Assembly: GCF_020172665.1 (NCBI RefSeq)
Contig: NZ_CP083985.1
Span: 3,033,830 to 3,097,829 of the forward strand
Reading direction: 5' to 3'
DNA length: 64,000 nucleotides
From: [Mycobacterium] zoologicum
GTDB taxonomy: Bacteria; Actinomycetota; Actinomycetes; Mycobacteriales; Mycobacteriaceae
In this document: piece by piece, positions 1-64,000 of the stretch
Layout of the letters: each line of letters opens with the position of its first letter
How positions within the stretch are numbered: position 1 is the stretch's first letter
Made by a program: the position numbers and the translations under genes
Notes under the pieces: model-generated
What the model was told of the DNA's origin: nothing
Databases searched by the model: none
Seen by the model: only the letters and a program-made list of their open reading frames with translations

Positions 1-51
1 CTTGATACGCGTCGATACGACACGCTCGACAACCCCAATTCACCTGGTCAC

Positions 52-89
52 GAAGCGGCGGCCATGACGACGGTCGTGGCCGCCGCTTC
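52..89. terminator. 13-bp inverted repeat, likely transcription terminator
   Basis: Perfect arms GAAGCGGCGGCCA (52-64) and TGGCCGCCGCTTC (77-89) enclose a 12-nt loop, which itself contains CGAC-G-GTCG and can extend the stem. It lies just downstream of the secreted phosphatase gene on the minus strand. There is no long U tract, as is usual for mycobacterial terminators. It could act in both directions, also ending a gene left of the window. Bases 1-51 are too short to assign. Confidence 0.6.
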
Positions 90-118
90 ACCCTGCCCTT
101 GACAAACTTCCCTACATA

Positions 119-1126
119 TCAGCCGCTCAGCGCGCCCGTGATGGTGTCGATCACCGCCTGCGGGAACGTGACGAACGCCGTAACCACCTCGTCAAACCCC
201 GTCTGCAGTGCCGCCGAGAGCTCCGCCGGGTCGCCGCCCTGCAATGCCTCCAGGATGTGCCAGCCGGCGATCTGCGGAGCCGTGTTCAAGTCCCGCCAGT
301 CCACGAACAGACCGGTGAGCAGGTCCGGGGTGGCCGCCACGTCGTGGCCTTCCCAGCTGACCAGCGTCCAACCGTCGGTCGGGTTGCCCTCGATCACGAC
401 CTGACCGGTGTTGCCCAGCGGACTGTGGGTGTCGAGCAACGCATCGAGGACCAGTCCGAAGTCGGGGTTCTTGACGTTCATCAGCGTCCAGATCGCGATC
501 GTCCCGGCGTGGGCGAACACCGCATCGCTTTGCGGGTTGTCCGGGTCGGAGACGGTGTTGTTGTAGACCGCCTCGATCGCGTGGGTGATACGGTCGTTGA
601 ACGCCACCCCGTTCGGGTCCGTCTCGGATCCCAGCATCGGAACCCAGTACTGCCCCATGACCCACATCAATGTCGGTAAGGCGTAAGCGATCTGACCGAT
701 CGCGTCGAGATCGTGCCCTTCGAACCAGCCGGCGTTGATCTCGTTGAACCCGGCCAGGTGCGTGACGTCCATGCCCAGCAGGTCGGCCAGTGGTTGCGCG
801 GTGTCCTGCGCCCGGATCATCTCCGAGGCGTAGATCCCTGCTATCCCGTCCGGAAACGCGGACTTGATCAAGGGTGCGACGTCGGCGGCCTGCACGTGAC
901 CGAGGGCGGTCAGTTCGGCGCCCGGAGGAATGGTGCCCAGCACGCCCTCGGCGTTATCCACCGACTCGCCGTGTCGCACCATGTCGATGGTGATGTCCTG
1001 GGCCGCGAGCAGGAACTCGGCCACTGTCGCACCGGAGACCGGCGGCGTCGGTAGGGCCGCTAGGACACCGGCGCCGACCAACGCGACGGCAGCGGTACTA
1101 CAGGTCCGGGTGACACGTCGTCGCAT
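119..1126 (-). CDS. secreted histidine phosphatase family protein
   Basis: The 335-residue product begins with an Arg-rich n-region and a hydrophobic Ala/Val/Leu stretch to about residue 33, so it is probably exported. The phosphoglycerate-mutase-like histidine phosphatase core follows: RHG at residues 51-53 (nucleophile His52), Arg105 in SEMIRAQDTA, Glu129 as likely proton donor, and the second catalytic His206 in FAHAG. All residues expected of branch 1 are present, so it should be active on an extracytoplasmic phosphoester; the substrate is unknown. A purine-rich ribosome-binding sequence (AGAGG) precedes the ATG. It is transcribed away from the echA17 operon start and is separated from it by about 110 bp. 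Confidence 0.8.
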   Translation of the reverse strand: MRRRVTRTCSTAAVALVGAGVLAALPTPPVSGATVAEFLLAAQDITIDMVRHGESVDNAEGVLGTIPPGAELTALGHVQAADVAPLIKSAFPDGIAGIYASEMIRAQDTAQPLADLLGMDVTHLAGFNEINAGWFEGHDLDAIGQIAYALPTLMWVMGQYWVPMLGSETDPNGVAFNDRITHAIEAVYNNTVSDPDNPQSDAVFAHAGTIAIWTLMNVKNPDFGLVLDALLDTHSPLGNTGQVVIEGNPTDGWTLVSWEGHDVAATPDLLTGLFVDWRDLNTAPQIAGWHILEALQGGDPAELSAALQTGFDEVVTAFVTFPQAVIDTITGALSG

Positions 1127-1239
1127 AGCCTCTTCCTCGCTCCCAGCACGGCGCGGGACTTCACCGCGTCACGCGACGTTAGCTGACAGGAGCGTGAAAA
1201 TGGGCCGTTATCGCCCCAAGGAACTTCCGGCGTAGCGGA

Positions 1240-1899
1240 CTAGTGTCCGGCGTCCGCGAACATCGCCTTCACCGCGGCCAGGGCGGCGGGCGAGGAATCG
1301 ACGAACCGGCCGGCCCACGCGATCGCGGCGTCGTAGACCCCGTCGGGGGCCACCAACTCGTCGATCAGTCCCAGCGCCAATGCCTCTTCGGCGTCGAAGA
1401 AACGGCCGCTGTAGGCCAGTTCCTTGGCGCGGCTCACCCCGACGGTGCGGGCCATCCAGGCCAGCCCCGCGGCGTCGGGAACCTTGCCGGCGAGAATCTC
1501 GGTGGCCCCGAACTTGGCGTTGTCGCCGCTGATCCGCCAGTCCGCGGCCAGTGCCAGCGCCAGCCCACTGCCCAGCGCGTACCCGGTGACGGCGGCCACC
1601 GTCGGTTTGGCGATCGACGCCACGGCCCGTACGGCGTCGCGGCGAACCCGGGTGAAGACCTCGGCCTCCGCGGCGTTGAGGGTGCCCAGTTCCGGCGCGT
1701 CGTCGCCCGCGCAGAAGACCTCGTGGCCGCCGGACATCACCACGGCGACCACGTCGTCGCGGCCCGAGATCTCGGCGGCGGCCTCGGCGATCTCTCGATA
1801 TACCTGCCGGGTCAACGCGTTGGCCGGCGGGCGCGACAACACCAGGGTGGCCACCCCGGGCAGCTGCTGCGACGGGCGGATCTCGACGAACTCCCTCAT
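1240..1899 (-). CDS. echA17: enoyl-CoA hydratase/isomerase family protein (EchA17-like)
   Basis: Crotonase-fold protein of 219 residues. The oxyanion-hole segments are visible as CAGDD and GYALGSGL, followed by [17 protein letters not shown]. Sequence and position next to the Nudix and ABC genes match M. tuberculosis Rv3039c (echA17) as I recall it. The ATG at 1899 overlaps the TGA of the Nudix gene as ATGA; a GTG nine bases upstream is possible but less likely. The protein ends after [12 protein letters not shown], about 35 residues earlier than the roughly 254-residue M. tuberculosis protein, so the C-terminal helical trimerisation segment is short. It probably hydrates or isomerises an acyl-CoA ester; the physiological substrate is not known. 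Confidence 0.8.
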
Positions 1900-2699
1900 C
1901 GGGGCCACCGGTTGCCGCGCGCGGCGTTGTAGCGCTTGGAGTCGAAGAACTCGAACTCCCAGTTGTCGCCGTTGCGGGCCAGGGTCGGTTGGGTGACCAC
2001 GATCTGGCGTTCGACGGCCAGGACATCCACCACGCTGCGGCCGGCCAGCGAATCCAGCTGGGTCCAGGTCGGCGGCAGCAGGAAGCTGCGCGCGGCCGAG
2101 AAGTCATCGATCGCGGATTCGGGGGTGCTCCAGCCGGCCCGGTCCGACTCGGTGTTCTCGCCGTCGGCGAGCTGGCCTGCCGGCATACCGGCGACGAAGA
2201 AGAAGGTGTCGTAGCGGCGGGTTCGTTCGGCTTCCGGGGTCACCCAGTTCGCCCAGGGCCGCAGCAGCTCGGCATGCAGCACCAGGTTCTCGGTGCGCAG
2301 GAAATCGGCGAACGCCAGATCCCCGGCGGCCAGTGCGCGTCGGGAGTCGGCGTACACCGATGCGTCGGCGACAACGCTGTGCGAATCATCGGCCGGGCCG
2401 GCGAACAGCACCCCGGACTCCTCGAACGTCTCGCGCACGGCCGCACACACCAGCGCCGCCGCCAGTTCGACGTCCACCCCGAAGCGCTGCGCCCACCAGG
2501 CCGGGTCCGGCCCCACCCAGGCGATGTCGGTGCTGCGGTCGCGGTCGTCGACCCCGCCGCCGGGAAACACCATCACCCCGGCGGCGAACTCCATCGCGGC
2601 ATGCCGGCGCATCAAGAACACCTCAAGCGCGGTACGGCCGTCGCGGACCAGCATCACCGTCGCGGCGGGCCGGGTCGGCAGTGGCGGTGGATTGGTCAT
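1896..2699 (-). CDS. Nudix hydrolase
   Basis: The 267-residue protein has a Nudix box of the form GGGVDD...[15 protein letters not shown] near residues 45-105, including the REx2EExG metal-binding core. The family hydrolyses nucleoside diphosphates linked to a second moiety, with Mg2+ bound by the Glu residues. The N-terminus ([17 protein letters not shown]) starts directly at the first beta strand. Its ATG overlaps the ABC ATPase stop codon (ATGA at 2696-2699), and its own stop overlaps the echA17 start, so the three genes form a translationally coupled operon. It matches Rv3040c in context. Relatives are sometimes described as CoA or NAD pyrophosphatases, but the substrate here is not decided by sequence. 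Confidence 0.88.
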
Positions 2700-3550
2700 G
2701 CGCGCCTCCGATGAGCTGCTCTACCGCGGGTGCGGCGGGCGAAGTACCGACCGTCGATGACGTCCAATGAGATCGACTGGCCGAACGCCTCTGACAGATT
2801 CTCCGCCGTCATCACATCGCTGAGCAGGCCTGCGGCCACCGTGCGCCCCTCGGCCAGCAGCAGGCAGTGGCTGAACCCGATCGGGATCTCCTCGACGTGG
2901 TGGGTGACCAGCACGATCGCCGGCGCGTCGGGGTCGGCGGCCAGATCCGCCAGCCGGGCCACCAGTTCCTCACGCCCGCCGAGGTCGAGACCGGCCGCGG
3001 GTTCGTCGAGCAGCAGCAGCTCCGGGTCGGTCATCAACGCGCGGGCGATCAGCACCCGTTTGCGCTCACCCTCGGACAACGTGCCGTAGGTGCGATCGGC
3101 CAGGTGCTCGGCGCCCAGGCTCTCCAGCAGATCGACCGCTCGGTCGTGGTCCACGGCGTCATAACGCTCCCGCCACCGGCCCAACACCGCGTAACCCGCC
3201 GAGACCACCAGGTCGCGCACCACCTCACCATCCGGAATGCGCTGCGCCAAAGACGACGAGCTCAGGCCCACCCGGGCCCGCAGTTCGGTGGTGTCGACCC
3301 GCCCCAGCTGTTCGCCGAGCACGTAGGCCACCCCCGACGACGGATGTTCGGCGGCGGCGGCGATCCGCAGCAGCGAGGTCTTGCCGGCCCCGTTGGGCCC
3401 GATGATCACCCAGCGTTCGTCGAGCTCCACCGACCAGTCCAGCGGACCCACCAGGGTGCGCCCGCCACGGGACAGCGAAATGCCCTCGAAGTGGAGCAAC
3501 AGGTCCTCGTCGGCCGCTGCTTGAGGGCCGGGGCGTCCGGATTCGGGCAC
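2696..3550 (-). CDS. ABC transporter ATP-binding protein (Rv3041c-like)
   Basis: Single ABC ATPase domain of 284 residues. Walker A is GPNGAGKT, the signature region is LSEGERKRVLIARAL, Walker B is LLLLDEPAAGLDL and the H-loop is VTHHVEE, so the nucleotide-binding site is complete. No permease gene is adjacent, and the architecture resembles ModF/PhrA-type stand-alone ATPases; whether it energises transport or acts in the cytosol is open. The reading frame begins at a GTG (3548-3550). It is first in the operon with the Nudix hydrolase and echA17. The divergent PE-PPE gene begins about 150 bp away, so the promoters of both lie in that interval. Confidence 0.88.
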   Translation of the reverse strand: MPESGRPGPQAAADEDLLLHFEGISLSRGGRTLVGPLDWSVELDERWVIIGPNGAGKTSLLRIAAAAEHPSSGVAYVLGEQLGRVDTTELRARVGLSSSSLAQRIPDGEVVRDLVVSAGYAVLGRWRERYDAVDHDRAVDLLESLGAEHLADRTYGTLSEGERKRVLIARALMTDPELLLLDEPAAGLDLGGREELVARLADLAADPDAPAIVLVTHHVEEIPIGFSHCLLLAEGRTVAAGLLSDVMTAENLSEAFGQSISLDVIDGRYFARRTRGRAAHRRRA

Positions 3551-3700
3551 CTGACCATGGTGCCGTACCGCGCCTGCGCGGCCTGTGACGGGGTCCCGGT
3601 TGCCGGTGGGGCCGGACGCTTGCTACCAGCCAGTAACATGTTGTAATTTCGGTCACAGTCAGCGCACATCGGTGCATGGGTGTTTTCTCAGGGGGGTTCG

Positions 3701-5260
3701 GTGTTTCGTCTGCACAGCATGCTCAGCCTCGGTCTCGTCGGGGCCGGGGTACTCGTTGCGCCCCCCGCGCCGCCGGTGCAGGACCACCAGATTCACGCCG
3801 TGCAACTGGCCGGTGCCGATTCCTCGTTGGGCGGCGGGACGGCGTTCGTGTTGGGTCCCAGCGGGATTCCCAATCCGACGCAGGCCTACGCCGATCAGAT
3901 GGAGCGGCTCTACCTGGCGCCGCTCGGTTTCACCGGTACCACCCAGGTGCTGGACACACCCGAGGCGCTGTATCCGATCACCGGCGTCAAGAGCCTGCCG
4001 TTCGACACCTCCGTGGCCCAGGGACAGCAGATCCTGGAAAACGCGATCATGAATCAGATCGCTACCGGCAACGTCAGCGCGGACAACCCGGTGGTGGTGT
4101 TCGGTTGGTCGCAGAGCGCCGTCATCTCCGCGCAACTGATGCCGGTACTCGCCGCCAACGGCGTGCCCAGCGACTACGTCCACTTCGTGCTGGTGGGTGA
4201 CGAGAGCATCCCCAACGGCGGCTCGCTGTCGATGTTCGACCTGCCGGCCGGCGCGCACCCGGCCGCGCCCGCCCTGGGGCTGACCTTCAGCGGCGCGCAG
4301 CCCAACGACCTCTACCCCACCACCGTCTACACCAACGAGTACGACGGCTTCGCGGACTTCCCGCGCTATCCGATCAACGAGTTGTCCACCCTGAACGCCC
4401 TGATGGGCATCATTTTTCAGCACCTGGGCTACGGCAGTCTGACGCCGGAACAGATCGCCGACGCGATTGCACTGCCGACATCGGCGGCCGACTCCCTGAC
4501 GAGCTACTACGTGATTCCCGCCCAGTACCTGCCGCTGCTGGAGCCGCTGCTGCTGTTCGGGCACGGCGGGAAGGTCCTCTACGACCTGCTGGAACCCGAC
4601 ATGCGGGTGCTGGTGAATCTGGGCTACGGCAGCCTCACCGAGGGCTGGAACCAGGGGCCGGCCGACGTCCCCACATCGGTGGGGCTGTTCCCGAACATCG
4701 ACCTGGGCCAACTGTTCACGGCACTGGTGACCGGAGCGCAGACCGGATTCACCAACGCGCTCAACGACTTAGCGGACCCGACCAGCGGGGCAACCGGTTT
4801 CTCCGATGCGCTCTCGCCGCTGGTGACGGCAGCAAACATGATGGGCTTCACCGACGCCACCAGCTTGGACCAACTGATGGCCAGCCCCTCTGACCTGTTG
4901 GACCTGGCGCAGAACGCACTGCGTCAGTTCGCCGGTTTCCCGATCTCGGACGTGACGTTTGCGTCGTCGCCGACCGACATCATCAACATGCTGACCGGCA
5001 CCCTGGCGGCCGACTACGCGACGCTGCTGCCGATCGCCGACACCATCAACGCGCTGCTGACCAGTCTGCCCGCAGCCGGGATCGACTACCTGCTGGCCGA
5101 GTTCTCCGCCGGTGACCCGATCACCGGCATCGAGGGCGCGATCGGCGCACTGGCGGGCCTGGTTCCGTTCGCGTTCATGTACGGCACGATCGCGCCGGTC
5201 GCCGAGGCCATCGGCGGCACCCTGGTGAACCTGGTCGGCTTGTTCGACGTAGCCCCGTAG
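3701..5260 (+). CDS. PE-PPE domain-containing secreted serine hydrolase
   Basis: Product of about 519 residues. An N-terminal hydrophobic segment (MLSLGLVGAGVLVAPPAPP) looks like a signal peptide or anchor. The PE-PPE (PF08237-like) alpha/beta hydrolase domain follows, with the characteristic start GTAFVLGPSGIPNPTQAY and the nucleophile elbow GWSQSA (GxSxS). Asp and His of the triad probably lie in the ISVRYPIN-type and later segments but I cannot place them with certainty. No PE or PPE N-terminal domain is present; the hydrolase domain stands alone. The GTG at 3701 is preceded by an AGGGGGG Shine-Dalgarno at 3690-3696; an upstream GTG at 3680 is less likely. The family includes cutinase-like esterases and trehalose-ester acyltransferases of the cell envelope. 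The stop codon abuts the stop of serB2. Confidence 0.82.
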   Translation: MFRLHSMLSLGLVGAGVLVAPPAPPVQDHQIHAVQLAGADSSLGGGTAFVLGPSGIPNPTQAYADQMERLYLAPLGFTGTTQVLDTPEALYPITGVKSLPFDTSVAQGQQILENAIMNQIATGNVSADNPVVVFGWSQSAVISAQLMPVLAANGVPSDYVHFVLVGDESIPNGGSLSMFDLPAGAHPAAPALGLTFSGAQPNDLYPTTVYTNEYDGFADFPRYPINELSTLNALMGIIFQHLGYGSLTPEQIADAIALPTSAADSLTSYYVIPAQYLPLLEPLLLFGHGGKVLYDLLEPDMRVLVNLGYGSLTEGWNQGPADVPTSVGLFPNIDLGQLFTALVTGAQTGFTNALNDLADPTSGATGFSDALSPLVTAANMMGFTDATSLDQLMASPSDLLDLAQNALRQFAGFPISDVTFASSPTDIINMLTGTLAADYATLLPIADTINALLTSLPAAGIDYLLAEFSAGDPITGIEGAIGALAGLVPFAFMYGTIAPVAEAIGGTLVNLVGLFDVAP

Positions 5261-8264
<3,004 letters not shown>

Positions 8265-8415
8265 GATTCCTCCAAACATGGGCATCCCGGAAACTTGGTC
8301 GAATCCTAACCCCGCGCATCACCCCGCCGGTATAGGCCTCCTACAAACTGTCGTATTCGCCGTCTCTTCGTTTCCTTACAAAGGCCGCCCGCGACGCAGG
8401 TGTTACCGTCACCGC

Positions 8416-9501
8416 GTGACCAGGGCGGACCGGCGGGTGGTGTCGGCGACAGCACTGGCCGTGGCGTTGATCGCAGTCGCCGGTTGCACCGATGAGACCT
8501 CGCAGCCAGCGGCGACACCGACCAGCACCACCACCACGATGGTCGCCGGGGCCGGGGTCATCGGCAATGACCGGCGACCGGATGAATCGTGCGCCGCCGA
8601 GCCCGCCAGGCCGGACCCCGGACCGTCGAGCCGGTCGGTCCACAACTTCACCGACGTGCAGCCCTCAACCGTCGAGGTGCCCGAGGACGCGCAGCGCATC
8701 GTGGTGCTCTCCGGCGATCAGCTGGACGCGCTGTGCGCGCTGGGCCTGCAGTCGCGCGTTGTCGGCGCCGCACTGCCCGACGCTTCCGAGAGCCAGCCGT
8801 CATATCTGGGTGCGGTGGTGCACGGGCTGCCCGCCGTGGGCACCCGCAGCAACCCGGACCTGCAGGCCATCATCGAGCTGCACCCGGATCTGATCCTGGG
8901 CTCCCAAGGGCTCACCCCTGGCCATTCGGAGTTGGCGGCGATCGCCCCGACGGTGTTCACCGGGCCACCGGGCGGAGCGTGGGAGGACAACGTGCGTGCC
9001 GTCGGCGCGGCGACAGCCCGCACCGGCGCCGCCGACGACGTGCTTGCCAGGTTCGCCGAGAAGGCCGATGCCACCGGCGAGTCCAGTGACGCCACGCACT
9101 TCCAGGCGTCGGTGGTTCAGCTGACCGACGACGGCGTGCGTGTCTACGGGGCGGCGAACTTCGCCGCCAGCGTGCTCAAGGCCGTCGGTGTCGACCGGCC
9201 GGCGGCGCAGCGGTTCACCGACCAGCCCTACATCGAGATCCCGGCGGGCGAGTCCGCCCTGGCCGGTCGGGGCGACTTCTCGGCGGCCGACGGCGACATC
9301 CTCTACGTGTCGTTCGCCTCACCGGCGGCAAAGGCGCGGGCGGCCGCCGTGTTCGACAGCGTGGCCTGGCGGCGCCTGTCCGCCAACCGCGACAGCCGGG
9401 TGTTCGTGGTCAACAACGAGATATGGCAGACCGGGCAGGGCCCGATCGCCGCGACCGGCGTGGTCGAAGACCTGGTCTGGCTGAGCGCACCGATCAACTG
9501 A
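8416..9501 (+). CDS. fecB: iron-siderophore ABC transporter substrate-binding lipoprotein FecB
   Basis: The product is about 361 residues. It has a lipoprotein signal peptide with lipobox VAGC near residue 22, followed by a Thr-rich linker and a periplasmic binding protein fold of the helical-backbone type used for iron-siderophore or corrinoid ligands. Typical segments are PEDAQRIVVLSGDQLDALCALGL, the PDLILGSQG strand and the C-terminal VFDSVAWRRLSAN. It corresponds to Rv3044 in position. The GTG at 8416 is chosen because it directly precedes the Arg-containing n-region and hydrophobic core; the longer frame upstream runs into the ctaD start. No permease genes are adjacent. Its 3' end lies 5 bp from the convergent DUF4139 gene. 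Confidence 0.9.
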   Translation: MTRADRRVVSATALAVALIAVAGCTDETSQPAATPTSTTTTMVAGAGVIGNDRRPDESCAAEPARPDPGPSSRSVHNFTDVQPSTVEVPEDAQRIVVLSGDQLDALCALGLQSRVVGAALPDASESQPSYLGAVVHGLPAVGTRSNPDLQAIIELHPDLILGSQGLTPGHSELAAIAPTVFTGPPGGAWEDNVRAVGAATARTGAADDVLARFAEKADATGESSDATHFQASVVQLTDDGVRVYGAANFAASVLKAVGVDRPAAQRFTDQPYIEIPAGESALAGRGDFSAADGDILYVSFASPAAKARAAAVFDSVAWRRLSANRDSRVFVVNNEIWQTGQGPIAATGVVEDLVWLSAPIN

Positions 9502-9506
9502 GCTCC

Positions 9507-11363
9507 TCACTCCCCCGCGGCGATCAACCGTTGAAGCTCCGCCGAGGCCTGCTGCTGCGCGGCGTCGGCCTCGTCCCGCAGCCGGCGCACCTCGGCGTCC
9601 AGACCGTTGACCCGATCCTGCAGGGTTTCCAGTTCGCCCACCTGCCGCGCCCGCAGCTGCCCCTCGGCGCCCTCGGTGCCCAGCACCCGCAGCTGCTCGG
9701 CGATGCGGCCCTGCGCGGCGTAAGCCTCGTCGCGCTGCTCTCGGGCCCTCTCGCGCTCCTGCTCCAGCCGGCGAGCCGTGTTCTGGTGCGCCAGCACCTG
9801 CCCGAGGGCCTTGAAGGTCGCCGCGTCCAGTGAGCGGTCCGCCAGCCACTCCTCGAGCTGGCCGGGTTCCAGTTCGTCGTAAGCGATTTCGGAGTAGACC
9901 GGCCAGGTCTCCAGGACCGTCGCCTCGGCTGTCTGATGACCCGGCACCGCAACACTGAACCGGTGCCAGACCCCGTCGTGACCGGCCTCGGTGGCGCCGT
10001 GCCGCGCTACGGCGGTGTGGCCCCGGGCCACCGGCAACTCGAAGACGACGTCGACCGGGCCGTCGTGATCGTTCTCCGCCCGCAGGGTGTGGCGCCGTTC
10101 GCAGCGCTGCTCCTCGATGACGGCGTCGGCGGCCAGCCGGATCCGGGTGGTGACGCTCTGGGTTGACGCGTAGCCCTCGCAGCGCACCGCGAGATCCTTG
10201 GCGAAGGCCAGCCGCACCTCGGCGCCGCGGGAGGTGAAGTCCAGCATGGCTTCTCCGGCATAGCCGCCCTGTTCGTAGACGACCACCGGGCCCTCTTCGA
10301 GCACCACGCCGGTATTGTTGGCGAACGCCAGCACGATGTCGGGCGCCGCTCCGCGATCCTCGCGCCACACCACTTCGCGGCGCACCGCGCCCACGGGCGA
10401 CACCACCAGTGGGACCATGGCCGCCCCGCCCCGCTTCAGCGATACCGGACTGGCCAACCGATACTCGAAATACTCACCGCGGTCAGCGGTTTCGACGTCG
10501 GCGACGGACGCTTCGTACGCATCGACGCTGAACGCCGCACTGGCCGGCGCCGCCATGATCGCGTTGCCGAGCCGCCGCGGCGCCGCGACGCGCTCGCTCT
10601 CCTCCACGACCACGCGCTGCACCTGCCGGCTGTGGTAGAGGTCGATGTCGAACGAGATCGGTTGGCCGGTGGTCAATGTCACCTCGACGTCGGCGAGATC
10701 CTCATCGACCGGGTTGTGGATGATGCCCGTCGCGATCAGTGTCACCGCATCACCGTCGCGGATCGCCCGATACGACACCCGCCACATCGGCGCGGCGATG
10801 ATGTAGGACACCCGCACGTCGTCGGCCGCGCCGCGGATCTGCACCGTGACATCGCAGTTGCGACCGGCAGTCGCGGCACGCGACCGGTCGATCAGGTAAT
10901 CCAGGTCTTCCTGCGACGGGGTTTCCAGCACATCGAGGCGCCGGGCATCGACAAGGTCGACCAGCGCGACCGCGCCGGATTCCGCCCGCAGCACCAAGAG
11001 CCGGGCGCGCTCGCCCGAATCATCCACTCCGATCACCTCGCCCCGATGCACCTCGGTGGCGCCGTGCACCGCCACGGCGCGGCCGCGTAGCGCGTCGAAC
11101 AGCCCGACGAGTGCCTCGCCGGAGTTCAGCAGCAGGTTGCGCTCGGCCAACTCGGTGCGTGGATCGGCCGGGGTGTCGAAGGAGACCGCACCCACCGATG
11201 CGGTTCCGCCGGCCGCCTCGACCGTCAACGACTTGAGCACGTCCTTCATATCGTCACGGCGGAACGTCAGGCCGAAGTCGCCGTCCACCGGCCCGCGGCG
11301 GCCCACGAAGGCGATGGCGTGCTTGTAGAGGACGAGACGATCGACTTTGGGGCTTTTGGTCAT
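9507..11363 (-). CDS. DUF4139 domain-containing protein
   Basis: The protein is about 618 residues. The middle carries the DUF4139 beta-rich module, recognisable from strings such as VRVSYIIAAPMWRVSYRAI, DLADVEVTLTTGQP and the later ENDHDGPVDVVFELPV. The C-terminal ninety residues are rich in Glu, Arg, Gln and Ala and should form a coiled coil. There is no signal peptide or membrane segment, so a cytoplasmic location is likely. Family members (mucoidy inhibitor A-like) have no established biochemical function. The ATG at 11363 (MTKSPKVDR) is chosen over an in-frame start 63 bases upstream because the latter adds an unconserved-looking segment. No Shine-Dalgarno is visible, so the message may be leaderless. 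Confidence 0.75.
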   Translation of the reverse strand: MTKSPKVDRLVLYKHAIAFVGRRGPVDGDFGLTFRRDDMKDVLKSLTVEAAGGTASVGAVSFDTPADPRTELAERNLLLNSGEALVGLFDALRGRAVAVHGATEVHRGEVIGVDDSGERARLLVLRAESGAVALVDLVDARRLDVLETPSQEDLDYLIDRSRAATAGRNCDVTVQIRGAADDVRVSYIIAAPMWRVSYRAIRDGDAVTLIATGIIHNPVDEDLADVEVTLTTGQPISFDIDLYHSRQVQRVVVEESERVAAPRRLGNAIMAAPASAAFSVDAYEASVADVETADRGEYFEYRLASPVSLKRGGAAMVPLVVSPVGAVRREVVWREDRGAAPDIVLAFANNTGVVLEEGPVVVYEQGGYAGEAMLDFTSRGAEVRLAFAKDLAVRCEGYASTQSVTTRIRLAADAVIEEQRCERRHTLRAENDHDGPVDVVFELPVARGHTAVARHGATEAGHDGVWHRFSVAVPGHQTAEATVLETWPVYSEIAYDELEPGQLEEWLADRSLDAATFKALGQVLAHQNTARRLEQERERAREQRDEAYAAQGRIAEQLRVLGTEGAEGQLRARQVGELETLQDRVNGLDAEVRRLRDEADAAQQQASAELQRLIAAGE

Positions 11364-11647
11364 TTGGGCACGATAGCGTGCGGCACAGACAAGGTTTTGT
11401 CCTCGGCCACGCGCATTCGACGACATTCAAGCCTTTCCGACGGTGCGGAATGAAATTTTGCTGCACCGTGGAGGCTTTCATCCGGCCGACTTTTCCCATT
11501 GCCGGCTGGTGACTAATGGGCTGATCGGCGTGACGTCTGACCACGCCGTTTCCGGCGACGACAAAACTCCGGCCGCAGTACGCTCATGCGATTGAACCGC
11601 CCTGGGTTTCGTGTACACCGGAGCGAGGCCCCAGCCCCCCATACCGT

Positions 11648-12112
11648 CTAGGAAAGCGAGCGCAGGGCCGACAGGTTGTCACAGAGGACAACATCCGGGC
11701 TGCCGGTGGACCGAGTTGCGTTCTTCATCATCTCGTTTCCGTCACCGTTGTCAGACTGCATAAGCTTGACATTGTAGCTAAGCCCGTTGACATCGCTCAG
11801 AGAGCTCGCCACGTTGCTAAGACTTGCATCGTAAGCATCCCAGTCTGCACCACTCGAACGAGCAACGGCGCAAGCGATTACAGAAGCCCCGTAAATGGAC
11901 TCTTTTGAATTCGTAACCGAGTTCTGGACACTCGCAGCCAGCTTGTCCAGCTGGGCCGAATTCAACCCGCTAGGGATGTCCTTGGCCTCGCTAGAAATAC
12001 TGATCGAGCCTGCGTCTGACGAGCTAATTGAGCTACAGGCACTCATGGTCAGAGCGACAGCTGTACCCGCTACGACGGCAGAGGCGAACCTGGTGAAATT
12101 GATGTGCGACAT
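11648..12112 (-). CDS. small AT-rich lipoprotein of unknown function
   Basis: The 154-residue product begins with a typical lipoprotein signal: charged start, hydrophobic SAVVAGTAVALTM and lipobox MSAC, cleaved before Cys near residue 26. The mature part is Ser/Asn/Asp rich with two further cysteines (IACAVA, VVLCDN) that could form a disulphide. I do not recognise the family. Base composition is clearly lower in GC than the neighbours and the codons used (AAT, TCT, GTA) are atypical for this chromosome, which suggests recent acquisition. An AAAAGG sequence precedes the ATG, and a TATAAT/TTGACA pair lies upstream. Confidence 0.7.
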   Translation of the reverse strand: MSHINFTRFASAVVAGTAVALTMSACSSISSSDAGSISISSEAKDIPSGLNSAQLDKLAASVQNSVTNSKESIYGASVIACAVARSSGADWDAYDASLSNVASSLSDVNGLSYNVKLMQSDNGDGNEMMKNATRSTGSPDVVLCDNLSALRSLS

Positions 12113-12143
12113 TGATAGCCTTTTCGTAGAGTCTAATGCATCA

Positions 12144-12176
12144 ATTATATGTTACACAATCATAATAATTTGTCAA
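12144..12176 (-). promoter_or_regulatory. candidate promoter of the AT-rich lipoprotein gene
   Basis: On the minus strand a perfect TTGACA (12171-12176) and a perfect TATAAT (12144-12149) stand upstream of the lipoprotein ATG. The spacing is 21 nt, longer than the usual 16-19, so the two boxes may belong to different promoters or the -35 may be decorative. The run is unusually AT-rich for this chromosome. Confidence 0.4.
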
Positions 12177-12179
12177 TTC

Positions 12180-12207
12180 AAAAAGACCGCTCAATGGCGG
12201 TCCTTTT
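12180..12207. terminator. intrinsic-type terminator hairpin in AT-rich patch
   Basis: GACCGC (12185-12190) and GCGGTC (12197-12202) form a 6-bp stem with a 6-nt loop. AAAAA precedes and CTTTT follows, so a T tract is present on both strands and the element looks like a bidirectional Rho-independent terminator. Such T-tract terminators are rare in mycobacteria. It sits between the lipoprotein promoter and the truncated cyclase gene, at the edge of the foreign-looking patch. Confidence 0.6.
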
Positions 12208-12315
12208 GGGGCACGACAAGCTTGCTTTTCGACAATAAAAATCAGCGCTTTACCACGTCTGGGTCTGCCCCCGTCGATCGAGCAGCTCGCCCGTTTCCAG
12301 CAAGCCGGCCGCACG

Positions 12316-13335
12316 GTGCGATCCGGGTGGGGCAACGGTGAGACAGCCAGCATCCGTGCTCCGTCGGTCCGGTCCCTACGCCAGCTCGCGATGTGTGAAC
12401 GTATGTGCGCGAGCCCGGGAATGGCGCGGGCATCATTTGAAGCGGCGTTCTTGATGGACGTGCGGCCGATACTGCCGACGCTCACCGCACCCACCCTGGT
12501 AATCCATGCCCGCGAGGATCACGCGGTTCCGGTGCAGGGCGGCCGGTATATCGCCGACCACATCCCCGGCGCGCGGTACCTGGAAGTCGAGGGTATCGAC
12601 CACGCGCCCTTTCTGACCGAGCCGGACAAAATCCTGACGGAGGTCGAGGAGTTCCTCACCGGCAGCCACGCGGCGCCGGCGCAGTCGCATCGGGCCCTGC
12701 GCACCGTGTTGTTCACCGACATCGTCGCCTCGACGCAGCACGCCGCGGCGAGCGGCGACGAGCGGTGGCGCGCGGTGCTGCACCGCTTCGGCGAAGTCAC
12801 CGCCGAACTCACGGAGCGATTCAGCGGCGCGGTGGTGAAGAACACCGGCGACGGCCACCTCGCCACGTTCGACGGCCCGACGCAGGCAATCCGCTGCGCC
12901 GAGGCATTGCAGAACGACGCCGACACCCTGGGCATCGAGATTCGAATAGGCATCCACACCGGTGAGTGCGAACTGATCGACAACGACATCACCGGAATGG
13001 CGGTGCACACCGCAGCCCGGATCGTCGGGCAGGCCGGCGCCGGCGAAATTCTCGTCTCGCGCACGGTGCGCGATCTGGTCGTCGGCTCGGGCACGGGCTT
13101 CGAAGACCGCGGCAGCGTCGAGCTGCGCGGCGTTCCCGGCACCTGGCAACTGCTGGCCGTCGATCGCAACGGCCCGCCCGCCGGATCTGCCGAGGCCGAA
13201 CTGGCGTCGACGCCCACCCCCGGTCCCCAGGCCACGATGCGCCCCGCCGATCGCGCCGTAGCAGTGCTGGCACGGCGGACACCATGGATCCTTCGTGGGG
13301 CGGCCCGCATCGCGCTGGCCACCCGCAGCAAATAA
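12316..13335 (+). CDS. 5'-truncated alpha/beta hydrolase - class III adenylate cyclase fusion
   Basis: The C-terminal 200 residues form a class III nucleotide cyclase domain: FTDIVAST with the first metal Asp, KNTGDGHLATF with the second, and GMAVHTAARIVG. The preceding 110 residues match only the C-terminal part of the alpha/beta hydrolase domain usually fused to it (ASPGMARASFE, DVRPILPTLTAPTLVIHARED, DHAPFL), so the nucleophile-bearing N-terminal half is missing. Homology-like sequence in frame reaches back to about 12256 and then runs into AT-rich DNA. The GTG at 12316 is an arbitrary start. The cyclase site appears intact, but expression is doubtful; it may be a decaying remnant. It converges with the DUF2127 gene 10 bp away. 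Confidence 0.65.
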   Translation: MRSGWGNGETASIRAPSVRSLRQLAMCERMCASPGMARASFEAAFLMDVRPILPTLTAPTLVIHAREDHAVPVQGGRYIADHIPGARYLEVEGIDHAPFLTEPDKILTEVEEFLTGSHAAPAQSHRALRTVLFTDIVASTQHAAASGDERWRAVLHRFGEVTAELTERFSGAVVKNTGDGHLATFDGPTQAIRCAEALQNDADTLGIEIRIGIHTGECELIDNDITGMAVHTAARIVGQAGAGEILVSRTVRDLVVGSGTGFEDRGSVELRGVPGTWQLLAVDRNGPPAGSAEAELASTPTPGPQATMRPADRAVAVLARRTPWILRGAARIALATRSK

Positions 13336-13345
13336 CCTTCAGCCG

Positions 13346-14125
13346 CTACGCCGACGTGGCGGCAGCGGATTCGGCGAGGCCGGCCCGTTCAACACTCAGC
13401 AGGCTTTCCGCCCGGTGTTCTCGGTAGTACGCGCGGGCGCCGCCGTTGATGCCGAAGAGTCGTTTGCTCCACAGCAGCCACCCGACCGCCACGACATTGA
13501 CCGCCAAGGCCGCCACCCGCAGCATCGTCACCTTCTCGGTGAGCTCGTAGATTTCGAACGGCAGAAACACGCTGGTCGCGATCACCGCGAAGTACTCGCC
13601 CCACCGGCGCACCAACCACAGGCCGACGGCCTCGATCAGTTCGATCGCGGCATAGGCGATGAGTCCCGTCGCGATCAACAGGAACGTCGATGACGACCAG
13701 CTCAGCGCTTGGCCGATGTGGTGCAGGACCTTCGAGTCGTCGGGGTTCCACCCGATCTGTTCGGCCAACGGCCGCAGCAACGGAATGTCGTGTTCGAAGG
13801 CCTGCTGTAACTGCTCCCGCGAGCCGCGGACCTTGAGCACGCCGGTGGCCAGCAGCAGGAGCAGGGCGCCTCTGACGGCACGTTCCACCGCGAGTACCCG
13901 CATCAGAGTCCGGTCCCGCAGCAACCGGCCACGAGGAATCTCCGGCGCGGTGTCGGCCGGACCTCGACTACGCGGCGGGCCGACGACGAATGTCTCGCAC
14001 CGCAGGCAGCGCCACGCCTCCCCGACCGGGGTGTCAACCCGCAGCCGCTCCCGCAGCTCGGGCTCGTCGGGCGCGAAGGTGGCATGCCCACGCAGACCGC
14101 ACGATCGCAGCGCGAAATTCACCAT
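13346..14125 (-). CDS. DUF2127 domain-containing membrane protein
   Basis: The 259-residue product starts with a Cys-containing segment (RSCGLRGHATF, WRCLRCETF) that could bind a metal through CxxC-like pairs. A DUF2127-type membrane region follows: AVRGALLLLLATGVLKV, the loop with EHDIPLLRPLAEQIGWNPDD, TFLLIATGLIAYAAIELIEAVGLWLVRRWGEYF and LRVAALAVNVVAVGWLLW. About four transmembrane segments are expected. The segment AIELIEAVGLWLVRRWGEYFAV is characteristic of the family. Function is unknown. It is divergent from adhC, with about 165 bp between the two genes. Confidence 0.75.
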   Translation of the reverse strand: MVNFALRSCGLRGHATFAPDEPELRERLRVDTPVGEAWRCLRCETFVVGPPRSRGPADTAPEIPRGRLLRDRTLMRVLAVERAVRGALLLLLATGVLKVRGSREQLQQAFEHDIPLLRPLAEQIGWNPDDSKVLHHIGQALSWSSSTFLLIATGLIAYAAIELIEAVGLWLVRRWGEYFAVIATSVFLPFEIYELTEKVTMLRVAALAVNVVAVGWLLWSKRLFGINGGARAYYREHRAESLLSVERAGLAESAAATSA

Positions 14126-14291
14126 GGGAGACAGTGTGTCAAGGATTACGTCACCACGGTCGCACCAGCACCACGCTGGGAAAACGCGCCTGGATATCGC
14201 GCCTACGCTGGATCGCGGACAGCCAGCCGAAAATTACTTTGCTAAGCTATGTTTTTACGCTTCGACGCATCTCTGAAGAGGAATCTCGACT

Positions 14292-15344
14292 ATGACCACC
14301 GTTTCCGCTTACGCCGCCACCTCGGCCACCGACCCGCTGAGCCGAACCACCATCACCCGCCGGGACCCCGGCCCGCACGACGTGGCGTTCGACATCGCCT
14401 TCGCCGGCATCTGCCACTCCGACATCCACACCGTCAAAGCCGAGTGGGGCCGACCGACCTATCCCCTGGTTCCCGGCCACGAGATCGCCGGCGTGGTGAC
14501 CGCGGTCGGGTCCGAGGTCACCAAGTACAAGGTCGGTGACCGCGTCGGCGTCGGCTGCTTCGTCGACTCCTGCCGCGAGTGCCCCAGCTGCCTGGCCAGC
14601 AATGAGCAGTACTGCACCGGCGGCGGCATGGTCGGCACCTACGCGGGCGTCGGCCGCGACGGCCAGCCGACCCAGGGCGGCTACAGCGGCGCGATCGTCG
14701 TCGACGAGAACTATGTGCTGGCCATCCCCGACGAGATCCCCCTGGACGCCGCAGCTCCCCTGCTGTGCGCGGGCGTCACCACCTATTCGCCGCTGCGGCA
14801 CTGGAATGTCGGTCCCGGCAAGCAGATTGCGGTCGTCGGCCTGGGCGGGCTGGGCCACATGGCCGTCAAACTCGGGACCGCGATGGGCGCCGAGGTCACC
14901 GTGCTGTCGCAGTCGCTGAAGAAGATGGAGGACGGGCTGCGCCTGGGTGCGCAGCACTACTACGCCACCAGCGACCCAGCCACCTTCAAGAAGCTGCGCA
15001 ACGGTTTCGACGTCATCCTCAACACCGTCTCGGCCAGCCTGGACCTGGGTGCGTATCTGAACCTGCTCACCCTGGACGGCACGTTGGTGGAGTTGGGCAT
15101 GCCGGAGAGCGCGCTGGCGGTGCCGCCGGGGCCGCTGGTCCGGATGCGGCGCAGCGTGTCGGGTTCGTTGATCGGCGGGATCGCCGAGACCCAGGAGATG
15201 CTGGACTTCTGCGCCGAGCACGATGTGCGGCCCGAGATCGAGATCATCGAGCCGGACTACATCAACACCGCCTACGAGCGGGTGCTCGCCTCCGACGTGC
15301 GCTACCGGTTCGTCATCGACACCGAGTCGCTGCGGACCCCGTAG
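14292..15344 (+). CDS. adhC: zinc-dependent NAD(P) alcohol dehydrogenase AdhC
   Basis: The 350-residue protein is a cinnamyl-alcohol-dehydrogenase-type medium-chain dehydrogenase. Catalytic zinc ligands are Cys41 (GICHSD) and His63-Glu64 (PGHE), with the later Cys in the second domain; structural zinc is held by Cys94, Cys97, Cys100 and Cys108. The nucleotide-binding motif is GLGGLGH. It should interconvert aldehydes and alcohols with NADP(H). It corresponds to Rv3045 in order after fecB, although here a 4.8-kb stretch has come between. A GAGG ribosome-binding sequence sits about ten bases upstream of the ATG. Confidence 0.92.
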
Positions 15345-15360
15345 TGTCCCGTTCGCTGAG

Positions 15361-15409
15361 CGTGTACTGAGGGGCGAAAAATTCGCGAAATCCTCGCGCT
15401 CAGTGCACG
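15361..15409. terminator. structured convergent terminator between adhC and vapC
   Basis: CGTGTACTGAG (15361-15371) pairs with CTCAGTGCACG (15399-15409), 10 Watson-Crick pairs plus one U-G. Inside the loop a second hairpin is possible: GCGAA (15374-15378) with TTCGC (15382-15386). The element ends two converging transcripts. Confidence 0.55.
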
Positions 15410-15427
15410 TTCGGCGTGGGCTGGGAA

Positions 15428-15844
15428 TCAGCTCAGCGCGCCGGGCGGCACCAGCCACCGCATCGGCTGTTTGGTCACCGCGGCGATGGCATCGTAGTCA
15501 TGGTCGTAGTGCAGCACCGTCGCCTCGTGGCGACGCGCAACCGCCGCAATGATCAGATCCGGCAGCTTTACCGCTCGATGCAGCGATTCCCTGACCAGCG
15601 CCAGCTGGGTGGCAAGTACGTCATCCCAGATCTCGTCCGGGCTGGGCAACCAGCGCAGGGCGCGGCGCTCCTCCGCCATCTCGATGGCCTCGCGCTCACT
15701 TCGCGCCGAGACGGTCAACTCGGCATCAATGATCGCGCAGGTCGCGACCGTGCCGCGATCAAGTTCGTCCTGCAGCGCCGCGCGGGCGACGGAGTGACGC
15801 GCCCAGTGCCAGACAGTTGTGTCGGCCAGATAAACCTGGCTCAT
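15428..15844 (-). CDS. vapC: VapC family PIN-domain RNase toxin
   Basis: The 138-residue PIN-domain protein keeps the acidic metal-binding residues: Asp8 in LADTTVW, Glu42 in IIDAE, Asp96 in KLPDLIIAA, and Asp114/Asp116 in LHYDHDYD. VapC toxins are Mg2+-dependent endoribonucleases, often against tRNA or the 23S sarcin-ricin loop, and are neutralised by VapB. Its ATG overlaps the vapB stop (ATGA at 15841-15844), so the pair is translationally coupled. The RNA target cannot be read from sequence. Confidence 0.88.
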   Translation of the reverse strand: MSQVYLADTTVWHWARHSVARAALQDELDRGTVATCAIIDAELTVSARSEREAIEMAEERRALRWLPSPDEIWDDVLATQLALVRESLHRAVKLPDLIIAAVARRHEATVLHYDHDYDAIAAVTKQPMRWLVPPGALS

Positions 15845-16059
15845 TCGGGGTCACGGCGCCATGCCCGCTCGCGGGCCTGTTGCTGCTGCTCCCAGTACTG
15901 GGGATCGTCGGCGAAGCGATCCAGCATCCGTGCACGGACCTCGCGCGCCGCGACTTCCCGCAACGCGGTGTTGATGGTGTCCTTCTTGGTCGAGGTGTTC
16001 AGTACCTTGGCCGCCGCGACGAGCGCATCATCATCGATATCCACAAGCGTTTTGGCCAT
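15841..16059 (-). CDS. vapB: VapB family antitoxin
   Basis: The 72-residue protein begins with a ribbon-helix-helix-like segment (AKTLVDIDDDALVAAAKVLNTSTKKDTINTALREV) for dimerisation and DNA binding. The C-terminal tail (DDPQYWEQQQQARERAWRRDPE) is charged and probably wraps the toxin. It directly precedes vapC. Antitoxins of this type repress their own operon, and palindromes TGTATACA and AGATATATCT lie at and just upstream of its start codon. Confidence 0.85.
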   Translation of the reverse strand: MAKTLVDIDDDALVAAAKVLNTSTKKDTINTALREVAAREVRARMLDRFADDPQYWEQQQQARERAWRRDPE

Positions 16060-16087
16060 GTATACAACAGTAACACCAGATATATCT
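16059..16087 (-). promoter_or_regulatory. vapBC promoter/operator region with two palindromes
   Basis: Perfect palindromes TGTATACA (16059-16066, overlapping the vapB start) and AGATATATCT (16078-16087) stand 11 bp apart. The second contains a -10-like TATATC on the minus strand, which would give a very short leader. The arrangement suits autorepression by VapB or VapBC, but that is inference. Confidence 0.4.
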
Positions 16088-16111
16088 TCGGCTACCGGTT
16101 CGCCGGCACGC

Positions 16112-17386
16112 TCACACGTAGCGGTTGCGCCCGGCCAGGGCGCCCGAGACCGTCTGCACCAGGTAGACGGCCAGCATCATCAGCCACGGCACCGTCCATC
16201 CGCCGCTGACCTGATGCAACAGGCCGAACAGGAACGGACCGACGCCGGCCAGCAGATACCCGAAGCCCTGCGCCATCCCGGACAGGCTCACGGTGTCCTG
16301 CGCGTCGCGGGCTCGCAGTGCGATCACGGTGAGCGCCAACGAGAAAACGCTCATCCCCAGACCCACCAGCACGCTCCACAGCAGCGGGGCGGCCGCCGGC
16401 GCGATCAGCAGACCGAGCATGCCGGTGATGCCGAGCACCCCCAGCCCGACGATCCAGCCGCTCTGGCTCTCGCTGCGGGCAGCCAGCGGGGAGACCACCA
16501 GGCTGATCGGCACCGCGATCAGCGAGATCAGGCCGAGCAACAGGCCGGCGCGCGCGTCGCTCATGCCGGTCTCGATCAGCACCTCGGGCAGCCAGCCCAA
16601 CACCACGTAGGCCAGAAACGACTGGGTGCCGAAGAACAGCGTGACCGTCCAGGCCAGCCTGCTGTCCAGCAGTGACCGACCCTTGGTCGCGCTGGCCGGT
16701 GAACTCGTTGCGCCCCTGTCGAATCCGCGAGAACCCACCACCCAGGCCGCGAAGGCCAGAAGGGCGAGCGCACTCCAGGTACCCAGCGCCGATCGCCAGC
16801 CACCCAGGACGTCGTCGAGCAGCGGGGTGAGCGCCGAGCCCAATGCCCCGCCGCCCTGCAGTGCCGCGGTGTACACGCCGGTCATCAGGCCCACCTGCGC
16901 CGGGAAGGAACCCCTGATGACGACCGGGATCAGCACGTTGATCAGCGCGATGCCGGCGGTGGCGACCAGGGTTCCGCCGAGCACGACCAACGGCCCGTCG
17001 CAGACCCTGATCAGCAGTCCCGCAACGAGGGTGAGCAGCGCGGCAGAGATGGTGCGGCCCAATCCGATCCGCCGCGACAGCCACGGCGCCGCGAGCCCGG
17101 CTCCGGCGAAGCACAGGCCCGGCAGGGTGGTCAGCACGCCGGCCCAGGTGTCCGAGGCGCCCAGTGCGCCGCGCATCTCCGGCAGCAGCGGCCCGACGCT
17201 GGTGATCGCCGGGCGCAGGTTCACTGCGGTCAACACCACCGCGACGGTCAGCAGTGCGCCGCCGGCCGCCATCGCCGCGGGCTGGATCTCGGTGGCGCCG
17301 TCGAGTTCCAGTTCAAGGTCATGCTCGTACCGACCAAGCGTTTCGTTGCGCGGGCGGCGGGTCACCTGAAGTAGGGTCGCATACAT
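16112..17386 (-). CDS. CynX/NimT family MFS transporter
   Basis: The 424-residue product has about twelve hydrophobic segments after a 40-residue charged N-terminus. AVNLRPAITSVGPLLPEM in the first helix region is typical of the cyanate/nitroimidazole (CynX/NimT) branch of the major facilitator superfamily. Other landmarks are the SRRIGLGRT loop after helix 2 and FGYLLAGVGPFLFGLLH. Substrate is not decidable. It is divergent from a GntR regulator with only 27 bp between the starts, so the regulator very likely controls it. Confidence 0.82.
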   Translation of the reverse strand: MYATLLQVTRRPRNETLGRYEHDLELELDGATEIQPAAMAAGGALLTVAVVLTAVNLRPAITSVGPLLPEMRGALGASDTWAGVLTTLPGLCFAGAGLAAPWLSRRIGLGRTISAALLTLVAGLLIRVCDGPLVVLGGTLVATAGIALINVLIPVVIRGSFPAQVGLMTGVYTAALQGGGALGSALTPLLDDVLGGWRSALGTWSALALLAFAAWVVGSRGFDRGATSSPASATKGRSLLDSRLAWTVTLFFGTQSFLAYVVLGWLPEVLIETGMSDARAGLLLGLISLIAVPISLVVSPLAARSESQSGWIVGLGVLGITGMLGLLIAPAAAPLLWSVLVGLGMSVFSLALTVIALRARDAQDTVSLSGMAQGFGYLLAGVGPFLFGLLHQVSGGWTVPWLMMLAVYLVQTVSGALAGRNRYV

Positions 17387-17409
17387 CCGATGATTGGGTG
17401 AAGGGAGGA
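17387..17409. promoter_or_regulatory. divergent control region of the CynX-like transporter and GntR gene
   Basis: Within the 27-bp interval the short dyad CCGATGATTGG (17387-17397) lies beside the GntR Shine-Dalgarno GGGAGG (17403-17408). So short a spacer means the regulator's operator must overlap the promoters or the first codons. The dyad is a candidate only. Confidence 0.3.
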
Positions 17410-17413
17410 TATT

Positions 17414-18088
17414 GTGCCGTTGGTCACCACCCGCCGCACCGGTTTGGTAGATCAGGTGATCGACCAGCTCCGAGCGTCGGTGACGGCCGGAGAATGGCCG
17501 GTCGATTCACGCATCCCCCCCGAGCCGGACCTCGCCGAAGCCTTCGGCGTCGGCCGCAACACCGTGCGCGAGGCGGTCCGGGCGCTGGCCCACGGCGGCA
17601 TCCTGGAGGTCCGTCAGGGTGACGGGACCTACGTGCGCGCCACCAGCGAGGTGTCCGGCGCCGTACGACGGCTGTGCGGACCTGAGTTGCGCGACGTGCT
17701 GCAGGTCCGACGGTGCCTGGAGGTGGAGGGGGCGCGGCTGGCCGCAGCCGCCCGCACCGACGAGGACCTGGCACGGTTGCGCGCTCTGTTGGATCGACGC
17801 GACTCTCACCAGGAGCTGGGCCAACACCAGGACTTCGTCCGGTCCGACACCGATTTCCATCTCGCGGTGGTCGCCTGCTCCCACAATCCGGTGCTGACCG
17901 AGCTGTACTGCGGACTCACCGAGGTGCTGATGGCCAGTGTGGCCAGCACCAGCGCGAAGCCGGCGCACGAGGACCAGATCCGGCACCGCGGCCTGGTGGA
18001 GGCGATAGCCGCCGGCGACGTCGAGGCGGCCGGGCGCGAAGCGGGCGGCTTTCTCGACGAGCTGCTGGACGGCCTGCCTACCTGCTGA
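17414..18088 (+). CDS. FadR-subfamily GntR transcriptional regulator
   Basis: The 224-residue protein has an N-terminal winged helix (LVDQVIDQLRASVTAGEWPVDSRIPPEPDLAEAFGVGRNTVREAVRALAHGGILEVRQGDGTYV) and a C-terminal FCD ligand domain with the metal-site residues expected in DTDFHLAVV, HEDQIRHRGLVEAI. The domain probably binds a small organic acid at a metal centre. The GTG start follows GGGAGG with five bases between. It probably regulates the divergent CynX-like transporter. Five bases separate its stop from the convergent DoxX-like gene. Confidence 0.88.
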   Translation: MPLVTTRRTGLVDQVIDQLRASVTAGEWPVDSRIPPEPDLAEAFGVGRNTVREAVRALAHGGILEVRQGDGTYVRATSEVSGAVRRLCGPELRDVLQVRRCLEVEGARLAAAARTDEDLARLRALLDRRDSHQELGQHQDFVRSDTDFHLAVVACSHNPVLTELYCGLTEVLMASVASTSAKPAHEDQIRHRGLVEAIAAGDVEAAGREAGGFLDELLDGLPTC

Positions 18089-18093
18089 GCCGG

Positions 18094-18498
18094 TCAGTCG
18101 CGCCGAAGTCCCAACACCCGCAACAGTTCCGGCCGGCGAAGGATCAGCGCGATCCACAGCAGCACACCGACATACACCCCCGACAACACAAAGCCGGCCA
18201 GCGGCTTGTCGGCATGCAGGTTCGTGGTCACCGCGCCACCCAGGTAGGCGGTCAGGCCGAGCGCACCCAGCACCGCGGTGCGCGGAATCAGGAAAACCAC
18301 CACGCACACCAACAGCACCCAGCCGATCACCGCGGTCTTGTCCGGCGAAAAGCCCAGCGCCTCAGTGCCTTCGCGGGCGAACGACACACCGAGGATCTTA
18401 GGGATGGCATCGAACGCGAAGAACAGTGCGAGCACGGCCGTGATCACCGCGCCGGCGATCCAAGCCTTGGAGCGTTGTGTCTCGGTGTTGTCCGTCAT
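18094..18498 (-). CDS. DoxX-like small membrane protein
   Basis: The 134-residue product starts MTDNTETQ and has four hydrophobic helices: WIAGAVITAVLALFFAFDAIPKIL, AVIGWVLLVCVVVFLIP, TAVLGALGLTAYLGGAVTTNL and FVLSGVYVGVLLWIALIL. The pattern (F-F-A-x-D-x-x-x-K in helix 1, TAYLGGAV in helix 3) is that of DoxX-like DUF proteins. Function is unknown; some relatives act in redox stress. The frame is open further upstream but the ATG at 18498 gives the conserved-looking N-terminus. It lies 11 bp behind the NarK-type gene. Confidence 0.75.
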   Translation of the reverse strand: MTDNTETQRSKAWIAGAVITAVLALFFAFDAIPKILGVSFAREGTEALGFSPDKTAVIGWVLLVCVVVFLIPRTAVLGALGLTAYLGGAVTTNLHADKPLAGFVLSGVYVGVLLWIALILRRPELLRVLGLRRD

Positions 18499-18509
18499 GG
18501 CACCACTCC

Positions 18510-19850
18510 CTATGTCGACGTTGCCGGTGCGCGCTCGCGGGCGGGCAGAAACATCACGGTATACCCGAAGAGCAGCACCGCGGTGATCACCAGCAGCACC
18601 AGCGCGACGGTGTAATTGTTGTGCACCGGATCGTATGTCGCGCCCATCACCAGCGGCGGGAAGTAGCCGCCCAGGCCGCCGACCGCCGCCACGATCCCGG
18701 TGACCGAGCCCATCGACCCCGACGGGGCGCGTCGTGACACCCACGCGAACACCCCGCCCGTGCCGATGCCGAGCGCCACCGCCAGCGGAATGAACGTCAA
18801 CCCCGTCCACAGGTCCGCCGGCGGGTGGAACACGGCAATGAGCGCCTGCACGGCGACGCCGGCAAGTGCCGCCAGCACAACGTATTTCGGTGCGATGTGG
18901 TCGGCCAATGTGCCGCCGAGCAGGCGGGCGAACACCGCCGCCATGGCGAACGCCGCGGTACGTTCACCCGCGCCGACCGCGGAAAAATCGTAGATCGTCT
19001 TGATGTAGATCGGTAGGTAGTTGCAGAACGCCACGAACCCGCCGAACACCAGCGCGTACAGAATCGACATCTCCCAGGTGACCCGCAACTTCGCGGCGGC
19101 CTTGAGCTTCGGCAACACACTGGCGGTGTTCGGCACGAATCGCGGGCCGTTGCGCAACACCGCGAAGCACAGCAGTGCGGTCGCCGCAAGCGCCACCGCC
19201 ACGATCACGTGGGTGGCGAACAGGCCGAACCACTTCACGAACCGCGGGGTGAAGAACGCCGACGCCGCGGTGCCGGCCATCCCCATCCCGAACACCCCGG
19301 TTGCGAAGCCGCGGCGTTCCGGCGCAAACCAGTTGTTGGCGAACGGGATTCCGATGGCGAACACGGTGCCGGCCACGCCCAGGAAGAACCCGGCACCCAC
19401 CATCAGCGGGTAAGAACCGATCTGCGCGGCGTAACCCACGACGAGCACCGGGATGATCGAGGCCAGCGAGACTCCGATGAACATGGTGCGGCCCCCGAAA
19501 CGGTCGGTCATCAGCCCGCTGGCGATCCGACCCAAGGCCCCCACCAGGATCGGGGTGGCCACCATCAGCGCCTGCTGGTTGGAGCTCAGCGACATCTGGG
19601 CGGCGTACTGCGTCGACAGCGGACCGACCAGATTCCACGCCCAGAAACAGATCACCGAGGCCCAGGTGGCCAGCAGCAGCTGCACCGTCTGCTGCGTTCC
19701 GGTGCCCAGTTCTTCAGTGCTCGTCACGAGACGATCCAACCACTGCGAAGCGCTCGTGGACCGGAAATCCGAAACGGTGGCTTCCGCCGGGGGACGGGAG
19801 GACAGACTAGGGCGAAGGCGAGGAATCCACGACCTAGTCCTTGACCACAC
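18510..19850 (-). CDS. NarK-type MFS nitrate/nitrite transporter
   Basis: Twelve hydrophobic segments follow an N-terminus of about 60 residues. The nitrate-nitrite porter branch is suggested by the Gly-rich helix 5 (GAGFFLGVAGTVFAIGIPFANNWFAPERRGFATGVFGMGMAG) and helix 11 (VTGIVAAVGGLGGYFPPLVMG), both close to the nitrate signature. The RFGG loop after helix 2 (MTDRFGGRTM) is present. The true start is uncertain: no Shine-Dalgarno supports 19850, and a GTG about 36 codons in (VTSTEELGTG) is possible. It probably forms a transcription unit with the DoxX-like gene. No nitrate reductase genes are in the window. Confidence 0.78.
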   Translation of the reverse strand: MWSRTRSWIPRLRPSLSSRPPAEATVSDFRSTSASQWLDRLVTSTEELGTGTQQTVQLLLATWASVICFWAWNLVGPLSTQYAAQMSLSSNQQALMVATPILVGALGRIASGLMTDRFGGRTMFIGVSLASIIPVLVVGYAAQIGSYPLMVGAGFFLGVAGTVFAIGIPFANNWFAPERRGFATGVFGMGMAGTAASAFFTPRFVKWFGLFATHVIVAVALAATALLCFAVLRNGPRFVPNTASVLPKLKAAAKLRVTWEMSILYALVFGGFVAFCNYLPIYIKTIYDFSAVGAGERTAAFAMAAVFARLLGGTLADHIAPKYVVLAALAGVAVQALIAVFHPPADLWTGLTFIPLAVALGIGTGGVFAWVSRRAPSGSMGSVTGIVAAVGGLGGYFPPLVMGATYDPVHNNYTVALVLLVITAVLLFGYTVMFLPARERAPATST

Positions 19851-19886
19851 CGCCTCGCCAGAGATCGTCTATATTGGCGAACCTTG

Positions 19887-19907
19887 GCGACTCCAAAAAA
19901 AGGGGTC
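19887..19907 (-). terminator. hairpin downstream of the PGRS gene
   Basis: CGACTCC (19887-19893) can pair with GGGGTCG (19901-19907), with one G-U pair, around a seven-base A/T loop. It lies 28 bp beyond the stop codon of the PGRS gene on the minus strand. Confidence 0.4.
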
Positions 19908-19934
19908 GTATCGAGATGTTCGGAATATTCTCCG

Positions 19935-22900
19935 TCAAAGCTCCTTTTGGTTGGTTATTCTGCCATCAAAATTCGCAATATTTGCGAATGATTCAGATTC
20001 TGCCGATCCTTTAACTGAGCTTTCAAAGTCATCGATCATTTCTTGATAATTGGAATGATAGTGGATTCCCTCGGGAAGCAATAGGGGATTGAAATGAGTG
20101 TCTCCGGTGTACACCAGCTTGCCGTCGCTTGATGTGGATACCTGCCACATGGATGGCCCGCCAATATTTACCATCACTCCTGGCACGGGATCATTCTTAT
20201 CCATGAAGTAGAGAGCAGGTATGTCGTCCAGGCCGTCTCTGCGCATGGCCGATCCGAATGTCACGATCTGCTGAATGTTTGTGAAATACCCGGTTGCAGC
20301 AATGTTTTGCACATCCATTCCGCCCTGACTGTATCCCACGAGCATGATGGGCGCGTCACTTGGGAGCAGCGCTTTCAACGCCGAAAATTGTGTCTCATCG
20401 GGAACTCCACTCGCTCCTGTTACATTCCCAGTCCAGCTCTGCGTTTCAGTGTTGAAACTAAAAATATCAGCAGGGTTGGTTCCCCCGATATAAACAATGT
20501 ATCTAAAGGTCCCATCGGCGCCAAGGATTTCTTGCACACCGTATCCAGAACCATAATCTGAATCAGGAACGCTCCGGACACTTTCCCAAAAATTTAACGC
20601 ACTTTGCGGAGCAGAACCCAGGTCGAGCCCCATATGCTCCCCAGAGCCGTCACTTCCGTCAGAGCCGCTGTGGGCACCGGTGGTGCCGCCGCCTGCGCCA
20701 GCGTCCCCACCGATGGCCTTACCAGTCCACCAGGCCTGGGCGGCACCGCCGTTGCCGCCAGTGCCGCCGTCGGTGACACCGTTGCCGCCGTTGCCGCCTT
20801 TACCGCCGACCGCATCCGCCGCCGAAGCAGATTTGTAGATCCACGCTACGCCGCCGTTACCGCCGTCGCCGCCACGGCCGGTGCCGCCGTTGCCACCGGC
20901 CGCCCCATCGCCACCGATGGTCTGACCCATCCCTTCGTTAGTGGCGAAGCCGCCGTTGCCGCCGTTGCCGCCGTCGGTGGCGCCGGCGCCGCCATCGCCA
21001 CCTTTACCGCCGACCGCATCCGCCGCCGAAGCAGAGTATTGGAAGCCCATGGACGCGCCACCGCCGTTGCCGCCGTTGCCGCCGCGGCCGGTGCCGCCAT
21101 GGCCGCCGTTGCCGCCGTCGCCGCCGATGATTTTACCTGTCCCCTCGGCGTAGGCGGTGCCTCCGTTGCCGCCGTTGCCGCCGTCGGTGGCACCAGCACC
21201 GGCCGCCCCCGCCTTACCGCCGACCGCATCCGCCGCCGAAGTGGGGGTGTAGATGGTCGCGTTGCCGCCGTTGCCGCCGTCGCCGCCGCGGCCGGTGCCG
21301 CCATTGCCACCGGCCGCCCCATCAGCTGCGATGACCTTACCGAACCCATGGGTGGTGGCGCTGCCGCCGTTGCCGCCGTTGCCGCCGTCGGTGGCACCAG
21401 TACCGGCCGCACCCGCCTTACCGCCGACCGCATCCGCCGCCGAAGAATAGTTGTCGTTGGTCGCGTTGCCGCCGTTGCCGCCGTCGCCGCCACGGCCGGT
21501 GCCGCCGTTGCCACCGGCCGCCCCATCAGCCGCGATGACCTTACCTATCCCCTGGGTGTTGGCGCTGCCGCCGTTGCCGCCGTTGCCGCCGTCGGTGGCA
21601 CCAGTACCGGCCGCACCCGCCTTACCGCCGACCGCATCCACCGCCGAAGCGAAGTTGCCGATGGCCGCGTTGCCGCCGTTGCCGCCGTTGCCGCCGCGGC
21701 CGGTGCCGCCATTGCCACCGGCCGCCCCATCAGCCGCGATGACCTTACCCATCCCATAGTTGGTGGCGTTGCCGCCGTTGCCGCCGTTGCCGCCGTCGGT
21801 GGCACCGGCGCCGCCGCTGCCACCTTTACCGCCGACCGCATCCGCCGCCGAAGCAGAGTTGTCGTTGCCCGCGTTGCCGCCGTTGCCGCCGTTGCCGCCG
21901 CGGCCGGTGCCGCCATTGCCACCAGCCGCCCCATCAGCCGCGATGAACTTACCCGTCCCCCTTGTGAAGGCGTCGCCGCCGTTGCCGCCGCTACCGCCGT
22001 CGGTGGCACCAGCACCGGCCGCCCCGGCCTTACCGCCGACCGCATCCGCCACCGAAGCAGAGTTGAGGCTTTCCGCGGAGCCGCCGTTACCGCCGTTACC
22101 GCCGCGGCCGGTGCCGCCATTGCCGCCGGCCGCCCCATCGCCCCCGACGGTCTTACCCATCCCCTGGGTGCCGCCGTAGCCGCCGTTGCCGCCGTTGCCG
22201 CCGTCGGTGCCACCAGTACCGGCCGCACCCGCCTTACCGCCAACCACGTCCGCCGCCGAAAGAAAGTTGTTGCTGACCGCGGAGCCGCCGTCGCCGCCGT
22301 TGCCGCCACGACCGGTGCCGCCATTGCCACCGGCCGCCCCATCGCCACCGATGGCCTTACCCGTCCCCCAGGTGAAGGCGTTGCCGCCGTTGCCGCCGTT
22401 GCCGCCGTCGGTCGCACCAGTACCGGCCGCACCCGCCTTACCGCCAACCGCATCCGCCATCGATGCATAGTCGTAGTCCATGATCGCGTTGCCGCCGTTG
22501 CCGCCGTTGCCGCCGCGGCCGGTGCCGCCATTGCCACCGTCGCCGCCGTTGCCACCGACCGCATCCGCCGCCGAAGCGGAGTTGTCTGTGGCCGCGTCGC
22601 CGCCGTTGCCGCCGTTGCCGCCGTTGCCGGTGCCGCCGTTGCCCACGCTGACGGCATCGCCGCCACGTCCGCCGGCACCTCCGGACAGATGGCCTGCGTA
22701 TCCCGCGCCACCATCACCGCCACGACCACCGTCACCCTGGTGCAACCCGCCGATACCTCCGGCACCACCATCAGCTCCGGCGCCACCGTGGCCCCCGTGG
22801 CCACCATCGCCGATGAAGTAGGCGCTGCCGCCAGCGCCGCCCGCCACACCCTCTTCGGTGCTGTCCCAGCCAGCACCGCCGTTGCCGTAGACGAACCCGC

Positions 22901-24350
22901 CCACACTGCCGTCAGGGTGCAGCTCGGTGCCGGTAGCACCATTGCAGACGTAGCCACAAGTCGCACCGCTGGCTTGCAGCCCCGCCACGTAGTTGTCCAT
23001 GTACTGGTCGAGGGTTTGCGGGTTGGCGCTGGTCCAGCCCGTGGCCTGGGCATACTCGTTGAGCGCGGCGATCTGCGCGGTGGTCAGGTCGTTGCCACCC
23101 AGGGCGCGGATCTGCTGATTGAACTCAGCGATGTGGGCTGCACTGAACGCGCCCGCGCCGCCGTCACCGCCACCCGGGTTGTCGCTACCGCCCGGATGGT
23201 CGCCGCCGCTGGCCGTGGCGCCCGCGCCTCCCGCACCTCCCGATGCGCCGATAGGTCCCTGGTGCTGGACACCAACGGCACCAGAGGCGCCAGGCAGAGT
23301 TCCGGCATACCCACCTGCACCACCATGCCCGCCGTCGCCGCCGGCGCCGTTGACGCCGCCGTCGCCGCCTGCACCACCGGAACCACCGGTGCCGCCCGCG
23401 CCGATGGCACCCGCCGTCGCGAAGGTGCCGCCCGCACCGCCGGCGCCGGCATTGCCTCCATTGCCACCGTTGGCGCCGTTGGCGCCGTTGCCGTTGTCGG
23501 TGGTGGTGCTGGCGCCGGTTCCGCCGACACCACCGGTGCCGCCGATCCCGCCAGTACCGCCAGCACCGGCCAGCGAGCTGCTGGCACCGCCGGCCCCGCC
23601 GTTGCCACCATTGCCGCCGCTGCCGCCGATTTGGCCTTCGCCGACCGGCGACAGGCCCGCACCGCCGCGGCCTCCGGCGCCGCCGACACCGCCATTGCCG
23701 AACATCACGCCCGTGCCGGCGCCGCCGACACCGCCGTTGCCACCGTCAAGTCCCGATGCTCCCACGCCGCCCGCGCCACCGTCGCCGCCGATGCCCATCA
23801 GCGTGCCGCCGGCGCCACCGGCACCACCGTCGCCGCCATATTGGCCGGCGCCGCCCGCACCGCCATTGCCGAACATGCCCAACGCCGAACCGCCCGCGCC
23901 GCCGAACCCGTCGGCGCTGGTACCTCCGGCCCCGCCGTCGCCGAACCAGAGGCCGCCGTTGCCGCCGGCAGCCTCCGCCAGGGTGCCACCGCTGATACCG
24001 GCCGCGCCGTTGCCGATCAAATCCAGGCCGAACAGCGACTGCGATAACGGGTTGAGCAGGTTGTCGTCGACCCACGATCCGAAGTCGCTGCTGATCCAGT
24101 CCTGCTGCATGTCATGGATCGGCAGGTAGATCAACGAGCCAAACAGACCAGCCCAGGAATCGGGGTTCGTCTCTACCGCGCTCGCTGACGCCTCGGCCAG
24201 GCCGAGCAGGTCGAACCAGCCGAAATCCTCGGCTTGGGCAGCCGGTGCGACTGCGACCGGTGCAACCCCGAACGCCAGGAACGCACCCAGTGCACCAACG
24301 GCACCCGACGTGCGTGAACCAGACTTACCTATCCCGTGACGACGACTCAT
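19935..24350 (-). CDS. PGRS-repeat protein with signal peptide and C-terminal lipase-like domain
   Basis: The product is about 1471 residues. Domain order: Sec signal peptide (residues about 1-41, ending AVAPAAQA), a 70-residue region ([21 protein letters not shown]), Gly-Gly-x/Gly-Asn-Gly PGRS repeats to about residue 1210, and a 230-residue alpha/beta hydrolase-like domain with the nucleophile elbow [10 protein letters not shown]. There is no PE domain, unlike classical PE_PGRS proteins. Nine near-identical units of about 68 residues (each with ADAVGGK and [10 protein letters not shown]) form the central repeat. The last 700 bases are much poorer in GC than the rest. The ATG at 24350 follows GAGGGGG by eight bases. 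Probable role: surface-exposed esterase or lipase on a PGRS stalk (inference). The C-terminus also has THFNPLL and HYHSNY, which may carry the triad His. Confidence 0.8.
20700..22690. repeat. tandem ~204-bp coding repeats in the PGRS gene
   Basis: The string GCATCCGCCGCCGAAGC or a close variant recurs near 20815, 21024, 21228, 21430, 21637, 21838, 22041, 22245, 22450 and 22560. The interval is 201-209 bp except the last, which is about 110 bp and marks a partial unit. All repeats keep the reading frame of the PGRS protein. Variable five- to eight-residue stretches occur at two fixed places in each unit. Confidence 0.85.
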
Positions 24351-24673
24351 CGGAACGGCCCCCTCAAGAATCCCTAGCGTTAGCTGTGACAGACCTGGGC
24401 ATACTCCCCCGGCCCTGCTGAAATGTAGCACCACAGGGGATTTAAATTGACTATTGACCCGTGATCAGGCTTCATGCCTATGAATTCGGACATGTTCATC
24501 ATGCGCAGACCGCTGCAGCGGAGGCCCGGAGTTACCCACAACGTCCTGATCGACGTCGAACGCGGCCCACGCAGTCTGCGTACAACTACCTCACCGAAGC
24601 GCGATGCAAGACCCGTAGTAGCGGCCTTCCGGCCGAGTCGCTATCCCTCAGTGGCTATAGCGAGGGATAGCGA
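24351..24673. other. intergenic region between PGRS gene and nrdF2
   Basis: About 320 bp without a convincing gene. It holds the PGRS leader with its Shine-Dalgarno (near 24359-24365) and, at the other end, the nrdF2 terminator hairpin. The centre shows no open frame with coding character and no tRNA-like fold that I could see. Confidence 0.5.

Positions 24674-24674
<1 letters not shown>
24637..24674 (-). terminator. nrdF2 terminator hairpin
   Basis: Perfect 13-bp arms GTCGCTATCCCTC (24637-24649) and GAGGGATAGCGAC (24662-24674) with a 12-nt loop. The distal arm touches the nrdF2 stop codon, so the stem begins at the end of the gene. No U tract follows. Confidence 0.7.
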
Positions 24675-25690
<1,016 letters not shown>

Positions 25691-25747
25691 CTACCCCTGG
25701 GGGGCGACAACGGACGGCAACACTAGTGGTTGTGTCTTCGTGTCGCC

Positions 25748-27214
25748 TCAGCGCACTCCGGAAAAGCGGTACTCGCCCGCCCGCAACGAGCGGGTCGACT
25801 GCCAGTACTGCCAGGTCATCCCGCTCCACAGGGTCCGGTTGACGCCGTGCTCGTCGAGGTACCAGCTGTTGCAGCCGCCGGTGATCCACACCGTGCCGGC
25901 GAGCTTGTCCTGAAGCTCGGCGTTGTAGCGGTCCTGGGCGGCGCGGCTGGGCGCCAGCGCCTGCGCGCCGGCCTTGTCGGCGGCGGCGATCGCCTGGGCG
26001 ACGTAGCGGATCTGCGACTCGATCATGAACACCACCGAGGTGTGCCCCAGCGCGGTGTTGGGACCGAGCAGGAAGAACAGGTTGGGCATGTCGGCCACGG
26101 CAATGCCGCGGTGCGCCTGCACCCCTTCACGGCTCCAGCGCTGCACCAGGTCCTCACCGTCGGGCCCGGTGACACCGACATAGGTGTAGGAGTCGGTCAC
26201 GTGGAATCCGGTCGCGTAGACGATGACGTCGACGGCGTGTTCGACGTTGTCGGCGGTGACGATGCCGTCCGGGGTGATGCGGGAGATCCGCTCGGTGATC
26301 AGCGTCGTCGTCGGCTCGGCGACCGCGCCATAGTAGTTCTTGCCCGAGTAGAGGATTCGCTTGCACCCGGCCCGATACCGCGGAGTCAGTCTGCGGCGCA
26401 GGTCTTTGTCGCGGACCTGGCGACGGATGTTGAGCTTGCCGGCCGCCTCGACCAGACGCAGCAGCCCGGGCCGCTTGGTCATCGCGAATCCAACTGCTTC
26501 CAGCGCCCAGTAGGTGGCAACCCGCACCGCGTAGCGCAGCCCGGGCACCACCGCGAAGGCCTGTCGCACGACATTAGGAAGCCGGTTATGTGGCACCGGC
26601 AACACCCAGGGTGGGGTGCGTTGGTAGAGCTGGAGTTCGGCAACCCGGTCGACGATCGCGGGCACGATCTGGATCGCGCTGGCCCCGGTCCCGATGACCG
26701 CGACCCGCTTGCCGGCCAGGTCCACGGTGTGGTCCCACTGCGCGGAATGGAATGCGGCGCCGGTGAATTCGTCGATCCCGTCGATGTCGGGCAGCCGCGG
26801 GATGTGCAGGCCGCCGACACCAGAGACCACGAACTGGGCCACATACTCCTTGCCGTCTTCGGTGAACACATGCCAGCGGAACTCGTCGTCGTCCCACACC
26901 GCGCGGGTCACCATCGAACCGAACCGGATGTGACGGCGTAGCCCGTACTTGTCCGTCACGTTCTTGAGGTAGTCCAGGATCTCGGGCTGCGGGGAGAACA
27001 GCCGGCTCCAGGTGGCCTTCGGCTCAAACGAGAACGAGTAGAGATGCGACGGCACGTCGCACGCACAACCGGGATAGGTGTTGTCCCGCCAGGTCCCGCC
27101 GATCTCGTCAGCCTTCTCCAGGATCAGGAATTCCACACCCCGCTTCTGCAGCACGATGGCCATGCCCAGGCCGGAGAAACCGGTCCCGATGATGAGTGTG
27201 CGGGTGCGTATCAT
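25748..27214 (-). CDS. flavin-containing Baeyer-Villiger-type monooxygenase (Rv3049c-like)
   Basis: The 488-residue protein has an FAD-binding Rossmann motif at the N-terminus (GTGFSGLG, then GGTWRDNTYPG), the Baeyer-Villiger fingerprint FTGAAFHSAQWD (FxGxxxHxxxW), and an NADPH-binding GTGASAIQ. It should insert oxygen into ketones or oxidise heteroatoms using NADPH and O2. The ATG at 27214 is preceded by GAAGGA; a GTG one codon upstream is possible. In M. tuberculosis the ortholog also lies next to nrdF2. It is 88 bp upstream of nrdF2 on the same strand and may be cotranscribed. Confidence 0.88.
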   Translation of the reverse strand: MIRTRTLIIGTGFSGLGMAIVLQKRGVEFLILEKADEIGGTWRDNTYPGCACDVPSHLYSFSFEPKATWSRLFSPQPEILDYLKNVTDKYGLRRHIRFGSMVTRAVWDDDEFRWHVFTEDGKEYVAQFVVSGVGGLHIPRLPDIDGIDEFTGAAFHSAQWDHTVDLAGKRVAVIGTGASAIQIVPAIVDRVAELQLYQRTPPWVLPVPHNRLPNVVRQAFAVVPGLRYAVRVATYWALEAVGFAMTKRPGLLRLVEAAGKLNIRRQVRDKDLRRRLTPRYRAGCKRILYSGKNYYGAVAEPTTTLITERISRITPDGIVTADNVEHAVDVIVYATGFHVTDSYTYVGVTGPDGEDLVQRWSREGVQAHRGIAVADMPNLFFLLGPNTALGHTSVVFMIESQIRYVAQAIAAADKAGAQALAPSRAAQDRYNAELQDKLAGTVWITGGCNSWYLDEHGVNRTLWSGMTWQYWQSTRSLRAGEYRFSGVR

Positions 27215-27260
27215 CACGCGTCCTTCCCCTGTCGGGTATCGAAATTCATTCCAACGCCCA

Positions 27261-27296
27261 TGCCGCCTTCCCGCAAGGTCCGGCGGGAAGGCGGCA
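27261..27296 (-). terminator. terminator of the exported DUF1214-like gene
   Basis: A 14-bp perfect stem: arm TGCCGCCTTCCCGC (27261-27274), loop AAGGTCCG, arm GCGGGAAGGCGGCA (27283-27296). It begins 15 bp downstream of the stop codon of the minus-strand gene at 27312. Confidence 0.7.
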
Positions 27297-27311
27297 CAGC
27301 GACTGCCAGGA

Positions 27312-29264
27312 TCAGCCCTGCAGGGCGGCCATCACTTGGTGATTGAGGTCGGTCAACGAATCCATCAGCGGCGAGTACGCACTCAGGTCGAAAGTGTCGC
27401 CGGCGCGCAGGATTCCGGTCGCCATGTCGTCACGGGCGTTGAGCATGCCTGCGATCAAGCTGGTGGTCGGGTCGGTGAACGCGTCGTCGAAGAGCGTCCC
27501 CATGCCCTGCATTCCGCCGGTCAGATCCGTCCAGACGTGCGCCAAGTCGCCGGTACTGAAGTCGCCCTCCACGGCTTGCGCGGTCTGGTCCATGACAGCC
27601 TTCATGCTCAGCATGCTCAGCATCATCGGCAGCTCAATGTCCTTGAACGCCAACGGCAGATTGCCAATGAACGCCGCCATGGCACCGGCCGGATTGGTCA
27701 GGAACTCCGACGCGACAGCGTTCAGGTTCGGCGTCAGCGCAGCGTCGGACATCCGGTCCCAGACCGTCGGCACGCCGACCTGTCCGCCGAAGATCTGGTT
27801 GAACGCGTCGTGGCCGATCGCCGCCTCGACCTGGCTCTGCAACAGGTTTGCCCCCAGCCAGTTGATGTTGTGGTCCTGGTCCTGGGTGTAGTTCCAGTTG
27901 AACAGGCGGTCGTGCAGCATCGCCGCCTGCTCCGAGGGGGTGACCACCGGCGTGTCCGCCGGGAGATGGCTCTTGACGTCGGCGATGTTGACCACCTCGG
28001 CGTGGACGGCGTTGCTCGTCGGAGCGGTCGCCACGTCCTGCCAGCGCACTCCGAGCATTCCGTTGGCCAACCCGCCGTCGTTGATCCAGTTGGCGACGCC
28101 GGGGTCCTTACTGCTGACGACGTAGTAGATGTAGCCGTCGGAGGACTCGAAGGTGTCGGTGTTGTTGAGACTGCCCTGCGCGGTGACGATCGGAACGTTC
28201 TGCCCCCATGCGTTGGCGAGTTCGAGGCCGTAGTAGCCGGCATCGATTTCGGGCACCTTGATGATCAGCGCCTGATCGGCGTCCAGTTGGAAGTGGCCGA
28301 AGGTGCTCAGCTGGCCGGGCATGAGGCCGTTGATCGAGGAGGTGGAAGATGCGATGGGCGTCATCCAGTTGGGCGGCAACGAATCAGGAATCGCCGTTTG
28401 GTCGTAGTAGACGCCGTCAGCGTTGATGGTCGGAATGTCCTTGACGACAATGTTCAGCAACTCCGACAGTTGACTGTCCGAGAGGAACGTCAGCGGACTC
28501 TGCGGCACGCCGTCCTGCCGCAGCGAGAAGGAGTCGTGCGGCAATCCCCCGTTACCGATGGTGTCGCGGATAAGCACGTTGTCGGCGCCGGCCGTGTTGA
28601 TCCAGTTCCCTTCGTGCGGTGTGGAACTGAAGATGATCGTGTAGCTTCCATCGGCATTGGGTGTTGCATCCGATAGGCCGAGGACGTGACCGGTCGGCTC
28701 GAATCCCTGAACCGAACCGATCGTTCCGGACAGCGACGTGAACGTGACGTCGATGCTGCCGGGCCCGGGATGGACCGTCATCGTGTAGGTGCCGTCCTCG
28801 CTGACCGGGATGACGCCGTACTGATTGTCGGGGTTCACCAGGATGTAGAAGGCCGACGGGTCGGCGGAGTTGGCATCCCACGGCTGCCCGAGCATCCAGG
28901 GAACGCCGCCGCTGGGGCTGTAGAGCTGGGCATACTCCAAAGCCAGCGAGGTGGAGGCGACGCTCTGGACATACTGCTGCAGGGACGTCAGGTCCGACGG
29001 GACGATGAACGGGTAGTTGCTGTTGGTCTCGGTGACCTGCTGCTGGGCGTCCAGCAGCTGGTCGATGATCGACTGCGTGGCTGCGGTCGGCGCCACTTCG
29101 GCGATCGCATGCGGGGTTGCCAGCGTCATCGCCAGCGCCCCGGCCACCGCTCCCGGTGCGGTGGTGGCGACGACACGCAGCCGCTGCCGCACTCGGCGCC
29201 GTTGAACGGCCTTGCGGTTGGATTGTTCGACGGCTGCGCGTTGTGCGGATCCGATGCGCGACAT
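27312..29264 (-). CDS. exported DUF1214-like (DUF1254/DUF1214 family) protein
   Basis: The product is about 650 residues. The N-terminus has an Arg-rich segment (RRRVRQRLRVVATTAPGAVAGALAMTLATPHAIA) that reads as a signal peptide. Two segments resemble the DUF1214 core: GNWINTAGADNVLIRDTIGN near residue 215 and the later YYGLELANAWGQNVP, GYIYYVVSSKDPGVANWINDGG, MLGVRWQDV. The family is found in many actinobacteria and has no proven function. A GGAGGA Shine-Dalgarno four bases before the ATG at 29264 decides the start. The divergent PucR gene starts about 120 bp away, so the two probably share regulation. A strong hairpin follows the gene. Confidence 0.7.
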   Translation of the reverse strand: MSRIGSAQRAAVEQSNRKAVQRRRVRQRLRVVATTAPGAVAGALAMTLATPHAIAEVAPTAATQSIIDQLLDAQQQVTETNSNYPFIVPSDLTSLQQYVQSVASTSLALEYAQLYSPSGGVPWMLGQPWDANSADPSAFYILVNPDNQYGVIPVSEDGTYTMTVHPGPGSIDVTFTSLSGTIGSVQGFEPTGHVLGLSDATPNADGSYTIIFSSTPHEGNWINTAGADNVLIRDTIGNGGLPHDSFSLRQDGVPQSPLTFLSDSQLSELLNIVVKDIPTINADGVYYDQTAIPDSLPPNWMTPIASSTSSINGLMPGQLSTFGHFQLDADQALIIKVPEIDAGYYGLELANAWGQNVPIVTAQGSLNNTDTFESSDGYIYYVVSSKDPGVANWINDGGLANGMLGVRWQDVATAPTSNAVHAEVVNIADVKSHLPADTPVVTPSEQAAMLHDRLFNWNYTQDQDHNINWLGANLLQSQVEAAIGHDAFNQIFGGQVGVPTVWDRMSDAALTPNLNAVASEFLTNPAGAMAAFIGNLPLAFKDIELPMMLSMLSMKAVMDQTAQAVEGDFSTGDLAHVWTDLTGGMQGMGTLFDDAFTDPTTSLIAGMLNARDDMATGILRAGDTFDLSAYSPLMDSLTDLNHQVMAALQG

Positions 29265-29382
29265 GTGGTCCTCCGTGTGGTCAGAGCGCTCTGTGACGAC
29301 TGTCACCTGATAGCCGCCTGATTGTTCGTCGCGCCAATCCGCGGCCGAAAGAGCAATCCGCACCGGATCGAACAATCCGCCG

Positions 29383-30645
29383 ATGCAGAATGCACCACCC
29401 AGTTATGCTCGGCCGATGGACTGGGAGCGACCGTCCGAGCGGGTGTGCGAGCTGATCCGGCAGACCGCCCAGGTCATGGTGAGCGCTCCCCCGGAGTCAC
29501 TCGACGAGCTCCACGAAGCCACCCTGTCAGCGGTTTACACGCAAGCCATCGCCTCCGATCCGGTCCTCGCCGAAGGCATCCGCCGCAGCAATCGGTCCAA
29601 TCTGATGCACTGGACCGCAGCCAATCTCAGCCATCCCGGCGAGCCGGTGGCGGCCAACCTCTCAGCAGAGGCACTGCTCATCGTCCGCGACGGGTTCCGC
29701 CGCGGTATGGACGAATCGGCGGTACTGGACGCCTATCGGGTCGGTACGAACGTGGCGTGGCGGTCGTGGATGCAGACCGCATTCACCCTCACCCGTGACC
29801 ACGACCAGCTGTGCGAGCTGCTCGACGTCACATCACGATCGCTGACGTCGTTCATCGATGCCACCATCGCCGGTATCGGCCATCAGATGCAGATGGAACG
29901 CGAGGCACTCACCCGCGGGACCCATGCCGAACGCCGCGAGACCGTCGCGCTGATCCTGGACGGCGCAACCATCTCTCGGCAGCGCGCCGAGAGCCGGCTC
30001 GGCTACCGGCTCGAACAGAGCCATACCGCCGCCGTCGTCTGGGGCGACGAGGCGACCATCGACCTGTCCGATCTGGACGCTGCGGCCGAAACGCTGACCC
30101 GCACCGAGGGCGGTCCGCGCGCGCTGTCGGTGCTGGCCAGCGCCGCCACCCGATGGGTATGGGTTCCCGGTCCCACCGGGCCGGATCTGACAGGTGTGGT
30201 TGACGCGGTTGACGGCCTGCCGGGCGTGCAGATCGCGGTGGGGACCACCACCGGTGGCGTCGACGGGTTCCGGCGCAGCCACCTCGACGCCGTCACCACG
30301 CAACGCATGATGATGCGGCTGGGTTCCACCCAGCGCGTCGCCCGATTCACCGACATCGAGTTGGTGGCGCTGATCAGCGCCGAACCCGAGCAGGCCGACC
30401 GGTTCATCACCCATACGCTCGGCGACTTCGCCTTCGCCGACGCCGAACTACAACAGACGGTGCTGACGTTCATCCATCAACAGTGCAACACCTCACGCAC
30501 CGCCGAACACATGTATCTGCACCGAAATACATTGCTGCGCAGGATTACTCGTGCCGATCGGCTGTTGCCCGCACCCGTCGTCGACAACAGCGTGCGAGTG
30601 GCGGTCGCATTGGAGGCACTGCGCTGGCGCGGCGTCGTCGGCTGA
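29383..30645 (+). CDS. PucR/CdaR-type helix-turn-helix regulator
   Basis: The 420-residue product has an N-terminal ligand region (PPESLDELHEATLSAVYTQAIASDPVLAEGIRRSNRSNLMHW), a central GGDEF-like fold and a C-terminal PucR HTH: TVLTFIHQQCNTSRTAEHMYLHRNTLLRRITRADRLL. That C-terminal motif (HRNTLxxRxxR) is diagnostic. It probably controls the divergent exported protein or a catabolic gene. The ATG at 29383 or one at 29416 (MDWERPSERV) could be used; neither has a clear Shine-Dalgarno. A paralogue lies at 37.6-38.8 kb. Confidence 0.85.
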   Translation: MQNAPPSYARPMDWERPSERVCELIRQTAQVMVSAPPESLDELHEATLSAVYTQAIASDPVLAEGIRRSNRSNLMHWTAANLSHPGEPVAANLSAEALLIVRDGFRRGMDESAVLDAYRVGTNVAWRSWMQTAFTLTRDHDQLCELLDVTSRSLTSFIDATIAGIGHQMQMEREALTRGTHAERRETVALILDGATISRQRAESRLGYRLEQSHTAAVVWGDEATIDLSDLDAAAETLTRTEGGPRALSVLASAATRWVWVPGPTGPDLTGVVDAVDGLPGVQIAVGTTTGGVDGFRRSHLDAVTTQRMMMRLGSTQRVARFTDIELVALISAEPEQADRFITHTLGDFAFADAELQQTVLTFIHQQCNTSRTAEHMYLHRNTLLRRITRADRLLPAPVVDNSVRVAVALEALRWRGVVG

Positions 30646-30678
30646 CAATGCCCCTTCGCTCGCGTGTCGCCCCGCCCG

Positions 30679-30918
30679 TCAGCCGAACAGGCCCGCCCAT
30701 TCCGCCTGTATCTGGGACACCGCGTGCATGATCCCGACCAACTCGAAACCCGCCGCCAGCGACCCCAGCCCGGTGGCCGCGGCCAGTACAAGACCGAACG
30801 CGTCGAGGAGGTCAACGCCGTCGGTGTGACCGCCAGCGGCGTGGTTACTTCCGCCGCGGCCCGTCCCCGGCACGAGCAGTGCTGCTGTGCCGACCACCGA
30901 TAGCAGCCCCGAACCCAT
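30679..30918 (-). CDS. possible small membrane-associated protein
   Basis: A 79-residue frame with a plausible composition: a hydrophobic start (LLSVVGTAALLVPG), a Gly/His linker and a second hydrophobic stretch (LVLAAATGLGSLAAGFELVGIMHAV). I recognise no family. A promoter-like AT-rich region (TATAAA, TGATAAAT on the minus strand) lies 30-60 bp upstream. It could also be a chance frame in the 350-bp gap between the PucR and TetR genes; no other gene candidate is visible there. Confidence 0.3.
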   Translation of the reverse strand: MGSGLLSVVGTAALLVPGTGRGGSNHAAGGHTDGVDLLDAFGLVLAAATGLGSLAAGFELVGIMHAVSQIQAEWAGLFG

Positions 30919-30999
30919 CTGCCAAGCATTGCTGTGTGTAATTCAGCCTTTTATACGGCATTTATCAGGTTCTGGGGATTGATACAACCAGGTGGCTGA

Positions 31000-31746
31000 T
31001 CAGGCAACAGGTCGACGCTGGACTGCCTCGCGGATCGGCCGGTCGGGGTCCATCGCGATGCCGAGATTCTCGGCGGTGCCGCCCACGACGCTGACCATGA
31101 TGGTCGTCAGATACGACACGAACGTCTCGTGGGGCATTCTGCGCGGGCTGTCCAGTTCCGGGCCGAGCCACCAGTCGGTGGCCGAGGTCGCCGTGCCGAA
31201 AGCCGCGAACGCCGCCAGGTCCATTGCGCCGCGGTCAAGGTCGAGCTCGCGGAGTTCGTTGCTGAACATGTCGGCGATGGCCAGCGTGATCGTCCGGCCC
31301 TCGTTGAGAGTCCGCAGTGTCGACTCCGACCGGGCGCGCACCCGCCCCTGGATGAAGAACCTCACCACGTTGGGATGTGCGTCGACCAGGCTCACGTACT
31401 CCTCGACGCTGCGCCGCACGATGTCGCGCAGCGAATTGGTGGCGACGTCGATGGAGGCGAAGATCGCCGACCACAGGTCGTCACGTAACCGGGTGCCGAC
31501 GGCCTCGAACAGGTCGTCCTTGTCGGTGAAGTGCCGGTAGATCTTGGGCTTGGCGGTGCCGGCCTCCGCGGCGATCTCGCGGACACTGACGTCGGGTCCG
31601 AGCCGGTCGATGGCCCGGAACGCTGCGTCGACGATCTCCCTGCGGACCTTCTTACGGTGTTCGCGCCAACGTTCGCTGCGCGCGTCGACCTTCTGCCCGC
31701 CGTTGTCGGCCGGGGTGGGTCTGCTGGTTCCGCGCACGTCAAGCAC
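31000..31746 (-). CDS. TetR family transcriptional regulator (Rv3050c-like)
   Basis: The 248-residue protein has an N-terminal TetR HTH: REIVDAAFRAIDRLGPDVSVREIAAEAGTAKPKIYRHFTDKDDLFEAVG. The C-terminal ligand domain includes a long helical region ending GTAENLGIAMDPDRPI. The GTG at 31746 is chosen because it gives the length recalled for Rv3050c (about 246 residues); a GTG three codons further in also works. In M. tuberculosis the gene sits between the monooxygenase and nrdE. Here it is divergent from a reductase gene with about 60 bp between starts, which makes that gene a candidate target. Confidence 0.85.
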   Translation of the reverse strand: MLDVRGTSRPTPADNGGQKVDARSERWREHRKKVRREIVDAAFRAIDRLGPDVSVREIAAEAGTAKPKIYRHFTDKDDLFEAVGTRLRDDLWSAIFASIDVATNSLRDIVRRSVEEYVSLVDAHPNVVRFFIQGRVRARSESTLRTLNEGRTITLAIADMFSNELRELDLDRGAMDLAAFAAFGTATSATDWWLGPELDSPRRMPHETFVSYLTTIMVSVVGGTAENLGIAMDPDRPIREAVQRRPVA

Positions 31747-31806
31747 CTTACCGCGTTGCCGCCGCTGACCTGGGGAGACCGGCCGTCGGCTAACATCGCC
31801 GCTGTG

Positions 31807-32985
31807 GTGCAGCGATTCGACCTTGCGATTGTCGGCGGAGGTCCAGCAGGGTCGGCGGCCGCCTGGCAGGCCAGGCAGGCCGGTGCGAGCGTGGTTCTGC
31901 TGGATAAGGCCGAGTTTCCCCGCGACAAGCCCTGCGGTGACGGCCTGACCGCGCGCGCGGTGAGCTACCTGCAGAAAATGGGTCTGGCCGAGCAGGTCGA
32001 CAAGTTTCACCGGGTCAACCGGGTGAAGGTGTTCAGCCCCGGCGAATGGGAGCTGTCGTTTCCGCGCCGGCCCGGGATGCCCGACCACGGATACGTGGCG
32101 CGCCGCCCGGAGCTGGACACCCTGTTGCTCAAGCACGCCGAGTCGGCCGGGGCGGAGGTTCGCCAATCCGCCGAGGCCGCGGGTCCGGTGCTCGACGACG
32201 CCGGCCGGGTCATCGGGGTGCTGCTCAAGAGCGGCGAGCAGGTGCTGGCCGACGCGGTGATCGCCGCCGACGGCGCCTACTCCCCGATCAAACGGGCACT
32301 GAAGCTGGACTCGGACTACAACGGCTACTCGGCGATCGCCATCCGCGCCGAGATGCCCGCGGTGCGGCCCGACGTCGACTCACTCGACATCTACATGAAG
32401 CTGGTGTTCCAGGGCGATCAGCTGCCCGGCTACGGCTGGGTGTTCCCGCTCGGTGACGGCCGGGTCAACATCGGCTTGGGCTATGTCAACAGCTACAAGA
32501 ACTGGCAGGCCATCAACGCCACGCAGTTCCTCGGCGACTTCCTGGAGACGCTGCCGCGGGACTGGGAACTGCCGTCGATCACCGAACTGAAGAAATCCAA
32601 GACGGTGCGAGCCTGGCGGCTGCCGATGGGCTTCACCGCGTGGCCGCCGTGGCGGCCCGGGGTGCTGTTCGCCGGGGACTCCCTCGGAGCTGGCCGGCCG
32701 ACCTCGGGCGCGGGTATCTCCAAGGCGCTGGAGTCCGGGCTGGCGGCCGGTGAGTGCGCAGTCGCGGCGCTGACCAACGGTGGGCCGGACGACTTCACCA
32801 ACTATGCGCAACGCATGGAAGCGGCGTGGGGCCGGGAATACCGGCGCGGCAGGTACTTTCACAAGTTGGCCGGTACGCCGAAGCTCGCGAACGCCGGTCT
32901 GAAGCTGCTCGACAACGCGCGCTTCCGCGACGTGATGCTGGCCCGGTTGTACAAGGGGCAACAGGGTCCGACGCACACCTACTAA
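31807..32985 (+). CDS. geranylgeranyl reductase family FAD-dependent oxidoreductase
   Basis: The 392-residue flavoprotein begins with an FAD dinucleotide motif (GGGPAGSAAAWQARQAGASVVLLDKAEFPRDKPCGDGLT); PRDKPCGDGLT is typical of the geranylgeranyl reductase family. The second FAD contact GVLFAGDSLGAGRPTSGAGI is near residue 280, and PGYGWVFPLGDGRVNIGLGY is the third family motif. Relatives reduce isoprenoid chains, for example of menaquinone (MenJ). It is not the canonical MenJ by position, and the substrate is uncertain. Two consecutive GTG codons (31804, 31807) could serve as start. It converges with the P450 gene 21 bp away. Confidence 0.82.
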   Translation: MQRFDLAIVGGGPAGSAAAWQARQAGASVVLLDKAEFPRDKPCGDGLTARAVSYLQKMGLAEQVDKFHRVNRVKVFSPGEWELSFPRRPGMPDHGYVARRPELDTLLLKHAESAGAEVRQSAEAAGPVLDDAGRVIGVLLKSGEQVLADAVIAADGAYSPIKRALKLDSDYNGYSAIAIRAEMPAVRPDVDSLDIYMKLVFQGDQLPGYGWVFPLGDGRVNIGLGYVNSYKNWQAINATQFLGDFLETLPRDWELPSITELKKSKTVRAWRLPMGFTAWPPWRPGVLFAGDSLGAGRPTSGAGISKALESGLAAGECAVAALTNGGPDDFTNYAQRMEAAWGREYRRGRYFHKLAGTPKLANAGLKLLDNARFRDVMLARLYKGQQGPTHTY

Positions 32986-33006
32986 CGGGCGCCGCTGGCT
33001 GCGCCG

Positions 33007-34377
33007 TCACAGCAGCGCGCCCGCCCGCTGCGTGACACGCGCGTAGATCGGCTCGGCCGCGACGGTGGTGAATGGCACCGCCAGCGGAAATTCAGTGCTC
33101 AGCGAGCTGAATTCGCAGTGCCGCACACACGTCGCCAGCGCCAGGGTGGCTTCCAGCATGGCGAAGTGGTCGCCGACGCATTTGCGCGGTCCGGCCCCGA
33201 ACGGCACATACTGCCACCGGCTGCGGCCCGCGGAGTTCTCTGGGCTGAACCGGTCCGGGTCGAACTCCTCGGGGCGCTCCCAGAGTGCGGGGTCGCGGTG
33301 CAGCGCATAGACCCCGACGCCAACCAGCGAGCCGGCCTGTACGCGGAAGCCGTCGACGGCGATGTCGCGCAACACCGTTCGGCCGTTCAGGGCACCGGGT
33401 GGGCACAACCGCAGTGCTTCGTGGAGCACCTGGACGGTGTACGGCAGCCGGGCCACGTCGTCGGGGGTCAGTTCGGCCCCGGCCGCGGCCACCTCGGCGG
33501 CAACCCTGCGTTGAATGTCGGAGTTGTTGCCCAGCGCCCACAGCGCGTAAGCCAAAGTGGTCGCGGTGGTGTCGTGGCCGGCCAGCATGAACACGATCAA
33601 CTCATCGCAGATCTCGCGGTCCGTCAGCCCGCGGCCGGTTTCGGGGTCAGTGGCGGCCATCAGCCCGCGCACCAGGGGCGCGTCCCTGTCGGGGTCGTTG
33701 CGACAGGCCCGCAGGATGTCCGCGGCAACCCTATGCAGCGTGGCGCTGGCGGCCCGGGCGCGACGGCGCGCCGGGGTCGGCAGCCAGCGCGGGGCGCGCA
33801 CCGGAGCAAACGCCCGATCCGAAACATATTCCAGCGCGACGCGCATCGGCTCGGTCAGGTCCGCAGCGCGTTCGTCGAGGTCGACGCCGAGCACCGAGCG
33901 TCCGAGTGCCCGCAGCGTCAGCCGGCGGCATTCGGCGTCCAGATCAACCGTTGCGCCGTCGCCCCAGTCGGCGGCGACCACCTCGGCGGCCTGCGCCATA
34001 TGTCCGCCAAAATCGCGGACATGATGCTTGGTGAACAACGGCTGTAACGTGCGCCGCCGGGGCAGCCACGCTTCATTGCGCAGATCGAACAGGTTCGGAC
34101 CGAGCAGGTGGCGAATCTCATCGTGCGCCGGGGACCGATCGACGTCGCCGCTACTCAGCACATCGTGGACCCCCTGCGGCGAAGTCACCAGCACCATCGG
34201 CGGCGCGAGTCGGCGCGGTGCCAGCACCAGTCGGGTCACCGGCCCGCCGGCATCCCGCAATTTCTCGACACCGGTGTGCATCTGCCGCACCTCCCGCACC
34301 TGCTGCCGGTACGGCAGCGGGTTCTTCGGCGCCAGCGGCAGCGCCCGAACATCGACGCCGGCATCTCCTACTGTCAT
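33007..34377 (-). CDS. cytochrome P450
   Basis: The 456-residue P450 is complete. The I-helix motif is LAGHDTTATT, the ExxR motif is EALR, the PERF-like motif is DPDRFSPE and the haem loop is FGAGPRKCVGD, where Cys is the fifth haem ligand. It lacks a membrane anchor. I cannot assign a CYP family with confidence. It is divergent from a LuxR-type regulator about 150 bp away, and no ferredoxin gene is adjacent, so redox partners must come from elsewhere. The substrate is unknown. Confidence 0.88.
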   Translation of the reverse strand: MTVGDAGVDVRALPLAPKNPLPYRQQVREVRQMHTGVEKLRDAGGPVTRLVLAPRRLAPPMVLVTSPQGVHDVLSSGDVDRSPAHDEIRHLLGPNLFDLRNEAWLPRRRTLQPLFTKHHVRDFGGHMAQAAEVVAADWGDGATVDLDAECRRLTLRALGRSVLGVDLDERAADLTEPMRVALEYVSDRAFAPVRAPRWLPTPARRRARAASATLHRVAADILRACRNDPDRDAPLVRGLMAATDPETGRGLTDREICDELIVFMLAGHDTTATTLAYALWALGNNSDIQRRVAAEVAAAGAELTPDDVARLPYTVQVLHEALRLCPPGALNGRTVLRDIAVDGFRVQAGSLVGVGVYALHRDPALWERPEEFDPDRFSPENSAGRSRWQYVPFGAGPRKCVGDHFAMLEATLALATCVRHCEFSSLSTEFPLAVPFTTVAAEPIYARVTQRAGALL

Positions 34378-34528
34378 GGCAGTCAGCCAACCAGGCCCGA
34401 TCCACCCCGCGCCTCATCCGAACGGTTGAAATTTTTCCCGGAATTCGCAGAGCAACGGCCGACCACGCGGCGCAGAATGTGCGATATCGGACGCTACGTC
34501 CGCTGAGCGAAAGACCTGGGATGCGGCG

Positions 34529-35620
34529 ATGGCGACCCTGGATGACTTCTCCCGCATAGTCGCGACGGTATACAGCTCGGTGCTTACACCCGAGAACTGG
34601 ACCGCGGCACTCGGCGATCTTCGGCACACCCTCGACGTACAAAGTTGCGCGCTGATACGGGCGGACGGCAACGGCCGATCGGTACAGGCAGCACACCTGG
34701 CCCCGCAGGTGCGCTGCGACTACGAGCAGCACTACCACCGGATCGACTACGTGCTCGAAGCCGTGGAACAGGGCCCGGTCGGCGTGCTGCGTGGCGGGCA
34801 GTCCCTGGTGGAACTGCAGAGCGACTCGGAGTTCCATCTCGACTGGCTGCGCCCCCTGGAGATGACGGACGGGTTGTTCGTACGGCTCACCGACGGCCCC
34901 GCGCCGCTGATGTTCCTTGCCGCCGGGCCACGTCCGCCAACGCCGTTCGTCCCGCTGGTCAGCGCCTTGGTACCGCACCTGCAACAGGCCTTGCGCAGCC
35001 AAGCACACCTGGACAACTTGCGCCGTCGCGCCGGTGACCTGAGTGCAGTCACCGGTGCGTTGCGCCTGGCCATCATCGTGGTGACCGCCGGCGCCCATCT
35101 CGTCTACGCCAACCGTGCCGCCGAGGAAGTGCTGCGGGCAGCCGATGGACTGCGCATCCGCGCCGGCCGGCTCGAAGCGACTTTCGCCACCACCGACACC
35201 ACACTGCAGCACAGTATTCGCGCCGCGCTGACGCACCGGGATGCGCCACCGTCGGGGAGTTCCCTGCTGTGTGAGCGCGGCTGTAACGCGCAGCCCTACC
35301 TCGTCGAAGTGCTGCCCATCGATCCGGCCGATTCCTCCGGGCCCACCCGGCGAGCCATGGTGGCCATCGACCCGGGCAGCGAATCACGAACGGCTGCAAC
35401 GCTGTTGAATCGCCATTATGGACTCACGGCCAGCGAAACCCGGATCGCCCTCATGGTGCTCAACGGCCATGACATCAAGGACACGGCCGAACGCATGTCG
35501 CTGTCCCAAGCCACCGTCAAAACGCATCTGCAGCATGTGTTCGACAAGACTGGAACTCATCGCCAGGCCGACATCGTGCGACTGCTGGCCGCCCTGCGCT
35601 CGCCCTGTCGCGGAGACTGA
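34529..35620 (+). CDS. LuxR-type helix-turn-helix regulator with PAS-like sensor
   Basis: The 363-residue protein has an N-terminal region with helical and PAS-like segments (LRLAIIVVTAGAHLVYANRAAEEVL resembles a PAS start) and a C-terminal LuxR/GerE HTH: YGLTASETRIALMVLNGHDIKDTAERMSLSQATVKTHLQHVFDKTGTHRQADIVRLL. It may sense a ligand directly, since no kinase is adjacent. It is divergent from the P450 gene, which is a reasonable regulatory target. A short hairpin (CTGACC 35617-35622, GGTCAG 35628-35633) overlaps its stop codon. Confidence 0.83.
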   Translation: MATLDDFSRIVATVYSSVLTPENWTAALGDLRHTLDVQSCALIRADGNGRSVQAAHLAPQVRCDYEQHYHRIDYVLEAVEQGPVGVLRGGQSLVELQSDSEFHLDWLRPLEMTDGLFVRLTDGPAPLMFLAAGPRPPTPFVPLVSALVPHLQQALRSQAHLDNLRRRAGDLSAVTGALRLAIIVVTAGAHLVYANRAAEEVLRAADGLRIRAGRLEATFATTDTTLQHSIRAALTHRDAPPSGSSLLCERGCNAQPYLVEVLPIDPADSSGPTRRAMVAIDPGSESRTAATLLNRHYGLTASETRIALMVLNGHDIKDTAERMSLSQATVKTHLQHVFDKTGTHRQADIVRLLAALRSPCRGD

Positions 35621-35633
35621 CCGCCCCGGTCAG
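35617..35633. terminator. short hairpin at the end of the LuxR-type gene
   Basis: CTGACC and GGTCAG form a 6-bp stem with loop GCCCC, overlapping the stop codon and lying between two convergent genes. It is short, so the assignment as terminator is weak. Confidence 0.35.
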
Positions 35634-35654
35634 CGCCGACGCCGCACGGCTGAT

Positions 35655-36320
35655 TCAGAACAGACCGGCCAGTTCGGACCACAACGCGGTGGCGTCGCCC
35701 GGATCGAAAGTCGCCGCCATGGAGTCGGCCCCGGGGATGTCGATAATCGGGATGCGCACCCCGCCGGGGAACAACCACTCGTCGAGTATTCCGTCCGGAC
35801 CGTTGGAGTAATAGTTGGCGAAGACCGGGTTGGTGAGAAAGTCGATCTGGAACAGGTCTTGCGTCGATCCCGTCGGGTCGCTGGTGTAGAAATTTTCGAA
35901 GAAGTTGACTCGCGAGATCCCGAACTGCAGCCCCGCCGAGGTCTGCTCCCACACCGTCCCGTCGGCGGGAGCGGCACCCGAACTGTTGAACGCCTGCTGC
36001 AGGTTGTTCTCGAAGATCGGGCCGACGCCGCCCAGGGCCTCGTAATCCCGCGCCACCTCGTAATTGCCAATGACGTTCACGCCGCCAGGCTGGTAGATGG
36101 AGTAGGGGATGTTCTCCTTAATGCTGGTGTACAGCCCACCGGTGATCTCGTCGACATCGGTCGGCGTACCCGGTCCGCCGGGCGGGAAGAAAATGTCGTT
36201 GCTCGACGGCACGGATGGCTCCGCGTGTGCAACTGGGCTGGTCAGCAGCGCTCCCCCGAGGACTGCCCCGGCGACCGCACCAGTGATGAAGGCGAATCTC
36301 GCGATGTTTTGACGACCCAT
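35655..36320 (-). CDS. secreted protein of unknown function
   Basis: The 221-residue product has a signal peptide (RQNIARFAFITGAVAGAVLGGALLTSPVAHA, cleavage near residue 33). The mature protein is acidic, rich in Asn, Gly, Pro and Phe, with no cysteine. Segments such as GGLYTSIKENIPYSIYQPGGVNVIGNYEVARDYEALGGVG suggest a folded beta-rich domain. I recognise a general resemblance to mycobacterial secreted hypothetical proteins but no named family. It is convergent with the LuxR-type gene. Confidence 0.7.
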   Translation of the reverse strand: MGRQNIARFAFITGAVAGAVLGGALLTSPVAHAEPSVPSSNDIFFPPGGPGTPTDVDEITGGLYTSIKENIPYSIYQPGGVNVIGNYEVARDYEALGGVGPIFENNLQQAFNSSGAAPADGTVWEQTSAGLQFGISRVNFFENFYTSDPTGSTQDLFQIDFLTNPVFANYYSNGPDGILDEWLFPGGVRIPIIDIPGADSMAATFDPGDATALWSELAGLF

Positions 36321-36464
36321 GGCTAGCCCCCCAGCTAGTGTTCCGCTGGCCGAACAGCTTAGCTGAAATTTAACTGAAGGTACATGAAAATTCTCAAGTC
36401 TCTACGCCAACGTTAATACTTTCTATGCGCTCGCGCGGCACGCGGCGCCCCGGACCTCGACGGG

Positions 36465-37178
36465 TCAACGCCGACCGCGCTCGGCACGGCCGGGCTTGCG
36501 GGCGACCTTGCCCGCAGCGGCTCGGGCGGCCTGCTTGGCCAGGGTCTTCTCCCGAGCGGTGCGCTTGGGTGCCGACTGCGCCTGCCCCCGCGACGAGCCC
36601 GCTGTGCGGCCCCGCACGATCCCGACGAACTCCTCGACCAGTTCCGATTGGGGACCCTCCGGAAAAGCCAGCGCCACCGGGCAACTCGGCGCGTCGATGA
36701 TCGGCCGGTAGGTCAGGTCCTTGCGGTGATGCAGCCGCGCCAGCGACTGCGGAACGACGAGCACACCGAGACCGGCGGCGACCAGTTCTATTGCGTCCTT
36801 GGTGGTTTCGGGACGGTGATCGATCCGGGCACCGGGAGCCTGCACCCATTCGACGACGTCGTCGAGCGGCAGCAGTGTCGGCTCGCCATCGAGGTCCGCG
36901 GCGCGGATCTCATCGGCGGCCGTCAGGACGTGATCGACCGGCACCACGGCCACCGTCGTCTCCTCGTAGAGCGGGATGACCGACAGCCCCGAGGTGTCGC
37001 CCCGCGGCCGCAGTAACGCGACGTCGACCGCGCCGGCCCGCACGGCGTCCGCCGCGGCTGCCGCAGCAACCGAACGCAACTCCAGCGGGACTCCCCCGTG
37101 ACGTTCGGTCCAGATCCGGGCCCACTTCGCGGGCGTCGCACCGGGGACATACCCGAGGGTCAGCGAGAGCGGCGCCAC
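36465..37178 (-). CDS. stand-alone LysR-type effector-binding domain protein
   Basis: The 237-residue protein matches a LysR substrate-binding domain (LTLGYVPGATPAKWARIW, AGAVDVALLRPRGDTSGLSVIPLYEETTVAVVPVDHVL, EWVQAPGARIDHRP, VAAGLGVLVVPQSLARLHHR) but has no N-terminal helix-turn-helix. The last 50 residues are very basic (KRTAREKTLAKQAARAAAGKVARKPGRAERGRR), which could bind nucleic acid. The GTG at 37178 starts directly at the first strand of the fold. It is divergent, with 28 bp between, from a DUF5997 gene; the pairing appears conserved in actinobacteria as I recall. Confidence 0.78.
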   Translation of the reverse strand: MAPLSLTLGYVPGATPAKWARIWTERHGGVPLELRSVAAAAAADAVRAGAVDVALLRPRGDTSGLSVIPLYEETTVAVVPVDHVLTAADEIRAADLDGEPTLLPLDDVVEWVQAPGARIDHRPETTKDAIELVAAGLGVLVVPQSLARLHHRKDLTYRPIIDAPSCPVALAFPEGPQSELVEEFVGIVRGRTAGSSRGQAQSAPKRTAREKTLAKQAARAAAGKVARKPGRAERGRR

Positions 37179-37206
37179 CGGATCAGGCTACCGATAGGCT
37201 GCTGCC

Positions 37207-37593
37207 ATGAGCAGGCCGAACGCACAGTCCATGAAACCCGCCACGGCGGCGAAGAAGCTGGACGTGTATCTGCCCGCGACACCGGTGGAGTTCCAGGAGA
37301 ACCCAATCACCCGAAGCGAGCTCACTGCCCTGCAGGCGGACCCGCCGCAGTGGCTCAAGGACCTCCGCAAGAACGGGCCGCACCCGAAGAACCTGGTGGC
37401 GGCCAAGCTCGGCGTCTCGATCGCAGCTCTCGCGCGCGGCGGCGTCGGCAATGCACTCACCACCGAACAGATCGATGCACTGCTGGCCGAGAAGCCGGAC
37501 TGGCTGGTCGCCGAACGCGAGGGCTACCAGGAGGTGTTGCGCGAACAACGTCGCCTCAAAGCACTGCAGGCAGACCAGGCTCGCGGGAACTGA
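37207..37593 (+). CDS. DUF5997 family protein
   Basis: The 128-residue protein is small and basic, with KPATAAKKLDVYLPATPVEFQE at the start and VAAKLGVSIAALARGGVGNALTTEQIDALL in the middle, which reads like a helical DNA-binding-type module. The segment KNGPHPKNLVAAKLGVS is a family landmark. Function is unknown. It is divergent from the LysR-domain gene; its last 38 bases overlap the convergent PucR-type gene (37556-37593). Confidence 0.75.
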   Translation: MSRPNAQSMKPATAAKKLDVYLPATPVEFQENPITRSELTALQADPPQWLKDLRKNGPHPKNLVAAKLGVSIAALARGGVGNALTTEQIDALLAEKPDWLVAEREGYQEVLREQRRLKALQADQARGN

Positions 37594-38848
37594 TACCGGA
37601 CAGCGCCCGCGGGCCCACATAGTGGGCGATCTCCAACGCAGTCATCACCGCCAGCCGGCGCTGGCCGGGCGGGTATCCCAACAGCTCGGTCGCACTGGCG
37701 ACGCGCTGCAGCACGGTGTTGCGATGCGTGTGTAGCCGCGCGGCGGCCGCCGAGGCGCTGTCGGCTTCGGCGAGGAAGGTCCGCAACGTGTGACGAAGCC
37801 GCGCGCCGCGCTCGTCGTCGACGGCAAGCCGGCCGAGGGTCTCGGCGACGAATCGCGCGGCTTCCCGTTCGTCGCCGGCAATGGCCCGGATCGGCTCCAG
37901 GTCAGTGGAGGTGACCAGACGATCCCCGCCAGGGTTGTCGCCGACGATCTGCGCAGCGGCCATCGCCGCGGCGTGAGAGGCGCGAAAGCCCGCCTGCCCG
38001 GCCAGTGTCGGCCCTGCCGCGGCACGCATTCCGGCGGGTGCGCTTCGCATCACCTTCCCGAGAGCACTCGGTGCAGGCACCCCGTCCGAGCCGATCCACG
38101 CCCACAGTGTCCGCACGCCTGCGGCAATCGTCAACGGCTTCCCGGAACGCACGGAGCGCGCGAGTTCGGTTGCCACCGTTTCCAATTCGCCGTTGTCGAC
38201 AGCAGAGCCGTCCAGCCACAACACCAACGCGGTGTGGCGGCGCGTCAGCTCATAGCCCAGCCGGCCGGCCGCGACGCGTTCATCGATCGGCGCGCCGTCG
38301 AGGATCAGCCGAACCGTCTCCATCCGCCGGGCGAGTGCGCCGCCGGCCGTCTCCTCGTGCAGGCGCTGAGCCTCGGCGACGAGCGCCAGCAGCACCGTGT
38401 CCACGTAGGCGAACAGCACCGTGGCGAAGCGGTCGATCATCTCGACGAGCTGCGGGCCGGACGGAGCCACCAGGGGGGCGAGCTGCATGAAGCGCTGCCA
38501 GACCGCCATCTGCCCGCGCCGATACGCCTGGAAGATCACGTCCAGGTCCAGGCCCCGGCGCACCACGGTCTGGACGACGTCGTAGGCCTCACGCGGCGGG
38601 TCGGGCAGCGTCACATTCGTCGGGTCCGCGAGCACCGAGTGCAGCACCTGCGCCACGTTCGCCCGGTTGCTGGCGGCCATCTCCTCGGTGATGGCGCGGT
38701 CGGCGGCCAGACCCGGAGCGATCTCGAGCTCGGCGGCGTTCATGGTGGCGACCAGGTCGTCGAGTTCGGCAAGCATGCGGCTGGCGAGCTCGGCCAGCTG
38801 TCGGGAGGAGTCGTCGACCACCGAGTCAGGATATGTCATTTCATACAT
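37556..38848 (-). CDS. PucR/CdaR-type helix-turn-helix regulator
   Basis: The 430-residue protein has a long helical N-terminal sensor (SVVDDSSRQLAELASRMLAELDDLVATMNAAELEI), a central domain and the C-terminal PucR HTH (LRTFLAEADSASAAAARLHTHRNTVLQRVASATELL). It is a paralogue of the regulator at 29.4 kb. It is divergent from the EthA-like monooxygenase with 95 bp between, so that monooxygenase is the likely target. Its 3' end overlaps the DUF5997 gene by 38 bp. Confidence 0.85.
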   Translation of the reverse strand: MYEMTYPDSVVDDSSRQLAELASRMLAELDDLVATMNAAELEIAPGLAADRAITEEMAASNRANVAQVLHSVLADPTNVTLPDPPREAYDVVQTVVRRGLDLDVIFQAYRRGQMAVWQRFMQLAPLVAPSGPQLVEMIDRFATVLFAYVDTVLLALVAEAQRLHEETAGGALARRMETVRLILDGAPIDERVAAGRLGYELTRRHTALVLWLDGSAVDNGELETVATELARSVRSGKPLTIAAGVRTLWAWIGSDGVPAPSALGKVMRSAPAGMRAAAGPTLAGQAGFRASHAAAMAAAQIVGDNPGGDRLVTSTDLEPIRAIAGDEREAARFVAETLGRLAVDDERGARLRHTLRTFLAEADSASAAAARLHTHRNTVLQRVASATELLGYPPGQRRLAVMTALEIAHYVGPRALSGISSREPGLPAVL

Positions 38849-38943
38849 TCAATGCGACCAATAATGTAGATGACGCCATATCCAAGCGAGTAATTAATCC
38901 ATAATGTGATTGCTGTCACCAGCCTGGATCACTAGGAGTCCCG
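38849..38943. promoter_or_regulatory. divergent control region of the PucR regulator and EthA-like monooxygenase
   Basis: The interval is markedly AT-rich. ATAATGTAGA (38861-38870) and ATAATGTGAT (38901-38910) form an imperfect direct repeat 40 bp apart, close to four helical turns, which is a plausible paired binding site. The monooxygenase Shine-Dalgarno AGGAG lies near 38934-38938. Confidence 0.35.
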
Positions 38944-40434
38944 ATGGCCACCAACAGCACGACGCAAACCGACTTCGATGTCGTCATCATCGGCGCCGGC
39001 ATCTCCGGGATCGGCGCCGCCTACCACTTGAAGACGCATCGCCCTGCGACGTCGTTCGCGATCCTGGATGGCCGATCAGACATCGGGGGAACCTGGAGCC
39101 TGTTCAAATACCCCGGAATTCGCTCCGACTCGGATATGCCCACGTTCGGCTTCGGGTTCAAGCCGTGGACCCACAAGCAGTCGATCGCCGACGCCCACGT
39201 CATCCTCGACTACCTCAACGAAGCGGTCACCGAGAACGGGATCGATGAACACATCCGCTTCGACACCAAGGTGGTCTCGGCCGACTTCGACACCCGCACC
39301 GGCCGCTGGAGCATCCACACCGTCACCGGTGGCCAATCCGCCACCTACACAGCCAAATTCGTCTACTCGGGTACCGGCTACTACAACTACGAAGCCGGAT
39401 ACACCCCGGAGTTCCCCGGGATCGAGGACTTCGGCGGCCAGGTGATCCACCCGCAGCACTGGCCCGAAGACCTCGACTACCACGGCAAGAAGGTCGTGGT
39501 GATCGGCAGCGGCGCCACCGCCGTAACCCTGATCCCGGCGATGGCCGGCACGGCCGCCCACGTCACGATGCTGCAGCGCTCACCGAGCTATGTGTTTTCC
39601 CTGCCCGGCGAGGACGCGATCGCCAACACCCTGAAAAAGGTGATGGGCCCGCACCGCGCCTACGCCATCACCCGGCGCAAGAACATCGCACTCAACCGGG
39701 GCCTGTTCAAGGCCTGCATGCGGGCCCCATCGCTGATGCGCCGGCTGCTGATGGCCAACGTGCGCTGGCGGCTGCCGAAGGGCTTCGATGTGGACACCCA
39801 CTTCGGCCCGAAGTACGACCCGTGGGATCAGCGGCTGTGCATGGTGCCCAACGGTGATCTGTTCAAAGCGATCTCGTCGGGGCGGGCCTCGGTGGCCACC
39901 GACCAGATCGACACCTTCACCGAAACCGGCATCGCACTGAAGTCGGGCCAGCACCTCGACGCCGACATCGTGGTCACCGCGACGGGGCTTGACCTGCTGC
40001 CGCTGGGCGGCATCGAACTGAGCATCGACGGGGCTCCGGTCGACATCGCCGACACCGTCGCCTACAAGGCGATGATGCTCAGCGGGGTACCGAATTTCGT
40101 CTTCGCGTTCGGCTACACCAACCTCGCGTGGACGCTCAAGGTGGACCTGGTGTGCGCGCACATGATCCGGCTGCTCGACCACATGGACGCGCATGGCCAC
40201 ACGGTCGTCACCCCGGTCCTGCCCGGGTCCGGTGTGGAGCGCGTCCCCATGCTGGAGATGAGTTCCGGCTACATCCAGCGCAAGATCGCCGCGTTCCCCA
40301 AGGCCGGCACCACCGGACCGTGGACGATCAAGATGGCCTACGAGGACGACATCGCGCGTCTGAAGCACGGCCCGGTCACCGATCCGGCCCTGCGGTTCTC
40401 CTCGCCGTCCGCGACCAGGCTCGTGGCGTCATGA
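38944..40434 (+). CDS. EthA-like FAD-dependent Baeyer-Villiger monooxygenase
   Basis: The 496-residue protein has the FAD motif GAGISGIGAAYHL, GGTWSLFKYPGIRSDSDM, the fingerprint FGGQVIHPQHWPED, the NADPH motif GSGATAVTLIP and the segment FDVDTHFGPKYDPWDQRLCMVPNGDLF. These match EthA (Rv3854c) nearly word for word in several places, so it belongs to the EthA branch. EthA oxidises ketones and activates the thioamide ethionamide; the natural substrate here is unknown. The divergent PucR-type gene, rather than a TetR repressor like EthR, is the likely regulator. Confidence 0.9.
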   Translation: MATNSTTQTDFDVVIIGAGISGIGAAYHLKTHRPATSFAILDGRSDIGGTWSLFKYPGIRSDSDMPTFGFGFKPWTHKQSIADAHVILDYLNEAVTENGIDEHIRFDTKVVSADFDTRTGRWSIHTVTGGQSATYTAKFVYSGTGYYNYEAGYTPEFPGIEDFGGQVIHPQHWPEDLDYHGKKVVVIGSGATAVTLIPAMAGTAAHVTMLQRSPSYVFSLPGEDAIANTLKKVMGPHRAYAITRRKNIALNRGLFKACMRAPSLMRRLLMANVRWRLPKGFDVDTHFGPKYDPWDQRLCMVPNGDLFKAISSGRASVATDQIDTFTETGIALKSGQHLDADIVVTATGLDLLPLGGIELSIDGAPVDIADTVAYKAMMLSGVPNFVFAFGYTNLAWTLKVDLVCAHMIRLLDHMDAHGHTVVTPVLPGSGVERVPMLEMSSGYIQRKIAAFPKAGTTGPWTIKMAYEDDIARLKHGPVTDPALRFSSPSATRLVAS

Positions 40435-40509
40435 TGGCCACTTAGAGCGCCCAAATTCCGGTTTCGGGTAACCTGGCGGCCAATCCCCCTAACCAGAGGA
40501 AGGTATGCC

Positions 40510-40914
40510 ATGCCCGGCAAACGCCGCGTAACACTGCTACTGGCTGCGGTCGCCACCGCGGGCGCAGCCCTGGCCGTCGTACCCACTGCGGTGGCGCCGC
40601 AGGCGCACGCCGGGATCTGCCCAGGCGTCCTGGGCCCGGTCTTCGTGCCCGGCCCCTGCGGTCCGGGCCTGCTGGGCGCACTGGTGAATGACGCTGTCGT
40701 AGGCGCCACTGCCGGTGCCGTCGGCGGTGCGATCGACGCGCCACGCGGCACCCGGCACGCGCAGACCGATGACATCGCCGCACAGCAGAGCGCCGGCCTG
40801 CCACCCTGCTACACCCCGTCGGGTCAGCCGTTCTACACCGCCGCCGGCGAACCGTGCCCCGCGGGGATGGATCACCCCCCGGCCGGAAAATCGGAACCTG
40901 CGCCTAAGACCTAG
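40510..40914 (+). CDS. small secreted protein
   Basis: The 134-residue product has a signal peptide (KRRVTLLLAAVATAGAALAVVPTAVAPQAHA). The mature part has four cysteines (ICPGV, PGPCGPG, PCYTPS, EPCPAG), probably in two disulphides, a Gly/Ala-rich helix (NDAVVGATAGAVGGAI) and a Pro-rich tail. No family is recognised. A Shine-Dalgarno AGAGGAAGG lies about seven bases before the ATG. Confidence 0.65.
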   Translation: MPGKRRVTLLLAAVATAGAALAVVPTAVAPQAHAGICPGVLGPVFVPGPCGPGLLGALVNDAVVGATAGAVGGAIDAPRGTRHAQTDDIAAQQSAGLPPCYTPSGQPFYTAAGEPCPAGMDHPPAGKSEPAPKT

Positions 40915-40992
40915 CCAGCAGCCGCCGGAGCCAGGCCTGGTAAGCAGGAAATTTTCGGCGGCCACCGGATCCGCGCCGTCAGCGACCAGCCA

Positions 40993-43164
40993 TCACAACA
41001 TGCAGCTGACGCAGTTCTCCACCTGCGTGCCCTCCAGCGCCATCTGCCGCAACCGGATGTAGTAGAGCGTCTTGATTCCCTTGCGCCAGGCGTAGATCTG
41101 CGCCTTGTTCACATCACGGGTGCTGGCGGTGTCCTTGAAGAACAACGTCAGCGAAAGCCCCTGGTCCACGTGCTGGGTGGCCGCGGCGTAGGTGTCGATG
41201 ATCTTCTCGTAGCCGATCTCATAGGCGTCCTGGTAGTACTCCAGGTTGTCGTTGGTCATGTAGGGCGCCGGATAGTAGACCCGGCCGATCTTGCCTTCCT
41301 TGCGGATCTCCACCCGCGCCACGATCGGGTGGATCGACGACGTCGAGTGGTTGATGTAGGAGATCGATCCGGTCGGCGGAACGGCCTGCAGGTTCTGGTT
41401 GTAGATCCCATGAGCCTGCACGGCATCCTTCAATCGGAGCCAGTCGTTCTGGTCGGGGATCCGGATGCCCGCGTCGGCGAACAGCTCACGCACGCGTGCC
41501 GTCTTGGGCTCCCAGATCTGCTCGGTGTACTTGTCGAAGAACTCACCCGAGGCGTACTTGGACTTCTCGAAGCCCTTGAACGTCTGACCCCGTTCCAGGG
41601 CAAGACGATTCGAGGCCCGCAGTGCGTGATAGAGCACCGTGTAGAAGTAGATGTTGGTGAAGTCGATGCCCTCTTCCGAGCCGTAGAAGATGCGCTCCCG
41701 GGCCAGGTACCCGTGCAGGTTCATCTGGCCCAACCCGATAGCGTGCGAGTCGTTGTTGCCCTGCTCGATCGACGGCACCGACCAGATGTGGGTCTGATCC
41801 GACACCGCGGTCAGCGCGCGGATCGCGACCTCGATGGTCTGACCGAAGTCCGGCGAGTCCATCGCCTTGGCGATATTCAGCGAGCCGAGGTTGCAGGAGA
41901 TGTCCTTGCCCACCTTGGCGTAGGACAGGTCCTCGTTGAACACCGACGGCGTGGAGACCTGCAGGATCTCCGAGCACAGGTTCGAATGGGTGATCTTGCC
42001 TTCGATCGGGTTCGCCCGGTTCACCGTGTCCTCGAACATGATGTAGGGGTAGCCCGACTCGAACTGCAACTCGGCCAAGGTCTGGAAGAACTCGCGCGCC
42101 TTGATCTTGGTCTTGCGGATCGCCGAGTTGTCCACCATCTCGTAGTACTTCTCGCTGACCGAGACGTCGGCGAACGGCACGCCATAGACCTTCTCCACGT
42201 CATACGGCGAGAACAGGTACATGTCCTCGTTCTTCTTGGCCAGCTCGAAGGTGATGTCGGGAATCACCACGCCCAGGCTCAGCGTCTTGATCCGGATCTT
42301 CTCGTCGGCGTTCTCCCGCTTGGTGTCCAGGAACCGATAGATGTCGGGATGGTGGGCGTGCAGGTACACCGCGCCCGCACCCTGGCGGGCACCGAGCTGG
42401 TTGGCGTAGGAGAACGAGTCCTCCAGCAGCTTCATGATCGGGATGACGCCCGAGGACTGGTTCTCGATGTTCTTGATCGGCGCGCCGTGCTCACGAATGT
42501 TGCTCAGCAGCAACGCCACTCCCCCGCCGCGCTTGGACAGCTGCAGCGCGGAGTTGATCGACCGGCCGATCGACTCCATGTTGTCCTCAATGCGCAGCAG
42601 GAAGCAGCTGACCGCCTCGCCGCGCTGCTTCTTGCCGGAGTTCAAAAACGTCGGCGTGGCCGGCTGGAAGCGGCCGTCGATGATCTCCTCGACCAGTTGC
42701 TCGGCCAGCTTGGTGTCACCGGCGGCCAAGGTCAACGCAACCATGCACACCCGGTCTTCGAACCGCTCCAGATAACGCTTGCCGTCAAAGGTTTTCAGCG
42801 TGTAGGAGGTGTAGTACTTGAACGCCCCCAGGAACGTCGGGAACCGGAACTTCTTGGCGTAGGCCCGGTCCAGCAGCGACTTGACGAAGTTTCGCGAGTA
42901 CTGGTCAAGCACCTCGCGCTCGTAGTAGTCCTTCTGAACGAGGTAGTCCAGCTTCTCGTCCTGATTGTGGAAGAACACCGTGTTCTGGTTGACGTGCTCC
43001 AGGAAGTACTGGCGGGCAGCCAGCACATCCTTGTCGAACTGGATCCTGCCGTCGCCGTCGTACAGGTTGAGCATCGCGTTGAGCGCGTGGTAATCCAGCT
43101 CTCCCACCGCAGCACCGTGATTGGTTTCGGTTACCTGCTCTGCAGTTGCAACGGTTGGTGGCAT
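40993..43164 (-). CDS. nrdE: class Ib ribonucleotide reductase large subunit NrdE
   Basis: The 723-residue protein has the conserved class I alpha-subunit architecture. The C-terminal CVSCML carries the redox-active CxxC pair reduced by NrdH. Internal landmarks include [13 protein letters not shown] and [14 protein letters not shown]. It reduces ribonucleoside diphosphates together with NrdF. The ATG at 43164 follows GGAAGGACGAGGA; the open frame extends 33 codons upstream, but the nrdI gene occupies that stretch. The start lies inside the end of nrdI (34-bp overlap), indicating translational coupling. Confidence 0.96.
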
Positions 43165-43589
43165 TCCTCGTCCTTCCAGAATTCGGCCAAGCCCGCGCGG
43201 ACGGTTTGGACGTCCTCGTCGGTTCCCATCAATTCGAATCGGTACAGATACGGCACTCCGCACTTGCGGGCGACGACGTCGCCGGCGTAGCAGAACTCGG
43301 TGCCGAAGTTGTTGTTGCCGGCGGCGATCACCCCGCGCAGCAGCGACCGGTTGTGTTCGTTGTTCAAAAACGCGATGACCTGTTTGGGCACATACCTGGC
43401 ATCGCTGATGTCGGGCCGCTTGTGGCCGCCGCCGTAGGTGGGTAGAACCAGCACGAACGGCTGGTCAACCTCGATGTTGCCGTGCAGCGGAATCCGGATG
43501 GCCGGCAGGTTCAGCTTCTGCACAAAGCGGTGAGTGTTCTCCGAGACCGAGGAGAAGTACACCAGGTTGCATTGCGGATCGGCAGCCAC
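43131..43589 (-). CDS. nrdI: NrdI flavodoxin-like protein
   Basis: The 152-residue protein begins [17 protein letters not shown], the FMN phosphate loop of NrdI, and has [11 protein letters not shown] and [14 protein letters not shown], the characteristic flavin-binding loops. NrdI supplies the oxidant for assembling the Mn2-tyrosyl cofactor of NrdF. A GTG start follows GGAGG with five bases between. Confidence 0.93.
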
Positions 43590-43643
43590 GGCGACCTCCT
43601 TCAGCTCTCAGAAAGACTCCACCCGCACCCGACCGGCGGCCAG

Positions 43644-43883
43644 TTATGCGCTGAGTGCGGTCTGGGCCAGCGACTTGATGCGGTCCGGCCGGAATCCCGA
43701 CCAGTGCTCGTCGCCGGCGACGACCACCGGGGCCTGCAGGTAGCCCAGCGCCATCACGTAGTCACGCGCCTCGGAGTCCATCGAGATGTCGACGACCTCG
43801 TAGGCGATGCCCTGGTTGTCCAACGCTTTGTAGGTGGCGTTGCACTGCACGCAGGCGGGCTTGGTGTAGACGGTGATGCTCAT
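43644..43883 (-). CDS. nrdH: NrdH redoxin
   Basis: The 79-residue glutaredoxin-like protein has the CVQC active site at residues 11-14 and ends with the WSGFRPDRI loop typical of NrdH. It reduces NrdE and is itself reduced by thioredoxin reductase. It is first in the nrdH-nrdI-nrdE operon; GAGGAG stands eight bases before its ATG. Confidence 0.94.
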   Translation of the reverse strand: MSITVYTKPACVQCNATYKALDNQGIAYEVVDISMDSEARDYVMALGYLQAPVVVAGDEHWSGFRPDRIKSLAQTALSA

Positions 43884-44279
43884 GCGGCAGACTCCTCAGC
43901 GAATCCTGGACAACGAACGGACGATGGATCGGTACTAGGTTCAACAGGCCGCCAAGACTTCGATTCTCCAGCTCCCCCAGCCGTGGCAGGGCACCAGATC
44001 GATGCCGGTTGCCGCGGCCCGGATGGCCGGAAAATCCCGGGCCTGTCGGTTTCACGAACACTACACCTAGTGGTCGGGTGGCGGTACAGATACCAGATGT
44101 TCTGAACAACATTCTTGAAATTCGCTGGTTGTGACCATGTGGCGCGCAGGCCGTCGGCGTGTCGCATCTCACAATCAGGCCATCTGCCGCTCATAACACG
44201 CAGGTCTACCACCTGCCACCGACAACGCCGGCGGTGACCGGCCGGCCGTCGCGCCCCAGCAAAGCCCGCGCGGCAGCGG
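43884..44279. other. upstream region of nrdHIE
   Basis: About 400 bp without a convincing gene. It holds the nrdHIE promoter region with the NrdR-box candidate and an 11-bp dyad TGTTCTGAACA (44098-44108). The rest is GC-rich and shows no coding character. Confidence 0.5.
44058..44073. promoter_or_regulatory. candidate NrdR box upstream of nrdHIE
   Basis: The 16-mer ACACTACACCTAGTGG contains the perfect dyad CACTA-CACC-TAGTG, close to the NrdR consensus acaCwAtATaTwGtgt. NrdR is the usual repressor of bacterial nrd operons. The expected second box about 31 bp away is not obvious, so a single-box site or a poor second half is possible. Confidence 0.6.
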
Positions 44280-44939
44280 TCAGCGGCTGCCGGCCAGCAC
44301 CGGTTCCGCGAGCTCGGCGGCCTCGGCCGGGACCTCGGGGCACTTGCGGCGCAGGCGTCCACCGAGAACGCCCAGCACCACCGGCACCACCGACACCACA
44401 ACGACCGTCAACAGGATCAGGTCGATGTGGCCCTGGACGAACGCGATTCCCCCCAGCAGGTATCCCAGCAAAGGGACTCCGGCGCCCCACAGCACCGATC
44501 CGGCGACGCTGTAGGCGGTGAAGGTTCGGTGCGGCATCCCGGATGCGCCCGCCATCACCGGGGTCAGCGTGCGCACCACGGCCACAAAGCGCGCCAGCAG
44601 CACCGTCAGCGCGCCGCGAGTCTCGAAGTAGTTCCGGGCCCGGGCGATGTACTGCCGGCCGAGTCGTCGGACACCGGGGCGTTCCAGCACCGCTGGTCCG
44701 GCCTTGGCCCCGATGAGATATCCGCACTGGTCGCCGGCTACCGCGGCCAGCGGGATGGTGAGCAGTAGCAGCCACAGCGGGACGGCGGAGTGCGGTTGAG
44801 CGGCGAGGACGCCGGCGGTGAACAGCAGCGAGTCGCCGGGTAGGAAGAACCCCACCAGCAGCCCGGTTTCGATGAACACCACGGCCAGCACCCCCAGCAG
44901 CCCGAACGTGGCGATCAGGATGTCCGGGTTGGTGGTCAT
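44280..44939 (-). CDS. DedA family membrane protein
   Basis: The 219-residue protein has the DedA/SNARE-associated pattern: an N-terminal helix (ILIATFGLLGVLAVVFIETGLLVGFFLPGDSLLF), the F-LPGD membrane-dipping loop, GDQCGYLIGAKAG, and the conserved ARFVAVVRTLTPVMAGASGM motif followed by GSVLWGAGVPLLGYLLGG. About five transmembrane segments are expected. DedA proteins are proposed lipid scramblases or flippases. The ATG at 44939 is chosen for the short N-terminus. It is divergent from the response regulator with about 80 bp between. Confidence 0.88.
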   Translation of the reverse strand: MTTNPDILIATFGLLGVLAVVFIETGLLVGFFLPGDSLLFTAGVLAAQPHSAVPLWLLLLTIPLAAVAGDQCGYLIGAKAGPAVLERPGVRRLGRQYIARARNYFETRGALTVLLARFVAVVRTLTPVMAGASGMPHRTFTAYSVAGSVLWGAGVPLLGYLLGGIAFVQGHIDLILLTVVVVSVVPVVLGVLGGRLRRKCPEVPAEAAELAEPVLAGSR

Positions 44940-45020
44940 GTCGCCAGCTTGTCGGGCGGGCGCTGTGGTGGCGCTGAGAACGCGGCGAACCCGCTGGTCG
45001 GGCTCTGCTGTACTGGTGTC

Positions 45021-45701
45021 GTGCGGATACTGCTGGTCGAAGACGAGACCCGGCTGGCCGAGACGGTGCGCCGGGGGCTGGTCAGCGAGGGATTCGTCGT
45101 CGATGTCGAACACGACGGCGCCGAGGGCCTGGAGGCCGCCCTCGCCGGCGAGTACGACGTGATCGTGCTCGACATCATGCTGCCCGGCCTCAGCGGCTAC
45201 CAGGTGCTCCGCGAGCTGCGGGAGCAGCAGGTCTGGACGCCGGTGCTGATGCTGTCTGCCAAGGACGGCGAATACGACCTGGCCGACGCCTTCGACATCG
45301 GTGCCGACGACTACCTGACCAAGCCGTTCTCGTTCGTGGTCCTGGTGGCGCGGTTGCGCGCGTTGATGCGCCGCGGCGCCCCGGAGCGTCCGACGGTGCT
45401 CACCGCGGGAACACTCACGCTGGATCCGGCGCGGCGCCGGGTGACCCGGGGCGACACCGTGCTCAGCCTGACACCGCGGGAGTTCGGCGTGCTGCACTTC
45501 CTGCTGCGGCATCGCGGTGACGTCGTCACCAAGTCCGAGATCCTGCGGTCGGTGTGGGATACGAACTACTCCGGCGACGACAACGTCGTCGAGGTCTACA
45601 TCGGCTACCTGCGCCGCAAGATCGACGCGCCGTTCGGGCTGGCCACCATCGAGACGGTGCGCGGCGCCGGCTACCGGCTGTGCTCCGACACCGACGGCTG
45701 A
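45021..45701 (+). CDS. OmpR-family response regulator
   Basis: The 226-residue protein has a receiver domain (VRILLVEDETRLAETV, phospho-acceptor Asp in VIVLDIMLPG, switch Thr/Ser in LMLSAKDG, Lys in TKPFSF) and a winged-helix output domain (LTPREFGVLHFLLRHRGDVVTKSEILRSVWD ... VEVYIGYLRRKI). Start is the GTG at 45021. Its last 31 bases overlap the end of the opposite-strand histidine kinase gene. Confidence 0.92.
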   Translation: MRILLVEDETRLAETVRRGLVSEGFVVDVEHDGAEGLEAALAGEYDVIVLDIMLPGLSGYQVLRELREQQVWTPVLMLSAKDGEYDLADAFDIGADDYLTKPFSFVVLVARLRALMRRGAPERPTVLTAGTLTLDPARRRVTRGDTVLSLTPREFGVLHFLLRHRGDVVTKSEILRSVWDTNYSGDDNVVEVYIGYLRRKIDAPFGLATIETVRGAGYRLCSDTDG

Positions 45702-47080
45702 TCGGGCGGATCCTGTTGCGGCAGTGCGACGGTGAACACCGCCCCGCCGCCGGGCGCGTCGCCGACGGTGACGGTGCCGTGGTGGGAACGCACCACTTCG
45801 TCGACGATCGCCAGACCGAGCCCGGTTCCGCCGGACGCCCTGGTCCGGGCGGCGTCGAGCCGGACGAACCGTTCGAAGACCCGGCTCCGGTCGTCGACCG
45901 GGATTCCGGGGCCGTCATCGGCCACCGTGACGAGGACACGCCCCGGCTCGGTACGGCAGGTCAGCGTCACCGTGGTGCGGGCGTAGCGGGCCGCATTGTC
46001 GACCAGGTTGCGGATCACCCGGGACAGGGCCGCGGTGTCCCCCACCACCCGGCACGCCCGGATATCGGTCACCACCTCGACTTCGCCGTCCAGCCGGCTC
46101 GCCTCGGCCGCCAGCAGATCGTCGATGTCGACGTCGACGCGACGCAACCCGAGGGCGCCCTCGTCGGAACGGGCCAGCAGCAGTAGGTCTTCGATCAGCT
46201 CATTCATCCGGCGCGACTCCGGCAGCGCCGATTCTTCGATCAGCTCGCGATCCATCAGCTCCGGCCGGCCGGCCGCCAGCTCGAGGGCGGTGGTGATAGT
46301 CGCCAGCGGACTGCGCAGCTCGTGCGAGACATCGCTGACCAGACGCAGCTGGGCTGCCCGGCCGTGTTCGAGCCGGGCCAGCATGGCGTTCATCGTCGTC
46401 GCCAATTCGGCGATCTCGTCACCGGTTCGCGGAACGGGTACCCGCTCGGTGAGGTCGGCACTCGAGATCGAGGCGACCCGGGTGCGGATGGCTTCCACCG
46501 GCCGCAGCGCCGCGCCCATCAGCCGGTAGGTGCCCACCGCCACCAGGGCGATCAGCAACGGCGCGCCGAGTGCGAGCAGGGCACCCACCTTGGCCACGAT
46601 CGACTCGACCGGTTCGCGGTTCACCGCCACCAGAATGGTGACCGGTTCCCGGTCGGCGGCAGCGCCGCGGGCCGACACCCAGTACTCCACGCCGGCAGGC
46701 GTTTCGACGCGACCCAGGTATCGCGCCTGGCCGTCGTCGGGGTGCACCGCGGCCAGCGGCGACCGGGGAGCGCCGTTGGAGGCGGCCAAGATCCGCCCAT
46801 CCGTCCCGACCACCTGCACGGCGCCGATCTGCCCGTCGGTGGCCAGCAACGTCGAATCCAGGTCGTCGATGTCGTCGGAGGCCAACGCGGCGGCCATGCG
46901 TTCGGCACGCAGTCCGGCGGCGGTCTCGGCGGTGGATTCCAGCGACCGGTAGAGCACCACCAGCAGGACGGCGCCGGCGATCGCCAGGCACAGGGTCATC
47001 ACCGCCGCGGCGGCCAGCGCCGACCGACTCCGGACGCTGGCACGCACCGACCACACCCGACCCAGCATGCCTGCCATCAT
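45671..47080 (-). CDS. sensor histidine kinase
   Basis: The protein is about 469 residues: transmembrane helix (SALAAAAVMTLCLAIAGAVLLVVLY), extracytoplasmic sensor region of about 120 residues, second helix (LLALGAPLLIALVAVGTYRLM), HAMP, HisKA with SDVSHELRSPLATI (phospho-accepting His), N box RNLVDNAARYA, G1 DDGPGIP and G2 GGTGLGLAI. All catalytic motifs are intact. The start at 47080 (two adjacent ATGs; a third at 47068) gives a normal-length cytoplasmic N-terminus; the longer frame is rich in Arg/Pro and unlikely. It faces the response regulator tail to tail. Confidence 0.9.
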   Translation of the reverse strand: MMAGMLGRVWSVRASVRSRSALAAAAVMTLCLAIAGAVLLVVLYRSLESTAETAAGLRAERMAAALASDDIDDLDSTLLATDGQIGAVQVVGTDGRILAASNGAPRSPLAAVHPDDGQARYLGRVETPAGVEYWVSARGAAADREPVTILVAVNREPVESIVAKVGALLALGAPLLIALVAVGTYRLMGAALRPVEAIRTRVASISSADLTERVPVPRTGDEIAELATTMNAMLARLEHGRAAQLRLVSDVSHELRSPLATITTALELAAGRPELMDRELIEESALPESRRMNELIEDLLLLARSDEGALGLRRVDVDIDDLLAAEASRLDGEVEVVTDIRACRVVGDTAALSRVIRNLVDNAARYARTTVTLTCRTEPGRVLVTVADDGPGIPVDDRSRVFERFVRLDAARTRASGGTGLGLAIVDEVVRSHHGTVTVGDAPGGGAVFTVALPQQDPPDQPSVSEHSR

Positions 47081-47124
47081 GGCCCGCCGCCGTTGTGTCA
47101 CCGCTGAGAGATAGCCTGCCGGGC

Positions 47125-48276
47125 ATGTTGTCGACGCTGGCCGTGCGGGGCTATCGCTCACTGCGCGACCTGGTGTTGCCGTTGAGCCCGCTGACCGTGG
47201 TGACCGGCGCCAACGGCACCGGCAAGTCGTCGCTGTATCGGGCGCTGCGGCTCTTGGCGGACTGCGGCCGCGGTGAGGTGATCGGTTCACTGGCGCGTGA
47301 GGGCGGCCTGGAGTCGGTGCTGTGGGCGGGCCCGGAGCAACTCGGCGAGGCACGACGCAGCGGAACCACCCAGGGCACCGTCCGTAGCAGGCCGGTCTCC
47401 CTGGACATGGGCTTCGCCTCCGACGACTTCGGCTACCTGGTCGATCTGGGTCTGCCGCAGGATCCCGGACACGCCTCGGCCTTCGCCCATGACCCGGAGA
47501 TCAAGCGGGAGACCGTGTTCGCCGGACCGGTGCCGCGGCCGGCCGCGACTCTGGTGCGTCGCACCCGCGGCCTGGCCGAGGCCAACGGCGGTGACGGCTT
47601 CGAGGAGCTGTCCCGGAGCCTGCCGACCTATCGCAGTGTACTGGCCGAATTCGCCCACTCCGGCACGCATCCCGAACTCTCGGCGGTCCGGGATCGCTTG
47701 CGCGGCTGGCGTTTCTACGACGGATTTCGGGTCGATGCGAGCGCGCCGGCCCGCCGTCGGCACGTCGGAACCCGTACCCCGGTGCTCGGCGACGACGGCG
47801 CCGACCTGGCCGCGGCGGTGCAGACCATCATCGAGTCAGGCAGCGAGGACCTGCCCCGCGCGGTGGCCGCCGCGTTCGACGGCGCCACCGTGTCCGTCGC
47901 GGTGCACGACGGGCTGTTCGATCTACAGCTGCATCAACGCGGCATGCTGCGGCCGCTGCGGGCGGCGGAGTTGTCCGACGGCACCCTGCGGTTCCTGCTG
48001 TGGGCCGCGGCGCTGACCAGCCCGCAGCCACCATCGCTGATGGTGCTCAACGAGCCCGAGACGTCCCTGCATCCCGAGCTGGTCGCCCCGTTGGCCGGGT
48101 TGATCCACTCGGCCGCACAACGGACCCAGGTCGTCGTCATCACCCATGCGCCGACGCTGCGCGACGGCTTGGACACCGACGGCGGCGCGATCGAACTCGT
48201 GCGGGACTTCGGCGAGACCCGCGTCAACGGCCAGGGCCTGCTCGACGCCCCGGCCTGGCACTGGGGCAGCCGATAG
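47125..48276 (+). CDS. AAA ATPase of the RecF/SMC-like type
   Basis: The 383-residue protein has Walker A (TGANGTGKSSLYRAL), a signature-like region (ELSDGTLRFLLWAAAL), Walker B (LMVLNEPETSLHPEL) and a D-loop/switch strand (VVVITHAP). The order is that of AAA_21 ATPases. There is no TOPRIM nuclease domain, so it is not an OLD-type nuclease. Its start lies 45 bp from the divergent kinase start. No partner gene is adjacent; function unknown. Confidence 0.82.
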   Translation: MLSTLAVRGYRSLRDLVLPLSPLTVVTGANGTGKSSLYRALRLLADCGRGEVIGSLAREGGLESVLWAGPEQLGEARRSGTTQGTVRSRPVSLDMGFASDDFGYLVDLGLPQDPGHASAFAHDPEIKRETVFAGPVPRPAATLVRRTRGLAEANGGDGFEELSRSLPTYRSVLAEFAHSGTHPELSAVRDRLRGWRFYDGFRVDASAPARRRHVGTRTPVLGDDGADLAAAVQTIIESGSEDLPRAVAAAFDGATVSVAVHDGLFDLQLHQRGMLRPLRAAELSDGTLRFLLWAAALTSPQPPSLMVLNEPETSLHPELVAPLAGLIHSAAQRTQVVVITHAPTLRDGLDTDGGAIELVRDFGETRVNGQGLLDAPAWHWGSR

Positions 48277-48282
48277 GAGCCC

Positions 48283-49146
48283 TCAGGCGTCGCTTCGCGG
48301 CCGAAGCGCCCGGCTGAACACCACGTTGGCCTGACGCATGATCGCGCTGTAGGGCAGCCAGGCCAGCCGTTTGAAGGCATACAGCGCCCGGATGTCACCG
48401 GAGGTGTAGACCAGATATCGGTTGCGGGCCACCCCGGCCAGGATCTTGTCGGCCGCCTTCTCCGGCGACACGGCGTGGCCGGCGAAACGGCCCACCCATT
48501 TCTCCACCTGCGGGTCCTCGCGGTCCACGCCGGCGATCTCGACGGTGTGGACCAGTCCGGTCTTGACCGCTCCCGGCACCACCACTGATACCCCGATCTT
48601 GTGCCGGGCCAGGTCGAACCGCAGCACTTCGGAGACGCCGCGCAGGCCGTACTTGCTGGCGGAGTAGGCGGCGTGCCAGGGCAGGGCGACGATTCCGGCG
48701 GCCGAGGAGACGTTGACCAGGCGCCCGCCCCGCCCCGCGGCGATCATCTGCGGCAGGAACGATTCGATGACGTGGATCGGCCCCATCAGGTTGATGTCGA
48801 CCATCTTGCGCCACTGCTCGTGGCTCAACCGGTCGACAGTCCCCCACGCCGACACCCCGGCGATGTTCATCACGACGTCCATCGCGCCGTGGCGGGCGTG
48901 GATGTCGGCGCCGAAAGCGGCGACCTCGTCGTAGTCGGCGATGTTGAGGCTGCGGTGCTCGGGCACCGCAGCACCCAGGGCGCGTGTGTCGGCGACGGTT
49001 TCGGCCAGCCCCATTTCATTGCGGTCGGTCAGGTAGAGCTCCGCCCCCAGCTCGGCCAGCCGCAATGCGGTGGCCCGGCCGATCCCGCTGGCCGCTCCGG
49101 TGATGAAGCATCGCTTTCCCTGGTAGTACTGCGCTACACGTGTCAT
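48283..49146 (-). CDS. SDR family oxidoreductase (Rv3057c-like)
   Basis: The 287-residue protein has the cofactor motif TGAASGIGRA, the NIAGVSAWG (NAG) motif and the YSASK catalytic Tyr-x3-Lys preceded by SSAAG. It belongs to the short-chain dehydrogenase family. Its start at 49146 (MTRVAQYYQGK) matches the expected N-terminus; an open frame continues upstream. It reads in the same direction as the TetR gene and 38 bp behind it. In M. tuberculosis the order Rv3057c-Rv3058c-Rv3059 is the same. Substrate unknown. Confidence 0.9.
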   Translation of the reverse strand: MTRVAQYYQGKRCFITGAASGIGRATALRLAELGAELYLTDRNEMGLAETVADTRALGAAVPEHRSLNIADYDEVAAFGADIHARHGAMDVVMNIAGVSAWGTVDRLSHEQWRKMVDINLMGPIHVIESFLPQMIAAGRGGRLVNVSSAAGIVALPWHAAYSASKYGLRGVSEVLRFDLARHKIGVSVVVPGAVKTGLVHTVEIAGVDREDPQVEKWVGRFAGHAVSPEKAADKILAGVARNRYLVYTSGDIRALYAFKRLAWLPYSAIMRQANVVFSRALRPRSDA

Positions 49147-49184
49147 GGCTGCAGACGATACCGCCGGTACCGCCGACCGGTGAT

Positions 49185-49835
49185 TCAGTCGCGCGCGCCG
49201 CCCCACAGCGCATTGCGCCACAACGCTTCGAGCACCCGAACGCCGCGGGACACGTCCCCGTCGGGCCTCACGTAGGCGGTCTCGCCGGCGAGCATGAACG
49301 CGGTGGTCGCGGCAAGGGTTCGGACCAAAGTCGTAATGTCGTCGCTGATCGGGTGCGCGGTGCCCGCAGCGATCTCGTCGTTGACCACACCGACGATCTG
49401 GTTGATCACCGCGTCGATCTGGGCGTCGAGTAGCTCCCGGATCTCGGCGTCGCTGTTGCGGGCGGCGTTGCACGCCGACATCACCGGATCGTTGTGGGCG
49501 TAGACCGCGGCGGCACTGCCGACCATGCGCTCGGCGAACGCCGCGGGTGACTCGTCGGCGCCGCGTGGCGCGAAGTAGTGGGTGAGCTCTTCGAGCTCGC
49601 GGTTCGCCTCGGCCATGATCTGGGCCAGGACGGCGAATTTGGAGTCGAAGTAGAAGTAGAACCCCGAGCGCGCCACACCGGCCCGGTCGCTAATGGTGCT
49701 GACCGACAGTTCCGCGAACGGCTTTTCCTCCAGCAGATCCCGCACTGCCTGCACAATCGCCTGACGCTGCTTGTCGCCGCGCCGGACGGGGAGGCCACCG
49801 GAAGCCTGCTCCTCCGCGTCGTGCTCGTTGGTCAC
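49185..49835 (-). CDS. TetR family regulator (Rv3058c-like)
   Basis: The 216-residue protein starts at the GTG of VTNEHDAEEQ. The HTH is IVQAVRDLLEEKPFAELSVSTISDRAGVARSGFYFYFDSKFAVL. A longer version from an ATG at 49886 would put the start inside the operator palindrome, which argues for the shorter form. It is divergent from cyp136 and followed by the SDR gene. A likely repressor of one or both. Confidence 0.87.
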   Translation of the reverse strand: MTNEHDAEEQASGGLPVRRGDKQRQAIVQAVRDLLEEKPFAELSVSTISDRAGVARSGFYFYFDSKFAVLAQIMAEANRELEELTHYFAPRGADESPAAFAERMVGSAAAVYAHNDPVMSACNAARNSDAEIRELLDAQIDAVINQIVGVVNDEIAAGTAHPISDDITTLVRTLAATTAFMLAGETAYVRPDGDVSRGVRVLEALWRNALWGGARD

Positions 49836-49872
49836 CCGAAGAACCTTGCACCACGCCGCGCCGGATTCAAAC

Positions 49873-49886
49873 TTGACACGCGTCAA
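49873..49886. promoter_or_regulatory. palindromic operator between TetR gene and cyp136
   Basis: The 14-mer TTGACACGCGTCAA is a near-perfect palindrome (arms TTGACAC/GCGTCAA, one mismatched pair). It lies between the TetR start and the divergent P450 start at 49967, the normal place for a TetR operator. Confidence 0.6.
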
Positions 49887-49966
49887 CTTTCATCTGAGGA
49901 TAGGGGCGGCGTGACTCTCGCCACAGTCACCCGCCGTGATGCCGAACACGAGAGGCCGTCCAGAAG

Positions 49967-51442
49967 ATGACCACGATCAGCACCCCGCACTACCTCCTCG
50001 ACCAGGCCCGGCGCCGGTTCGTCCCGACGCTGAACACCATCCCCGGCCTGGGCCGGATCGAAAAGCGGTTGCTGAACGTGGATTGGCCGCAGAAGACGCT
50101 GGCCGACCCACCACCGGGCAGCGGCCTCAAGCCGGTGATGGGCGATTCGGGCCTTCCATTGCTGGGCCACATCATCGAGATGTTCCGGGGTGGACCGGAC
50201 TTCTGCCTGCACCTCTACGAGAAGTACGGCCCGGTCTACCTGGCCGAGTCACCGATCCTGAGCTCGATCGTCGCGCTCGGGCCCGACGCCACCCAGACCA
50301 TCTTCGCCAACAGGAACAAGGACTACTCCACCACCGGCTGGATCCCGGTCATCGGGCCGTTCTTCAACCGCGGGCTGATGCTGCTCGACTTCGAGGAGCA
50401 CCTGGGGCACAAGCGGATTCTGCAGGGCGCGTTCACCCGGCCGCGTTTGGCCAGCTACGTCGAGGACATGGACAAGGTGGCCACCGCGCTGGTGGCCGAC
50501 TGGCCCACCGACGACGCCCGATTCCTGTTCCATCCGGCAGCCAAGGAACTGACGCTGGACGTGGCCTCGGTGGTCTTCATGGGCCACGACCTGGGCGCCG
50601 ACCACCGCCAGCTGGCCAAGGTCAACCACGCCTTCGAGCAGACCATCCGCGCCGGCGGCGCACTGGTGCGGACCGCGTTGCCGCCGTTCAAGTGGTGGCA
50701 GGGCATGCAGGGCCGCAAGGTGCTCGAGGAGTACTTCTACGCCCGCGTCGCCGAACGCCGCAAGGTCGAGGGCACCGACATGCTGACGGTGTTGTGCCAC
50801 ACCGCCGACGAGGACGGCAACACCTTCAGCGACGAAGACATCGTCAACCACATGATCTTCTTGATGATGGCCGCGCACGACACCACGACGTCAACGTTGA
50901 CCAGCATGGTGTACAACCTGGCCGCCAACCCGCTTTGGCAGGACCGGGCCCGCGAAGAATCGGATCGGCACGGCGACGGGCCGCTGGACATCGAGTCGCT
51001 GGAGAAGCTGGAAACCCTGGACCTGGTGATGGACGAGTCCCTGCGACTGGTCACCCCGCTGGGTTTCAACATGCGTCAAGCCGTGCGTGACACCGACCTG
51101 CTGGGGCATTACATTCCGGCCGAAAGCTACGTGATCACCTGGCCGGGCATGAACCACTGGCTGCCGGAGATCTACACCAATCCAAGGCAATTCGACCCGG
51201 AACGCTTCCTGGAGCCGCGTGCCGAACACAAGAAGCACCGCTACGCGTTCGCGCCGTTCGGCGGCGGCGCGCACAAGTGCATCGGGATGAACTACGGCCG
51301 CCTCGAGGTCAAAACCGTCCTGCACCGGATGCTGCGCAGCTACCGCTTCGAACTGGCCCACCCGGGCTACCAGCCCCGGTGGGACTACGCCGGCATGCCG
51401 ATCCCGATGGACGGCATGCCGATCGTGCTGCGCCGGCTGTAA
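49967..51442 (+). CDS. cyp136: cytochrome P450 CYP136
   Basis: The 491-residue P450 has AAHDTTTST (I helix), ESLRL (ExxR), FDPERF and FGGGAHKCIG (haem Cys). The sequence is close, from memory, to M. tuberculosis CYP136A1 (Rv3059), a family of unknown substrate that resembles sterol 14-demethylase-type P450s. The ATG at 49967 follows AGAAG. Its regulator is probably the divergent TetR. The gene converges with the LeuA-domain gene 48 bp away. Confidence 0.93.
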   Translation: MTTISTPHYLLDQARRRFVPTLNTIPGLGRIEKRLLNVDWPQKTLADPPPGSGLKPVMGDSGLPLLGHIIEMFRGGPDFCLHLYEKYGPVYLAESPILSSIVALGPDATQTIFANRNKDYSTTGWIPVIGPFFNRGLMLLDFEEHLGHKRILQGAFTRPRLASYVEDMDKVATALVADWPTDDARFLFHPAAKELTLDVASVVFMGHDLGADHRQLAKVNHAFEQTIRAGGALVRTALPPFKWWQGMQGRKVLEEYFYARVAERRKVEGTDMLTVLCHTADEDGNTFSDEDIVNHMIFLMMAAHDTTTSTLTSMVYNLAANPLWQDRAREESDRHGDGPLDIESLEKLETLDLVMDESLRLVTPLGFNMRQAVRDTDLLGHYIPAESYVITWPGMNHWLPEIYTNPRQFDPERFLEPRAEHKKHRYAFAPFGGGAHKCIGMNYGRLEVKTVLHRMLRSYRFELAHPGYQPRWDYAGMPIPMDGMPIVLRRL

Positions 51443-51449
51443 GACCCCT

Positions 51450-51482
51450 ACCGCGCCAACCCCACCCGGCCTCCTGCGCGGT
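51450..51482. terminator. bidirectional terminator candidate
   Basis: ACCGCGC (51450-51456) and GCGCGGT (51476-51482) form a perfect 7-bp stem with a 19-nt loop between the convergent cyp136 and LeuA-domain genes. Confidence 0.4.
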
Positions 51483-51490
51483 GGAAAAGG

Positions 51491-51958
51491 TCACACCGCC
51501 GTCAGCAGCCGATTCACACAGGTGACGACGGCATCCACGGCCGACGCCCCGGCGTCGGGCGCGAAACCCACCGCCCAGGCCGTAGAGCGACCATTGGAAC
51601 CGTGGATGAATGTCGCTGTCTCGGCGCCACAGGCAAGCTGGTGAAATCCTAGGATTTCCAACCTGATTCCACGTTCGTACAGCATCGCGGTGAGTGCGCC
51701 CAGCGGGCCGTGCGCCGCTGCCGTGCAGGTACCGGTTCGGTCTCCGATGGAGATCGTCGCCTGATAGGTGCGGCCCTGTATCCCCAGCCGGGCAGCGGGC
51801 CGGTCGGAATCCAGGCAGCGCCACCGACCCAGCCGCAACGGACCGGAGCAGCGACCGTAGGTGGCCACGAAGCCTTCCCGGGTGAGCTGGGCGGCTGGGT
51901 CGCGCAGCTCACGCGGGAGTCGGGTGTCGAATTGGTCTGCGAAGGATGTACTGGTCAT
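51491..51958 (-). CDS. orphan LeuA allosteric-domain protein
   Basis: The 155-residue protein lacks the catalytic TIM barrel of isopropylmalate synthase. Its C-terminal two thirds resemble the LeuA leucine-binding (dimerisation) domain: QATISIGDRTGTCTAAAHGPLGALTAMLYERGIRLEILGFHQLACG, then ATFIHGSNGRSTAWAVGFAPDAGASAVDAVVTCVNRL. The sequence GPLGALTAML corresponds to the GNGPxDA motif. It probably binds leucine or a related amino acid and may act as a regulator (inference). It is preceded by a putative attenuator with a Val-rich leader peptide. Confidence 0.78.
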   Translation of the reverse strand: MTSTSFADQFDTRLPRELRDPAAQLTREGFVATYGRCSGPLRLGRWRCLDSDRPAARLGIQGRTYQATISIGDRTGTCTAAAHGPLGALTAMLYERGIRLEILGFHQLACGAETATFIHGSNGRSTAWAVGFAPDAGASAVDAVVTCVNRLLTAV

Positions 51959-51995
51959 GTTGCGGTCTTTTCTGCTCGAAGAGAGCGACCGACGG

Positions 51996-52078
51996 GTAGT
52001 AGCCTCCGACCCACAGCGGGGGGTCGGTCTGGATCAGACCCCGCTGCGGGTGCCGGCTACTACGACTAGGTGACGCAT
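51996..52078 (-). promoter_or_regulatory. putative translated-leader attenuator upstream of LeuA-domain gene
   Basis: Two nested perfect-type stems: GTAGTAGCC (52055-52063) with GGCTACTAC (51996-52004), and CAGCGGGGTC (52037-52046) with GACCCCCCGCTG (52014-52025, two extra C). A competing stem CCGACCC (52021-52027) with GGGTCGG (52006-52012) overlaps the second one, so the structures are mutually exclusive. The 5' arms lie inside the leader ORF. A promoter-like TTGATA/CATAAA pair with 18-bp spacing (52147-52152, 52123-52128) precedes it. Confidence 0.65.
52034..52078 (-). CDS. leader peptide with consecutive Val codons
   Basis: A 14-codon frame reads MRHLVVVAGTRSGV and stops at TGA. Leu-Val-Val-Val are consecutive, and the Val6-Val7-Ala8 codons form the 5' arm of the outer attenuator stem. 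Such leaders precede branched-chain amino acid genes in actinobacteria. A GGGTGA sequence lies a few bases before the ATG. No direct evidence of translation is available. Confidence 0.6.
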   Translation of the reverse strand: MRHLVVVAGTRSGV

Positions 52079-52148
52079 GATGTCACCCAGGCTAGTGACG
52101 TGTCCGCCGGAGGTGCAAGCCATTTATGCACTGGTATCGAGATCGATA

Positions 52149-53885
52149 TCAATTCAAGATGCGCCGGGCCACATTGGTGGTCACCAGGTCGAGCAACTCG
52201 TCGGCGCGGCCGGCCAGGATGGTCCGGATCGCATAGAGCGAGAATCCCTTGGCCTGCTCGGCGGTGATCGCCGGCGGGATCGACAGTTCCTGGCGGGCGG
52301 TGACGACGTCGACGACGGCCGGGCCATCGTAGGCGAACGCCTCGGTGAGGGCCGCTTCCAAATCGGCGGGCTGTTCCACCCGTCTCCCGAACATGCCCAG
52401 CGCTGTCGCTACCGCGCCGAAGTCGGGGTTGTCCAGCTCGGTGCCGAAATTGACGATGCCGGCGGCCTTCATCTCCAGTTCGACGAAGTTCAGCGACGAG
52501 TTGTTGAACACGATCATCTTGACCGGCAGCCGGTTCTGCCTCAGCGTGAGCAGCTCCCCGAACATCATCGCCAGCCCGCCGTCGCCGGCCAGCCCGATCA
52601 CCTGCCGGCCCCGATCGGCGGTCTGCGCGCCGATCGCATGCGGCAGTGCGCACGCCATGGTGCCGTGGTTGAACGAGCCGATCAGCCGCCGTCGTCCGTT
52701 CATGGTCACATACCGTGCCGCCCACACCACCGGGGAACCGACGTCGACGGTGAACACCGCATCGTCATCGGCCAGTCGATTAGCCACCGCGGCAACATAT
52801 TCCGGCCGGATCGGGGTCCGGTCCCGGTCGTTGGCCGCCAACGAGTCCAGCCGTCGTCGGGTCTTGGCGTAGTGCCGCAGCGACCGCTCCAGATGGGTGC
52901 GGTCGGTCTTGGGCGCCAACAGCGGCCGCAGTGCGGCGACGGTGTCGGCCACCGTGCCGCGCAGCCCCAGATCGATCGGGGTGCGCCGACCCAGGTTTCG
53001 GCCGCGGATGTCGACCTGGATGATCTGCGCGCGATCGGGATAGAACTGCTGGTAGGGAAAGTCAGTGCCCAGCATCAGGAGCAGGTCGGCTTCGGCGATC
53101 GCCTTGTAGCCGGACGCGAATCCGAGCAGTCCCGTCATGCCCACGTCGTGAGGATTGTTGTACTCGATGTATTCCTTGCCGCGTAACGCGTGCACGACCG
53201 GTGCCTGCAGGGCGCGCGCCAAGTCCATCACCTGGTCGTGGGCGCCGGCCACCCCGGCACCGGCCAGGATGGTGACCCTGTCCGCGGTATTGAGCATGCC
53301 CGCCGCCGCAGCCAGCCCGCGCTCGTCGGGGCGGCACACCGAGGCGGTCGGCCGCACCGGACGCTGCCCCCAACCGGTGGCATCCAGGCGGTGGCTGAAG
53401 ATCTCACCGGGCACCACCACCACAGCGACGCCGCTCTCCTCCACCGCCGCGCGCATCGCCATCTCCAGGATTCGTGGCGCCTGTTCGGGAGTGCTGATCA
53501 GCTCGCAGTAGACGCTGCACTCGCGAAACAGGTTCTGCGGGTGGGTTTCCTGGAAGTAGTCCGAGCCGATCTCGGCCAGCGGGATATGGGCGGCGATCGC
53601 CAGCACCGGCACCCGGCTTCGGTGCGCGTCGAACAGCCCGTTGATCAGGTGCAGGTTGCCAGGACCGCAACTGCCGGCACACACCGCCAGCCCGCCGGTC
53701 AGGGCGGCATCAGCGGCAGCGGCGAATGCTGCGGTCTCCTCGTGGCGAACCTGTTCCCAGCTGAAATCGCCGGCCCGGCGGATCGCATCGGTGAAGCCGT
53801 TGAGACTGTCCCCCGGGATGCCGTACACGCGGTGCACCCCGCTGCTCTGCAGGGTGGCGATGACGTGGTCTGCGACGGTTGCCAT
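52149..53885 (-). CDS. poxB: thiamine-diphosphate pyruvate dehydrogenase (quinone)/oxidase PoxB-like
   Basis: The 578-residue protein has the ThDP-enzyme triad: N-terminal GIPGDSLNGF with the catalytic Glu in RHEETAAFAA, the central FAD-type Rossmann domain, and the C-terminal ThDP motif GDGGLAMMFGELLTL...NN. The RHEETAAFAAAADA and GPGNLHLINGLFDAHRSRVPVLAI segments match PoxB. It should decarboxylate pyruvate to acetate, passing electrons to quinone at the membrane. AGGAGG stands six bases before the ATG at 53885. Confidence 0.9.
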   Translation of the reverse strand: MATVADHVIATLQSSGVHRVYGIPGDSLNGFTDAIRRAGDFSWEQVRHEETAAFAAAADAALTGGLAVCAGSCGPGNLHLINGLFDAHRSRVPVLAIAAHIPLAEIGSDYFQETHPQNLFRECSVYCELISTPEQAPRILEMAMRAAVEESGVAVVVVPGEIFSHRLDATGWGQRPVRPTASVCRPDERGLAAAAGMLNTADRVTILAGAGVAGAHDQVMDLARALQAPVVHALRGKEYIEYNNPHDVGMTGLLGFASGYKAIAEADLLLMLGTDFPYQQFYPDRAQIIQVDIRGRNLGRRTPIDLGLRGTVADTVAALRPLLAPKTDRTHLERSLRHYAKTRRRLDSLAANDRDRTPIRPEYVAAVANRLADDDAVFTVDVGSPVVWAARYVTMNGRRRLIGSFNHGTMACALPHAIGAQTADRGRQVIGLAGDGGLAMMFGELLTLRQNRLPVKMIVFNNSSLNFVELEMKAAGIVNFGTELDNPDFGAVATALGMFGRRVEQPADLEAALTEAFAYDGPAVVDVVTARQELSIPPAITAEQAKGFSLYAIRTILAGRADELLDLVTTNVARRILN

Positions 53886-53985
53886 CCAGCGCCTCCTAAC
53901 TGGCGACCGTGCAGAAAAGTTCGCCGCCACCAGGGACTTTGACGGACTCTTCTGCACGCTCGCGGAGGGGTTTACCCCCGAAACG

Positions 53986-56154
53986 CTACTTGATCAGCGG
54001 GTCGCGGGGCATCCCCAGAATCCGCTCGGCGATCTGGTTGCGGGTCACCTCCGAGGTCCCGCCGGCGATCGCGATGCCGCGCGCGCCCATCACCATCCGG
54101 GCCGCCATCGCACCCGGCCCGTCATCCAGCGCGACGTCGGACCCCAGCAACGCCGCCCCGATGGCCGCGCCGTCGCCCATGTGCTCGGCGAGCTTGAGTT
54201 TGGTGACGTTGCCCTCCGGGCCGGGACCCGCGCCGGCGATGCTGCGCGCCGCACGGCGCAGGTTCAGCAGGCGCAGCGCGTGCTCGTCGGCGACGAAGCG
54301 GCCGACCCGGACCTCGGCGTCGGCCACCGAATTCCGGTGCTGCTGCGCCAGCGCGATCAGCCGCTGGTCGACGCCGGCGGTGTAGGAGCCGCCGCCGCCG
54401 ATGCTGACCCGCTCATTGCCCAGGGTGGCGCGGGCCACCTTCCAGCCGCCGTTGATCTCGCCGACGACGTCCTCGTCAGGGATGAAGACGTCGTTGAAGA
54501 ACACCTCGTTGAACTCCGAACCACCGGTGATCTGGCGCAGCGGCCGCACCTCGACGCCGGGCGCCTCCATATCGACGATCACCATGGTGATGCCGGCGTG
54601 CTTGGGCACCTCGAAGTCGGTGCGCACGGTGGCCAGCCCACGCCGGCACAGCTGTGCACCAGAAGTCCACACCTTCTGGCCGGTGATCTTCCAACCACCG
54701 TCAACCCGCACCGCCTTGGTCTTCACCGCTGCCGCATCCGAGCCGGCACCCGGCTCGGAGAACAGCTGGCACCAGATCTCCTCCTGGCGCAGTGCCTTCT
54801 CCACGAACCGCTCGATCTGCGACGCGGTGCCTTCCTGGATCAGGGTCAGGATCACCCAGCCGGTGATCGAGTACTCGGGCCGCTGCACGCCGGCAGCGGT
54901 GAACTCCTGCTCGATCACGACCTGCTCGACGGCGTCGGCGGCCCGGCCCCACGGCTTGGGCCAGTGCGGCATCACGTAGCCGGTCGCGATCAGCTGGTCG
55001 CGCTGCGCGTCGGGCGCCAGTGCGGCGATCTCCACGGCATCGGCGTGGATGCGGGTACGCATCTCCTCGGCCTCGGGCGGCAGGTCGAGGCTGTTGGCCC
55101 GGGTGATGCCGGCCGCGGCGCTCTCGAACACCGCCAGGGCCGGCGCGTCGCCGCCGAACAGCGCCTGCACCGCCAGGGCGCGACGCAGGTGCAGGTGCGC
55201 GTCGTGCTCCCAGGTGTAGCCGATGCCCCCGTGCACCTGAATGTTCAGCTCCGCGTTGCGCACGTAGGCGGGGAACGCCAGGGTGGCGGCGACCGCGGCG
55301 GCCAGGCGGAAGGCGAACTCGTCCTCGCCGTCGGCGCGCGCGGCGTCCCAGACCGCGGCGGTGGCAGCCTCTGCGCCCACCAGCATGTTCGCGCAGTGAT
55401 GCTTGATCGCCTGGAACGTCGCGATGGTCCGGCCGAACTGTTCGCGCACCTTGGCGTACTCGACGGCCGCATCCGTGCAGTCGGCCGCGCCGCCGACGGC
55501 TTCGGCCGCCAGCAATACCCGCGCGCGCGCCAGCGCCGACTCGCGCGCGCCGGCCAGCACGTCGTCGGCGCTGACTCCCACGCCGGTCAGCGTGACCCGC
55601 CCGGAGCGCCGGGTCCGATCCACGTTTCCAGGCACGTCGACGTTCACCCCGGCCCGGTCGCGCTCCAGGATCAGCACATCCTCACCGGCGGCGACCAGCA
55701 ACAGGTCAGCCAGCCCCGCGCCGAGCACGATCCCGGCGTCCCCGGAGGCCACCCCGCCGTCGAGGGCGACGTCGCCGGCGAAGCCCACCCCAGCCGTCAC
55801 CGAACCGTCGATCAGGCCGGGCAGCAACCGGGCCTGCTGCTCGGCGGTGCCGGCAGCGGCGATCACGGCCGAGGCGATGACGGTCGGCACGAAAGGTCCC
55901 GGCGCCACGGCCCGGCCCAGTTCCTCGATCACCACCACCAGCTCCGGCAGCCCGAAGCCCGAACCGCCGTACTGCTCGTCGATGTGCAGGCCCAGCCAGC
56001 CCAGCGAGGCCAGCTCGTCCCAGAACGGCGGCCGGGTCTCTTCGGCGCTGTCGTCCAGCAGGGCACGCGCCGCGGACCGGGCCTGCTGCGCGTTCAGGAA
56101 TCCGCGGGCCACCTCGGCCAGTTCGCGGTGGTCTTCGGTTACTGCGATGCCCAT
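53986..56154 (-). CDS. fadE22: two-domain acyl-CoA dehydrogenase FadE22
   Basis: The 722-residue protein contains two acyl-CoA dehydrogenase modules in tandem. The first half has the FAD-binding region with HIDEQYGGSGFGLPELVVVIEELG and an AVEYAKVREQFGRTIATFQAIKHHCANML segment. The second half has the WCQLFSEPGAGSD and KITGQKVWTSGAQ substrate/FAD motifs and the C-terminal GGTSEVTRNQIAERILG. It corresponds to Rv3061c (about 721 residues). It oxidises an acyl-CoA at the alpha-beta bond. An AGGAGG ribosome-binding site precedes the ATG; an SDR gene lies 21 bp upstream, same strand. Confidence 0.92.
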   Translation of the reverse strand: MGIAVTEDHRELAEVARGFLNAQQARSAARALLDDSAEETRPPFWDELASLGWLGLHIDEQYGGSGFGLPELVVVIEELGRAVAPGPFVPTVIASAVIAAAGTAEQQARLLPGLIDGSVTAGVGFAGDVALDGGVASGDAGIVLGAGLADLLLVAAGEDVLILERDRAGVNVDVPGNVDRTRRSGRVTLTGVGVSADDVLAGARESALARARVLLAAEAVGGAADCTDAAVEYAKVREQFGRTIATFQAIKHHCANMLVGAEAATAAVWDAARADGEDEFAFRLAAAVAATLAFPAYVRNAELNIQVHGGIGYTWEHDAHLHLRRALAVQALFGGDAPALAVFESAAAGITRANSLDLPPEAEEMRTRIHADAVEIAALAPDAQRDQLIATGYVMPHWPKPWGRAADAVEQVVIEQEFTAAGVQRPEYSITGWVILTLIQEGTASQIERFVEKALRQEEIWCQLFSEPGAGSDAAAVKTKAVRVDGGWKITGQKVWTSGAQLCRRGLATVRTDFEVPKHAGITMVIVDMEAPGVEVRPLRQITGGSEFNEVFFNDVFIPDEDVVGEINGGWKVARATLGNERVSIGGGGSYTAGVDQRLIALAQQHRNSVADAEVRVGRFVADEHALRLLNLRRAARSIAGAGPGPEGNVTKLKLAEHMGDGAAIGAALLGSDVALDDGPGAMAARMVMGARGIAIAGGTSEVTRNQIAERILGMPRDPLIK

Positions 56155-56175
56155 GGGAGGCCTCCTGGGTTGTAT

Positions 56176-56934
56176 TTACTTGGGAGCGAAGCGTTGTCCG
56201 GCGTCCAGCCGCAGGCATTGGCCGTTGAGCATCGGGTTGTCGATGACGGCGGCGGCCAGCTTGGCGAATTCCTCGGGCCGGCCGAGACGCTTGGGGAACG
56301 CCGCGTCTTTGGTCAGGGCGCTGGCGAATTCCTCCGGGATGCCCTTGGTCAGGCCGGTGGCGAACAGGCTCGGAGCGATCGCCAGCACCCGGATGCCCAC
56401 CGAGCCCAGGTCGCGGGCCATGGTCAGGGCCATGCCGGCGATGCCCGCCTTGGCCGCGGTGTAGGCGACCTGACCGATCTGGCCCTCGAACGCCGCGATC
56501 GACGCGGTGTTGATGATGACCCCGCGTTCGTCATCTTCGGGCTCGTTGGTGCTCATGTGCGCCGCGGCCAGCCGGTTGAGGTTGAAGGTGGCGACCAGGT
56601 TCAGGTCGATCACCGACCGGAACGACTCCAGATCGTGCGGGCCGGACTTGGACAGGGTGCGCTTGGCGATTCCGCCACCCGCGGTGGTGACGATGACGTG
56701 CAGGCCGCCCAGGCCGGCAACCGCGGCGGCCAGGGTCTTCTCCGCAGCGTCGAAGTCGGTGATGTCCACCGGCAGGAAGGCGCCACCGAATCCGGCCGCC
56801 ACCTCTTTGCCCTCCGAGCCTTCGCGGTCGAGCACAGCGACGTCCGCGCCGCGTGAAGCCAACAGTTCCGCGGTTGCGCGGCCCATTCCGGAGGCGCCGC
56901 CGACGATAACGACCTTCTTACCGCTGATCTCCAC
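56176..56934 (-). CDS. SDR family dehydrogenase
   Basis: The 252-residue protein starts with VEISGKKVVIVGGASGMGRATAELL (GxxxGxG cofactor site). It has TTAGGG (NAG-like), the catalytic Ser in NTASIAAFEGQIG and the YTAAKAG Tyr-x3-Lys. It resembles type II 3-hydroxyacyl-CoA dehydrogenases, fitting operon membership with fadE22. The GTG at 56934 follows AGGAG by five bases; the longer open frame is not supported. Confidence 0.88.
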   Translation of the reverse strand: MEISGKKVVIVGGASGMGRATAELLASRGADVAVLDREGSEGKEVAAGFGGAFLPVDITDFDAAEKTLAAAVAGLGGLHVIVTTAGGGIAKRTLSKSGPHDLESFRSVIDLNLVATFNLNRLAAAHMSTNEPEDDERGVIINTASIAAFEGQIGQVAYTAAKAGIAGMALTMARDLGSVGIRVLAIAPSLFATGLTKGIPEEFASALTKDAAFPKRLGRPEEFAKLAAAVIDNPMLNGQCLRLDAGQRFAPK

Positions 56935-57038
56935 GCGAACTCCTAACAACCCGGTACTTGAGTATTGAGAACAAGTTATCGTTCCGCTCGGAATCCGCTG
57001 CCACTCGGGCATCCGGCGGGCCCCTGAGGGAGGTAACC

Positions 57039-59306
57039 GTGGCCGCACCGACCGCTCCGGAAGTGCTCGAGAGACGCGACGGCTCGGTGAGGTATCTGCA
57101 CACCGATGCCGAGCTGCCCGCCGTGGCCGTCAGCGATCGTTCGCCTATCTCCGCGCGCCACAAGCTGGCCTTCGGCGCGCTTGCCGTCGCCGGCGCACTG
57201 GCGTGGGCGGTGATCGCGTTCGCCCGTGGAGAGTCGGTGAACGCGGTGTGGTTCGTGGTGGCAGCCCTGTGCAGCTACATCATCGGATTCCGTTGCTACG
57301 CAAGGTTCATCGAGCGGAAGCTTGTTCGGCCGCGCGATGAGTACGCCACCCCCGCGGAGATCTTCGAGGACGGCACCGACTACCTGCCCACCGATCGGCG
57401 GGTGTTGTTCGGCCACCATTTCGCCGCGATCGCCGGCGCCGGACCGCTGGTCGGCCCGGTGCTGGCCACCCAGATGGGCTACCTGCCCGGCACCATCTGG
57501 ATCGTCATCGGCGCGGTGGTCGCCGGCGGCGTGCAGGACTACCTGGTGCTGTGGTGCTCGACGCGACGGCGGGGCCGCTCACTGGGGCAGATGGCCCGCG
57601 AGGAGCTCGGACCGATCGGCGGGGCCGCAGCCATCATCGGGGTGCTGTTCATCATGGTGATGCTGATCGCGGTGCTGGCACTGATCGTGGTGCGTGCGCT
57701 GGCGGTCAGTCCGTGGGGCGTGTTCTCGATCGCGATGACGATCCCGATCGCGCTGTTCATGGGCGTCTACCTGAGGTTCCTGCGGCCCGGCCGGGTGTCG
57801 GAGGTGTCGCTGATCGGCGTCGTGCTGCTGCTTCTCGCCGTCGCCTCCGGCCGGTGGGTCGCCGAAACATCATGGGGTGCGGCGTGGTTCACCCTGTCTC
57901 CGGTAGCCCTGTCGTGGTGGGTGATCGGCTACGGCTTCGCTGCCTCGGTGCTGCCGGTCTGGCTGCTGCTGGCGCCGCGCGACTACCTGTCGACGTTCAT
58001 GAAGGTCGGCACCATCGCACTGCTGGCGATCGGCATCCTGATCGCCCGGCCGGTGATGTCCGCCCCTGCGATCTCGCAGTTCGCCCACTCCAGCGACGGA
58101 CCGGTGTTCGCCGGATCGCTGTTCCCCTTCCTGTTCATCACGATCGCGTGCGGCGCGCTGTCGGGATTCCACTCTCTGATCGCCTCCGGAACCACGCCGA
58201 AGCTGCTGGAAAAAGAGAGCCAGATGCGCCTGATCGGCTACGGCGGCATGCTCACCGAATCCTTCGTGGCGGTGATGGCGCTGATCACCGCGTCGATCCT
58301 GGACCAGCACCTGTTCTTCACCCTCAACGCCCCGGTGGCCGCGACCGGGGGCACCGCCGCCAGCGCCGCCGAGTACGTCAACGGGCTCGGCCTGGGTGGC
58401 GCCCCGATCACCGCCGAGCAGATCACCGAAGCGGCCACCGCCGTCGGCGAGCAGTCGGTCGTCTCCCGCACCGGTGGGGCGCCGACGCTGGCGCTGGGGA
58501 TGGCCGACGTGCTGGGCCGGGTGTTCGGCGGGCCGGGGCTGAAGGGTTTCTGGTACCACTTCGCGATCATGTTCGAGGCACTGTTCATCCTGACCACCAT
58601 CGACGCCGGAACCCGGGTGGCGCGGTTCATGCTCTCCGACGCGCTGAGCAACCTCGGTGGGCCGCTGCGCCGGCTGTCTGAGCCGAGTTGGCGGATCGGC
58701 GCGTGGGCGGCCAGCCTGGCCGTGGTCGCCGGGTGGGGGTCGATCCTGCTGATGGGGATCACCGATCCGCTCGGCGGGATCAACACCCTCTACCCACTGT
58801 TCGGCATCGCCAACCAGTTGCTGGCCGCTATCGCGCTGACCGTGGTGACCGTGATCGTGATCAAGGGCGCCCGAGGAAGGTCAGACCTGAAATGGGCTCT
58901 GATACCGGGCCTTCCGCTGTTGTGGGATCTGGCCGTCACGATGACGGCCTCGTGGCAGAAGATCTTCTCCGGCGATCCGCGACTGGGGTACTGGACGCAG
59001 CACTTCGCCTACCGGGCCGCCGAACGAGCCGGTGAGACGTCGTACGGCTCGGCGACCACGCGTGCGCAGTTGCACGACGTCGTGCGCAACACGTTCATCC
59101 AGGGCAGCCTGTCGGTGATCTTCGCCAGCGTCGTCGCCGTGGTGTTCGTGACCGCGGTCGTGGTGTCGCTGCGCTCGATCCGCGGCAGCACACCGACCAC
59201 CGAAGCCGCACCGGTGCTGTCCCGGCGGTTCGCGCCGTCCGGACTGATCCCGTCGGCGGCCGAACGAAAGGTCCAGGCACAGTGGGACGCCCACCGATAC
59301 GGTTAG
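57039..59306 (+). CDS. cstA: carbon starvation protein A (CstA), peptide/pyruvate transporter
   Basis: The 755-residue protein has many hydrophobic helices and the CstA landmarks GAGPLVGPVLATQMGYLPGTIWI, GVQDYLVLWCSTRR, SGFHSLIASGTTPKLL and LFGIANQLLAAIAL. CstA imports peptides or pyruvate on carbon limitation. The GTG start at 57039 follows GGGAGG by five bases; an in-frame TTG at 56958 is less likely. It corresponds to Rv3063. Confidence 0.94.
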   Translation: MAAPTAPEVLERRDGSVRYLHTDAELPAVAVSDRSPISARHKLAFGALAVAGALAWAVIAFARGESVNAVWFVVAALCSYIIGFRCYARFIERKLVRPRDEYATPAEIFEDGTDYLPTDRRVLFGHHFAAIAGAGPLVGPVLATQMGYLPGTIWIVIGAVVAGGVQDYLVLWCSTRRRGRSLGQMAREELGPIGGAAAIIGVLFIMVMLIAVLALIVVRALAVSPWGVFSIAMTIPIALFMGVYLRFLRPGRVSEVSLIGVVLLLLAVASGRWVAETSWGAAWFTLSPVALSWWVIGYGFAASVLPVWLLLAPRDYLSTFMKVGTIALLAIGILIARPVMSAPAISQFAHSSDGPVFAGSLFPFLFITIACGALSGFHSLIASGTTPKLLEKESQMRLIGYGGMLTESFVAVMALITASILDQHLFFTLNAPVAATGGTAASAAEYVNGLGLGGAPITAEQITEAATAVGEQSVVSRTGGAPTLALGMADVLGRVFGGPGLKGFWYHFAIMFEALFILTTIDAGTRVARFMLSDALSNLGGPLRRLSEPSWRIGAWAASLAVVAGWGSILLMGITDPLGGINTLYPLFGIANQLLAAIALTVVTVIVIKGARGRSDLKWALIPGLPLLWDLAVTMTASWQKIFSGDPRLGYWTQHFAYRAAERAGETSYGSATTRAQLHDVVRNTFIQGSLSVIFASVVAVVFVTAVVVSLRSIRGSTPTTEAAPVLSRRFAPSGLIPSAAERKVQAQWDAHRYG

Positions 59307-59479
59307 CGCAGGCTGCCGTCCGTCAGGTTCGCTGGTATTGGGCGAGCCTGCTCGGCGACAACCACTATCAGCGGTACCTGGACTACCGCCGCCGTGCGCA
59401 CCCCGGCGAACCGGTGCTCTCCGAACGCGACTACTGGCGGCGGCGTCACGACGCCGACCCCGGCGCGCGGTGCTGTTGA
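59282..59479 (+). CDS. YbdD/YjiX family small protein
   Basis: The 65-residue protein contains GDNHYQRYLDYRRRAHPGEPVLSERDYWRRRHD, the conserved core of the YbdD/YjiX family, which is always found just downstream of cstA. It overlaps the cstA 3' end by 25 bp, indicating coupling. Confidence 0.85.
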   Translation: MGRPPIRLAQAAVRQVRWYWASLLGDNHYQRYLDYRRRAHPGEPVLSERDYWRRRHDADPGARCC

Positions 59480-59620
59480 CTCTTCCCGGCTCGGGCGCGT
59501 GATCAAACCTTGATGAAGACTTGACCGAGTCGTGGTCGTCGACAAGGCGTTTTGCGCTATGCGGCTACCTACCATCAACGGCGTCGAACAAAGTAATTAG
59601 TCGGGGAAGGTACGCCGGAG

Positions 59621-60418
59621 ATGTGGACATCGGTGCGTTCTGCAGTAGTGATGGTCGCGGTCTCAGCCGCAGCGGTTGTGATGCCTCCCGGATCGAGTTC
59701 GGCTGCAGCAAGCCAACTCCCGACCGAGACCATCACATCGATCCTGCCCGCTGCGGGCACGACGGTCGGAGTGGCGCATCCGGTGGTGGTGACGTTCAGC
59801 AGCGCGGTGGCCGATCGGCACATCGCCGAGCGGCGCATCGCAGTGCGCACCAACCCACCCATGACCGGGACCTTCGATTGGGTCGACGACCATGAGGTGC
59901 AGTGGATTCCGGACCACTACTGGCCGGCGCACAGCGCCGTCAAGTTGTCGGTGGGCAAGCTCTCCGCCGACTTCAGCACCGGCGCCAAGGTACTGGGGGT
60001 GGCCAGCATCTCCGCCCACACCTTCACCGTGTCGGTCGACGACGAAGCGGCCGGACCGCTGCCGACTCCGCACCACCGCCCGCATTGGGGCGAGGACGGA
60101 GTCCTGCCGGCCACCATGGGCAAGGAGGAATTCGCCACGCCGAAAGGCAATTACACCGTGCTGGCCAAGGACCGCAAGGTGCTGATGGACTCCAGCAGCG
60201 TCGGCATCCCGATCGACGACCCCGAGGGCTACCGCTTCGAGGTCGAGCAGGCGGTGCGCATCACCAAGCGCGGACTCTATATCCACTCCGCGCCCTGGGC
60301 GCTGCATTCGATGGGCCTGGAGAATGTCAGCCACGGCTGCGTCGGCCTGAGCCCCACCGACGCCGAGTGGTACTTCGACCGGGTCGGCGTCGGCGACCCG
60401 GTGATCATCAAGGAGTAG
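59621..60418 (+). CDS. L,D-transpeptidase
   Basis: The 265-residue protein has a signal peptide (SAVVMVAVSAAAVVMPPGSSSAAA), a bacterial Ig-like domain (ITSILPAAGTTVGVAHPVVVTFSSAVADRHIAERRIAVRTNPP) and a C-terminal YkuD catalytic domain with HSMGLENVSHGCVGLS, where Cys is the nucleophile. It makes 3-3 cross-links in peptidoglycan and is the carbapenem target class. The length is shorter than LdtMt2-type proteins (one Ig-like domain). Confidence 0.9.
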   Translation: MWTSVRSAVVMVAVSAAAVVMPPGSSSAAASQLPTETITSILPAAGTTVGVAHPVVVTFSSAVADRHIAERRIAVRTNPPMTGTFDWVDDHEVQWIPDHYWPAHSAVKLSVGKLSADFSTGAKVLGVASISAHTFTVSVDDEAAGPLPTPHHRPHWGEDGVLPATMGKEEFATPKGNYTVLAKDRKVLMDSSSVGIPIDDPEGYRFEVEQAVRITKRGLYIHSAPWALHSMGLENVSHGCVGLSPTDAEWYFDRVGVGDPVIIKE

Positions 60419-61657
60419 CGCCGAACTCGACCGGCATGGCGTCGATCCCGTTGATCCACGGCAGCACCGACCGCGTGGCCTCGGCCAGCCTACGGATGTC
60501 GGGGGTGATGTCGGCCAGTGCGCCGAACACCAGATTGATCTGCATGCGGGCGAGATTGGCTCCGATGCAGTAGTGCGCGCCCGGCGCCCCGAAACCCAGA
60601 TGGGGGTTGGGGCTGCGCAGGATGTCGAACGTGAACGGATCGTCGAAGACCTCTTCGTCGTAGTTGGCCGAGCCGTAGAACATTCCGACCCGATCCCCCT
60701 TGGCGATCGCAACTCCACCGAGTTCGACGTCGCGCATGGCAGTGCGCTGGAAGGAGATCACTGGCGTGGCCCAGCGGACCACCTCGTCGGCCATGGTCGG
60801 CGGCCGGTCGGCTACGTAGCGCTGCCACTGCTCGGGGTGATCGATGAACGCCAGCATCCCGTGCGACGTGGCGTTGCGGGTGGTTTCGTTGCCGGCGACC
60901 ATCAGCATCATCACGTAGTAGCCGAACTCCAGTGGGGTCAGCGCCTCCCCGTCGATCGACGCGGTGACCAGTGCGGTGGCGATGTCCTCACGCGGTTTGC
61001 TCTTGCGGTCTTCGGCCAATTGGTAGGCGTAGCCCAGCAGTTCGGCGGAGGCCTGCATCCCGTCGGCGACCGCCGCCGGTTCCCCGTGCCGCCGCCGACC
61101 AGCCGGTTGCTCCAGTCGAAGACCTTCTGGCGCTCGTCCGCCGGCACCCCGATCAGCTCGCAGATGGTCGTCAACGGCAGCTGGGTGGCCACCTCGGTGA
61201 CGAAGTCGCCGGTGTTGTGTTCGACGGCGGCCGCGACGATCTCCCTTGCTCTGCGGTCGAGTGAATCCCGCATGCCGGCTACGACTCGGGGCGTGAATCC
61301 ACGTGACACGATCCGGCGCAGCTTGGCATGTTTGGGGCCGTCGAGGAACAGCATCACGTTCTCGCGGCTGGCTTCGTGGACATCCGGGTTGCTGGTGGTG
61401 TTCGTTCGGATCAGCGAGGTGTTCTCATGCGAGGAGAACACCTCGTCGTGCAGCGAGACCTCCTTCACGTCAGCGTGTTTGGTGACCACCCAATAGCCCT
61501 CGTCCGGGTAACCCGAGGCGCCCAGGGGCTGGGTGTTCCACCAGATCGGTTCGGTCTTGCGCAGCAGCGCGAACTCCTCATGCGGAATCCGCTGTGCGAT
61601 GAGCGCAGGATCGGTGAAGTCGAACCCCTCCGGCAACAGCCGCTCGGTGTGCGTCAT
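60408..61657 (-). pseudogene. cytochrome P450, CYP125-like, frameshifted
   Basis: The N-terminal half (60938-61657 frame) reads MTHTERLLPEGFDFTDP, IWWNTQP, FLDGPKHAKLRRIVSRGFTPR; the C-terminal half is in another frame (from about 61085) with VAGNETTRN, the haem motif FGAPGAHYCIGAN. Both halves match CYP125-family sequences. The shift is at a CCCC run at 61082-61085 on the plus strand: a missing base would explain it. It may be a true pseudogene or a sequencing error. Its ATG overlaps the MBL-fold gene stop (61654-61657). Confidence 0.75.
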
Positions 61658-62520
61658 CGTGCTCCCTCTCGGTCAGCCATCGGTTGCCAGCTCATGCGAC
61701 CTGCGCCGCGATCGACGAATCCGCCTGACGGCGCGGTGAAATGCGATCCGAGCAGCAGCGCCCGCTCGTCGGCGACGCGGCGCAGCAGCATCTCCCGGCT
61801 TGCGCGGGCCGCGGCGGGGTCGGCGTCGGGCACGGCGGTGATCTCGGGGTCGCCGATCTGAATCGGATGGTGCACGGTATCGCCGCTGATGTAGGCGATG
61901 TCGCCATTGGACTCGACGCGCACCGCGACGTGGCCGGGGGTGTGCCCGGCCGCCGGCACCAGCTGCACCGTGTCGTTCAGGCGATGGTCTGGTTCGACCC
62001 GGCGCAGCTTGCCGTGTTGTTCCAGCGGTACAACACATTCCGCCGGCGCCCGGTCCTCACCGGCGAACCCGCACCAGTGGTCGTATTCGGCCGCGGTCAG
62101 CAGGTAGTCGGCGTTGGGATAGGTCGGCACCCAGCGCCCGTCACGCTCGGTGGTGTTGCGTCCGGCGTGGTCGCGGTGCAGATGTGTGCACACCACCGCG
62201 GTGATGTCCTCGGCCCCGAATCCGGTGGCGGCCAACGATTCCTCGTGCCGGTCGGGTATGCCGCGAGATCGCAGGAACTCCGCGCCGAAGCAGGTATCGA
62301 CGAGCACCCGTTCCGCAGCGGACTCGATCAGATAGGACTGGATCGCGATCAGGATGTTGCCCGACGCGTCGACGTAGTCGGGTGTCAGGTCCGCCGGAAG
62401 CGGCGACGGCGCACCGGTGAACAGCCGCGACGGCGGGATCGGGATAACTGCCTGCGGGACCGCGTGGATCCGTATGTCGCCGACAGTCCAGTTCTGCACG
62501 CCATAGTCCCCTTCTCGCAC
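61654..62520 (-). CDS. metallo-beta-lactamase-fold hydrolase
   Basis: The protein has the HxHxDH metal motif (THLHRDHAG), DTCFGAEFL before it, GHTPGHVAV (His ligand) and SGDTVHHP (Asp ligand). This is a glyoxalase II/lactonase-type MBL fold. The GTG at 62520 (VREGDYGVQNW) is preferred; a start at 62568 would overlap the operator palindrome. ATGA overlap couples it to the P450 gene. Confidence 0.85.
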   Translation of the reverse strand: MREGDYGVQNWTVGDIRIHAVPQAVIPIPPSRLFTGAPSPLPADLTPDYVDASGNILIAIQSYLIESAAERVLVDTCFGAEFLRSRGIPDRHEESLAATGFGAEDITAVVCTHLHRDHAGRNTTERDGRWVPTYPNADYLLTAAEYDHWCGFAGEDRAPAECVVPLEQHGKLRRVEPDHRLNDTVQLVPAAGHTPGHVAVRVESNGDIAYISGDTVHHPIQIGDPEITAVPDADPAAARASREMLLRRVADERALLLGSHFTAPSGGFVDRGAGRMSWQPMADREGAR

Positions 62521-62534
62521 GGCGATCGTATGGC

Positions 62535-62547
62535 ACAAATCATTTGG
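62535..62547. promoter_or_regulatory. GntR operator site 1
   Basis: ACAAATCATTTGG fits the 13-bp dyad CCAWATSATWTGG on one mismatch. It lies between the MBL gene and the GntR gene. A second copy lies at 63381. Confidence 0.55.
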
Positions 62548-62577
62548 ATTCAACGGTTCATCTGGCACACTCGACCC

Positions 62578-63342
62578 GTGTCAGCGCCCACCGTCCGGTT
62601 CCGGCGGCTCGCCGAACAGGTGGCCGACGAGCTACGACGGCGCATCCTCGCCGGAGAGCTCACCGACGATCACGTGCTGCCCAAAGAGGACGAGCTTCTG
62701 GTGGAGTTCGCCATCAGCAAGCCGTCGCTGCGCGAGGCGATGCGCATCCTGGAGGCCGAGGGCCTGCTCACCGTACGCCGCGGAAAGCACGGCGGCGCCC
62801 TGATCCACCGCCCCACTCCGGCAAACGTCGCCTACACAATGGGTCTGGTGCTGGGCTCCCAACAGGTCAGCCTTGCCGACGTGGGCACCGCACTGCTGCA
62901 GGTCGAACCGGCCTGCGCGGCGCTGTGTGCGGGGCGCCCAGATCGCAAGAGCACCGTGGTGCCGATTCTTCGCCGGCTGCATGAGGAATCGGTGGCCTCC
63001 GTCGACGATCTGCAGCAGGCCACCTCGGCCAGCCGCCGCTATCACGAAGCCCTCGTCACGCACTGCGGCAACACCACCATGCTGGTCATGGCCGGCGCAC
63101 TGGAGACCCTGTGGTCGGCCCACGAGCAAAGCTGGTCGAGCCAGGTCACCGACCACTCGACGGTGCCGGTGGCCGAGCGGCGCGCCGTGCTCGAAGATCA
63201 CCGTCAGGTGATCGACGCGATCGACGTGGGCGATGCCCAACGGGCCCGCGAGTTGGCGGCGGCGCACCTGCTGCACGTTCAGCACTACCCCGGCCGGTCG
63301 GGAGTCGTCGACCCGGCGATGATCCGCGAATTCCGCGCATGA
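62578..63342 (+). CDS. GntR/FCD-type transcriptional regulator
   Basis: The 254-residue protein has an N-terminal winged HTH (LAEQVADELRRRILAGELTDDHVLPKEDELLVEFAISKPSLREAMRILEAEGLLTVRRGKHGGALI) and an FCD C-terminal domain (ASRRYHEALVTHCGN, VLEDHRQVIDAI). The GTG start at 62578 keeps the operator outside the gene; an ATG at 62530 would overlap it. Probably regulates the MBL-P450 unit and the class II aldolase. Confidence 0.87.
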   Translation: MSAPTVRFRRLAEQVADELRRRILAGELTDDHVLPKEDELLVEFAISKPSLREAMRILEAEGLLTVRRGKHGGALIHRPTPANVAYTMGLVLGSQQVSLADVGTALLQVEPACAALCAGRPDRKSTVVPILRRLHEESVASVDDLQQATSASRRYHEALVTHCGNTTMLVMAGALETLWSAHEQSWSSQVTDHSTVPVAERRAVLEDHRQVIDAIDVGDAQRARELAAAHLLHVQHYPGRSGVVDPAMIREFRA

Positions 63343-63380
63343 CGACCGATTGCAGGCGGCATTGACCTTCGGGCTTATTT

Positions 63381-63393
63381 CCATATGATTTGG
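63381..63393. promoter_or_regulatory. GntR operator site 2
   Basis: CCATATGATTTGG matches the same dyad as site 1. It ends two bases before the aldolase ATG, so binding would block initiation or the promoter. Confidence 0.55.
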
Positions 63394-63395
63394 TC

Positions 63396-64000
63396 ATGGA
63401 CAGACCCGGTGGTACGGCCGTCTGGTCGCCCTCGATCACCCCGCCGATAGGTGTCGAACTCAGCCCCGAGCAGGCCATGGCCGTGGCATTCCGGCACCTG
63501 GCCGAGATCGGCTTCGCCGAGAACATGGCCGGTCACATCACCTGGCAGGTCGACGGTCGGACCGACATGCTGGTCAACCCGTGGGGGCTGTGGTGGGCCG
63601 AGCTGACCGCGTCCGACATCTGCACCGTCGACGCCGACGCCCGGGTGATCCGCGGCCGCTGGGATGTCACCCCGGCCATCCACATCCACACCGAACTGCA
63701 CCGGGCCCGCTCCGATGCGCGGGTCGTCGTGCACAACCACCCTTACTACGTCAGCCTGATGGCGTCCCTGCACAGCCCACCGGAACTGCTCCACCAGACC
63801 GGTGCACTGTTCCTGGACGACCTGTGTTTCGTGGACACCTATGACGGCGAGATAGACAGTGCCGCCCGCGCCGCCGAACTCGCCTCGCGGATCGGTGACG
63901 CGAATGTGGCCATCCTGGCGTCGCACGGGGTGATCGCCATGGGGCGAACGCTGGCGGAGGCGGTCTACCGGTCGGCGACCATCGAACGGGTATGCAAGCT
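63396..64000 (+). CDS. class II aldolase/adducin family protein (partial)
   Basis: Cut by the window end after about 201 residues. Visible: AFRHLAEIGFAENMAGHITW, the zinc-site VVVHNHPYY (His-x-His), and ASHGVIAMG with the third His, in the class II aldolase fold. The enzyme type is not decidable; members cleave or decarboxylate hydroxy acids or sugars. ATG at 63396. Confidence 0.85.
   Translation, partial: MDRPGGTAVWSPSITPPIGVELSPEQAMAVAFRHLAEIGFAENMAGHITWQVDGRTDMLVNPWGLWWAELTASDICTVDADARVIRGRWDVTPAIHIHTELHRARSDARVVVHNHPYYVSLMASLHSPPELLHQTGALFLDDLCFVDTYDGEIDSAARAAELASRIGDANVAILASHGVIAMGRTLAEAVYRSATIERVCK

Follow-up and report, generated by a model that had tools for sequence, protein, structure and literature searches.

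The closest described relative of the RNA reported here is the LEU element, found upstream of actinobacterial leuA by Seliverstov et al. in 2005 (PMC1262725), which combines a leader peptide carrying a run of Leu codons, a hairpin, a pseudoknot helix and a particular placement of the leader stop codon, and in which the codon run pairs with the ribosome-binding site. Its mechanism was left open in 2005, when the codons looked meaningful and the mutations were ambiguous: as recounted in that paper, codon mutations in the S. coelicolor ilvB leader had no effect, and those in leuA had an effect that was not consistent with classical attenuation. The ilvB1 attenuator of M. tuberculosis pairs a leader peptide containing codons for branched-chain amino acids (BCAAs), with GUA as the regulatory codon, with mutually exclusive structures and a U-tract terminator (PMC13236596). 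WhiB7 regulon promoters carry an A/T block 3 nt upstream of the −35 element (PMC10727445), and LeuA itself (PDB 1sr9, 3fig) contains a catalytic barrel, a linker subdomain II and a C-terminal regulatory domain. The locus described here lies on the minus strand of a 64,000-nt stretch of [Mycobacterium] zoologicum DNA (the window). It has the leader peptide, hairpin, pseudoknot helix and stop codon placement of the LEU element, the BCAA leader peptide, GUA codon and mutually exclusive structures of ilvB1, and the A/T block of the WhiB7 promoters. No paper on an orphan LeuA domain or on a Val leader element was found in the literature searched, and Rfam scans gave no family at gathering level for the window and chance-level matches only (E up to 10) for the leader.

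The gene at this locus (51491..51958, minus strand) encodes a 155-residue protein that consists of LeuA linker subdomain II and the C-terminal regulatory domain. The open reading frame aligns only to LeuA residues 434–643, and the TIM-barrel catalytic domain is absent. With the orphan protein as query, a single-sequence search of the PDB returned nothing significant (best E 0.34), a Pfam search gave no match at E 0.001, and NCBIfam TIGR00970 matched at E 2.1e-6, far below the family cut-off. A profile search of the PDB reached LeuA at E 0.012, and the assignment was then settled by a fold search, which returned the linker subdomain II and regulatory domain fold of LeuA (PDB 1sr9, 3fig). The orphan shares this fold with LeuA and differs from it in the missing catalytic barrel, altered leucine-site residues and a shortened loop. 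At the leucine-site positions G531, A536, V551, Y554, A558, A565 and A567 of LeuA (residue list from PMC2704214), orphans carry A; A/G/S; I/M/T; F; Q; a gap; and T, respectively, and at three positions linked to leucine binding or feedback every one of the 21 aligned orphans differs from LeuA (G531→A, Y554→F, A558→Q). An earlier note on this DNA had described the product as a leucine-binding domain without the catalytic barrel; the loss of the barrel stands, whereas these substitutions make it doubtful that the orphan domain binds leucine. In several relatives the product is named “homocitrate synthase”, and the gene family is also annotated “hypothetical protein”.

The leader open reading frame, MRHLVVVAGTRSGV, was read from the sequence at 52034..52078 on the minus strand (ATG at 52078, TGA at 52036–52034) and contains the codons GTC GTA GTA; the 14-codon Val leader of the earlier note is therefore present where that note had placed it. 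The leader was read by eye directly upstream of the gene in 30/30 genus loci (the window's own and 29 relatives), and an RNA-model match at E ≤ 5.6e-20 was found directly upstream of the gene in 80/80 named loci (the best 80 of 256), some of which contributed sequences to the building of that model. Orthologues without leader and stems, which would have counted against the idea, were not seen in either set. Of the 80 named loci, 77 carry GTAGTA and the remaining three only one GTA; Val codons are a conserved feature of the leader, found in every genus locus examined, and support leader-peptide type control before a LeuA regulatory-domain gene. These two sets give counts of GTA free of selection, whereas the patterns behind the 70 representatives and the promoter set used below demand GTA upstream of arm B, so that its presence there is by selection. 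GTA is a rare codon: across 32 window ORFs it makes up 3.5% of Val codons (45 of 1287), a figure lowered by the choice of these ORFs for high GC3. The LEU element has a Leu run where the orphan leader has Val (GTA GTA), and Leu codons, which had also been proposed to matter here, are not constant, as seen in MRYPVVVVDTHSGV (L004) and MRYPIVVASTRSGV (L007).

The 126-nt leader folds at −58.9 kcal/mol, compared with −40.8 ± 4.0 kcal/mol for 200 shuffles (z −4.54), none of which was as good. On the minus strand, the codons GTA GTA GCC form the 5′ arm of a base stem (A, 52055..52063) whose 3′ arm (E, 51996..52004) is variable in relatives, both being recognized from sequence and folding. The 9-bp stem described earlier is exact: GTAGTAGCC (52063–52055) and GGCTACTAC (52004–51996) are perfect complements. 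The A–E pairing sits 37 nt before the gene start, in contrast to the pairing of the codon run in the LEU element, and GTA is kept in relatives in which E, its helix partner, varies. The main hairpin, supported by folding and compensatory changes, has its 5′ arm within the leader ORF (B, 52039..52050) and its 3′ arm at D (52010..52021), the full helix being CCCGCAGCGGGG (52050–52039) with CCCCGCTGTGGG (52021–52010). The previously proposed inner stem is real, but as given it contains a 2-nt bulge and belongs to this longer helix. Alignments place a loop segment, GACCGAC (C, 52023..52029), in a pseudoknot with the downstream segment GTCGGTC (F, 51987..51993). By folding, F has a second candidate partner, GACCG (G, 51963..51967), just upstream of the start codon; a purine-rich AGAAAAG (51967–51973) lies at the 5′ side of G.

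The conservation of these helices was evaluated in alignment A2, which holds 62 of 70 representatives (L073, L081, L086, L093, L094 and L096, mainly with long spacers, and L106 and L148 were left out). Cells of B–D and C–F are paired in 95.3% of cases, and 20 of them hold double changes, compared with 3.8 in shuffles. The representative pattern missed 32 loci, and the ten of these that were later put to the model all matched. The C–F pseudoknot pairs both in A2 and in the joint alignment A3 described below; several of its pairs never vary, so part of its conservation could reflect other constraints. The leader and its hairpins are real and conserved. The competing stem of the earlier note, CCGACCC (52027–52021) with GGGTCGG (52012–52006), is complementary as described but shows no covariation above shuffles, and as the main switch this C–D stem was rejected (pairs in 94.5% of cells, covariation 0.040 compared with 0.042 in shuffles, one double change). 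The check suggested there, alignment of the upstream regions of orthologues, shows the Val codons kept and compensatory changes in B–D, but no covariation above shuffles in C–D and no constant Leu. That note missed the C–F and F–G pairings, the promoter ahead of the leader ATG and the relationship with the leuA LEU element.

Among 21 stretches taken from upstream of leuA genes, model R1 (62 sequences) matches 17 at E ≤ 7.3e-6; L200, L208, L213 and L217 do not reach this level. In the window's own genome, where 150 of 3747 first-look candidates were scored, R1 falls below E 0.01 at two places only, this locus (5.3e-26) and leuA (1.5e-8), the latter having a leader that reads MQRVLLLGRRGGA (GTG start) and is followed by the same RNA body. 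A third match (E 0.012), with no leader recognized in its sequence, was taken as chance. Alignment A3 joins 17 leuA and 23 orphan rows, leaving out the LEU candidate L217 as well as L200, L208 and L213, in which no element was recognized, and contains 55 double-change cells compared with 21.4 in shuffles (0/500 as high); sliding the helix partners by 1–3 columns leaves at most 11. The B–D pair 34–67 is GC in 17/17 leuA rows and AU in 21/23 orphan rows, and the C–F pair 57–101 is GC in 16/17 leuA rows and, in orphan rows, AU in 19/23 and GC in 3. Judged by these matches and alignments, the leader RNA is homologous to the leuA LEU element, as a paralogue that precedes the orphan regulatory domain instead of the LeuA enzyme gene. 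Since leader and protein domain are both leuA-like, duplication of leuA followed by loss of the barrel is the simplest history, and the orphan gene probably originated from a duplicated leuA, retaining its leader and regulatory end.

The orphan element differs from the LEU element in the second partner of F beside the start codon. F (GTCGGTC) is complementary both to C (GACCGAC) and to G (GACCG; GACCGGC in many relatives), and G, which nearly repeats C, sits just ahead of the start codon. Folding of the RNA from F onward by itself pairs the final 4 nt of F with downstream sequence (p > 0.5) in 60/62 cases; in the other two, L065 and L066, F is mostly unpaired. Pairing between F and the start window averages 4.54 bp, compared with 1.29 bp in dinucleotide shuffles, and exceeds the sequence's own shuffle mean in 57/62 cases; 7/62 sequences have at most 2 bp, and the motif pair GGTC...GACC is found in 49/62. 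Blocking F lowers start-window pairing from 0.65 to 0.47 (mean of 62), a moderate gain from F; for the window's own sequence the values are 0.51 before and 0.22 after blocking. In 16 LEU elements the F–G value is not above shuffles (4.89 compared with 4.56), although this test used mononucleotide shuffles and a longer stretch and is not strictly comparable with that of the orphan element. The competing C–F duplex has an average energy of −10.4 kcal/mol.

If the ribosome is taken to protect ~26 nt with the codon at the centre, the value applied to ilvB1 (PMC13236596), counting on the sequence gives a direction to this switch. A ribosome on the first GTA leaves C and nearly all of B free, whereas one that has reached the leader stop hides the whole of C and the greater part of B, from which we infer that stalling is ON and completion OFF. 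On balance we think it probable that the LEU paralogue gates translation of the orphan LeuA regulatory domain in this way. Transcription from a WhiB7-type promoter would start no more than a few bases from the leader start codon. With the ribosome stalled at GTA GTA, or with the leader untranslated, B–D would form and loop C would pair with F in the pseudoknot; F being held by C, the start region would be uncovered and the orphan gene translated. With plentiful charged tRNA-Val, the ribosome would proceed to the leader stop and mask B and C, F would pair with G beside the start codon, and translation would be blocked.

The main competitor of translational gating is transcription attenuation as in mycobacterial ilvB1, in which the structures would choose between termination, Rho-dependent or at an atypical hairpin, and read-through. 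The leader peptide with BCAA regulatory codons and the mutually exclusive hairpins are features of a classical attenuator, and ilvB1 of M. tuberculosis works in this manner with its U-tract terminator (PMC13236596). A scan of 51850–52250 found 0 terminator-like sites, with no hairpin followed by a U-run, and the 3′ helix F–G overlaps the start region instead of standing ahead of a U-run. With no intrinsic terminator in this interval, the leader control proposed in the earlier note is more likely read out at translation initiation than by classical termination. Rho-dependent ends carry no simple sequence mark, and we regard transcription attenuation as unlikely. Another proposal follows Seliverstov et al. 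for LEU in treating the pseudoknot as a protein-binding site, with the codon run mattering only as a helix arm. The strong conservation of the RNA and the absent or inconsistent effects of the S. coelicolor codon mutations, for which a protein partner was proposed (PMC1262725), are in keeping with it. The swap of the Leu run for Val codons together with a change of downstream gene, and the retention of GTA where its helix partner E varies, speak against it and leave it distinctly improbable.

That the peptide itself might stall the ribosome, with LVVAxRSGV acting like the small-molecule-sensing arrest peptides, is suggested by the RSGV C-terminus in 123/141 leaders (loci chosen by a pattern). 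The RSGV codons are, however, hairpin arm B, so RNA pairing explains their conservation; leaders of the Corynebacterium-like variant have the ending NPGGG..D, and arms B and D have both changed there in concert, and LEU leaders end otherwise, e.g. in RRGGA or RRDGV. Nascent-peptide arrest is on these grounds very unlikely. Simple reinitiation, in which leader translation would only bring ribosomes to the gene without any amino-acid sensing, has been proposed at leaders in actinobacteria (PMC4833913). The distance from leader stop to gene start is 59–120 nt (mostly 70–76) in 70 representatives, which exceeds the reported 10–11 bp peak (PMC4833913), and the covarying helices would be left without explanation; we consider it, too, very unlikely here.

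Upstream of the leader, a loose promoter finder placed a −35-like element, TTGCAC (52113..52118), and a −10-like element, TAGCCT (52089..52094), the latter 10 nt before the leader ATG, and an ATAAAT block (52122..52127) that fits the WhiB7-type motif (motif definition from PMC10727445) lies 3 nt upstream of the −35 element, all on the minus strand. Such boxes end 6–10 nt before the leader start in 141/142 distinct upstream regions, with TTGC in 135/141 and a spacer of 18 nt in 82, 17 in 57 and 16 in 2; as the finder picks the best site, this is no test by itself. The stricter sigma-70 consensus scan of 51850–52250 did not report the promoter. The A/T count is independent of the finder's scoring: at least 3 of 4 positions from −8 to −5 relative to the −35 element are A/T in 99/126 distinct sequences, compared with 10/126 at the control positions −13 to −10, related sequences not being independent, and the block is present in 15/25 rows from outside the genus. 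The transcription start would lie near the leader ATG, giving a nearly leaderless transcript. Unlike WhiB7 regulon promoters, this predicted promoter combines the A/T block with an amino-acid type leader. Seven WhiB matches were found in the genome, one of which (L236) ends with a C-terminal RGRP AT-hook.

Published data from M. abscessus and M. chelonae are consistent with control by WhiB7. A WhiB7 ChIP peak lies upstream of MAB_3424c, annotated “2-isopropyl malate synthase”, whose RNA is 2.04-fold lower in a whiB7 mutant (PMC10727445); the orthologue is upregulated (log2FC 3.2) in a double lysogen of M. chelonae that has elevated whiB7, and the available part of the same report lists no M. 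tuberculosis orthologue (PMC8191103). A ribosome-protected uORF upstream of MAB_3424c, there labelled leuA, is already in print (PMC4974804). The RNA element and the missing barrel are not described in the accessible parts of the literature that mentions MAB_3424c. By map position and similarity, MAB_3424c is very likely the orthologue of the orphan gene. Two relatives have leuA at 0.32–0.34 Mb and the orphan at 3.47–3.51 Mb, on the minus strand, and the orphan of one of them shares 82% identity with a 149-aa protein of M. abscessus. Aspartate kinase is a neighbour of leuA. The ChIP table places MAB_3424c at 3.47 Mb and aspartate kinase at 0.34 Mb (PMC10727445), and it is from these matching positions of orphan and leuA that the likely orthology is drawn.

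BCAA metabolism is the most likely target of the product, which on the simplest guess would modulate LeuA in trans. LeuA with lost leucine feedback raises leucine and counters norvaline in M. abscessus (PMC11057210); by analogy, an orphan domain with changed leucine residues could lift feedback reversibly by joining LeuA dimers. A fuller version, tentative and in our view rather unlikely as a whole, would make the orphan a leucine-blind trans desensitizer, produced only under WhiB7 translation stress together with Val stalling, that associates with the regulatory domains of LeuA and relieves leucine feedback, its switch being a duplicated LEU element with a Leu→Val swap and a second copy of the pseudoknot partner at the start codon. 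The paralogue represents a natural Leu→Val codon swap; it has a downstream gene of its own, and its read-out is visible. That read-out, a single segment (F) with two near-identical partners, one in the loop and one at the start codon, offers a direct test of ribosome-gated pseudoknots. The locus would also connect WhiB7, which governs the response to drugs that block translation, with amino-acid supply by way of a protein lacking the catalytic half, and suggests that mycobacteria and their relatives may produce an extra regulator of the leucine pathway when translation is impaired.

The element was followed through the surrounding taxa. Within the order, 91/397 genomes have a match (9 candidates scored per genome), and the 12 matched genomes outside the family contain only full-length LeuA frames (611–645 aa), short stand-alone frames being seen within the family. 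R1 matches 136/151 family genomes at E ≤ 0.01, counting the orphan or the leuA element; of the 15 genomes that it misses, 10 fall in the small-genome group g6. In the genus, where LeuA itself was counted as well, a match is present in 193/198 genomes. Six further match places in other genomes comprise five that precede leuA or a leuA copy and a sixth (L228) that precedes an orphan gene, with no third kind of downstream gene among them. Among 36 places retrieved from outside the genus, the standard element is recognizable by eye in 26; L087 and L097 are without it, L095 is leuA itself, L092 and L088 are doubtful, and L070, L075, L084, L085 and L091 show the Corynebacterium-like variant, a label that, like Nocardia-like and Dietzia-like, is tentative. 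At Corynebacterium-like loci, C–F is above shuffles in only 2/7 (p 0.010 and 0.003; others 0.137–0.95), and B–D is above shuffles in 7/7 (p 0.000–0.067).

At the loci that we label, by a guess at genus, Corynebacterium-like (L070, L075, L084, L085, and L091), the Val-coding leader upstream of the orphan LeuA-domain gene takes a variant form. Both arms of the main hairpin, B and D, are altered, with GGTGGAGG found together with CCTCCA; the leader itself carries a CGA and then a GTA codon and ends in NPGGG..D, and GGACC is present upstream of the gene start. The leaders at loci likewise labeled Nocardia-like (L072–L074, L076–L078, L081, L083, and L086) are about 43 codons long and carry the C-terminal core of the standard leader, VV.RRSGV. 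Another orphan leader, at locus L228 (443–540; MKRILVVRRLVVQGRRGV), contains two Val-Val blocks, and its B arm is shortened.

One genome, G424, holds several LeuA-like genes (L200, L201, and L226), and the related RNA leader of leuA, the LEU element, lies upstream of L201 and L226, with none recognized upstream of L200. In G267, which also contains L096, a second stand-alone LeuA-like frame (L097) is observed without a recognizable leader element. Matches to the orphan protein with one internal stop codon were reported in G031, G110, G113, G173, and G188; these may be copies in decay, or the stop may stem from a frame effect or an error in sequencing.

On its upstream side, the orphan-gene locus in the window is adjoined by a pyruvate dehydrogenase (ubiquinone)-like gene on the same strand (52149–53957, minus strand; NF006591 match), the C-terminal end of which also precedes the orphan gene at most of the closely related loci L003–L013.
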